Source of the DNA: Clostridia bacterium
GTDB taxonomy: Bacteria > Bacillota > Clostridia > TANB77 > CAG-465
NCBI GenBank assembly: GCA_017521005.1
Contig: JAFXEC010000002.1
Span: 1-34,946 of the forward strand
DNA length: 34,946 nucleotides
Direction of reading: 5' to 3'
Shown here: piece after piece, positions 1 through 34,946 of the stretch
Position numbering within the stretch: the stretch's first letter is position 1
How the letters are laid out: each line of letters begins with the position of its first letter
Position numbers and translations under genes: made by a program
Notes under the pieces: model-generated
The model's input: only the letters and a program-made list of their open reading frames with translations
The model's database searches: none
What the model was told of the DNA's origin: nothing

Positions 1-33
1 AAAAAGATACAACAAAAACTTTGTTGTATCTTT
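1..33 (-). terminator. Intrinsic terminator of the TetR-linked two-gene operon
   Basis: A perfect 14-bp stem (3-16 with 20-33) with a 3-nt loop is followed on the minus strand by a run of five T at the window edge. It sits six bases after the stop codon of the membrane protein gene. Confidence 0.85.
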
Positions 34-38
34 AGATA

Positions 39-431
39 TTATTTATTACCTTTTATGTATGCATATATTGGATAGTTAAGAACACATATTATAAGTCCTA
101 CTACACCTGTAATTAAGCCTATTATCATATCAGCTGTTGTAGCAGTTCCAACCATTATCATACTCATTCCAAATCCCATTATTAATGATCCTACTACACC
201 AACTATCCAAGGTAATAGTAATCCAAAATCTATAGATTTATGTGCTTTCTTTGGATGATGGCTTCTGTATACTGGTATTATTGCAAGTAGTATTAAAAAT
301 CCTATTATTGATACTACTATTCCTGCCGCAAACATATTCCATTCAGGTATTAGCCACATACACATACCTACTGAAAAAATTAATCCTCCAATAGTTGCTA
401 ATATTATTTCAATTAAAGTTTCTTTTTGCAT
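39..431 (-). CDS. Small membrane protein of unknown function (130 aa)
   Basis: I do not recognise a family. The protein has four hydrophobic segments, at about residues 6-27, 33-54, 72-97 and 101-122, with a short basic loop (RSHHPKKAHK) between the second and third, so it should be an integral membrane protein. The start is set at 431 and not at the upstream ATG (446), because an ideal SD (GGAGG at 440-444) lies eight bases before 431 and overlaps the upstream ATG. It is the second gene of an operon behind the repeat-bearing small protein (456-686) and ends at a strong terminator. The pair is divergent from a TetR regulator and shares its operator, so it is probably induced when that repressor is released. 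Confidence 0.75.
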   Translation of the reverse strand: MQKETLIEIILATIGGLIFSVGMCMWLIPEWNMFAAGIVVSIIGFLILLAIIPVYRSHHPKKAHKSIDFGLLLPWIVGVVGSLIMGFGMSMIMVGTATTADMIIGLITGVVGLIICVLNYPIYAYIKGNK

Positions 432-455
432 TTTATTTACCTCCATTTATTTTAA

Positions 456-686
456 TTATTTGCCTGCTTCTTCTTGTTCTTTTTTTACTCTTTCTTTTGC
501 TTCTTCAATAGTTTCTCCGTCTTTTCTTAAGAAACTGTCTACAAATTTATCTTCTACTTTTTTATATCCACCTACAACTGTATCTTCAACCTTCTTGTAT
601 CCACCTACAACAGTTTCTTCTACTTTCTTGTAGCTATTTACTACTGTATCTTCTATCTTTTTGTTTACTTCTTTAAATTTTCCCAT
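456..686 (-). CDS. Amphipathic repeat protein of unknown function (76 aa)
   Basis: A small charged protein built on an 11-residue repeat. The units read NSYKKVEETVV, GGYKKVEDTVV and GGYKKVEDKFV, followed by a charged tail (KDGETIEEAKERVKKEQEEAGK). There is no signal peptide or membrane segment. The Lys/Glu/Val spacing gives an amphipathic helix that could lie on a membrane surface or self-associate (inference). The DNA carries matching 33-bp near-repeats in roughly 545-645. The SD AAGGAGA lies a few bases before the ATG. It is the first gene of the operon opposite the TetR gene, and its predicted promoter and operator lie immediately upstream. Small proteins of this style next to TetR genes seem familiar from gut Firmicutes, but I know of no assigned function. 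Confidence 0.75.
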   Translation of the reverse strand: MGKFKEVNKKIEDTVVNSYKKVEETVVGGYKKVEDTVVGGYKKVEDKFVDSFLRKDGETIEEAKERVKKEQEEAGK

Positions 687-706
687 TTTACATCTCCTTT
701 CTTCTA

Positions 707-730
707 TTAAAGCAACACTTGTTGCTTTAA
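707..730. promoter_or_regulatory. Probable TetR operator: perfect 11-bp inverted repeat
   Basis: The arms TTAAAGCAACA (707-717) and TGTTGCTTTAA (720-730) are perfectly complementary and separated by CT. The site covers the -35 box of the predicted TetR promoter (719-724). It starts about 3 bases downstream of the predicted transcription start (near 733) of the minus-strand operon, so one bound dimer pair could block both transcripts. The symmetry and position between divergent genes are typical of TetR-family operators. That TetR binds it is inferred. Confidence 0.75.
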
Positions 731-747
731 TCTAAATATAGTATAAT
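719..747 (+). promoter_or_regulatory. Sigma-A-type promoter of the TetR gene
   Basis: The -35 box TTGTTG (719-724), a 17-bp spacer and the -10 box TATAAT (742-747) give a start near 754 and a leader of about 80 nt. The -35 lies inside the operator, which implies autorepression. Confidence 0.65.
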
Positions 748-768
748 ATTTTTGTATAATGAAAACAA
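740..768 (-). promoter_or_regulatory. Sigma-A-type promoter of the minus-strand operon (686-39)
   Basis: Read on the minus strand: -35 TTGTTT (768-763), a 17-bp spacer and -10 TATACT (745-740). Its -10 box overlaps the -10 box of the divergent TetR promoter, so the two promoters must compete. Confidence 0.6.
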
Positions 769-835
769 TCATCAATTTATAGACATGTGTTGGAATAATA
801 AAATACAATTAATACATAATTTATTGGAGGGAAAT

Positions 836-1372
836 ATGAATACACCAAATAATAAAAGAAGAAAAGAATCTAAAGAAAAGATTGAAAAATGCTTTATTGA
901 ATTAATACAAACTAAAAATGTTGATGAAGTATCAATTACAGATATTTGTAAAAATACAGGTTTAAATAGATCTACATTCTATGCTAATTATATAGATATA
1001 TATGACTTAGTAGATAAACTAAGAGAACGTATGATTAGCGATTGGTTAGAAATATATAAGGATGAAAAAGATAACAACTACCATTCTTACGATTTCCTAA
1101 AGTTATTTAGACACATTAAAGATAACCAAATATTTTACAAAACATACTTTAAGCTTAACTTTGACCTAGATACTTCAATGGGATTTATAGATAACGAAGA
1201 AGTTATTCGTTTCTTAGATTCTAATAAGAATTTAGATTACCATATAGAATTCTTCAAAGCTGGTCTTAATGCCATAATTAAAAAATGGTTAAATAACAAC
1301 TGCAAAGAAGCTCCTGAAGAAATACTTGAGATAATAACTAGCGAATACAAAGGAAGAAAACTTTCAAGTTAA
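836..1372 (+). CDS. TetR/AcrR-family transcriptional regulator (178 aa)
   Basis: A DNA-binding repressor of the TetR family. The N-terminal helix-turn-helix lies at about residues 12-60: the helix TKNVDEVSITDICKNTGL is followed by the recognition helix NRSTFYANY. The helical ligand domain resembles the C-terminal region found in many Firmicutes TetR proteins of the TetR_C_8 type. The start at 836 is chosen because GGAGG lies at 826-830. A longer frame opens with TTG at 752 but would begin at or before the predicted transcription start. The gene is divergent from the small-protein/membrane-protein operon, and the perfect palindrome between them is the expected operator. The ligand is unknown; membrane stress or a drug would be usual for the family. 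Confidence 0.9.
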   Translation: MNTPNNKRRKESKEKIEKCFIELIQTKNVDEVSITDICKNTGLNRSTFYANYIDIYDLVDKLRERMISDWLEIYKDEKDNNYHSYDFLKLFRHIKDNQIFYKTYFKLNFDLDTSMGFIDNEEVIRFLDSNKNLDYHIEFFKAGLNAIIKKWLNNNCKEAPEEILEIITSEYKGRKLSS

Positions 1373-1389
1373 TTAAAGATGTAAACTTA

Positions 1390-1423
1390 AAAGGTTGGAA
1401 ATGTTTATACACTTCCAACCTTT
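1390..1423. terminator. Convergent (bidirectional) terminator
   Basis: The stem AAAGGTTGGAA (1390-1400) pairs with TTCCAACCTTT (1413-1423). It lies between the convergent stops of the TetR gene (plus) and the XRE regulator (minus), with T-rich sequence on the plus-strand side. Confidence 0.85.
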
Positions 1424-1434
1424 ATTTTATCTAA

Positions 1435-2961
1435 TTAATCTGCCATTTCATATTGTCTAATGGTATCTCTTAAATTGTTTATTTCTTCTTTTTGTTCATC
1501 TATTGTATTTTGTAAATGCTCTATTTTATCTCTTAAGTTTTCATTTTCGTTTATTTGTCTTTGAATTTCATATTCATTAGATATTCTTTTATCATTGTTC
1601 TCTTGTATCTTTTCTATGTTTTCCTTAGATGCATAAATATGTACTTCCGCTACATAAGGATAATCTTTTATTTGTTTATTATTTATATCTTTTATTATTT
1701 GTTTTATTAAATCTATTGTTTTTAGTTCATCACTACCACAATATATTTCAATTCCATGATTTAAATCATGGACATAACATTTAGCATATTTAGTATAATT
1801 TACTACTATTTTAACATCTTTTATATCTGTCTCAATATATCTATATGCACAGTTATATGTATTAAAAGCAAAATCTTCTTTCATTTTATATACATATTCA
1901 TCAGACATAGTAAATGCATTATCATTGTTTTCTACAACTTCAAAATTTGCAAATCCAATTAATATTAGACCTATACTTATTCCTGTTATTATCAATGATA
2001 CTAAGAATAACACTCCTACTCTAGTCTTATTAAATTTTCTATTTACAATAAAATCATAAAGTATTTCTAGTATTACAAAGTTAGCTATTAGTAACGCTAT
2101 TATTAAAAGTACTGTTCCTACAAACAACATACCAGTCTTTATGAACAACATACTTAGTACTAGAAGTGTACATAGTGATACAAATGTAAATACAAATAGC
2201 AAACCCAAGCAAATTACTACAAACTTTATAAAAGCTAAAATTAAGTTAAATAACCCATTTAGGAATTTAGAACTTGAATGATTTGGATCACGAATTATTA
2301 CTTTTTCTTTTTTCTTCTCTATAAAGATTTTTTGTTTATCTTTATTTGCTTCCTCTTTATCCTTGTTTTCCTCTTTAATATCTTCTGACTCTTCTACATT
2401 TTCTTTTACTATTTCATAATAATCTAAATATCTAATCTTAAATATATGTAAGAAAACTGTAGTTCCAGCAATTATAGAAAAGACGATGTATATTGCTTCT
2501 AATATATTTCTTAATCCGTAATAATAAAAATCTCTAAAGATAGTTCCAAAAACATTATTAGCTATATAATCTCCTACTGCTCCTATTAATAAAAATACTA
2601 AGAATATTAAGCAAAACATAAAGCATTCTTCTATAATACATTTTAATTTTTGCTTAAATTTCATACTGCTAAACATATCTATAGTTTTTGTAATAAAATT
2701 AAAGAAATCTTTTGCATATTTATTAACTATACTAGTAGACTCCTTTGTTTCCTCCACCACTTTAACGTTTTCGTTCATAAGTTCATCAATATTGTAATTA
2801 AATAATTTGCATATAAGAAGAACCTTATCCATTTCAGGATAACTTTGTCCAGATTCCCATTTAGAAACTGCTTGTCTAGATACTCCTAGTTTCTCAGCTA
2901 GCTGTTCTTGAGATAAGTTATTATCTCTTCTAATTATTTTTAAGTTTTCAGATAATTTCAT
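1435..2961 (-). CDS. XRE-type transcriptional regulator fused to a multi-pass membrane domain (508 aa)
   Basis: Residues about 5-62 form a Cro/CI (XRE) helix-turn-helix, with the signature LAEKLGVSRQAVSKWESGQSYPE. A hydrophobic region follows with segments near residues 112-135, 150-172, 236-275, 278-302 and 315-338, broken by a highly charged Glu/Lys stretch near 190-225. The C-terminal part (about 345-455) is polar with several Cys and Tyr. The last 50 or so residues (IQRQINENENLRDKIEHLQNTIDEQ and onward) form a coiled coil. This suggests a membrane-anchored regulator that senses a membrane or envelope signal and binds DNA at the inner face. The SD GGAGG lies upstream of the ATG. The signal and target are unknown; autoregulation through the palindrome at 3002-3011 is possible. 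Confidence 0.85.
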   Translation of the reverse strand: MKLSENLKIIRRDNNLSQEQLAEKLGVSRQAVSKWESGQSYPEMDKVLLICKLFNYNIDELMNENVKVVEETKESTSIVNKYAKDFFNFITKTIDMFSSMKFKQKLKCIIEECFMFCLIFLVFLLIGAVGDYIANNVFGTIFRDFYYYGLRNILEAIYIVFSIIAGTTVFLHIFKIRYLDYYEIVKENVEESEDIKEENKDKEEANKDKQKIFIEKKKEKVIIRDPNHSSSKFLNGLFNLILAFIKFVVICLGLLFVFTFVSLCTLLVLSMLFIKTGMLFVGTVLLIIALLIANFVILEILYDFIVNRKFNKTRVGVLFLVSLIITGISIGLILIGFANFEVVENNDNAFTMSDEYVYKMKEDFAFNTYNCAYRYIETDIKDVKIVVNYTKYAKCYVHDLNHGIEIYCGSDELKTIDLIKQIIKDINNKQIKDYPYVAEVHIYASKENIEKIQENNDKRISNEYEIQRQINENENLRDKIEHLQNTIDEQKEEINNLRDTIRQYEMAD

Positions 2962-2989
2962 ATATCTTTTTCCTCCTCTCTTACTGCAA

Positions 2990-3011
2990 ATTATATAGAA
3001 TCAACCGGTTG
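2990..3011 (-). promoter_or_regulatory. Putative promoter/operator of the XRE membrane regulator
   Basis: A minus-strand -10 box TATAAT (2995-2990) is preceded within its spacer by the perfect palindrome CAACCGGTTG (3002-3011). Farther upstream TTTTAGTTG occurs twice, at 3024-3032 and 3045-3053, 21 bp apart (two helical turns). No good -35 box is visible, which fits a regulated promoter. Which protein binds is not known. Confidence 0.4.
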
Positions 3012-3095
3012 CACTCTACCAAGTTTTAGTTGTTTTTTGTTAATTTTTAGTTGCATTTAGCGTTTTTATATAATATTTCAATATTATTTATGTGT

Positions 3096-3899
3096 TTATA
3101 CTTCTTTTTTCTTTATCATAATCTTTTCAACAAAAGAATGTTTTTCTTTATTTTTTAGATATAGAAATCCAAATATATTAAATACTGCTGCACCGATAAA
3201 ATTTACTATTAAATCTTTCATTGTGTCTTTAATACCAACATCTAGATATCCATCAAATCTAACTAATTCTTTTCCAGTTTCATCATAAACTATAGTTTTA
3301 GCTATATTATCTATCGTCACTACATTATTATTTTGCTCAGGATCTATAGTTACTGTTCTTATTACAGATATATACTCATCTTTTTGCATATCTGTTTTCA
3401 TTATTTCGTCCATACCATATTCAAAGAATTCCCAAACTACTCCTACAGTCATTGAAAAGCAGAACGCAAATAAGCATAGATAAATTGGAGATAAATTTAA
3501 TTTTTCTGAATTCTTATTTAATATATCTACTAATGAGAATCCTATTGCTCCCATTAGGAACCCATTTAATGTATGTAGCATTGTATCCCAAAAAGGTATC
3601 ATTCCATAGAAGTTATTTATTTCTCCTAGTATTTCAGCTGAAAACACAAACAACATTGTTATTATTTCAAGTACATTTGGCATATCTATCTTCATATACT
3701 TTTCTACAAAAAACGGTATAAGTAACAATACTAATGTAAGTGCGCAAAGAAGTACATTTTGTAAATCTCCCCTTAGTATTTGCAATACCATACAAAGAAT
3801 AACAAGTGCTCTTAGTATAAAATACGTTATTAAAGTACTTCTATCATCCTTCCACGTTTCTTTAATTTCATTCCCTAATCTTTTAATATATCCCTTCAT
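3096..3899 (-). CDS. Multi-pass membrane protein, DUF2238/YjdF-like (267 aa)
   Basis: An integral membrane protein with about six hydrophobic segments. Near the middle it carries FWDTMLHTLNGFLMGAIG and, about 50 residues later, VVWEFFEYGMDE, a spacing of acidic and aromatic residues that recalls the DUF2238 (YjdF) family. Near the C-terminus, DVGIKDTMKDLIVNFIGAAVF is followed by a final membrane helix and a basic tail. A soluble, acidic insertion lies before that (about residues 170-225). The SD AGGTGAT precedes the ATG. Biochemical function is not known for the family. The neighbours are an XRE membrane regulator and a CPBP protease, so a membrane role is the only safe statement. Confidence 0.7.
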   Translation of the reverse strand: MKGYIKRLGNEIKETWKDDRSTLITYFILRALVILCMVLQILRGDLQNVLLCALTLVLLLIPFFVEKYMKIDMPNVLEIITMLFVFSAEILGEINNFYGMIPFWDTMLHTLNGFLMGAIGFSLVDILNKNSEKLNLSPIYLCLFAFCFSMTVGVVWEFFEYGMDEIMKTDMQKDEYISVIRTVTIDPEQNNNVVTIDNIAKTIVYDETGKELVRFDGYLDVGIKDTMKDLIVNFIGAAVFNIFGFLYLKNKEKHSFVEKIMIKKKEV

Positions 3900-3975
3900 A
3901 AAATCACCTCATAATTTATTATTAATTAATTTTATTACTGATATTTTCCCCTTTAAACAAATCATTTTTATATAT

Positions 3976-4671
3976 TTACTCTTCTATATTTTTATTTAAA
4001 TACAATGCATATATTAGCGGTACTATTATTAATATTACTGGAGATATATACATAGTAACAAAGTTTTCTGCATTAAATACTGAAAGTGCATTTACTACGC
4101 TATGTGTAATTATCTGAGGCCATATACTCTTAGATTTTACAAGTATAACCGCAAATAAATATCCCGTTGTTATTGCATAACATATTTGAAGCAATGTTGG
4201 TATAAGTTCTGCACCATTTAACAGATTAATTATATGCCCTATCCCAAATGTTATTGATGTTACAATTATGGCAGCTTTTATATTATCTTTTGCTATCATT
4301 TGAAACAAGAATCCTCTAAATATTATTTCTTCTAAAAATCCAACACAAACCATCGAAAGCATATATATTACTATTTCTGTTACAGATAATTTTATATTTA
4401 TCCCACCAATTAGATTTACTGCCATAAGTATAACTAATGGTATAAAGTACAGATATTGTTTTGGTTTTGGAAATTGTGTTAAACCTAAATATTTACCTAA
4501 TTTATTTAATAATACAAACATTACTATTAATACAGTAAGAATTATATTTGCAATTAGTGTTTTTACATCTTCTAATCCAAAATTATTCATACAATACGAA
4601 TTAGTTATTAGGTATATTATTATTAATCCTAAACTAATTAACGTTTCATTTTTCTCATAAAATTTCTTCAT
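3976..4671 (-). CDS. CPBP-family intramembrane metalloprotease (231 aa)
   Basis: A member of the CPBP (Abi/CAAX-protease-like) family of membrane-embedded metalloproteases. The diagnostic motifs are present: EEIIFRG (E114, E115, R119), FGIGHIINL (H146) and ITHSVVNAL (H190, N194). About seven hydrophobic segments fill the protein. Family members cut membrane-bound peptides or prenylated substrates. In Firmicutes many are linked to bacteriocin self-immunity or protein maturation; no bacteriocin gene is visible here, so the substrate is unknown. The SD is AGGGAA. It lies 20 bases after the end of the small gene 4692-5123 and may be co-transcribed with it. Confidence 0.88.
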   Translation of the reverse strand: MKKFYEKNETLISLGLIIIYLITNSYCMNNFGLEDVKTLIANIILTVLIVMFVLLNKLGKYLGLTQFPKPKQYLYFIPLVILMAVNLIGGINIKLSVTEIVIYMLSMVCVGFLEEIIFRGFLFQMIAKDNIKAAIIVTSITFGIGHIINLLNGAELIPTLLQICYAITTGYLFAVILVKSKSIWPQIITHSVVNALSVFNAENFVTMYISPVILIIVPLIYALYLNKNIEE

Positions 4672-4691
4672 AATTATTCCCTACTTTTATT

Positions 4692-5123
4692 CTATTTATC
4701 TCTATTTAACATATTTAATAAGTTTATTTTGAACATATCTTTTTCCGAATGTTCTTTACTTACCATTACTCCTTTATATGTCTTTAATTCATTTGTATAA
4801 CCTTCTACAAATATGTCTGGCAATATATTATTTAGATAAATTATACATTCTTCTTCATTCACTACATACTCTAATGTTACTTTTCCATGTACTTTTTCAA
4901 ACAAACTGTCTGCAGGAAGTTTTAAGGAATATTGTGTCTCTTTGGCATTCTTATTCTCTGATATGACATCACCTAAAAACTTTCCATTTCTTAAATTAGG
5001 ATAATACTCAAACATTAATTTTTTATATGCAAGCATATTATACTTTTTAAGGCCTCTTTCTCTCTTCTTAAATTCTGTTTCGTTTGCATATTCTAAAGTA
5101 TATATTTTATTTTCTTTTTTCAT
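4692..5123 (-). CDS. Hypothetical cytosolic protein (143 aa)
   Basis: I do not recognise a family. The protein is charged and mixed alpha/beta in look, with an N-terminal lysine- and tyrosine-rich helix region and a C-terminal half of short beta-like stretches (KVTLEYVVNEEECIIYLNNI). There is no signal peptide or membrane segment. The start at 5123 is fixed by an exact AGGAGG followed by AAAT before the ATG. The longer open frame to 5204 runs back into the tRNA gene and is not used. The SD begins directly after the T-run of the tRNA-Leu terminator, so the gene depends on read-through of that terminator or on a promoter I cannot see. Confidence 0.7.
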   Translation of the reverse strand: MKKENKIYTLEYANETEFKKRERGLKKYNMLAYKKLMFEYYPNLRNGKFLGDVISENKNAKETQYSLKLPADSLFEKVHGKVTLEYVVNEEECIIYLNNILPDIFVEGYTNELKTYKGVMVSKEHSEKDMFKINLLNMLNRDK

Positions 5124-5133
5124 ATTTCCTCCT

Positions 5134-5162
5134 AAAAAATAAAAGCAGACCCTCCAGTCCGC
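5134..5162 (-). terminator. Terminator of tRNA-Leu, abutting the next gene's SD
   Basis: On the minus strand GCGGAC (5162-5157) pairs with GTCTGC (5150-5145) around a 6-nt loop, with one G-U pair. TTTTATTTTTT follows. The next two bases open the AGGAGG of the downstream gene. Confidence 0.7.
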
Positions 5163-5172
5163 CTTATAAGTA

Positions 5173-5260
5173 TGGTGCCGAAAGTGGGAATCGAACCCAC
5201 ACATAGTTGCCTATATCAGATTTTGAGTCTGACGCGTCTGCCAGTTCCGCCATTTCGACA
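5173..5260 (-). tRNA. tRNA-Leu (anticodon CAA)
   Basis: A class II tRNA with encoded CCA. The acceptor stem is TGTCGAA paired with TTCGGCA (one G-U pair). The D-arm contains GGCGGAACTGGCAGACGC. The anticodon arm TCAGA-CTCAAAA-TCTGA gives anticodon CAA, which reads UUG. A variable arm (TATAGGCAACTATG) and the T-arm GTGGGTTCGATTCCCAC follow. All structural parts fit tRNA-Leu. Confidence 0.96.
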
Positions 5261-5282
5261 TAAATAAATTTTGCATGTCGTT

Positions 5283-5311
5283 ATTCTACCACACAAAATT
5301 TATTTTGTAAA
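5283..5311 (-). promoter_or_regulatory. Promoter of tRNA-Leu
   Basis: On the minus strand, -35 TTTACA (5311-5306), a 17-bp spacer ending in TGG (extended -10) and -10 TAGAAT (5288-5283). The predicted start lies about 15-20 bases before the mature tRNA 5' end. Confidence 0.7.
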
Positions 5312-5335
5312 CATATTATTTTTGTTTTATATATT

Positions 5336-6436
5336 TTATTCTTCTATATTTTCTTCTTGTTCTTCATCTATTCCTGGTTCATCTGCTTTACCATAAACCG
5401 ATTCTTCAATACCATATATTTCTGACATTATTGGTTTAAATAAACGTTCTTTCTTCGCCATCAATATAAACGCCTCATCTTCGTTAGTAGCGTTTGTTAC
5501 ATGATATATTGCATCATTTATATCTCCAGTTTTCATGGATATTAATGCTATAGAATATTCTGATTTGGCTTTTAGTTCTTTATCCTTAGATGCTTTTTCT
5601 AAGTTTTCTTTAGCTAAGTCGTATTCCTCTTTTGCATAATATAGTCTTCCTACACTATAGTATGCTTCATACATTTCATCATCTAACTCTAACGCTTTTT
5701 CATATGCTGGTATTGCATTTTTTATTTCGCCAAGCGCAGAATATATTACTGCTAGATTAAAAAATGTATCTGCTGTTGCTATATTGTTCATTGCAATATC
5801 CTCATATATTGTTTTTGCTTCATTTAAATGTCCTAAATCTGAAAATAATATTCCTAACATTTCCTTAGCTTCTATATATGTATTATCTATCGTAACTGCT
5901 TGATTTAACATTGCTATAGCAGCTTCTTTATTTCCTAATTTATCTAGCAAAACTGCTATTTTATAATATATTTCCTCATTATTATTATCTACTGTTAGTG
6001 AGCTTATTAACACGTCTCTGGCTTCTGCTAATTTACCCATTTTTTCTAATGCTTTACTTCTTAAATAATAAAACTCTGCATTTTTTCTTGCCTTAGTCAT
6101 TATCCTTGCAAGCAAACCTTCAGCAAACTCATAATTACCTATTAAATACATGAATTTTGCAACATAATATACTAATGTTATTTTCGCATTCTTAGCAAGA
6201 CCTTTTACAGTCACTAATGCCATTGGTATCAAATACGCAAAAATTAATACCAATGCTTGTAAAATGTTATTTAGTTTTTCATCGCTTAAAAGATAAAATA
6301 TAAATAAACTTTCAAAGAAAATTGCAAGGGCAATTATTACAAATAACGCCGGTTCTTTCTTTCTTACTGCTTTAGACACTATTTGCACTATAAAATATAC
6401 GAAGGTAATTATTATTACTACATTTATTAACCACAT
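5336..6436 (-). CDS. Membrane-anchored TPR-repeat protein (366 aa)
   Basis: The N-terminus carries hydrophobic segments at about residues 3-21, 30-50 and 60-80. After these, from about residue 90 to 320, come tandem tetratricopeptide repeats. Typical units include AEFYYLRSKALEKMGKLAEA, EEIYYKIAVLLDKLGNKEAA and YEAYYSVGRLYYAKEEYDLA. The acidic tail ends in EEQEENIEE. TPR domains are protein-protein scaffolds, so this is probably a membrane-tethered assembly or tethering factor facing the cytosol. The SD AGGTGAT precedes the ATG. It is divergent from murC, but no functional link is shown. Confidence 0.85.
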   Translation of the reverse strand: MWLINVVIIITFVYFIVQIVSKAVRKKEPALFVIIALAIFFESLFIFYLLSDEKLNNILQALVLIFAYLIPMALVTVKGLAKNAKITLVYYVAKFMYLIGNYEFAEGLLARIMTKARKNAEFYYLRSKALEKMGKLAEARDVLISSLTVDNNNEEIYYKIAVLLDKLGNKEAAIAMLNQAVTIDNTYIEAKEMLGILFSDLGHLNEAKTIYEDIAMNNIATADTFFNLAVIYSALGEIKNAIPAYEKALELDDEMYEAYYSVGRLYYAKEEYDLAKENLEKASKDKELKAKSEYSIALISMKTGDINDAIYHVTNATNEDEAFILMAKKERLFKPIMSEIYGIEESVYGKADEPGIDEEQEENIEE

Positions 6437-6514
6437 ATTATCACCTACACGCTCATATTATATACTAGTTATCCACATTTTTCAACTATTAGGGGTAAAT
6501 TAGAGGTAATACAA

Positions 6515-6543
6515 TTGCAACTATTTTTAACATGGTGTATAAT
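6515..6543 (+). promoter_or_regulatory. Promoter of murC
   Basis: TTGCAA (6515-6520), a 17-bp spacer and TATAAT (6538-6543). The predicted transcription start is near 6550, giving a leader of under 20 nt before the TTG start at 6568. Confidence 0.75.
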
Positions 6544-6567
6544 ACATGTTGCCTAGAGGTGGTAATT

Positions 6568-7977
6568 TTGAATAAAAATGATTTTAATGAATTAAAAAAT
6601 ATATCTAAAATACATATGATTGGAATTGGCGGTATCAGCATGAGCGGTATTGCTGTAATGCTTAAGAAATCTGGTTTTGATGTAACTGGTTCAGATAGTA
6701 TGGGTTCAGCCATGGTTGAAATGCTTGAATGTGAAGGAATTCCTGTACACATTGGTTCAAATCCCGAACTTGTAAAAGATGCAGATATGGTTGTATATAC
6801 TGCTGCAATAAACCTTGCAACAGATAAAGAATATCTTGAAGCAGTAAAACTTAATAAACCTGTTTTTGAGCGTGCTCCTTTCTTAGGAAAACTTCTTAAA
6901 CAATATGATAAACCAATCTGTATAGCAGGAATGCATGGTAAAACTACAACTACATCAATGATAGCTTCTGCTCTTCAAACAGCAGGCGTTGAACCTACAG
7001 TTTTAGTTGGTTCTAAACTAAAAGAATTAAACAATTTCAACTACTCTATCGGAAAAAATGAATACTTTGTACTAGAGTCTTGTGAATATGTAGATAGTTT
7101 CTTAAACTTCCCTGGTGATACAGCAATAATATTAAATATTGAAGAAGAACATTTAGATTATTTCAAAGATCTAGATAATATAAAAGCTTCATTTGCTAAA
7201 TTCATTGGTATAATGCATGAAAACGGAAAACTTATAGTTAACAAAGATGATGAAAATATCCACGATGTTTTAATACTTGCAAATAATTCAATAACATCTA
7301 AAAACATTAGTGTTCATACATATTCTACTAAAACAACTGACGCAGATATGTATGCAAAAAATATTAAAATTGCAGATAACAAATGTTATGAATTTGATGC
7401 ATATTATAAAGGAACACTTCTTACTCACATTAAGTTAAATGCACCTGGTGTACACAATGTTTCAAATGCTTTAGCTACACTTCTTTCTTGTGTTGTTAAT
7501 GATATACCTGTTGAACTTGCAAAAGCCGGTCTTGAAGAATTTACTGGTGCAAGTCGTAGATTTGAATACAGAAAAACAATTGGAGAAAATGTTAATGTTT
7601 ATGATGATTATGCTCATCATCCAACAGAGATAATGACTACTTTAACTACAGCTCGTGAAAAAACAGATGGTAGAGTTATAGCAGTATTTGAGCCACATAC
7701 ATATACAAGAACTTATACTCTTTTTGATAAATTTGTAAATGTATTAAAAACTGCTGACATAGTTCTTTTAGCAGATATATATGCAGCAAGAGAAAAAGAT
7801 GAAGGCATTGTTTCTTCTACTATGCTTGCAGATGCAATTACTAAAGCTGGTACAGATGCTACAAATCTACACACATTAGAAAACATCGCTAAACATATAC
7901 ACAAAATTATTAAACCAAATGATATTGTTTTAACAATAGGCGCAGGTACAATAACTAAGCTTGCAGATTTGTTATAA
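6568..7977 (+). CDS. murC: UDP-N-acetylmuramate--L-alanine ligase (469 aa)
   Basis: MurC adds L-alanine to UDP-N-acetylmuramic acid, the first amino-acid step in peptidoglycan precursor synthesis, in the cytosol using ATP. The N-terminal Rossmann-like domain shows IHMIGIGGISMSG (about residues 15-27). The ATP-binding loop is GMHGKTTTT (121-129). The central domain carries EEEHLDYF and the C-terminal domain carries YDDYAHHPTEI and FEPHTYTRT, all typical of MurC. The start is TTG at 6568, preceded by GAGGTGG; upstream in-frame codons would precede the predicted transcription start. The length is normal. It is a single-gene unit ending at a strong terminator. Confidence 0.97.
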   Translation: MNKNDFNELKNISKIHMIGIGGISMSGIAVMLKKSGFDVTGSDSMGSAMVEMLECEGIPVHIGSNPELVKDADMVVYTAAINLATDKEYLEAVKLNKPVFERAPFLGKLLKQYDKPICIAGMHGKTTTTSMIASALQTAGVEPTVLVGSKLKELNNFNYSIGKNEYFVLESCEYVDSFLNFPGDTAIILNIEEEHLDYFKDLDNIKASFAKFIGIMHENGKLIVNKDDENIHDVLILANNSITSKNISVHTYSTKTTDADMYAKNIKIADNKCYEFDAYYKGTLLTHIKLNAPGVHNVSNALATLLSCVVNDIPVELAKAGLEEFTGASRRFEYRKTIGENVNVYDDYAHHPTEIMTTLTTAREKTDGRVIAVFEPHTYTRTYTLFDKFVNVLKTADIVLLADIYAAREKDEGIVSSTMLADAITKAGTDATNLHTLENIAKHIHKIIKPNDIVLTIGAGTITKLADLL

Positions 7978-7998
7978 TATATAGATTTCAAAAATTTT

Positions 7999-8030
7999 AA
8001 GAGAGGAATTAATACGCTAATTCCTCTCTT
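7999..8030. terminator. Convergent terminator of murC and pilin-like gene 1
   Basis: The 13-bp stem AAGAGAGGAATTA (7999-8011) pairs with TAATTCCTCTCTT (8018-8030), with a 6-nt loop. It lies between convergent genes. Confidence 0.88.
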
Positions 8031-8070
8031 TCATTTATATATATGATGTGTATTTTTTATTTATCTTATT

Positions 8071-9228
8071 TTATTTCACTAAACTAAAATCTGTTGTAGT
8101 TCCTACTATAGCTGGAATGTCTGCACTTATACAAACAACCGGTCTTACTCCATATGCTAAACGGTCACAACGATCATAGCTAACTCCTAATTCCCCATCT
8201 AATGTAATTACATTGTTTCCACTTGCAGCCGACGGAGATGCTAACCAAATATCAGAATTTTTTACTGGTTTCCAAAAATATAATGAATCTTCTAAATATA
8301 ATACTAACGATGATGTATTACTTGTATTTCCATTTGTTATATCATTAATATAATAACCAGTAGTACCATTTTCAATTAATTCTAACTTTTTGTATTTTGC
8401 TATTTCATTAATAGCTTGACTTTTTTCATTCCAACTTGCTACAAGCATTTCAGCGGTAGGTGTTCCAATCGCACCTTTAACATATTTACTATAGCTTGAG
8501 TTTGTATTCTTAAAACCTTTCCAAATTGTTTCATCTAAAAAGTAAGTTATCCATTTTGCGTTATTGCCAGATGAATAATTACTCCAATTTGCCATCCATC
8601 TTATTTTAGCTTCTGCAGAAATGTCTCTAGCCTCAACACTTATACCCTCTTCCCATGATATAGTCCCGAAGTTTTGATATTCTGTTCCTGATATTTCTGC
8701 CGCACCTTCACCTATATACGCATTATAACTAGTTAATTCTGTTGGTATTTTGCTTTTTTCAATAGCGCTTTCTGCTATTAAATATATGAATTGTTCAGAC
8801 CCTATATTTTGCTTATAAAATATCTTCCATTTTGAAACGCCATTGTCTGATACATAATCTACAGTTTTTCCGTAATCTTCTGGTCCCTTTATTAATGAGC
8901 CTAATGTTGTAGATGAACTATTTTTATTTGTTACTGTTACCCCTGTATCTGTTACAGTTATGTTCCATTTGTCTGCTGTTACTCCTTGTTCCCCTAATTT
9001 TGTTGTTACTTCATTTACTAGATCTGTTCCTCTTTTATTATCCATGTAAGCATCTGCCCAGATTAATGCAGCTAAATCTTGCACTTGTGATTCATTTGTT
9101 GCATCTACAGCTTGACTGGCTCTGTTTATTACACCAGTATTAGATAGTGTAATTACTACGCTTGCTGCAAGTATTATCATAACAATAATTGTTATTACTA
9201 ATACTATTAAAGATATTCCTTTTTTCAT
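8071..9228 (-). CDS. Type IV pilin-like protein 1 (385 aa)
   Basis: The N-terminus MKKGISLIVLVITIIVMIIL is a prepilin leader: a short basic stretch, Gly and then a long hydrophobic helix, probably cut after Gly. Position +5 is Val, not the usual Glu. A conserved helix follows (NESQVQDLAALIWADAYMDNKRG), shared with the paralogs at 19819 and 34045. The large C-terminal part is different. Its end, DIWLASPSAASGN to AYGVRPVVCIS, resembles the C-type-lectin-like surface domains of Firmicutes (DUF6273-like). The start is set at 9228 with AGGGGG upstream; a longer frame to 9288 lacks an SD. The product should be exported and assembled or anchored at the surface. No pilus assembly gene is in the window. 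Confidence 0.82.
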   Translation of the reverse strand: MKKGISLIVLVITIIVMIILAASVVITLSNTGVINRASQAVDATNESQVQDLAALIWADAYMDNKRGTDLVNEVTTKLGEQGVTADKWNITVTDTGVTVTNKNSSSTTLGSLIKGPEDYGKTVDYVSDNGVSKWKIFYKQNIGSEQFIYLIAESAIEKSKIPTELTSYNAYIGEGAAEISGTEYQNFGTISWEEGISVEARDISAEAKIRWMANWSNYSSGNNAKWITYFLDETIWKGFKNTNSSYSKYVKGAIGTPTAEMLVASWNEKSQAINEIAKYKKLELIENGTTGYYINDITNGNTSNTSSLVLYLEDSLYFWKPVKNSDIWLASPSAASGNNVITLDGELGVSYDRCDRLAYGVRPVVCISADIPAIVGTTTDFSLVK

Positions 9229-9258
9229 CTTTTGTTTTCCCCCTTCTTGTATAAAATA

Positions 9259-9288
9259 TATATACCACATCCTACTTATTTTTTTCAA
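9259..9288 (-). promoter_or_regulatory. Putative promoter of pilin-like gene 1
   Basis: On the minus strand, TTGAAA (9288-9283), an 18-bp spacer ending in TGTGG and TATATA (9264-9259). The structured leader seen at the other two pilin-like genes is absent here. Confidence 0.5.
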
Positions 9289-9296
9289 TTGTTATT

Positions 9297-9333
9297 AAAG
9301 AAAAAGAGAGAAAATATTTACATTTTCTCTCTT
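9297..9333 (-). terminator. Terminator of the ECF-type S-component gene
   Basis: The 12-bp stem AAGAGAGAAAAT (9304-9315) pairs with ATTTTCTCTCTT (9322-9333). On the minus strand it is followed by TTTTCTTT. Confidence 0.8.
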
Positions 9334-9342
9334 CTTTTTTGT

Positions 9343-9867
9343 CTATTTGATCATAGACTTAATCTTTGGCTCTATAGCCTTACAAATAGGTATGCTTATA
9401 ACTATTATTACAACATCTGCAACAAATGCATAAATGTTAGTCATAACTCTTAAAGTAAATGGCAATGTATATATTACATGCTCTACTAAAGATTTAATCA
9501 CAAGTATTCCTAATGCCACGCTGAATACGGCTACTGCTGTAGATATTACTATCTCAATTATTGGTTTCTTTATTTTTCTTGTTAACTTAAATGTTAATCC
9601 TAAAATTATTCCAATAACAAGATTACCTAACGCCCATCCAGGCATTCCCCGAAGTCCACCCGTTACCATGCAATAGATGACAACTCCCATTGTTCCTACT
9701 ATTGTTCCGCTTGTCGTTCCAACAATATAGCAAAAAGCTGTCATTACAAAATAGCCTAAGCACAGATAATAATTCTGAAATACCGGTACTTGAACACAAA
9801 GTGTTAATGCTACAAATAGTGCTACTCCCATTGCTGTTATGCAAATCTGTTTTGTTGTGTTTTTCAT
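9343..9867 (-). CDS. ECF transporter S component-like membrane protein (174 aa)
   Basis: The protein has six hydrophobic segments and the look of a substrate-binding S component of energy-coupling-factor vitamin transporters. It opens with KQICITAMGVALFVALTLCVQVPV, then shows the glycine-rich GTTSGTIVGTMGVVIYCMVTGGLRGMPGWALGNLVIGIILG, and ends with a basic tail. S components capture a vitamin or metal at the membrane and pair with shared EcfA/EcfT subunits, which are not in the window. The ligand cannot be told from sequence, and no riboswitch is visible in the 5' region to hint at it. The SD AGAGGGGG is strong. The gene has its own promoter and terminator. Confidence 0.75.
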   Translation of the reverse strand: MKNTTKQICITAMGVALFVALTLCVQVPVFQNYYLCLGYFVMTAFCYIVGTTSGTIVGTMGVVIYCMVTGGLRGMPGWALGNLVIGIILGLTFKLTRKIKKPIIEIVISTAVAVFSVALGILVIKSLVEHVIYTLPFTLRVMTNIYAFVADVVIIVISIPICKAIEPKIKSMIK

Positions 9868-9914
9868 TTTATCCCCCTCTTTAATTAATCGTGGTATATT
9901 TTTTATGTACTCGT

Positions 9915-9943
9915 ATTATACCAAAATATATACACCAAGTCAA
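9915..9943 (-). promoter_or_regulatory. Promoter of the ECF-type S-component gene
   Basis: On the minus strand, TTGACT (9943-9938), a 17-bp spacer ending in TGG (extended -10) and TATAAT (9920-9915). This is near consensus. Confidence 0.8.
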
Positions 9944-9967
9944 TTTTTATGTAAATTTGAATAATAT

Positions 9968-10017
9968 AAAGGTACACTCTAATCATTAGTTATTTCTAAT
10001 GTTTTGAGTGTACCTTT
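9968..10017. terminator. Terminator downstream of the DUF378 gene
   Basis: A 12-bp stem, AAAGGTACACTC (9968-9979) with GAGTGTACCTTT (10006-10017), encloses a second possible stem. The U-rich run is better on the plus strand, although the only gene reading into it is on the minus strand. Confidence 0.7.
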
Positions 10018-10078
10018 TTTCTTTTATTTAACCATTCTTTTATTTTGCTCTTTAAGCTTTTCTTTACTGCAAATTTAA

Positions 10079-10279
10079 CTATCCATCTATGGACATTCTT
10101 GTGAAGAATGTTATAGCCCAAAGCCCACAAATAGCCACCAAACCGTAAACAAGTCTAGTTAACATTGTCATAGAACCAAATGCCCAAGCAACTAGGTCAA
10201 AATTAAATAAAGCAATTAGTCCCCAGTTTAAAGCTCCAACTATAACTAGCACAAGTACTAATGTATTTAAAAACTTCAT
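10079..10279 (-). CDS. DUF378 family membrane protein (66 aa)
   Basis: A two-helix membrane protein with the family hallmark GALNWGLIALFNFDLVAWAFG in the first half and YGLVAICGLWAITFF in the second. It matches the DUF378 (YuzA-like) family of small bacterial membrane proteins of unknown function. The SD GGAGGT precedes the ATG. It is divergent from dapA and monocistronic, with a terminator about 60 bases downstream. Confidence 0.88.
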   Translation of the reverse strand: MKFLNTLVLVLVIVGALNWGLIALFNFDLVAWAFGSMTMLTRLVYGLVAICGLWAITFFTRMSIDG

Positions 10280-10371
10280 ATTATACCTCCTTACAAATAA
10301 TCTTTTTAATTATCTTCACATATATTGTGTGTCTAAAAAATATATTTATTCTATCTTTTTTAATACAATTT

Positions 10372-10400
10372 TTAACAAAAATTTTTGATACACATAAACT
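10372..10400 (+). promoter_or_regulatory. Possible promoter of dapA
   Basis: TTAACA (10372-10377), a 17-bp spacer and TAAACT (10395-10400). Both boxes deviate from consensus. The leader would be only about 15 nt. I see no lysine-riboswitch-like structure upstream of dapA. Confidence 0.35.
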
Positions 10401-10423
10401 ACTAATATATATGGAGGTATTCT

Positions 10424-11296
10424 ATGTTTAAAGGCGCATATACTGCACTTGTTACACCATTTAAAGATGGCAAGATAAATTATAACAAGATGGCAGAATT
10501 AATTGAATTCCAAATCAATGAAGGAATTGATGGTTTAGTAGTTTGTGGCACCACAGGTGAAAGTGCTACACTAAGTGATAAAGAAAAAAGAAGACTTATT
10601 AAATTCACTGTTGAAACTGTTAACGGAAGAGTTCCTGTTATAGCTGGAACAGGATCTAATAACACAATACATACAATAAAACTTTCTAAATTCGCCGAAA
10701 AGGTCGGTGTAGATGGATTACTGTTAGTTACTCCATATTACAATAAAAGTTCCCAAAATGGTCTTATAGCGCATTTTAGAGCTATTGCAGAAAGCGTAAC
10801 CACACCTTGTATTTTATACAATGTTCCAAGTAGAACTGGAGTAAATCTTTTACCAGACACTGTAGCTAAACTTGCTGATGTTGAAAACATTGTTGGTATA
10901 AAAGAATCAAGCGGCAACTTTTCTCAGCTGTTAGAATTGATGGCCAAAGTTCCAAAGGATTTTATTGTATTGTCTGGTAATGACGATAGCATTGTTCCAT
11001 TACTTTCTATTGGTGGTAAAGGCGTAATTTCCGTATTATCTAACATATATCCTAAAGATACACATAATATGTGTCAAGCATTCTTTTTAGGTGAAACAAA
11101 CTATGCTAAAGAGTTACAATTAAGATATGCTAGTCTTATTAAAGCGTTATTTATTGAACCTAATCCAATGCCTGTAAAAGATGCAATGAATATCTTAGAT
11201 ATGGATGTTGGAAATACACGTCTACCTTTAGTTGAAGTATCCGATGACACACATGAAATATTAAAAAGTGTACTTTATGAATTAAAAAACCAATAA
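10424..11296 (+). CDS. dapA: 4-hydroxy-tetrahydrodipicolinate synthase (290 aa)
   Basis: DapA condenses pyruvate with aspartate semialdehyde, the first step specific to the diaminopimelate/lysine pathway, which feeds peptidoglycan and spore dipicolinate. The TIM-barrel motifs are intact: CGTTGESATL (T43, T44), the catalytic tyrosine in ILYNVPSRTG (Y132, with R137 for substrate binding) and the Schiff-base lysine in VGIKESSGN (K160). The length is normal and the SD GGAGGT is ideal. It is monocistronic on the plus strand and converges on the DUF4363 gene. Confidence 0.97.
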   Translation: MFKGAYTALVTPFKDGKINYNKMAELIEFQINEGIDGLVVCGTTGESATLSDKEKRRLIKFTVETVNGRVPVIAGTGSNNTIHTIKLSKFAEKVGVDGLLLVTPYYNKSSQNGLIAHFRAIAESVTTPCILYNVPSRTGVNLLPDTVAKLADVENIVGIKESSGNFSQLLELMAKVPKDFIVLSGNDDSIVPLLSIGGKGVISVLSNIYPKDTHNMCQAFFLGETNYAKELQLRYASLIKALFIEPNPMPVKDAMNILDMDVGNTRLPLVEVSDDTHEILKSVLYELKNQ

Positions 11297-11331
11297 CATT
11301 CATCATATTCTTTATTTTATTTTTACATATT

Positions 11332-11364
11332 ATTAAAGCTTACAAAACATTTGTAAGCTTTAAT
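11332..11364. terminator. Bidirectional terminator overlapping the stop of the DUF4363 gene
   Basis: A perfect 15-bp stem (11332-11346 with 11350-11364) with a 3-nt loop. The last codons of the minus-strand gene (stop at 11340-11342) are encoded within the stem. It also ends the plus-strand dapA unit. Confidence 0.7.
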
Positions 11365-11738
11365 CTTTCACTTTCTACTACTTTATTTATTCTCTCTTTT
11401 AATACATTGCATTCTATTAATAAATGTGGTTTTACTGTTTCTTCTTCATTTAATAACGATATATATTTGTATATGCTAGACATGCTTTCTTTTATATCCG
11501 ATACTGCACTATGTTCACAAAATATACCATAGCCTAATTCTTTTTTATTCCATAGTTTTTCTAATTCTTGTTTGTTTTCTTGTATTTTATCCAAACTTTG
11601 GTCATTTGTTATGCTTTCTTCTAGTTTAGATATTTTAGATATTAATAATTTACTTGAATCCTTTAGAAAAGAATATTGCACAAAGTGTAACCCAAGAATT
11701 AATAGAAGTGTGCAAGATATTATTAATATTTGTTTCAT
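11340..11738 (-). CDS. DUF4363 family protein (132 aa)
   Basis: One N-terminal membrane helix (KQILIISCTLLLILGLHFV) is followed by a long helical, lysine- and glutamate-rich domain outside or at the membrane. It matches the DUF4363 family, which in Clostridia commonly follows a DUF421 (YetF-like) gene, as here. Its ATG overlaps the stop of the DUF421 gene by four bases (ATGA), so the two are translationally coupled and probably act together. The function is unknown. Confidence 0.8.
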   Translation of the reverse strand: MKQILIISCTLLLILGLHFVQYSFLKDSSKLLISKISKLEESITNDQSLDKIQENKQELEKLWNKKELGYGIFCEHSAVSDIKESMSSIYKYISLLNEEETVKPHLLIECNVLKERINKVVESERLKLTNVL

Positions 11739-12376
11739 ACTTTCTTCTCCTTTTCTTGGTATACAAATCTACCATTTGCATCTATTGTTGCTATTAATAT
11801 ATTTTTTAGTTTTAGATTTTTCTTAAGTAACTTTTTATCTATATCCTTTCTAGTAAGATTTAACATTGTTATATTTTTATCTGCATATTCTCCGTTTACT
11901 ACTACATTAAGTGGTATGCTATTTCCAGTTGCATCTTCCATTTTTACTGCATTTAAATCTCCATTGGTTTCTAGTATTGCATAAGCTGTTTCTTGTACTG
12001 TGTATATGTCTTTACTTCTTAACTGTTCCATAAGTTCTTCTATTGTTAGTTGCTGTTTTTTCATTTCTTTTTCTAGTATTTTCCCTTTGTATATAACTAG
12101 ACTTGGTGTTCCACAAATAACACTTTCTACCTTGTTACTAGACTGTATAACAAGCGTAAATATTCCATACAGGATAAGGAGTGCAATTATTGGAATGACA
12201 CCTGCAAAAATTTGAGTATCTCTAGATTGCATTGGACCTGACGCTAGATCAGATATCATAACAATAATGGCAAGTTCAAAAGGTTGAACTTTTGAAAGTT
12301 CTCTCTTACCCATTAGCCTTATTACAAGAAAAACAACCGTAAATAAAATTAAACCTCTAAAAAATACTACTAACAT
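11735..12376 (-). CDS. DUF421 (YetF-like) membrane protein (213 aa)
   Basis: Three N-terminal membrane helices are followed by a soluble domain. The diagnostic sequences are VIRLMGKRELSKVQPFELAIIVMISDLASGPM near the start, then GTPSLVIYKGKI and MEQLRSKDIYTVQETAYAILETNGDLNA in the C-terminal domain. This is the YetF/YcaP-type DUF421 family. In Bacillus, YetF-family proteins occur in the spore membrane, which would suit this organism, but the role here is inferred. The start at 12376 is preceded by AAGGAG; the longer frame has no SD. It is coupled to the DUF4363 gene by an ATGA overlap. Confidence 0.88.
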   Translation of the reverse strand: MLVVFFRGLILFTVVFLVIRLMGKRELSKVQPFELAIIVMISDLASGPMQSRDTQIFAGVIPIIALLILYGIFTLVIQSSNKVESVICGTPSLVIYKGKILEKEMKKQQLTIEELMEQLRSKDIYTVQETAYAILETNGDLNAVKMEDATGNSIPLNVVVNGEYADKNITMLNLTRKDIDKKLLKKNLKLKNILIATIDANGRFVYQEKEKKV

Positions 12377-12423
12377 TTTCTTCTCCTTATATACATTTGT
12401 ATTTTTTGCATATTTTATAAAAT

Positions 12424-12444
12424 TATACAAATACTATTTGTATA
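12424..12444. promoter_or_regulatory. Perfect 21-bp palindrome between divergent genes
   Basis: The arms TATACAAATA (12424-12433) and TATTTGTATA (12435-12444) are perfect around one C. The site lies between the DUF421 gene (minus) and the 122-aa protein (plus), just before the SD of the latter. It could be an operator or an mRNA hairpin. A related shorter palindrome, ATACATTTGTAT, lies about 25 bases toward the DUF421 gene. Confidence 0.4.
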
Positions 12445-12460
12445 TTTAGAGGTAAAAAAT

Positions 12461-12829
12461 ATGGTAAAACAAGCAATTATGAATAAACAAATAAATAAAC
12501 TTAGAATGAAACAAATGGCTATTAGATTTTTTTCTGCACTAGTTATATTCTTTGCTACTGCATATATGGCACCAAACTTTAATACAGAAAGTGCACCTAT
12601 TCTAGTATTATGTGCATTTGTTACAGTAGTATTAGATTACCTAGTAGCAACAGTTACAGAAATACATGATATTCCTTTTGGTAGAGCTATTGTTGGCTTT
12701 GTATCTGCAACTTTAATTATATATATGTCTCAATTTATTATCCGTGGCTACTACATCTCTATGTTAAGTAGTGTTATTGCAGCAGCTATATATGGATTAA
12801 TAGATTATTATTTACCGAATAAAACTTAA
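12461..12829 (+). CDS. Four-helix membrane protein of unknown function (122 aa)
   Basis: A basic N-terminus (MVKQAIMNKQINKLRMKQ) is followed by four hydrophobic segments at about residues 19-37, 46-66, 76-92 and 96-115. The layout is like small phage-holin-type or DUF2512-type proteins, but I cannot place it firmly. The SD GAGGT lies seven bases before the ATG. It is a single gene on the plus strand, preceded by a perfect palindrome and followed by a terminator. Confidence 0.7.
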   Translation: MVKQAIMNKQINKLRMKQMAIRFFSALVIFFATAYMAPNFNTESAPILVLCAFVTVVLDYLVATVTEIHDIPFGRAIVGFVSATLIIYMSQFIIRGYYISMLSSVIAAAIYGLIDYYLPNKT

Positions 12830-12842
12830 TATATATATAACA

Positions 12843-12871
12843 AAACCACGAGAAATGAATTCTCGTGGTTT
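12843..12871. terminator. Convergent terminator
   Basis: The 12-bp stem AAACCACGAGAA (12843-12854) pairs with TTCTCGTGGTTT (12860-12871) around a 5-nt loop. It lies between convergent genes. Confidence 0.85.
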
Positions 12872-12874
12872 ATA

Positions 12875-13888
12875 TTATTCTGATATTATTGACTCTAAAA
12901 ATTCATATTCAAAAGTTACGTTTTTCTTGTCTTTAATCTTTTTATCCATTTTGAATACAACATCATATTCCATAGAATCATATAGCCTATTTGTAATGTA
13001 TCCTTCGCCTAATAATATTCCTTCTTCAAACATATTTATTTTTATCTTACAATACATTATAGCTGGTTTCTTAAACATTTTTACTTCGGGTGCTTTAATA
13101 TTAAATCTTACTTCTTCTGAACCAAATTCTAATTTTTTCATTTTTACTGGCTCAACTTTTATCTTCTCTATATGTTTTTTTGCACCTTCTTCATCTTTCA
13201 TTTTTCCTGAACCTATTAACATAGGTAGATGCTCTAACTTAGCATCATAATATGGTTTTAATTCTCTTTCAAGTTCAAATTCTTTATTTATATTTCTTAT
13301 TTTAGCATCTATTTTCTTTCCTATATTAAACAACCTTTTTGGATTTTCTATTTCATCATCCATATTTTTTACTATAAGTTCAAAATCCGGATCATTTACA
13401 GAATTAATATTTCTTGCTTTGCATTCTAAGTAGAAATCTATCGCGTCTTCTAAATATCCTGCTCTTAATGCTATATATGGTTGTACACTTGGTTTTTCTA
13501 GCGGTTGTACGCTTGGTTTTTTATTTTTAATTATGCTAATCGCTATTAAAAAAGCAATATATATTGCTGGTATTATAAACCAAAACAAATTAGATATGGA
13601 AACTCTATTCCAAGATGAATCTATTATTAACAATCCTACCGGAAGTATTAACGTTACTAGCAAAATAACAATTTGCACAATAAATACGACTATATCTCCG
13701 TTAGCCAAAAATTCAACAATTCCTTTTTTCTTTTTAGGCGTTACTTTTATTTCTTCTTTTTTATCCGGGTCATAGCCAAATTCTTTTAGTGGCAACAAAT
13801 CATCTATATCACAATTCTTTTCTATACAAGTTAAACAAAAGTCATGTAATTCCGTTGCATTTTCTATCCCACAGCATTTACACTTCAT
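12875..13888 (-). CDS. Zinc-ribbon-like membrane protein of unknown function (337 aa)
   Basis: The N-terminus MKCKCCGIENATELHDFCLTC has two CxxC pairs (C3/C6 and C18/C21) that could hold one zinc. A basic linker (VTPKKKKG) leads to two membrane helices at about residues 65-88 and 100-122. A duplicated KPSVQP follows. The remaining 200 or so residues are soluble and mixed, rich in Lys and Glu, with a late beta-rich part (KKPAIMYCKIKINMFEEGIL). I do not recognise the C-terminal domain. The SD GGAGAT precedes the ATG, and the -10 TATAAT upstream is of the extended type. The gene stands alone. Confidence 0.7.
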   Translation of the reverse strand: MKCKCCGIENATELHDFCLTCIEKNCDIDDLLPLKEFGYDPDKKEEIKVTPKKKKGIVEFLANGDIVVFIVQIVILLVTLILPVGLLIIDSSWNRVSISNLFWFIIPAIYIAFLIAISIIKNKKPSVQPLEKPSVQPYIALRAGYLEDAIDFYLECKARNINSVNDPDFELIVKNMDDEIENPKRLFNIGKKIDAKIRNINKEFELERELKPYYDAKLEHLPMLIGSGKMKDEEGAKKHIEKIKVEPVKMKKLEFGSEEVRFNIKAPEVKMFKKPAIMYCKIKINMFEEGILLGEGYITNRLYDSMEYDVVFKMDKKIKDKKNVTFEYEFLESIISE

Positions 13889-13948
13889 ACTATCATCTCC
13901 AAAAGAATTATATCATATAAAGGTGTATTTTTGTACAGTTATTAAGAA

Positions 13949-13983
13949 AAAACAGAAGTAACCATATTTGTTACTCCTGTTTT
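13949..13983 (-). terminator. Terminator of the ftsK-MBL operon
   Basis: AAAACAG (13949-13955) and GTAAC (13958-13962) pair with GTTAC (13970-13974) and CTGTTTT (13977-13983). The minus strand continues with TTTTTTCTT. It lies four bases past the metallo-beta-lactamase gene. Confidence 0.8.
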
Positions 13984-13986
13984 GTT

Positions 13987-15645
13987 TTATTTTTCATTCA
14001 TATCTTCTATCTTAACTCTATTTTTAATCTTTTGCATTTCCTCTTTAAGACCTACAAGTTTCATCTTGATTTCAAACATTTCTTCTTCAGTTGCTCCATG
14101 TTTTACATCAGATTTAACTACTTTAGATACATCTTCCATATCTAATTTTAAGTATGTAAGCATTTCGTAGATATCTAATCTTAAGTTTGTTTCGCGTACA
14201 TTGTAGCTTGTCTTTTCAAACTTGCTATCTCCTAGATAGTATCTTTCATCTCTTTCAGGAATTACTACATCTATTCCAAACTTAGATTCTATTGCTTCAG
14301 CTAGTATTTTTTGACCTTCATATTCTCCATGTACTAAGAATATTCTTTTTGGTTTCTTTTCTATTTTTTCTATAAAATCTAATATACCTTGTTGGTCTGC
14401 ATGTCCTGAGAATGCGTCTAGCATTCTTATTTCTGCATTAACACCAATTTCTTCACCAAATATTTTAACTCTTGGTTCTCCAGACACTATCTTTCTACCT
14501 AATGTTCCTTCTGCTTGGTATCCTACAAATAATATTGTAGACTCTGGTCTCCATAGATTGTGTTTTAAGTGGTGTTTTACACGACCAGCTTCACACATTC
14601 CACTTGCAGATATTATTATCTTTGGCGTTGGATCTTCGTTTAAAGCTTTAGATTCATCTGCTGATGCAGTAAATCTTAAGTTCTTAAAGCTTATTGGGTT
14701 ATCTCCCATAAGTAAATAACTTAATGCATCTTCGTTATAACAATTAAAGTTATCTTCAAATATTTCTGTAGCATTTTTTGCGAGTGGGCTATCTACAACT
14801 ATTGGTATATTATCTAATCTTTCTATATATTTTTCTGCATCTACATCTTTAGATAAATATTTATTTAATTCAAATAATATTTCTTGTGTTCTACCAACTG
14901 CAAATGATGGTATTACTACATTACCACCTCTATCTATTGTATTTAATATTATTTTAATAAACTCTTCAGATTGTTCCTTTATTGGGCTGTGGAATCTTCC
15001 ACCGTATGTAGATTCTATTACTAGATAATCTGTATCTATTACATTTTCTGGTTCACGTATTATTGGATTTTCTTCATTTCCAAGGTCGCCTGTGAATGTT
15101 AATTTTTCTGTTTTACCATTTTCTGTGATGTATAGTTCAACTATTGCAGATCCTAACATATGTCCGGCATCAAGGAATTTGAAAGTAACATTATCGTTTA
15201 TTTTGTATTCTCTACCATAATCTATTTTCTTTAGAAGCTTACAGCTATCTAATCCATCTTTGGCAGTGTATATTGGTGGTTCTGGTGATTTACCAGCTCT
15301 CATACGTTTTCTATTTACCCATTCTATTTCTTTTTCTTGTATATGTCCACTATCTGGCAACATTACAGAACAAAGATCTGCAGTTGCTGGTGTACAATAT
15401 ACAGGTTTCTTATATCCTGAAACAAATAGTTTTGGTATTCTACCACTATGGTCTATGTGAGCGTGTGTAAGTATAACAAAATCTATATCATCTATATCGA
15501 ACCCAAAATCTTCATAGTTTAATATTTGTTCTGTTAATGTTCCTTGGAACAAGCCACAATCTATAAGGAATTTTGTATCTCCTACTTCTATCATGTGACA
15601 CGAACCAGTTACACCTCTTGCTGCTCCAAAAAATGTTATTTTCAT
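13987..15645 (-). CDS. Beta-CASP metallo-beta-lactamase-fold RNA/DNA-processing protein (552 aa)
   Basis: A predicted zinc-dependent nuclease. The metallo-beta-lactamase domain has the full set of ligands: HAHIDHSG, the histidine in DAGHMLGSA and the aspartate in FTGDLG. The beta-CASP motifs follow: the acidic motif in PIVVDSPLA, ISASGMCEAGRVKHHL, and FLVHGE near the C-terminal ligand, preceded by DAFSGHADQ. This layout (MBL, beta-CASP, RNA-specificity motif) is that of the CPSF-like YsgA/RNase family, not of the RNase J pair. A 90-residue charged helical extension follows residue 460. The SD AGGAGG is strong. It is the last gene of the ftsK operon. Confidence 0.88.
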   Translation of the reverse strand: MKITFFGAARGVTGSCHMIEVGDTKFLIDCGLFQGTLTEQILNYEDFGFDIDDIDFVILTHAHIDHSGRIPKLFVSGYKKPVYCTPATADLCSVMLPDSGHIQEKEIEWVNRKRMRAGKSPEPPIYTAKDGLDSCKLLKKIDYGREYKINDNVTFKFLDAGHMLGSAIVELYITENGKTEKLTFTGDLGNEENPIIREPENVIDTDYLVIESTYGGRFHSPIKEQSEEFIKIILNTIDRGGNVVIPSFAVGRTQEILFELNKYLSKDVDAEKYIERLDNIPIVVDSPLAKNATEIFEDNFNCYNEDALSYLLMGDNPISFKNLRFTASADESKALNEDPTPKIIISASGMCEAGRVKHHLKHNLWRPESTILFVGYQAEGTLGRKIVSGEPRVKIFGEEIGVNAEIRMLDAFSGHADQQGILDFIEKIEKKPKRIFLVHGEYEGQKILAEAIESKFGIDVVIPERDERYYLGDSKFEKTSYNVRETNLRLDIYEMLTYLKLDMEDVSKVVKSDVKHGATEEEMFEIKMKLVGLKEEMQKIKNRVKIEDMNEK

Positions 15646-15660
15646 TAGTTTCCTCCTATA

Positions 15661-16143
15661 CTACCAGTATAATTCTTTTTCGTCTAATTTCTCCCTTACA
15701 TATTTAATTCTAAAATCATCATCAAAGAATCTGTAATATGTACCATTTTCATATTGTGCTAAAGAACCGATATAATCACTCTTAAGTGCATCCTCTTCAG
15801 TTTCTTCCATTCCAAAGAATTTTGTTAATGCTGCATATTTTGTTTTATCTTCAGACATATTTGCACTATCTAATATTTCTTTGAAATACTTTTCAGTTCT
15901 GTCTTCAATAAAACCGTCATCATATTCTCTAGTTACTGGTTCGATTAAAACCATTTTTTCTATTGTTCTTCTGTTATTTATTATATATTCAATACAAGCA
16001 CTATGTAGTACTTTATCTCCTACATTGCACAAACCACCGAAGAATACATTTATATCTTTTCCATCTTCATTCTTTATACGCATTGGTTGCGCTTCTGCTA
16101 ATAAATATGCATCTCTTTTCTTTTGTCTAGTTAATATACTCAT
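15661..16143 (-). CDS. Hypothetical cytosolic protein in the ftsK operon (160 aa)
   Basis: I do not recognise a family. The sequence is soluble and acidic, with aromatic-rich stretches (QYENGTYYRFFDDDFRIKYVREKL) and an N-terminal basic patch. A central segment (GGLCNVGDKVLHSACIEYIINNRRTIEKMVLIEP) may be an alpha/beta core. It ends in LYW. Its ATG overlaps the ftsK stop (TAATG), so it is translationally coupled to ftsK, and the metallo-beta-lactamase gene starts 15 bases after it. Operon position suggests a link to chromosome handling or RNA processing, but that is only context. Confidence 0.72.
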   Translation of the reverse strand: MSILTRQKKRDAYLLAEAQPMRIKNEDGKDINVFFGGLCNVGDKVLHSACIEYIINNRRTIEKMVLIEPVTREYDDGFIEDRTEKYFKEILDSANMSEDKTKYAALTKFFGMEETEEDALKSDYIGSLAQYENGTYYRFFDDDFRIKYVREKLDEKELYW

Positions 16144-18569
16144 TATATACTCTCCTCATTAGTTGGAAGACCAGGAGTCATTTTTAATTCTTCCCATTCT
16201 TCCTTAGATATTAATACTTGACGAGGTTTAGAACCTTCGTATCCAGAAACAATCCCTCTTGCTTCCATTTGATCTATTATTCTTCCTGCTCTTGAATATC
16301 CTATTCTAAATCTTCTTTGTAGCATTGACGCTGACGCTTGACCCATATCTACTACTAAATCTATAGCTTGATCTAAAAGTGCATCTGCGTCATCTTCATC
16401 TTCGCCTTCAGGATCATCCATTCCTTTATTTACTTTGCCTTGTTTTTCTATATGTTCTATTATATCTTCGTTGTATCTAACTTCCGAATTACCTTTAATA
16501 AATGTTACTATGTTTTCTACTTCTGCATCTGAAACAAATGCACCTTGCATTCTTTGTGGTTTCATCTCCCCTGTTGGGAAGTATAACATATCTCCTTTTC
16601 CAAGAAGTGTTTCTGCACCAACTTGGTCAAGTATTGTTCTTGAGTCTACTTGTGAAGATACTGTAAACGCTATTCTTGAAGGTATATTTGCTTTAATTAC
16701 ACCTGTGATAATATCTACAGATGGTCTTTGTGTAGCAACTACAAGGTGCATACCAGCAGCTCTTGCTTTTTGTGCTATTCTACAAATGCTTGCTTCAACA
16801 TCGTTTGCTGCTACCATCATAAGGTCAGCTAACTCGTCTATTATTATTACTATTTGTGGTAATTTCTTACCGTTTTCTTCTCTTTCAATTACCTTGTTGT
16901 ATCCCTTAATATCTCTTACTCCGTATTCTGCAAACTTAGCATATCTTGCTTCCATTTCAGATACTGCCCAGTCTAAAGCACCTGCTGCTTTTTTAGGGTC
17001 TGTTACAACTGGAATTAATAAATGTGGTATTCCATTATATACAGAAAGTTCAACTACTTTAGGGTCTACTAATATTAATTTTACATCACTTGGTTTAGCT
17101 TTATATAATATTGATGTTAAAAGTGCATTTATACATACACTCTTACCAGAACCTGTTGCACCAGCAATAAGTACGTGAGGCATTTTAGCAATATCTCCAA
17201 TTGCTACATCTCCTGCTGTATCTTTACCAAGGGCAAATGTTAATTTAGATTCTGCATTATTAAATTTATCTGATGCTATTACATCTTTAATATATACAGC
17301 TTCTTTAACTTCGTTTGGTATTTCTATACCAACTGTACCTTTACCAGGTATTGGTGCTTCAATACGTATTGCTTTTGCTGCAAGGTTAAGTGCAATATCA
17401 TCTGCTAGGTTTACTATTTTGCTAACCTTAACACCTGGAGCTGGAAGTAGTTCATAACGCACTACTGTTGGTCCACGAGTTATATTTTTAACTTTAGCTT
17501 CAACACCAAAGCTTAATAATGTCTTCTCTAATTTGTCTGCTATCATATCCAGTTGTTTCTTAGTAACAACTTTAAGTGATGGTGCTGGATCTCCAAGTAA
17601 AGATAATGGCGGGAAGTTGTAATCTTCTAAATCATCTTCATGCATTGAGTGGTCAAGTTGAAGAACTTCTTTAACATTCTTTTCTTCGCTTTCTTCTTTT
17701 TGCTTTTTGAAGAATTCATCCTGAAGACCTTTTAACTTCTCTTGTTTTTGTTTTATCTCACTTTCACTTGCAAGATCTAATTTAATTTGTCCATTTTCTT
17801 CCTCTTGTACATTAGCATAATTTCTTACTACGTTTTCTGCACGTTTCAAATCTTCTTTGTGTATTTTTTCTATTTCTTTTTCTCTTTTTATTTTTTCACG
17901 TTCTTTTAATTTTAATTCTTTTCTTTGTATCGCTTCTTCATCTGTAGTAAATACAGTGATGAACATATTAGCTATGAATTCTACTATTGTTATTACTATG
18001 TTATATACAATCGCAAAGAAATCTCTTAAACTTAAGTTTATAAAGAACAATATAAAGAAAAATGTGAATGTTACAAGTATTATTTTAGATATTATAACGC
18101 CACCGCATAAATTAGTAAGCGATGCAACTATACCACCTAAAAGACCAGCATAGTTATTTCCTATTATTGCACCTTTATATGCAAAGTTTACAAACACTCC
18201 TGGATTAGACCAGAAATCATATCTATCTACTGTAAATGCATAAACCGTTGCAGATGCAAGTGCTGTTATTAATACACCTTTTAGAAGTTCTGCTCCTACT
18301 TTTTTCTTTTTACTAGATATTATTGATGCTATTCCAACATACATGCAAGATATAGGTAATAGTATTCTTGCTTCACCAAATAGCCCTGTAAAGAACATAT
18401 TTATATTATCTGCCATGTAGCCTATATTATCAAACTTAAATAAAACTATTAATGCTAAACCTAATACAAAGACAAATCCACCCATAAATTCAGATAAAAA
18501 TGTCTTTTGTGGTTCTTTAGTTGCAGTAGTTTTTTTCTTCTTATTTTTGCTTCCTTTTCTTCTACCCAT
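16143..18569 (-). CDS. ftsK: FtsK/SpoIIIE-family DNA translocase (808 aa)
   Basis: A membrane-anchored motor that pumps double-stranded DNA through a closing septum, either at division (FtsK) or into the forespore (SpoIIIE). Four or five membrane helices occupy about residues 25-185, followed by a charged linker (about 200-310). The alpha/beta motor domain has Walker A GATGSGKS near residue 468 and Walker [14 protein letters not shown] near 573. The C-terminal winged-helix gamma domain, which reads polar DNA motifs, is at about 735-800 ([27 protein letters not shown]). The start has the SD AAGGGGA. Sequence alone does not separate an FtsK role from a SpoIIIE role; the SpoIVB gene in the window shows that spores are likely. 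Confidence 0.95.
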
Positions 18570-18605
18570 AGTAATCCCCTTTTACACTAATATAATTCTA
18601 TATTA

Positions 18606-18670
18606 TATTAAAAAAAAAAGCAACAAAAGTATTTAGTATTTAAGCATTTTTTACTAATTTACTTTTGCCA
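18606..18670 (-). terminator. Terminator after the coiled-coil gene
   Basis: On the minus strand, GCAAAAGTA near 18665 pairs with TACTTTTGTTGC near 18625, with a further inner stem TTAGTA/TACTAA. A run of ten T (18619-18610) follows. The same T-run lies in the spacer of a possible ftsK promoter (TTGCTT, 17 bp, TAGAAT). Confidence 0.65.
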
Positions 18671-18692
18671 CTTTTATATTCAAATTTATATA

Positions 18693-19130
18693 TTATTTTA
18701 ATTCTTTTCTGTTATCATGAATAACGTTTAATGTTTCTTTTAATATTTCTTCTAATCTTCCAAGTAATGCATCAGCATATTGTCTTGTTCCTTCAGAAAT
18801 TTCACGTGCTACTCTATCTGCAGATTCAATTATTTCTTCTTTTTGTGCTAGAGCTTGTCTTGTTATTTCATGATCATCTACTAAAGAAATTATCTTTGTT
18901 TCTGTTTCTTTAACTATTTGGTCTGCTTCTTTTTGAGCGTCCATTATTATTCTTTGTCTTTCTTCTTTTACCCATTTAGCTTGCTTTAATTCATCAGGTA
19001 ATTTCATACGAATTTCTTCTAAAATTTCACTTAATTCGTCTTTGTCTACAAGAACCTTTGATGATAAAGGAACTTTAGTACCGTTTTCAACTAACTCTTC
19101 TAAATTTTCTAATAATGTAAATATTTCCAT
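18693..19130 (-). CDS. Coiled-coil protein, ATP-synthase-subunit-like (145 aa)
   Basis: An almost wholly helical, charged protein. Residues about 5-20 and 28-45 form a short N-terminal part. A long coiled coil follows (KEERQRIIMDAQKEADQIVKE and on), with alanine- and glutamate-rich heptads. Proteins of this kind directly downstream of rsmD in Clostridia are often labelled ATPase or V-type ATPase subunit-like, without a nucleotide-binding motif; none is seen here. It starts two bases after rsmD, with its SD GGAGGATT inside the rsmD end, so the two genes are coupled. The function is unknown; a DivIVA-like or cell-envelope scaffold is possible. Confidence 0.75.
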   Translation of the reverse strand: MEIFTLLENLEELVENGTKVPLSSKVLVDKDELSEILEEIRMKLPDELKQAKWVKEERQRIIMDAQKEADQIVKETETKIISLVDDHEITRQALAQKEEIIESADRVAREISEGTRQYADALLGRLEEILKETLNVIHDNRKELK

Positions 19131-19132
19131 GT

Positions 19133-19687
19133 TTAATCCTCCAACTCATACAACCTAATAACTACTCTTCCATATGTTCTTTTATCTTTAAGGTTTAGCC
19201 CTTGTATATTTTCTTCAACATCTTTTCTTTTGTCGCTTTCTAATACAATAATTCCCGCCTCATCAAGTATTCCATATTCCAGTATTAGTTTTAATATTTT
19301 TTCTTCACTCTCTATGCCATAAGGTGGATCTAAAAAAATAATATCAAATTTGCTTCCTTCCTCATGTATTTGCTTTAAACATTTTGCATAATCTTTCCCC
19401 GTTATTTTAACACAATTTTCTGTATGTGTCAACGAAACATTGCCAGAAATTAGCCTTAATGCCTTTTTATTTATATCATTCATCCAGGCAAAAGATGCAC
19501 CTCTAGATAGTGCTTCTATTGCAAGATTACCTGTGCCACTAAAAAGATCTAATACTTTAGCATCTTCAAGATATGGCATAAGTATTGAAAACATAGGCTC
19601 TTTTACCCTATCTAATGTTGGTCTTGTACTATCTACATCAAATTCTAATAATTTTCTTCCTCTAAATTTTCCTGCTATTATCCTCAT
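19133..19687 (-). CDS. rsmD: 16S rRNA (guanine(966)-N(2))-methyltransferase (184 aa)
   Basis: RsmD methylates G966 of 16S rRNA using S-adenosylmethionine. It starts with the family signature MRIIAGKFRGRKL and then RPTLDRVKEPMF. The SAM-binding motif is VLDLFSGTGNLAIEALSRGA, and the catalytic motif IV for N2-guanine is DPPY in FDIIFLDPPYG. The length is normal. The SD AGGAGA precedes the ATG, and a -10 TATAAT lies at 19716-19711 (minus). It is the first gene of a two-gene unit with the coiled-coil protein. Confidence 0.95.
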   Translation of the reverse strand: MRIIAGKFRGRKLLEFDVDSTRPTLDRVKEPMFSILMPYLEDAKVLDLFSGTGNLAIEALSRGASFAWMNDINKKALRLISGNVSLTHTENCVKITGKDYAKCLKQIHEEGSKFDIIFLDPPYGIESEEKILKLILEYGILDEAGIIVLESDKRKDVEENIQGLNLKDKRTYGRVVIRLYELED

Positions 19688-19756
19688 ATATTCTCCTAAA
19701 ATGTATAAGTATTATACTATAGTTTGATAGGAAAATAAAGCCAAAAAGAAAATTAA

Positions 19757-19802
19757 TGTAAAAAGACTTTTTCTAAAACAAATTTTATTTTAGAAAAAGT
19801 CT
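19757..19802 (-). terminator. Terminator of pilin-like gene 2
   Basis: A perfect 15-bp stem (19764-19778 with 19788-19802), followed on the minus strand by TTTTTAC. Confidence 0.85.
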
Positions 19803-19818
19803 AAATTTTAGTCAATTA

Positions 19819-21228
19819 TTACTTAATATAAAGAGATGGTCTAAACCCCAATATAGCATCATATGTCGGATTTCCACCATAATTCCAGTCAGTACGTACA
19901 GCAACCCCTTCTGAATAAGCAACCGCGCCACCACGTGCTACATTCCAAGTCTCATTTCCAAAGCCCTCCATGGTTATCTCATATGTATTTCCCGCCATAT
20001 CATATATATTATATACTTTTGTTTTCTTCAAAGCGCCTGTTGATAATAACATCATACTATTTTCCGTTTTCGCATCAGCTGTAGTCCAATTTCTTATTCC
20101 CGTATCATCAACATAATTTAAAAAAGTGGCTTGTTTAGCGTTTATATTCAAATCTTCTATTGTATAAGTAGTAGTTAAAAAATTTCCAAAAGTCAAGTCG
20201 CTGGTTAAATTAATATTACTATCTAATTCCTTCCACCAAGAAAGAGTTCTGTCCCATTGTACTCCATATGTAAGCGTTGATACAACACCATATTTATCGT
20301 TTGTTGTTGTATAAAAACTTCTAGCTATCGACATAGCATTTAAATTACTGCAAGGATATTTTCCCATTGTTATACTAATATCTCCAGTTCCATTATTATT
20401 AGCATCTAATGTATTTCCACCCGCTTCATAACGTGCAATATAAAACCCACCATATTTTTTTACACTTGCATACATAGCTCTAGCTTCTGATATTGTAGTT
20501 GTAGGTACATAAGGTGATTCGCTCATACTATCCACATAACTATCTTGCCCTTCAATTGGCATATTATTTGAATCCAAAACAAGTTCCCAAAAAGCCTCTG
20601 AACCAAGTTCGTTTGATATAAGTGATGTAGTATTTATATAATCAACTCTCTTGAATAATGTTTCAAACTTCTCAATATCTACCGGCACCCATACAAACTG
20701 ATTTCTTGTTTCCAATGATACTTGTTGTCCAGCATCTTTTGTTGTTATTTTAGTAACACCTTCTGATATTTCTTCTTCGGTTAATGCATATATTACTAAA
20801 CCTTCATTCTTTTTATTCTCACCTACATATGGTGACTTTACAAATCCAAATGGTATCGGTACTCCATCAGATGTTATTTCTCTAACACTAGTGTTCCAAT
20901 CTTCTGGCACTACCACTTTTATGGATACTTGAACACCCTCATCTGTCACCGATATATTCCAAGTGTCTTCTGCAATTCCTTGTTCAACTAATTTTGTTAT
21001 TACTTCAGTTTCTAATTCTACTCCTCTTTTCCCATCCATATAAGCATCAGCCCATATCAGCGCAGCTAAATCTTGTACTTGTGACTCGTTTGTTTGTTTT
21101 ACTGCTTCATTTGCTCTATTTATTACACCAGTGTTGCTTAGTGCTATTATTACACTCGCTGCTAATATTATCATTACTATTATTGTAATGACTAAAACTA
21201 TTAAGGATATACCTTGTTTCTTTTGCAT
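19819..21228 (-). CDS. Type IV pilin-like protein 2 with a C-type-lectin/FGE-like domain (469 aa)
   Basis: The N-terminus MQKKQGISLIVLVITIIVMI is a prepilin-type leader, with Val in place of Glu at +5. The following 90 residues match the other two pilin-like proteins (NESQVQDLAALIWADAYMDGKRG). The C-terminal part resembles the formylglycine-generating-enzyme fold, a C-type-lectin variant. It shows NQFVWVPVDIEKF, YGGFYIARYEAGG, VYNIYDMAGNTYEITMEG, VARGGA and LGFRPSLYIK in the usual order. The key catalytic cysteines of FGE enzymes are not obvious, so it is more likely a binding domain than an enzyme. The product should be exported and surface-displayed. A structured leader lies upstream. The SD GGAGG directly follows a terminator-like hairpin. 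Confidence 0.85.
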   Translation of the reverse strand: MQKKQGISLIVLVITIIVMIILAASVIIALSNTGVINRANEAVKQTNESQVQDLAALIWADAYMDGKRGVELETEVITKLVEQGIAEDTWNISVTDEGVQVSIKVVVPEDWNTSVREITSDGVPIPFGFVKSPYVGENKKNEGLVIYALTEEEISEGVTKITTKDAGQQVSLETRNQFVWVPVDIEKFETLFKRVDYINTTSLISNELGSEAFWELVLDSNNMPIEGQDSYVDSMSESPYVPTTTISEARAMYASVKKYGGFYIARYEAGGNTLDANNNGTGDISITMGKYPCSNLNAMSIARSFYTTTNDKYGVVSTLTYGVQWDRTLSWWKELDSNINLTSDLTFGNFLTTTYTIEDLNINAKQATFLNYVDDTGIRNWTTADAKTENSMMLLSTGALKKTKVYNIYDMAGNTYEITMEGFGNETWNVARGGAVAYSEGVAVRTDWNYGGNPTYDAILGFRPSLYIK

Positions 21229-21235
21229 TTTTTAT

Positions 21236-21402
21236 TCCTCCTTTTTGCATGCAAAAAAGCAAAGCAGCACATACCTATTTAGTATGTGTCACTTTGCTAG
21301 TTTCTATTTTAATTTGAGGTACAAAAAACGCTTCTAATGTTTGTTCATTAGAAAGTATTGTGTGTGTGTGTGTGTACAGCCGCAAGGCTTTCAGCGTTTT
21401 TT
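21236..21402 (-). ncRNA. Conserved structured leader of pilin-like gene 2
   Basis: Read on the minus strand: a 10-bp outer stem, AAAAAACGCT (21402-21393) with AGCGTTTTTT (21332-21323), encloses a hairpin AGCC-TTGC-GGCT (21389-21378), a 17-nt AC repeat and a second hairpin, TTCTAATG with CATTAGAA (21353-21332). Downstream a third hairpin at 21297-21259 has an outer stem GCAAAG/CTTTGC, a 3x3 internal loop and an inner stem CACATAC/GTATGTG. TTTTTT, GCATGC and the SD GGAGG follow. A second copy lies at 34801-34946. One compensatory base-pair change between the copies supports RNA structure. I could not match it to a named riboswitch class. Confidence 0.65.
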
Positions 21403-21407
21403 ATCAT
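21348..21407 (-). other. Possible leader peptide ORF (19 aa)
   Basis: The frame MIKNAESLAAVHTHTHNTF starts at 21407, seven bases after a good SD-like GAGGGG (21420-21415). It runs through the AC repeat, giving His-Thr repeats, and stops inside the 5' arm of the second leader hairpin. Its position fits a regulatory uORF. The repeat makes coding potential hard to judge, and the other pilin leader is cut by the window end, so the start cannot be compared. Confidence 0.3.
21359..21375. repeat. GT/AC microsatellite, copy 1
   Basis: Seventeen bases of uninterrupted alternating TG within the pilin leader. Such tracts are prone to length change by slippage. Confidence 0.9.
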
Positions 21408-21431
21408 TTGTTTACCCCTCTTTATGTTTTT

Positions 21432-21460
21432 ATTGTACATCATTTTTTTATTTTTTACAA
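21432..21460 (-). promoter_or_regulatory. Putative promoter of the pilin 2 leader
   Basis: On the minus strand, TTGTAA (21460-21455), a 17-bp spacer and TACAAT (21437-21432). The -35 overlaps the stop codon of the sodC remnant. The predicted start near 21425 gives a leader of about 200 nt. Confidence 0.5.
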
Positions 21461-21927
21461 TACTTTTTCTATAACTCCGCATTCAATTCTTTCACCAGAA
21501 TTTCCTGCCGGATCTGTCATAAGATCATCTTGCATCTTATGTATTATTACTGACCTGTTTAATATATCTTTAGGCGTAAATCTTGCTGTGTAATATAGCA
21601 TAAAAGAATATCCATTATTTGAATATATCATAGGCAGATCTCCACTATGATTTGGATATTTATTATCATCTTTATTATAATGACTACCTGCAGATATGTA
21701 TGGATTCATTTCATTATATATACACTCGCCTATTTCGTGAATATGAACCCCAAAGAATTATTTTCACTATTCGCCGGCAACCCAACTATTTCTAGTTTTA
21801 CTATTGTTCCTGTATTCCAAGGAAAGAATTCTACTTTTCCTCTTAATTCTTTATATTTATTATTTCCTTTTAAACTTGCTTGCGCATAAGGCACACCATT
21901 TGCAAGTGTTAATGCGTTTATTCTCAT
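21455..21927 (-). pseudogene. sodC: Frameshifted Cu/Zn superoxide dismutase (clostridial SodC type)
   Basis: Two overlapping frames together make one Cu/Zn superoxide dismutase. Frame 1 (21927 down) reads to NSLGFIFTK and stops at 21730. The next frame reads VHIHEIGEC and continues to GNSGERIECGVIEKVL. One missing T at about 21746-21748 (GGGTTC instead of GGGTTTC) would restore LGFHIHEIGEC, the copper-ligand motif. Other ligands remain: the His of SAGSHYN, NHSGD (His and Asp) and VIIH. Both cysteines (GEC, IECG) and the active-site Arg (GERIEC) are also present. The bridging-region zinc ligand expected before PNHSGD is Tyr (KYPNH). Its SD GAGGTGG lies in the rplS terminator stem. A sequencing error could also explain the frameshift. 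Confidence 0.85.
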
Positions 21928-21966
21928 AAAAAACCACCTCGGTACATTGTATGTACTGAGGTGGTT
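21928..21966 (-). terminator. Terminator of the ylxM-rplS operon, containing the SD of sodC
   Basis: On the minus strand AACCACCTC and GTACAT (21966-21951) pair with ATGTAC and GAGGTGGTT (21947-21932) around a 3-nt loop, with one mismatch. A T-run to 21928 follows. The descending arm holds GAGGTGG, and the T-run is the spacer to the sodC ATG (21927). Confidence 0.88.
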
Positions 21967-21977
21967 AAATATTTTTA

Positions 21978-22319
21978 TTATACTCTTTCAGCTGGTTTAG
22001 CTGCTTTACCTGTTCTTTCTCTTAGGTAGTATAATTTAGCTCTTCTTACCTTAGAACTTCTTACAACTTCGACTTTATCGATGTTTTTAGAATGTACAGG
22101 GAATGTTCTTTCAACACCTACACCATAAGATATTTTTCTTACTGTGAAAGTTTCGTTAGAACCAGCATTTTGACGTTTGATAACAAATCCTTCAAATACT
22201 TGTATTCTTTCTCTGTTTCCTTCTTTTATTTTAACGTGAACTTTAACTTGATCACCAACTTTGAAGTTAGCTACGTTTTCGTTAATTTGTTCTTGTTCTA
22301 TAGCTTTGATTATATCCAT
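21978..22319 (-). CDS. rplS: Large ribosomal subunit protein bL19 (113 aa)
   Basis: Ribosomal protein bL19, at the 30S-50S interface. Typical sequences are [53 protein letters not shown] and the basic C-terminus [17 protein letters not shown]. The length is normal. It starts one base after the trmD stop and is the last gene of the classic operon, followed by a strong terminator. Confidence 0.98.
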
Positions 22320-22320
22320 T

Positions 22321-23067
22321 TTAGTTTCCCTCCTTTTTGGTTATGATTTCATTTACTTTGTTTATGTCTAATTTGTTTTCATTTATGTATCTTTTAAATA
22401 AATCTGGTCTTTTTATTAGTGTTGTATATAGTCTTTCTTCGTATCTATACTCATCTATTTTACCATGATTACCACTAAGTAATATCTCAGGAACTTTTAG
22501 TCCTTTATATTCTTCTGGTTTAGTGTATTGTGGTTCTTCAAGTAAAGAATTGCTATGGCTTTCATTCTTGCTTGAGTCTTCCTTAATTACACCAGGTATC
22601 AAACGAGTTATTGTATCTAATAGTACAAGTGCTGGTAGTTCTCCACCAGTTAAAACATAATCTCCGATAGATATTTCTTCTATGTTATATAGACTAAATA
22701 TTCTTTCGTCTATTCCTTCATAATGTCCTGTTAAAAGAACAATGTGCTCATATTCTTTAGACATCTTTTCAGATAGTTTTTGACTTAACACACGACCTTT
22801 TGGACTTAAATATATGATATGTGTATTAGGGTCTTGTATATTTTTTATACTAGCTAATGCTTCATCTAATACAGGTACAGTTATTACCATACCATCTCCA
22901 CCACCATAAACAGTGTCATCTACATTTCTTCTTGCACCTTTACCAAAATTTCTTAAATCTATTACATCAACACTTATTTTTTCTTTTGCTATTGCACGAG
23001 AAATAATACTTGTGTTTATGTACTCATTAATTACATTTGGGAAAAGCGTTAGTATTGTAAACTTCAT
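22321..23067 (-). CDS. trmD: tRNA (guanine(37)-N(1))-methyltransferase (248 aa)
   Basis: TrmD makes m1G37 in tRNAs and so prevents +1 frameshifting. The SPOUT knot motifs are all present: [36 protein letters not shown] and [21 protein letters not shown], then [10 protein letters not shown] in the C-terminal domain. The length is normal. It is separated by one base from rimM upstream and one base from rplS downstream. Confidence 0.98.
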
Positions 23068-23068
23068 A

Positions 23069-23557
23069 TTAAAGCCCCTCCATTAGTTCTACTGTCATCT
23101 TATGAGAGCTAATATCTATGCTTTTTATTACTTTCTTGATTGCAGGTAAGTAAATAGATTTATTATTTTCATCTACTACTTCATATACATCATTAGCACC
23201 AGTTCTAAATACTTCTTTTAGTGTACCAACTTTATTGCCATCTAAATCTACAACTTCTAATCCTACTAAGTCTTTTATGAAGTATCCCTCGTCATCGTTT
23301 GACTCGTTCTTTTCTACTTCTCTAAAACACATTTCGTTCATTATATTTTTAGTTTGATCAATGTCATCTATACCTTGAAGTTTCATTAAAAACATTTGCT
23401 TTTGAAGCTTCATGCTTTCAACTTTATACTCTATGCCTCTAATATATACTTTTTTAAGCTTAAGTATTTTCTTTTCATTATCTGTATAAGAATATACTTT
23501 AACTTCACCTTTCAATCCATGAGTATTTACGATTTTACCAAATTCAATTGTTTCCAT
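23069..23557 (-). CDS. rimM: Ribosome maturation factor RimM (162 aa)
   Basis: RimM helps mature the 3' domain of the 30S subunit and binds uS19. The N-terminal beta-barrel begins FGKIVNTHGLKGEVKVYSYTD, and the PRC-barrel contains YFIKDLVGLEVVDLDGNKVGTL and ANDVYEV, then IYLPAIKKVIKSID. The length is normal. It lies in the conserved order between khpA and trmD. Confidence 0.97.
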   Translation of the reverse strand: METIEFGKIVNTHGLKGEVKVYSYTDNEKKILKLKKVYIRGIEYKVESMKLQKQMFLMKLQGIDDIDQTKNIMNEMCFREVEKNESNDDEGYFIKDLVGLEVVDLDGNKVGTLKEVFRTGANDVYEVVDENNKSIYLPAIKKVIKSIDISSHKMTVELMEGL

Positions 23558-23560
23558 CTT

Positions 23561-23794
23561 TTACTCTTCTATGTTTACAACAACTTTATCGTTGTTTTTA
23601 GCACTATATGCGCGAACTATTTCTCTAATAGATTTTATAATTCTTCCATCTTTACCAATAACTCTGCCCATATCTTTTGAATCTACTTTAACTGTTATAA
23701 CAGTCTTAGCATCTTCTTTAGCTTCTGTTAAAACTACAGCGTCTTTATTATCTACTAATGATTTTACAAGATACTCTATTAATTCTTTATACAT
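23561..23794 (-). CDS. khpA: KH-domain RNA-binding protein KhpA (77 aa)
   Basis: A single-KH-domain RNA-binding protein (YlqC/KhpA). The GxxG loop is GKDG within MGRVIGKDGRIIKSIREIVRAY. It commonly sits between rpsP and rimM in Firmicutes. In other Gram-positives KhpA works with KhpB on RNA and cell elongation (family knowledge). Spacing is three bases on each side. Confidence 0.95.
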   Translation of the reverse strand: MYKELIEYLVKSLVDNKDAVVLTEAKEDAKTVITVKVDSKDMGRVIGKDGRIIKSIREIVRAYSAKNNDKVVVNIEE

Positions 23795-23797
23795 TCA

Positions 23798-24049
23798 CTA
23801 GACCTCCTTAAGATCGATTCCTGCTTTTTCTATTAAAGCTTTTGCAGTATCTGTAGGTTTTGCACCTTTCTTAACCCATTCTTTTATTTTATCAGCATCT
23901 AGGTTTAATGCTTTAGGTTCAGTCATTGGATTGTATGTTCCAACTTTTTCGATGAATCTACCATCCATTGGATATCTAGAATCTGCAACTACCATAGTAT
24001 AGTATGGAGCTTTTTTAGAACCATCTCTTCTTAATCTGATTTTTACCAT
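23798..24049 (-). CDS. rpsP: Small ribosomal subunit protein bS16 (83 aa)
   Basis: bS16, needed for 30S assembly. The signature is [25 protein letters not shown], then [13 protein letters not shown] and a short C-terminus typical of Firmicutes. The SD GGAGGTGAAA precedes the ATG. A 51-base AT-rich gap separates it from ffh, with no terminator. Confidence 0.98.
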
Positions 24050-24100
24050 CTTTTATTTCACCTCCCTGAAATTTATATTAATTTATTTTTTTACTATATT

Positions 24101-25432
24101 TTATCTAAACCCTTTGCGTTTACCCATAAGGTTTGCTAGTGGGTTTTTACCATTTGATAAATCTTTCATCATTTTTCTCATTTGTTCATATTGACCAACT
24201 AGTTGGTTAACATCTGAAACCTGAGTACCACTACCTGCTGCAATTCTTTTTCTTCTTGAAGCGTTAAGTATACTTGTATCTCTTTTTTCTTTGTTTGTCA
24301 TAGATGAAATAATAGCTTCTATTTTATCTATTTGTTTTTCATCTATTTCAGCATTTCTAAGTTCGCTAGGTATACCTGGTAGCATAGACATTAATTTGTT
24401 CATTCCCATTTTGCGAATCTTTTTAATTTGCTTTCTGAAGTCTTCTAATGTAAATTCATTTTGTCTAATTTTTCTTTCTAAATCTTCAGCTTCTTCTTCA
24501 GCATAAAGTTCTTCAGCTTGTTCTATTACAGTAAGCACATCGCCCATACCAAGTATTCTTGATGCAACTCTTTCTGGATGGAACATCTCAAGATCATTCA
24601 TTTTTTCACCAACAGATGCAAACTTTATTGGTTTACCTGTTATGTGTTTTACTGAAAGTGCAGCACCACCACGTGTATCTGAATCTAATTTTGTTAAAGA
24701 TATACTATCTATACCTATCTTTTCATTAAACGCGCTTGCTACATTTACAGCTTCTTGACCAACCATACCGTCAACTACAAGCATTACTTCGTGTGGTTTT
24801 GCGAATGATTTTAGTCTTACTAACTCATCCATTAACACTTCGTCTACTTGAAGACGTCCGGCTGTATCTATTAATATTACATCACACATTTTAGAATTAG
24901 CTTCCTTAAAAGCATTCTTTGTGATGGATATTACATCTTTGTTATCCTCCTCGCTATACACAGGTATATCTAAAGCTTTACCTAATGTTTTAAGTTGTGT
25001 TATAGCGGCAGGTCTATATACGTCACACGCAACCATAAGTGGTTTCTTGCCTTGTTTTCTTAAGTAGTTTGCAAGTTTTCCAGCAAGTGTTGTTTTACCA
25101 CTACCTTGAAGACCTATTAGCATTATTACCGTTGGTCCATGCATCGCCATATTTAATTTAGAATCCGTTCCACCAAGCATTGATGTTAATTCATCTTTAA
25201 CTATTTTAACGACTTGTTGTCCTGGTGTTAGAGATTTCATTACTTCTTCGCCTAAAGCCTTTTCTTCAACAGATTTTATAAAAGCTTTAACTACCATATA
25301 GTTAACATCTGCTTCAAGAAGTGCTAACTTTACTTCTCTTAACATTTCTTTTAAGTCTTTCTCTGTTATTCTAGCTTGGCCCCTTAGTTTTCTTGTTATA
25401 TTTTGAAGTTTATCTGATAGACTTTCAAACAT
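24101..25432 (-). CDS. ffh: Signal recognition particle protein Ffh (443 aa)
   Basis: Ffh is the SRP54 GTPase that binds signal peptides and SRP RNA and delivers ribosomes to FtsY at the membrane. The N domain (residues 1-90) is followed by the G domain with GLQGSGKTT, DVYRPAAITQL, DTAGR, TKLD and GEKMNDLEMF. The methionine-rich M domain lies at about 300-443 (MGMNKLMSMLPGIP, then SRRKRIAAGSG for SRP RNA contact). The length is normal. It starts two bases after ylxM; the SD is TAGGAG. Confidence 0.98.
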   Translation of the reverse strand: MFESLSDKLQNITRKLRGQARITEKDLKEMLREVKLALLEADVNYMVVKAFIKSVEEKALGEEVMKSLTPGQQVVKIVKDELTSMLGGTDSKLNMAMHGPTVIMLIGLQGSGKTTLAGKLANYLRKQGKKPLMVACDVYRPAAITQLKTLGKALDIPVYSEEDNKDVISITKNAFKEANSKMCDVILIDTAGRLQVDEVLMDELVRLKSFAKPHEVMLVVDGMVGQEAVNVASAFNEKIGIDSISLTKLDSDTRGGAALSVKHITGKPIKFASVGEKMNDLEMFHPERVASRILGMGDVLTVIEQAEELYAEEEAEDLERKIRQNEFTLEDFRKQIKKIRKMGMNKLMSMLPGIPSELRNAEIDEKQIDKIEAIISSMTNKEKRDTSILNASRRKRIAAGSGTQVSDVNQLVGQYEQMRKMMKDLSNGKNPLANLMGKRKGFR

Positions 25433-25434
25433 AT

Positions 25435-25749
25435 TTAATTTTCTCCTAATCCTCTTATTTTATTTTTTAATTCTTCTATATCCATATTATCAGTCGATAT
25501 ATATTCTTGTAATTCTGTTATTTCATTTTTAAGTTTAACAACTTGTAATTTTTCTTCTAGCTCAGTTAACGTCTTTTCTGCTTTCTTTAACGCATCTCTA
25601 ACTGCTTGAAAAGAAATGTTATTGTTCTCTCCAATTTCCCTTAGGGATAAATCTGAATAATAATATTGTTCAAATACATCTTGCATATTTAATGTAAGCA
25701 TTTCTTTATATGTTTCATAAAGAAGTATCTTCTCTAATTTATCCTCCAT
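25435..25749 (-). CDS. ylxM: YlxM family DNA-binding protein (104 aa)
   Basis: YlxM is a small sigma-70-region-4-like helix-turn-helix protein always found before ffh in Firmicutes; it is thought to modulate SRP. The helix-turn-helix is YYSDLSLREIGENNNISFQAVRDALKKAEKTL, and a C-terminal coiled coil follows. The start at 25749 is chosen for the exact AGGAGG before it; the longer frame to 25809 would start at or upstream of the predicted transcription start. It is the first gene of the seven-gene operon, behind a consensus promoter and a 13-bp inverted repeat. Confidence 0.95.
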   Translation of the reverse strand: MEDKLEKILLYETYKEMLTLNMQDVFEQYYYSDLSLREIGENNNISFQAVRDALKKAEKTLTELEEKLQVVKLKNEITELQEYISTDNMDIEELKNKIRGLGEN

Positions 25750-25766
25750 ATTTCCTCCTAAAAAGA

Positions 25767-25800
25767 ATATCCAGTAAAGCAAATTTACTTTACTGGATAT
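25767..25800 (-). promoter_or_regulatory. Inverted repeat at the start of the ylxM-rplS transcript
   Basis: The 13-bp arms ATATCCAGTAAAG (25767-25779) and CTTTACTGGATAT (25788-25800) are perfect around an 8-nt loop. The repeat starts next to the -10 box and spans the predicted start. In RNA it is followed by TTCTTTTT and then AGGAGG. It could be an operator, a stabilising 5' hairpin or an attenuator. Confidence 0.6.
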
Positions 25801-25829
25801 ATTATACACGCGTATTAGGCGTTTGTCAA
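25801..25829 (-). promoter_or_regulatory. Consensus sigma-A promoter of the ylxM-rplS operon
   Basis: On the minus strand, TTGACA (25829-25824), exactly 17 bp and TATAAT (25806-25801): a perfect consensus. The predicted start is near 25794. Confidence 0.9.
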
Positions 25830-25858
25830 CTAAAAAGTTAACTTTTTTGGTGTTTTTC

Positions 25859-26011
25859 TTAGATTAAGAAGTATGCCATTAGCAAAGCTACAATAACAAC
25901 AATAATTGATATTGCGACAGAAAAGAAAATAGCTCTTCTATGTATCCTTCTAGATTCCTTCACAAGTTCAGGATCAAGGCAAAGTTTTAAGTACTTATTC
26001 TTACTTTCCAT
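25859..26011 (-). CDS. Single-pass small membrane protein (50 aa)
   Basis: The frame begins MESKNKYLKLCLDPELVKES, continues with the basic RRIHRRA, and ends in one strongly hydrophobic helix of about 24 residues up to the C-terminus (ISIIVVIVALLMAYFLI). The basic patch before the helix predicts an N-in, tail-anchored topology. It starts three bases after the stop of the upstream Cys-rich gene, with a GAGGAT SD inside that gene, so the pair is translationally coupled. I recognise no family. The frame is too short to be certain from sequence alone. Confidence 0.6.
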   Translation of the reverse strand: MESKNKYLKLCLDPELVKESRRIHRRAIFFSVAISIIVVIVALLMAYFLI

Positions 26012-26014
26012 AGT

Positions 26015-26368
26015 TTACTTATCCTCTTCTACATGATACGGACATACATTAACCGTTCCTGCACCCCATCTTTTCTTAATACCAACGATAAGACGTCCTT
26101 TGCAGTTGGGATTATGTGCATAAGCACAATCGGATTCACAGCAATATTTATACACCTTTTTGTCCGGATGTTCTAATGCAAATCCAACAAGGACCTCTAC
26201 CGCGTCTAAGAATTCCTCAATAGATACCGAACTTCCAGGAGCGTGTAACTGATTTCCTGGGTTCATCTGATGATTTAGCACTTCCCGAATTTTGATACAA
26301 GCCTCTTTCGTTCCACCTTTGATACATTTTTCTTCTCTTATTAGAGCTTCTAATTCATGTCTTTCCAT
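26015..26368 (-). CDS. Cys-rich hypothetical protein, G+C-rich relative to neighbours (117 aa)
   Basis: I recognise no family. The N-terminal half is helical (ERHELEALIREEKCIKGG). The C-terminal half is Cys-rich (C76, C77, C81, C89, C109, H112) in YKYCCESDCAYAHNPNCKG and VNVCPYH, arranged as a likely zinc or metal-cluster site. There is no signal peptide. The base composition differs from the flanks: bases 26041-26100 are 25/60 G+C by hand count. Only the Clp/FtsH hybrid at 31902-33929 is similar in this window. The SD GGAGGAAAT and a strong promoter precede it. It is coupled to the 50-aa membrane protein. Recent transfer is a possible reading. Confidence 0.75.
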   Translation of the reverse strand: MERHELEALIREEKCIKGGTKEACIKIREVLNHQMNPGNQLHAPGSSVSIEEFLDAVEVLVGFALEHPDKKVYKYCCESDCAYAHNPNCKGRLIVGIKKRWGAGTVNVCPYHVEEDK

Positions 26369-26415
26369 ATTTCCTCCATAATAATTATATAGATTTTTTT
26401 ATTTTTCGTATCGAT

Positions 26416-26444
26416 ATTATACCACAATTTGCTGTTGATTTCAA
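26416..26444 (-). promoter_or_regulatory. Promoter of the Cys-rich gene
   Basis: On the minus strand, TTGAAA (26444-26439), a 17-bp spacer ending in TGG (extended -10) and TATAAT (26421-26416). Confidence 0.75.
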
Positions 26445-26461
26445 TTAAAGCTTTTACTATT

Positions 26462-26503
26462 AAAATAAAGAAAGCAAGTAGTTTTACTTGCTTTCTTTAT
26501 TTT
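26462..26503 (-). terminator. Terminator overlapping the end of the 119-aa gene
   Basis: A perfect 19-bp stem (26462-26480 with 26485-26503) with a GTTT/AAAC loop. The last codons and the stop of the minus-strand gene at 26484 are inside the hairpin. Confidence 0.85.
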
Positions 26504-26843
26504 TTACTTCATCATCTTTTACCACTTCACCACGCGAAGGAGTAACTATTACCTTTTTATCTTTTATTTCAAAATTAAAACTAGATAGTTTATAGAAGTT
26601 AACACCATCTTCTCTTAATTGTTTTAGAAGTTCCGATACTTCAACTTCGCCTCTAATTCCTTCTTTTACTTTTGAAAAATACACTTTATTATATGCTTCT
26701 TCGGCTTTTGTTTGCATTGCTTTTAATTCCGATTCTGTTATTTCAGCATCACCATACAACAATGTAGCTAAAAGACATGCAAGACCACCTAATAATATAA
26801 CTATAAATAACGATCTAAATAAACTATGTCCATTCTTCATCAT
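26484..26843 (-). CDS. Single-pass membrane protein of unknown function (119 aa)
   Basis: A short basic N-terminus (MMKNGHSLFR) and one hydrophobic helix (about residues 11-30, SLFIVILLGGLACLLATLLYG) are followed by a charged extracytoplasmic domain of about 85 residues with no cysteines. The first ATG is 10-11 bases after AGGAG; the next codon is also ATG, so the start may be one residue shorter. It is the last gene of the run after spoIVB and ends in a strong terminator. Its position suggests a sporulation link, but no family is recognised. Confidence 0.65.
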   Translation of the reverse strand: MMKNGHSLFRSLFIVILLGGLACLLATLLYGDAEITESELKAMQTKAEEAYNKVYFSKVKEGIRGEVEVSELLKQLREDGVNFYKLSSFNFEIKDKKVIVTPSRGEVVKDDEVKNKESK

Positions 26844-26906
26844 TTTAACATCTTCTCCTCTTATACTAATATAGTTTATACAATATCAAGAAGAAAAGCA
26901 ATACCT

Positions 26907-27965
26907 TTATATACTTTTCATATCGTTTATCATATGCTCAATAAAAACAGCATAGCCTTTTTTAGGATTATTTAGAAACACATGTGTAACGGCTCCTATA
27001 AGTTTACCATTTTGTACAATAGGGCTTCCACTCATTCCTTGAACAATTCCACCTGTTTTTTCAATAAGTTTTTCATCTGTTATTTTAATTATCATATTCT
27101 TGTTTCCAATTGAATCCCAAAGTATATTCTCGATTTCTATCTGAAACTTTTCTACCTTATTGTCTAATGTGCAATATATATGTGCTTTGCCAATTTCAAC
27201 ATCTTGTTTAGAAGCAACTTCTATTATTTCTTTATTTTCTGTAAAAATATTTTTTTCAATATCACCGTATATTCCATTACTAGTATTCTTTCTAATTTGT
27301 CCAAACACCTCTTTATATATAGTTGCTCTTAAATCTCCTGGTTCTCTTACTTTTGCTTTGTTAATACTATTAATTTTTGCCTTTACTATAGCCCCACTTA
27401 AAATCGGTAATATTACATTGTTTTTACTTTCTGTTATTCCATGTCCTAATGCAGCAAATGAATTTGTACTAAGCTCATAAAAGGTAACCATTCCTACGCC
27501 CGCACTGCTATCTTTAACCCACAAACCAAGTTCATATATATTATCTACCTTGTTATGTATTAAATCCACTTCTTTAATTAATTCTTCGTTATTTCTTTTA
27601 ATAGTTAAATTTATCTTTTTCTTGTTTATAACATCCTCTTTATTTATATACTCTATTATTTCGTTATTAGTATCTATAGGAATATTATCAACTTTAACTA
27701 TTACATCTCCTACTTTCACGCCGCTCTTAACATTATCTACTTCTATGACTAATACTCCATTTGCTAAAAGTTTTATACCACACGCTTCGCCACCTAATAC
27801 AAATCTATATTCTTCCGTACTTTTTGCAAATTCTATTTTCTTAGTCACCGTTTCTCTAACATTAAACATTTCTAATATGCAATAAGCTAATACTAATAAA
27901 AAGAGAATAATTACAAAACTTAAAATTCTCTTACTATTTTTAATTTTTATACATTCTACCCTCAA
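26907..27965 (-). CDS. spoIVB: SpoIVB peptidase (352 aa)
   Basis: SpoIVB is a forespore-secreted serine protease (family S55) that starts sigma-K activation by cutting SpoIVFA. One N-terminal membrane anchor (about residues 13-32) is followed by a PDZ domain (about 55-125) and the S55 domain. The active-site motifs are LGHGI (H175), KITDEKL (D297) and QGMSGSPIVQNGKLIGAVTHV (S314). The start is TTG at 27965 with AGGTGAT upstream; there is no closer ATG. It follows the DUF3792 gene by eight bases. This gene is the clearest sign that the organism forms endospores. Confidence 0.95.
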   Translation of the reverse strand: MRVECIKIKNSKRILSFVIILFLLVLAYCILEMFNVRETVTKKIEFAKSTEEYRFVLGGEACGIKLLANGVLVIEVDNVKSGVKVGDVIVKVDNIPIDTNNEIIEYINKEDVINKKKINLTIKRNNEELIKEVDLIHNKVDNIYELGLWVKDSSAGVGMVTFYELSTNSFAALGHGITESKNNVILPILSGAIVKAKINSINKAKVREPGDLRATIYKEVFGQIRKNTSNGIYGDIEKNIFTENKEIIEVASKQDVEIGKAHIYCTLDNKVEKFQIEIENILWDSIGNKNMIIKITDEKLIEKTGGIVQGMSGSPIVQNGKLIGAVTHVFLNNPKKGYAVFIEHMINDMKSI

Positions 27966-27973
27966 TTTATCAC

Positions 27974-28330
27974 CTATATATTTACACCTAATATTCCGCC
28001 AAGCATTCCTGTTAATATTGCTACTCCAAGATATATACCTACCGAACTATTAATAACAAAACCAAATGATATTCCGGACAATAAATATATTAAAAGAAAA
28101 TATATTATTCCAAATATCATACCAAGAACAATTCCTCTTTCTTTAATTTTCTTGGCTATTAACATACTTCCTATTAAATTAGTCACGCCAACTATAACAA
28201 AAACAAATGTATCTAAATATTTGTCATTTATATTAGTGTATGTAAAAAGTACTGCCGTTAAACATAGTAATACTAAAGCTAATGCATAAGATAACATCAT
28301 AAACTTTGTATATTGTTTCATATACAACAT
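27974..28330 (-). CDS. DUF3792 (TIGR04086) family membrane protein (118 aa)
   Basis: A four-helix membrane protein with segments at about residues 9-30, 40-60, 68-88 and 92-116. The glycine-rich last segments (GMIFGIIYFLLIYLLSGISFG and ILTGMLGGILGVNI) fit the TIGR04086/YrzE family, whose function is unknown. It directly precedes spoIVB. The SD AGGAG is buried in a near-perfect 18-bp hairpin whose 3' arm ends at the base before the ATG, so translation may be controlled by RNA folding. Confidence 0.8.
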   Translation of the reverse strand: MLYMKQYTKFMMLSYALALVLLCLTAVLFTYTNINDKYLDTFVFVIVGVTNLIGSMLIAKKIKERGIVLGMIFGIIYFLLIYLLSGISFGFVINSSVGIYLGVAILTGMLGGILGVNI

Positions 28331-28371
28331 AAAATCACTCTCCTACTATTAATTAGTATGAAAGTGATTTT
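28331..28371 (-). promoter_or_regulatory. Hairpin that sequesters the SD of the DUF3792-spoIVB unit
   Basis: On the minus strand, 28371-28354 pairs with 28348-28331 in an 18-position stem, with one mismatch and one G-U pair, around a 5-nt loop. The SD (AGGAG, 28344-28340) lies in the 3' arm. A -10 box TATAAT at 28388-28383 would start RNA near 28376, just before the hairpin. It may also act as terminator for the ferritin-like gene, but it lacks a long U-run. Confidence 0.65.
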
Positions 28372-28394
28372 ACTTTTATTCTATTATATAAACA

Positions 28395-29660
28395 TTATTC
28401 CTCTATTTTTCTTCTACAGCCCCAAGTTCTACCAACATTTGTATTATCCTCTTTTCTATCTCTTAATTCCATTATTGGATTTGGTGCAACTTCAAACCTA
28501 TAACCCATACCACACTTGTCTATATGCTTATCTATTACATTATGACTTGGTACTGTTTCTACTTCTTCATTTACTTGACATTGATATTTAAAAAATCCCG
28601 CGTTAGGTTCTAGGTTTTGTACTAAAACATAGTTTTCTCTTTTAGCTGTATAGTCTACTGTACATTTTAATACTTCACGTACATATTCTATATTTGGTCC
28701 TAAATCCAAAAGTTCTGGGAAAACAGGATTTGGAATTACTTGTTCTACTTCTTTACCGTCATATTCACGAAGTAGATATGCAGCAAGATGAAGTCCAGCT
28801 ACTGAACGCTCATATCCCATACACCAAACTTTGCGTATATACGAGTTGGTTTCATACTTCATACAAGAATAATACAAATAGCACATTGTATACATATGCA
28901 TAAGTAGATTTTCATACCAAGTTGTATTTGGATCAAGCAAACTACCATAATGCGTAACGTGCTGTTCTTCTATCATAGCTATTTCTTGATACACTCTTCT
29001 ACCTAAATCTGTTGGATAAAGGTTACATATGTTCATATAGAAATTCATTGTTTGTTGTTCTGCTGCAGTTATAATGTTTACATGTAGTTTGGTTAAAATG
29101 TCTGCCTCTTTATTATTTATGTGATAACGTATAGAATCTAGCGGGCATCTATGTTCTGAAATAGTTGGTCTTCCTGGCATTATTTCAGTATATCTGCCAA
29201 CTAACTTTTCTGCCGGAATTCCACATTCCATTTCAAGAAGATTTGCATATCTATATAAATGATCAAAATCTTCTAGCAAAGCAAAATCTAACGCTTGTTT
29301 TACATATGGATCAGGTTCACATTTAGCAAGTCTAGCAGTTAAATCTACTGCGAGTTGCTCATATGTTATTGTTTCTTCTAACGCATTCTCATTAATTGGT
29401 TTTAAGCATTGTATTAACTTCTGCATCTGCCCAGATGTTCTTCTAATCACAGCTAATTTTCTTCTCACATCATTATCATTGCAATTTCTACTAAATTGAT
29501 GCATAAAAAATATTTGCTCTGTTTCTGCTCCATTCATAAGTATTATTCTTGTTTTAGTATATGGATCAACATTATTTTTATCATAAGATTTTGGATATAT
29601 TTCTCTCCAGTTCATATACGTTTTTTCTAAATCTATAGGTTGTTCGTTAAATGGGTTCAA
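28395..29660 (-). CDS. Ferritin-like helical protein, putative diiron or dimanganese (421 aa)
   Basis: I know no named family, but the sequence pattern is that of a ferritin-like four-helix metal site: Glu in YEQLAVDLT (E101), EDFDHLYRY (E130 to H134), E201 in ITAAEQQTMNFYMNI, and E231xxH234 in EIAMIEEQHVTHY. The first site is DxxH/ExxxH, not the standard ExxH. About 180 further residues contain Cys and Tyr (YLYYSCMKYET, VWCMGYERSVAG) and end in a basic GCRRKIEE tail. The start is TTG at 29660 with AAGGAG upstream; the frame to 29702 lacks an SD. A role in metal or oxidative chemistry of the spore or cell is a guess. Confidence 0.65.
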   Translation of the reverse strand: MNPFNEQPIDLEKTYMNWREIYPKSYDKNNVDPYTKTRIILMNGAETEQIFFMHQFSRNCNDNDVRRKLAVIRRTSGQMQKLIQCLKPINENALEETITYEQLAVDLTARLAKCEPDPYVKQALDFALLEDFDHLYRYANLLEMECGIPAEKLVGRYTEIMPGRPTISEHRCPLDSIRYHINNKEADILTKLHVNIITAAEQQTMNFYMNICNLYPTDLGRRVYQEIAMIEEQHVTHYGSLLDPNTTWYENLLMHMYTMCYLYYSCMKYETNSYIRKVWCMGYERSVAGLHLAAYLLREYDGKEVEQVIPNPVFPELLDLGPNIEYVREVLKCTVDYTAKRENYVLVQNLEPNAGFFKYQCQVNEEVETVPSHNVIDKHIDKCGMGYRFEVAPNPIMELRDRKEDNTNVGRTWGCRRKIEE

Positions 29661-29703
29661 AATTACCACACTCCTTCTATAGATATGTATGCATAAAAAC
29701 ATA

Positions 29704-29726
29704 AAAAAAGCACTAAAAAGTGCTTT
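29704..29726 (-). terminator. Terminator of recG
   Basis: The 8-bp stem AAAGCACT (29707-29714) pairs with AGTGCTTT (29719-29726) around a 4-nt loop. On the minus strand the stem closes with a run of T. It starts two bases after the recG stop. Confidence 0.85.
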
Positions 29727-29728
29727 CC

Positions 29729-31783
29729 TTATGTTCCTATATTCACTAACTGTTCGTTATATTTAGTAAACAATTCTTCTTTTAATATTTTATTTTCTTC
29801 AAGTTCAAACTTAGGATCTTTCTCTAATACTTCTTTAGCAGCGTCATTAGAAAGTTTAAGTAGCTTAACATCCTTTAAAAGATTAGCAACCTTAAACTCT
29901 GGAAGACCATGTTGACGAATTCCAAAGAAGTCTCCTGGTCCACGTATTTCCAAATCCTTTTCTGCTATTTCAAAACCATTGTTAGACTTAACCATTATTC
30001 CTAAACGTTCTCTTGTTTCCTTACCCATATTTTTGGCTTTAAGTACACAATATGATTCTAGAGATGAACGTCCTACTCTTCCTCTTAACTGGTGAAGTGT
30101 TGCAAGGCCAAACCTTTCTGCATTTTCTATAACCATAAGTGTAGCATTTGGTACGTTAACACCTACTTCAATTACAGTAGTAGAAACTATCATTTGAATT
30201 TTCCCATCCTTGAAATCTTGCATTACTTCTTCTTTTTCTTTTTTCTTCATCTTACCATGCAAGAAACCAACAGAATAATCTTTGAACACTTCGTTTTTGT
30301 ATCTTTCATAAACATTAGTTGCATCTGTTAGATCTAATTCTTCGTTTTCTTCTATTAACGGGCATACAACATATACTTGTCTTCCTTTATCCATTTCTTT
30401 TGCAATAAACTTATCTATTCTTTCTTCTAATGTTTCATTTACTACATATGTTTTAATTGGTATTCTTCCTTTAGGTAATTCGTCTATAATACTCATATCT
30501 AGATCAGAATATACCATAAGTGCAAGAGTTCTTGGAATTGGTGTTGCAGTCATAACAACTACATCTGGATTTTCTCCTTTAGCATTTAGTTTCATTCTTT
30601 GTTTTACGCCAAAACGATGTTGCTCGTCTGTTATTACTAAGCCACAATTCTTAAACTCTACATTATCTGAAACCAATGCGTTTGTTCCAATAAGGATATC
30701 TATTTCACCATTCTTTAATTTCTCTAATATTATTCTCTTATTCTTTGGAGTTGTGCTTCCAGTTAAAAGGTCACAAGTCATACCAAAGTGTGAGAAATAC
30801 TTTTTAAGTTCTTCATAATGTTGTGTGGCAAGAATTGTTGTTGGTGCCATTAATGTTGCTTGATATCCATTCTTTACTGCTACATACATTGCAAGAGCAG
30901 CTACTATTGTTTTACCACTACCTACATCACCTTGTACAAGTCTATTCATTGGTCTTGTGCTTCCCATATCTTTTATTATCTCACTAACCACTCTTTGTTG
31001 AGCGCCTGTTAGTTCAAATGGTAATATTTTTAAGAATTCTGTATAATCTGTATCTTCAAATTTAATTCCTGTTTTTTCTTCAAAATTTCTATTTCTTAAA
31101 CTTAAAAGTGCAAGTTGAAGCAAGAACAATTCTTCAAATATTAGTCTTATACGGGCAATTTCTATATTTTCAAATTTAGTTGGTCTATGTATTTGTTCTA
31201 GTGCAAAATTCACTTCGCATAGATTATATTTCTTTCTAAGTTCGTTACTTAATATTTCTGGTAACACATATTTTTTATCTAGTAGTTCATTTACAAGCTT
31301 TGCAATATATCCATTTTTAATACCTGCAGTTAGTGGATAAATTGGATAAAAACCTGTTATACTATCCATTTTTTCCTTTTCCACTATAACTGGATTTACT
31401 ATTTCAAATCTGCCTTTAGATTCTTCTACCTTACCGTAGAAAACAAACTCTTTATCTATTTCTAATTTATCATTTAGGTATGGTTGGTTAAATATTGTAA
31501 CCCTAATTCTACCTGTATCATCTGATGCATAGAAGTATGTTAGGCTAAAACCTCTACCTTTTCTTCTAATCTCTGGCCTAGTTGAAACTCTTGCTATAAA
31601 TACAACATTCTCCCCTACCATAAAATCTTGTATTCTCTTTATATTATTTCTATTCTCATATTCTCTTGGAAAATGTGTAAGCAAATCATAAACGGTATTT
31701 ATTCCAAGTTTCTCTAGTTGTTTAACTCTACTTGGTCCTACACCTTTTAGATATTGCACACTTTCTTTTAATAATTTATCCAT
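29729..31783 (-). CDS. recG: ATP-dependent DNA helicase RecG (684 aa)
   Basis: RecG remodels stalled replication forks and branched DNA. The N-terminal wedge (OB-fold) domain is at about residues 1-170 (VKQLEKLGINTVYDLLTHFPREYE). The helicase core has Walker A GDVGSGKT, motif II DEQHRFGV, MTATPIPRTLAL, then STTVIEVGVNVPNA and the QLRGRVGRS motif. The C-terminal part carries DLEIRGPGDFFGIRQHGLPEF. The length is normal. It follows the Clp/FtsH hybrid but has its own promoter, whose predicted transcript start lies only about 8-10 bases before the ATG. Confidence 0.97.
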   Translation of the reverse strand: MDKLLKESVQYLKGVGPSRVKQLEKLGINTVYDLLTHFPREYENRNNIKRIQDFMVGENVVFIARVSTRPEIRRKGRGFSLTYFYASDDTGRIRVTIFNQPYLNDKLEIDKEFVFYGKVEESKGRFEIVNPVIVEKEKMDSITGFYPIYPLTAGIKNGYIAKLVNELLDKKYVLPEILSNELRKKYNLCEVNFALEQIHRPTKFENIEIARIRLIFEELFLLQLALLSLRNRNFEEKTGIKFEDTDYTEFLKILPFELTGAQQRVVSEIIKDMGSTRPMNRLVQGDVGSGKTIVAALAMYVAVKNGYQATLMAPTTILATQHYEELKKYFSHFGMTCDLLTGSTTPKNKRIILEKLKNGEIDILIGTNALVSDNVEFKNCGLVITDEQHRFGVKQRMKLNAKGENPDVVVMTATPIPRTLALMVYSDLDMSIIDELPKGRIPIKTYVVNETLEERIDKFIAKEMDKGRQVYVVCPLIEENEELDLTDATNVYERYKNEVFKDYSVGFLHGKMKKKEKEEVMQDFKDGKIQMIVSTTVIEVGVNVPNATLMVIENAERFGLATLHQLRGRVGRSSLESYCVLKAKNMGKETRERLGIMVKSNNGFEIAEKDLEIRGPGDFFGIRQHGLPEFKVANLLKDVKLLKLSNDAAKEVLEKDPKFELEENKILKEELFTKYNEQLVNIGT

Positions 31784-31798
31784 TTTTTCACCAAAATA

Positions 31799-31827
31799 AG
31801 TATATCACCGGAAAAAGATGGTGTCAA
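31799..31827 (-). promoter_or_regulatory. Promoter of recG
   Basis: On the minus strand, TTGACA (31827-31822), a 17-bp spacer ending in TGA (extended -10) and TATACT (31804-31799). It is strong and places the start within about ten bases of the recG ATG. Confidence 0.75.
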
Positions 31828-31863
31828 GAAATCATAGAACTTTTGTTTGTTTTGACTATAGAA

Positions 31864-31893
31864 AAACACCCCGGAAATTAATCCAGGGTGTTT
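31864..31893 (-). terminator. Terminator of the Clp/FtsH hybrid gene
   Basis: The 11-bp G+C-rich stem AAACACCCCGG (31864-31874) pairs with CCAGGGTGTTT (31883-31893), with one G-U pair in RNA. On the minus strand it runs into a T-rich tail. Confidence 0.88.
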
Positions 31894-31901
31894 GAGTTTA
31901 C

Positions 31902-33929
31902 TTACTTAAGTTCAGCGGGTATGAACTGGTCAAGCTCATCAGAAGTGACGATTCTCTTTTCGATAAGATACTCTGCCATCTTCTGCAAGATTTCCCAATG
32001 TTCATCGATAAACTTGATGGTCTTGTCGTAGCATTCCTTGATCAAGGCTGCAACCTTTTCGTTGATCTCATTTGCAAGTTTCTCGCTCATGAGATCGCTG
32101 TCCATAAGGAACAGATTCTTGAAGTTGTCTTCTTCCATACCATACTGAGTAACAACAATCTTTGCAAACTGCTGAGCCACCATGATATCGTTGGAAGCGC
32201 CGCTGTCCAAGTTTCTGTTTACCTTAAGCTGTGCAACTCTACCTGCAAGGCGCGCCATAATATATGCTTCCACATATTCTCTGTCGCACATAACGATGTT
32301 ATCGTTATCCTCGAGGATGTTTACTCCAAGATAGTCTTCTGCAGGAATGATAGAAATTGCGGTAACGTTTGTGTTGCCGTGCAGCTTGGTAAGACGGTTT
32401 ACGATATAATGCCCTACTTCGTGGTAAGCGGTAGATCTTACATCTGCCTTGGAAATCTTACCGTACTTTTCGAAACATTCTTCGTATACCTTGTCGATAC
32501 ACTCGCGTGTTACAACAGACTTCTTGTCTACCTTTGCAATAGCCATTGCGCGGTCCAGGAGGTCAAGCGTCTTGTCCGGGTTTGCATTTTCAAGGTTAAA
32601 ACAGTTGGAGCAAAGAATTACATAGTCCACAAGTTCACGAGGCACTTCTACCTTGTGGTATCTTTCCATGGACTTGATCTTTGCTTCGATCATAACCTTT
32701 ACTTCAGCATTCTTAGGTTCCTTAACCACGATTACCTCAAAACGACGCTTGAAAGCACCATCCCTTGAGAGAATCATATCGTATTCCTTATTGGTGGTAG
32801 CACCAACAAATACAACATCATCTCTAGAAAGGATAGGCTTAAGCGAACCGCTAAGGTCAACGTTGCCATCGGAAGTACCGCCTGCTCCAAGCATCTGGTG
32901 CATCTCATCTACGAAGAGAATTACCTTAGGAGTATTCTCCAAGAACTGCTTAAGAATTGCAACCTTGGTTTCAAACTCACCACGATACTTGGTACCTGCA
33001 ACCATTGCATTTACATCGAGGGACAAAACGGTATATCCAACAAATTCTGTCGGACAAGTTTCGTTTACGATGTGCTGAGTAATAGCCTCAATGATTGCGG
33101 TTTTACCAACTCCGGGTTTACCAACCAGAACTGCATTTCTCTTGGTCTTCTTAGAGAATATATTGAACGCCTTGTAGATTTCTTTATCTCTTCCAAGAAT
33201 TACGATTTCATCGCCCTTCTTGTACTTTTCGTTAAGGATTTCTACGCAGGTAGCAAGGGCTGCCGGAATAACCACAGGCCTTTCGATATGATCAGCATCT
33301 TCAGAAATATTTGCAATCATTCTAAGACTGTTCATAAAGGTAGGCATATCCCAACCAAGTCCGTTTACGAAACCATTTACAAACTTGTAGGCACTTGATT
33401 CTTCGTTCTGAAGAAGTGAGTAAATGATTACATCAAGAGTAAGGTAATCTAAGCCCATTGCTTTGCATCTGAGATATGCTTCATCCAAAGCTGCTTCCAG
33501 CTTATCTGAATAAGCGGGGACAAGAATGTCCATCTCGTCATCTCCATATCCCATAAGGTCTGCAAGGAATTCCATTACCGTCGCTTCAATGCGTTCATTT
33601 TCTGTAGGCGGTTCTTCCTTAGAATTGTTTGCCGTCTCCATCTCTTCTTCCATTTCTTCGCGTTCTGCAAAGATTTTTTCTGCTATTTCCTTACCAAAAA
33701 TGTTACCAAAGAGTTTCTTATCCTCCATAATGAGATCGAGGTCCGGAATCATGATGCCGTTTGCATCCATAATGATTTTGGAAATCGACGAGTCCAAAAT
33801 GTTCAATGCTGCAAAGATTACATATGCACTCCGAATCTTTTCATCATCGAAACGCCATGCAATGTCTGTCGCAAGCTCGAACGCTTTTCTTGTGTTGCCA
33901 TCAACTTTGGCTGTGCGCCATTCATACAT
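31902..33929 (-). CDS. Soluble Clp-FtsH hybrid ATP-dependent zinc protease (675 aa)
   Basis: Residues about 15-60 and 145-205 look like the two helical repeats of a Clp N-domain (KAFELATDIAWRFDDEKIRSAYVIFAALN, LEAALDEAYLRCKAMGLDYLTLDVIIYSLLQ), with an acidic insertion between them. A ClpA/B/C first AAA+ module follows: Walker A GKPGVGKT (270-277), pore loop KYRGEFE (314-320), Walker B VILFVDE (336-342), sensor VGATTN (375-380), FKRRF (393-397) and PDKTLDLLD (451-459). The protein then turns into an FtsH M41 protease: HEVGH (503-507) and SGASND (Asp581, the third zinc ligand). There is no membrane helix and no second Clp AAA+ domain or ClpP-docking loop. It should be a self-contained cytosolic unfoldase-protease. 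The gene is richer in G+C than its flanks. The SD AAGGAGA is good. Confidence 0.85.
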   Translation of the reverse strand: MYEWRTAKVDGNTRKAFELATDIAWRFDDEKIRSAYVIFAALNILDSSISKIIMDANGIMIPDLDLIMEDKKLFGNIFGKEIAEKIFAEREEMEEEMETANNSKEEPPTENERIEATVMEFLADLMGYGDDEMDILVPAYSDKLEAALDEAYLRCKAMGLDYLTLDVIIYSLLQNEESSAYKFVNGFVNGLGWDMPTFMNSLRMIANISEDADHIERPVVIPAALATCVEILNEKYKKGDEIVILGRDKEIYKAFNIFSKKTKRNAVLVGKPGVGKTAIIEAITQHIVNETCPTEFVGYTVLSLDVNAMVAGTKYRGEFETKVAILKQFLENTPKVILFVDEMHQMLGAGGTSDGNVDLSGSLKPILSRDDVVFVGATTNKEYDMILSRDGAFKRRFEVIVVKEPKNAEVKVMIEAKIKSMERYHKVEVPRELVDYVILCSNCFNLENANPDKTLDLLDRAMAIAKVDKKSVVTRECIDKVYEECFEKYGKISKADVRSTAYHEVGHYIVNRLTKLHGNTNVTAISIIPAEDYLGVNILEDNDNIVMCDREYVEAYIMARLAGRVAQLKVNRNLDSGASNDIMVAQQFAKIVVTQYGMEEDNFKNLFLMDSDLMSEKLANEINEKVAALIKECYDKTIKFIDEHWEILQKMAEYLIEKRIVTSDELDQFIPAELK

Positions 33930-33981
33930 ATTTAATCATCTCCTTTATATTAATAATAGATTTTTAATTTTTTATGTAAAG

Positions 33982-34010
33982 ATTATATATTGCGATAGTG
34001 AAAAAGTCAA
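33982..34010 (-). promoter_or_regulatory. Promoter of the Clp/FtsH hybrid gene
   Basis: On the minus strand, TTGACT (34010-34005), a 17-bp spacer and TATAAT (33987-33982). It is near consensus and typical of the host, so the gene appears to be expressed by the housekeeping sigma factor. No HrcA- or CtsR-like repeat is visible beside it. Confidence 0.8.
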
Positions 34011-34013
34011 GAA

Positions 34014-34039
34014 AAAGGAAGAGATTTAACTCTTCCTTT
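34014..34039 (-). terminator. Terminator of pilin-like gene 3
   Basis: The 10-bp stem AAAGGAAGAG (34014-34023) pairs with CTCTTCCTTT (34030-34039). On the minus strand a T-rich stretch follows that leads straight into the next promoter. Confidence 0.85.
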
Positions 34040-34044
34040 ATAAA

Positions 34045-34794
34045 CTATTCTGCTACTACAAATGTTTGACCGTTAAACACAAATGATTTACCATCTTCTG
34101 AGAATGTAACAACTAATCCACCAGATGCTATATCTGTCTTTTTATCCGAATAAGTAATTACACTACCAGGTATTGTTGTTTGTTCTATATATACACCATC
34201 ACTATTTACATAGAATCCGCATTGTGCTCCTAAAGAACCTGTTCCGGTATATAATGTCTTATATTTTAAACTATCTACCTTTACATATGTATTTCCCATA
34301 AAGTCTCCTGCAGAAATACTACTACCTTCTTCAATTCTTTCATCCGTTATAATTGAAACTATTTGCATTCCTTTTTCTTCGGTAAAAATTACTCTTGAAT
34401 ATGTAAGTAGAGAACCGTAATAGTATCTTTCACACACATATTCCTTATCAAAATAGAAATTGTATTCATTCTTTTGTAGTGTATCTGGTTTCATATTTAT
34501 ACCTGTATTATCTACAGTTAAATCATAATCATTTACATTAACTCCTTGTTCTCTTAAAGCCTCTTTTACTTCCATTTCAAGCATGAACGGATCTCTTATA
34601 CCTTCAGTATACGCCTCTGCCCATGCTAATGCTGCAAGATTTTGCACTTGCTGTTTGTCTGTTTTGTCAACAGCTTCGTTTGCTCTGTCTATTATTCCTG
34701 TGTTTGTTAATGTTATTACAACAGTTGCAGCAAGTATTATCATTACTATTATTGTAATGACTAAAACTATTAAAGATATTCCTTTCTTTTGCAT
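34045..34794 (-). CDS. Type IV pilin-like protein 3 (249 aa)
   Basis: The N-terminus MQKKGISLIVLVITIIVMII is again a prepilin leader with Val at +5. The next 80 residues match the paralogs (NTGIIDRANEAVDKTDKQQVQNLAALAWAEAY). The C-terminal 140 residues are unrelated to the other two: mostly short beta-like strands with Gly, Tyr and Thr (YVCERYYYGSLLTYSRVIF, GAQCGFYVNSDGVYIEQTT). It may be a minor pilin-like or surface-anchored protein. The SD GGAGG follows a conserved leader hairpin, which is cut at its 5' end by the window edge. Confidence 0.82.
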   Translation of the reverse strand: MQKKGISLIVLVITIIVMIILAATVVITLTNTGIIDRANEAVDKTDKQQVQNLAALAWAEAYTEGIRDPFMLEMEVKEALREQGVNVNDYDLTVDNTGINMKPDTLQKNEYNFYFDKEYVCERYYYGSLLTYSRVIFTEEKGMQIVSIITDERIEEGSSISAGDFMGNTYVKVDSLKYKTLYTGTGSLGAQCGFYVNSDGVYIEQTTIPGSVITYSDKKTDIASGGLVVTFSEDGKSFVFNGQTFVVAE

Positions 34795-34800
34795 TTTTTA

Positions 34801-34946
34801 TTCCTCCTTTTTTGCATGCAAAAAAGCAAAGCAGCACACATATTTCTATGTATGTTACTTTGCTTATTTATCTTTTATTTTAGGGAGCAAAAACGCTACT
34901 AATGTTTTTTCATTAGTAAATGTACTTGTGTGTGTGTGTGTGTGTG
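34801..34946 (-). ncRNA. Conserved structured leader, copy 2 (truncated at the window end)
   Basis: This is the same arrangement as at 21236-21402. Minus strand, from the window edge: the AC repeat (34946-34927), the hairpin TACTAATG with CATTAGTA (34918-34897), GCGTTTTT, then the hairpin with outer stem GCAAAG/CTTTGC (34863-34826), TTTTTT, GCATGC and the SD. The stem base pair that is T-A in copy 1 is A-T here. The 3-nt internal loop strand CAG (34832-34834) and the outer stem are kept, while the inner stem is remodelled. Confidence 0.65.
34927..34946. repeat. GT/AC microsatellite, copy 2 (open at the window end)
   Basis: At least 20 bases of uninterrupted alternating TG reach the last base of the window. 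It is at least three bases longer than copy 1. Confidence 0.9.

Follow-up and report, generated by a model that had tools for sequence, protein, structure and literature searches.

A single chain joining Clp-type N-domains and a D1-type AAA+ module to an M41 peptidase: a probable soluble metalloprotease from one order of Clostridia

Described AAA+ proteases closest to the fusion protein

The main classes of AAA+ proteases comprise the Clp, HslUV, Lon, FtsH and proteasome types, and in HSP100 proteins the D1 ring normally operates together with a D2 ring. The gene described here belongs to a gut lineage of uncultured Clostridia and lies in a window of 34,946 nucleotides (the whole stretch of DNA analysed), and its product, referred to below as the fusion protein, shares features with several of these systems. 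With ClpC, ClpA and ClpB it has in common a double Clp_N domain, a D1 AAA+ module with a KYRG pore loop and the lid AAA_lid_9, whereas it lacks their middle domain and D2 ring, and hence the D2 ClpP-docking loop, and carries an M41 peptidase of its own. Like Lon, it appears soluble and combines an N-domain, an AAA+ module and a peptidase in one chain; the peptidase of Lon, however, is a Ser-Lys S16 domain, which is absent from the Pfam and NCBIfam matches listed for the fusion protein. With FtsH, YME1 and AFG3 it shares the single-chain organisation and an M41 domain, with HExxH and Asp, placed directly after the AAA+ lid, but it differs from them in its D1-type AAA+ module, in the absence of membrane helices, in the Clp_N domains at its front and in an M41 domain that groups outside all sampled FtsH. 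FtsH proteases are presented as membrane-anchored in a 2022 review (PMC9020784). YME1L engineered as a soluble protein is active without its membrane anchor when hexamerised in another way (PMC5095350), and so parallels the fusion protein as an M41 AAA protease lacking an anchor; its hexameriser is a man-made coiled coil, while the fusion protein has a natural Clp-type front end.

No description of a single Clp_N-D1-M41 chain was found in the literature, a search confined to full-text, open-access papers. As far as the open-access literature shows, this is a previously unreported combination of known AAA+ protease parts.

Gene and domain organisation

The gene occupies positions 31902..33929 on the minus strand, as do all its features given below, and encodes 675 amino acids (coordinates, strand and length are exact) in the order Clp_N twice, D1 AAA+, AAA_lid_9 and Peptidase_M41. 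A ribosome-binding site, AAGGAG (33940..33945), precedes the ATG at normal spacing. The presence of a Clp-type unfoldase and an M41 peptidase in this one open reading frame had been predicted, and the domain order is borne out by Pfam, with matches to AAA (residues 267-399, 1.6e-13), AAA_lid_9 (412-474, 2.4e-8) and Peptidase_M41 (PF01434; 492-668, 1.1e-28), each exceeding the Pfam cut-off. Among NCBIfam models, ClpA (6e-65) scores better than FtsH (6e-31), both remaining far under the full-family cut-offs; TIGR01241, taken as a test for the FtsH family, scores 107.8 bits, its cut-off being 600. Among PDB entries, S. aureus ClpC is closest in sequence (2e-52, spanning residues 115-502), and FtsH structures align more weakly, across the AAA and M41 regions. 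Only one AAA module is present, no second module (D2) or, as in ClpA/C, accompanying ClpP-docking loop having been found in the protein, and the M41 domain directly follows the D1 lid, in agreement with the proposal that it stands in place of the second AAA+ ring. The gene is under purifying selection: comparison with L001, a homologue of 99% identity, gives a dN/dS of 0.05, and the values obtained span 0.05-0.16.

The D1-type AAA+ module, assigned by HMM, BLAST and phylogeny, covers residues 243-400 (32730..33203). Motif alignment places its Walker A, GKPGVGKT, at residues 270-277 (33099..33122), its Walker B, ILFVDE, at 337-342 (32904..32921) and its arginine finger pair, RR, at 395-396 (32742..32747). 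The pore loop, TKYRG (313-317; 32979..32993), is of the HSP100 D1 type, and its Tyr315 aligns at the position of the FtsH pore-loop Phe. The ClpA/B/C D1 lid, AAA_lid_9, follows at 412-474 (32508..32696) and is matched by Pfam in 28/28 members, so that the D1 AAA+ module with AAA_lid_9, a feature of class I HSP100 proteins, is present. Over residues 236-475, BLAST identity is 38.9% to E. coli ClpB D1 and 37.3% to ClpA D1, against 22.7% to the FtsH of the same organism. A tree of AAA modules places the fusion family on the ClpA/B/C/E D1 side and puts FtsH and D2 modules on very long separate branches; this tree comes from a quick search, some of its deep forks are weak and one fusion member falls outside the rest. 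HMM, BLAST, phylogeny and pore loop thus all speak for the first ClpA/B/C type that had been predicted and against the FtsH type, whose Phe pore loop is missing and replaced by the Tyr of KYRG. In the main group of 28 aligned members, Walker A, the DE of Walker B, the RRF finger and the HExxH and Asp of the peptidase are kept throughout, the pore Tyr in 26/28 and the GATT-type sensor region in nearly all.

Within the family, sequence divergence is greatest in the N-terminal region. Pfam Clp_N gives no score on the fusion protein and a weak one in 2/28 members; since the model is insensitive for this domain, a profile-profile comparison was used instead, in which residues 1-222 of 28 family members were aligned by hhalign with 18 ClpC N-domains. 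The match spans both repeats (98.3% probability, 1.8e-14 in a single comparison), and each fusion repeat on its own matches both ClpC repeats, while seven controls (the FtsH N- and C-terminal regions, the ClpC middle domain, the ClpC D2 end and three column-shuffled ClpC profiles) all stay below 1%. Repeat 1 lies at residues 5-57 (33759..33917; 94% against the ClpC N-domain) and repeat 2 at 139-206 (33312..33515; 96.9%). Between them, an acidic, poorly conserved linker is seen in the alignment at about residues 86-131 (33537..33674); its length varies among members, and model confidence is low at residues 125-134. The two Clp_N-like repeats of the original prediction are therefore upheld despite the weak Pfam scores, and the double Clp_N domain, as judged by profile comparison, is a further feature of ClpA/ClpB/ClpC (class I HSP100) that is present.

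The M41 domain (residues 492-668; 31926..32456) is matched by Pfam in 28/28 members. It contains the zinc-binding HEVGH (503-507; 32409..32423) and SGASND (576-581; 32187..32204), which ends in the distal zinc-ligand Asp581. These motifs had been noted in the prediction, and H503, E504, H507 and D581 prove invariant in 28/28 members and aligned with the corresponding residues in 24/24 FtsH sequences. Identity to the M41 domain of the organism's own FtsH is 33%. In a tree of M41 domains, a branch with 100% SH-aLRT support separates all sampled FtsH from all fusion proteins, a split consistent with a single origin of the fusion, although neither the root nor a single origin is proven.

The N-terminal transmembrane helices of the FtsH family are absent. 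No membrane helix was found in the fusion protein by hydropathy, as predicted, the highest 19-residue value being 1.47, and a scan of 33 loci gave few values above 1.6, all of them within Clp_N or M41 regions.

AlphaFold2 modelling with four close homologues only gave a poor model (pLDDT 58). Once ClpC-like and FtsH-like rows were added, the model reached a pLDDT of 85.3 and a pTM of 0.64 and matched ClpC over its front half and FtsH over the AAA and M41 regions; these fold matches are not independent, because ClpC and FtsH rows were in the alignment of the model.

Distribution and origin

The search across genomes for chains combining Clp_N, AAA, lid and M41, which had been suggested with the prediction, was run with a lid-plus-M41 profile. 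It found a fusion gene in 44/287 sampled genomes of the same order, belonging to 12/45 genera and three families; in the family of the window itself, 17/36 genomes gave a match. Homologues occur in independent metagenome-assembled genomes (MAGs) at 99%, 57-59% and 41-43% identity; the titled ones are MAGs of uncultured Clostridia, including one obtained from sheep rectum. In a class-wide sample, five genomes among the matches listed were matched through the lid, all of the same order, and the approximately 365 genomes of other orders yielded, among the matches listed, at best M41-only, FtsH-like matches, with no fusion recognised. In the phylum-wide sample, the window genome alone was matched through the lid among the matches listed, with no fusion recognised in 383 further genomes. 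Since the class and phylum match lists reach about 1e-41, members of great divergence might have escaped notice; the survey did not extend to other phyla. Among the matches listed for phages, plasmids and viral contigs there was no full-length relative, the matches being ClpA/C-like or M41/FtsH-like; one on an Alkaliphilus plasmid was rejected as a relative, being an ordinary two-helix FtsH.

In the AAA tree, most members split into two groups, one of the window's family and one of the other two families. This pattern suggests a gene that was passed on mostly vertically and lost many times, an inference from the tree without comparison with a species tree. One genome carries two intact fusion-gene copies about 3 kb apart (L176, G203:C1, 6851-8764 and 11923-13917), and in another the member is spread over two overlapping frames (L155, G158:C30, 9399-10752), by frameshift or assembly error.

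Relatives with a decayed motor

In eleven relatives, found in as many genomes, HExxH and Asp are intact, but the AAA+ motor lacks its Walker B Glu, its Arg fingers, its pore loop or several of these (loci L248-L255, L259, L177 and L178; genomes G163, G256, G108, G121, G209, G012, G097, G067, G171, G052 and G254). In most of them the N-terminal region is shorter and different. They stand at several positions in the M41 tree, and the motor was apparently lost several times, as far as sequences can tell. ATP hydrolysis is thus not always kept in the family. In the pairs tested, dN/dS of the AAA region is about 0.19-0.23, which indicates that this region is maintained and is not pseudogene debris. 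A likeness exists with the plant FtsHi proteins, described as pseudo-proteases whose peptidase activity is lost (PMC8197885): both are paralogues missing one of two activities. The direction of the loss differs: in this side branch it is the motor that has decayed and the peptidase site that remains.

Genome setting

Besides the fusion gene, the host genome has genes for FtsH, ClpP, MecA and proteins resembling ClpE and ClpC; ClpS was not detected in it. In locus L256 (G000:C16), at about 3385-3430, the genome's own ClpC frame is broken near the D2 Walker A, and the rest of the protein is encoded in a different frame; an assembly error is the probable cause, although the break would matter if real. 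No convincing CtsR or CIRCE heat-shock boxes were found 5' of the fusion gene, nor before the genome's own clpE, clpC and ftsH.

The fusion gene of the window has recG as a neighbour. Read by eye, the neighbours of fusion genes are mostly unrelated housekeeping genes that differ between genomes, and no conserved operon partner or client gene was found beside them. Adjoining recG, a 435-residue protein without Pfam match is encoded at 28395-29702 (minus strand), and is also found beside the L001 homologue. Directly upstream of the fusion gene, at 34045-34794 (minus strand), lies a gene whose product has a pilin-like start (GISLIVLVITIIVMIILAA) and no Pfam match, as have two further proteins of the window (8071-9288 and 19819-21228). 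A beta-CASP metallo-beta-lactamase gene is situated beside or near the fusion gene at L147, L149, L151, L156, L171, L173 and L176, in several genomes of the two other families and in differing orientations; its homologue in the window is at 13987-15645.

Proposed function and alternatives

The chain contains a double Clp_N domain, a catalytically complete D1 AAA+ module and a complete M41 domain, without anchor or second ring. The joint presence of ATPase motor residues and a peptidase site in one machine, a general feature of AAA+ proteases, is met on the evidence of sequence only. The best reading is a hexameric AAA+ metalloprotease that is soluble and self-contained and whose mechanism lies between those of ClpC-ClpP and FtsH; the hexameric state is inferred. 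That the fusion protein is a soluble, single-chain AAA+ metalloprotease is considered likely, its activity and substrates also being inferences; the domain content and hydropathy agree with the single-chain, membrane-free protease originally envisaged. Six copies would form a stacked barrel, in which the Clp_N domains may capture substrates or adaptors, possibly of the MecA type, the D1 ring with its pore Tyr would unfold and thread the chain driven by ATP, and the M41 ring, below D1 at the position of D2 and ClpP, would cut it into peptides. The site of action would be the cytosol, alongside ordinary ClpC/ClpE-ClpP and membrane-bound FtsH. ATP-dependent cytosolic degradation and adaptor use fit the conserved residues, in the absence of biochemical data, and the activity of the soluble, engineered YME1L hexamer makes a natural soluble M41 machine plausible by analogy (PMC5095350).

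Among the alternatives, a specialised processing peptidase survives best, though it is judged unlikely: D1 would remodel or position a single client or a few, brought in by the N-domain, and M41 would make limited cuts, without general processive degradation. The divergence of the N-domain speaks for it, as do the genome's own ClpC/E, ClpP and FtsH genes, which already cover general proteolysis, and the patchy occurrence (44/287), which shows the gene to be dispensable. Threading, however, is what would be expected from a pore Tyr, both Arg fingers and a Walker B that in the main group are nearly as conserved as the zinc site, and no client gene is linked to the fusion gene. Improbable, in turn, is an ATPase-gated or even ATP-independent peptidase with an AAA+ ring serving mainly as scaffold; the eleven motor-decayed relatives, which keep the zinc site and, in the tested pairs, an AAA region under purifying selection, would suit such a protein, but the motor residues are kept in the window protein and in 27 other aligned members. 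A protease for defence against phages or mobile elements is a still weaker candidate, and a very doubtful one. It could account for the patchy occurrence and for the decay of the motor in some lineages, and PADLOC gives matches to AAA models, yet these matches are weak and confined to AAA-type models, neither a specific PADLOC match to a known anti-phage system nor a defence neighbourhood was found, the neighbours (recG in the window, others housekeeping-like by eye) do not look like defence genes, and no copies are among the listed phage, plasmid and viral-contig matches. Finally, an assembly or annotation artefact fusing a clp fragment to an ftsH fragment, which the original prediction had named as a possible refutation and which a MAG contig such as the window might invite, can be rejected with near certainty, given the same join in independent MAGs and 44 genomes with frames intact in nearly all, the location of the genome's own clpE and ftsH elsewhere, and dN/dS far below 1.

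Significance

The fusion swaps parts between two classes of AAA+ protease. If it is the soluble metalloprotease preferred here, the swap tests whether a single HSP100 D1 ring suffices, in the absence of D2, to unfold substrates and pass them to a peptidase, and whether proteolysis by M41 depends on the membrane or on the motor of FtsH. Such a protein would in principle be a compact, soluble protease that recognises its substrates through a Clp-type domain. More tentatively, with chances put a little short of even, the family may form a class of its own among cytosolic AAA+ proteases, one that arose from a single fusion of a Clp N-domain/D1 part with M41 in one order of Clostridia, whose descendants repeatedly disabled the motor and kept the peptidase site, becoming peptidases gated by a non-hydrolysing Clp ring. 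The motor-decayed relatives pose the question of what role a peptidase ring may have beneath a silent AAA+ ring.
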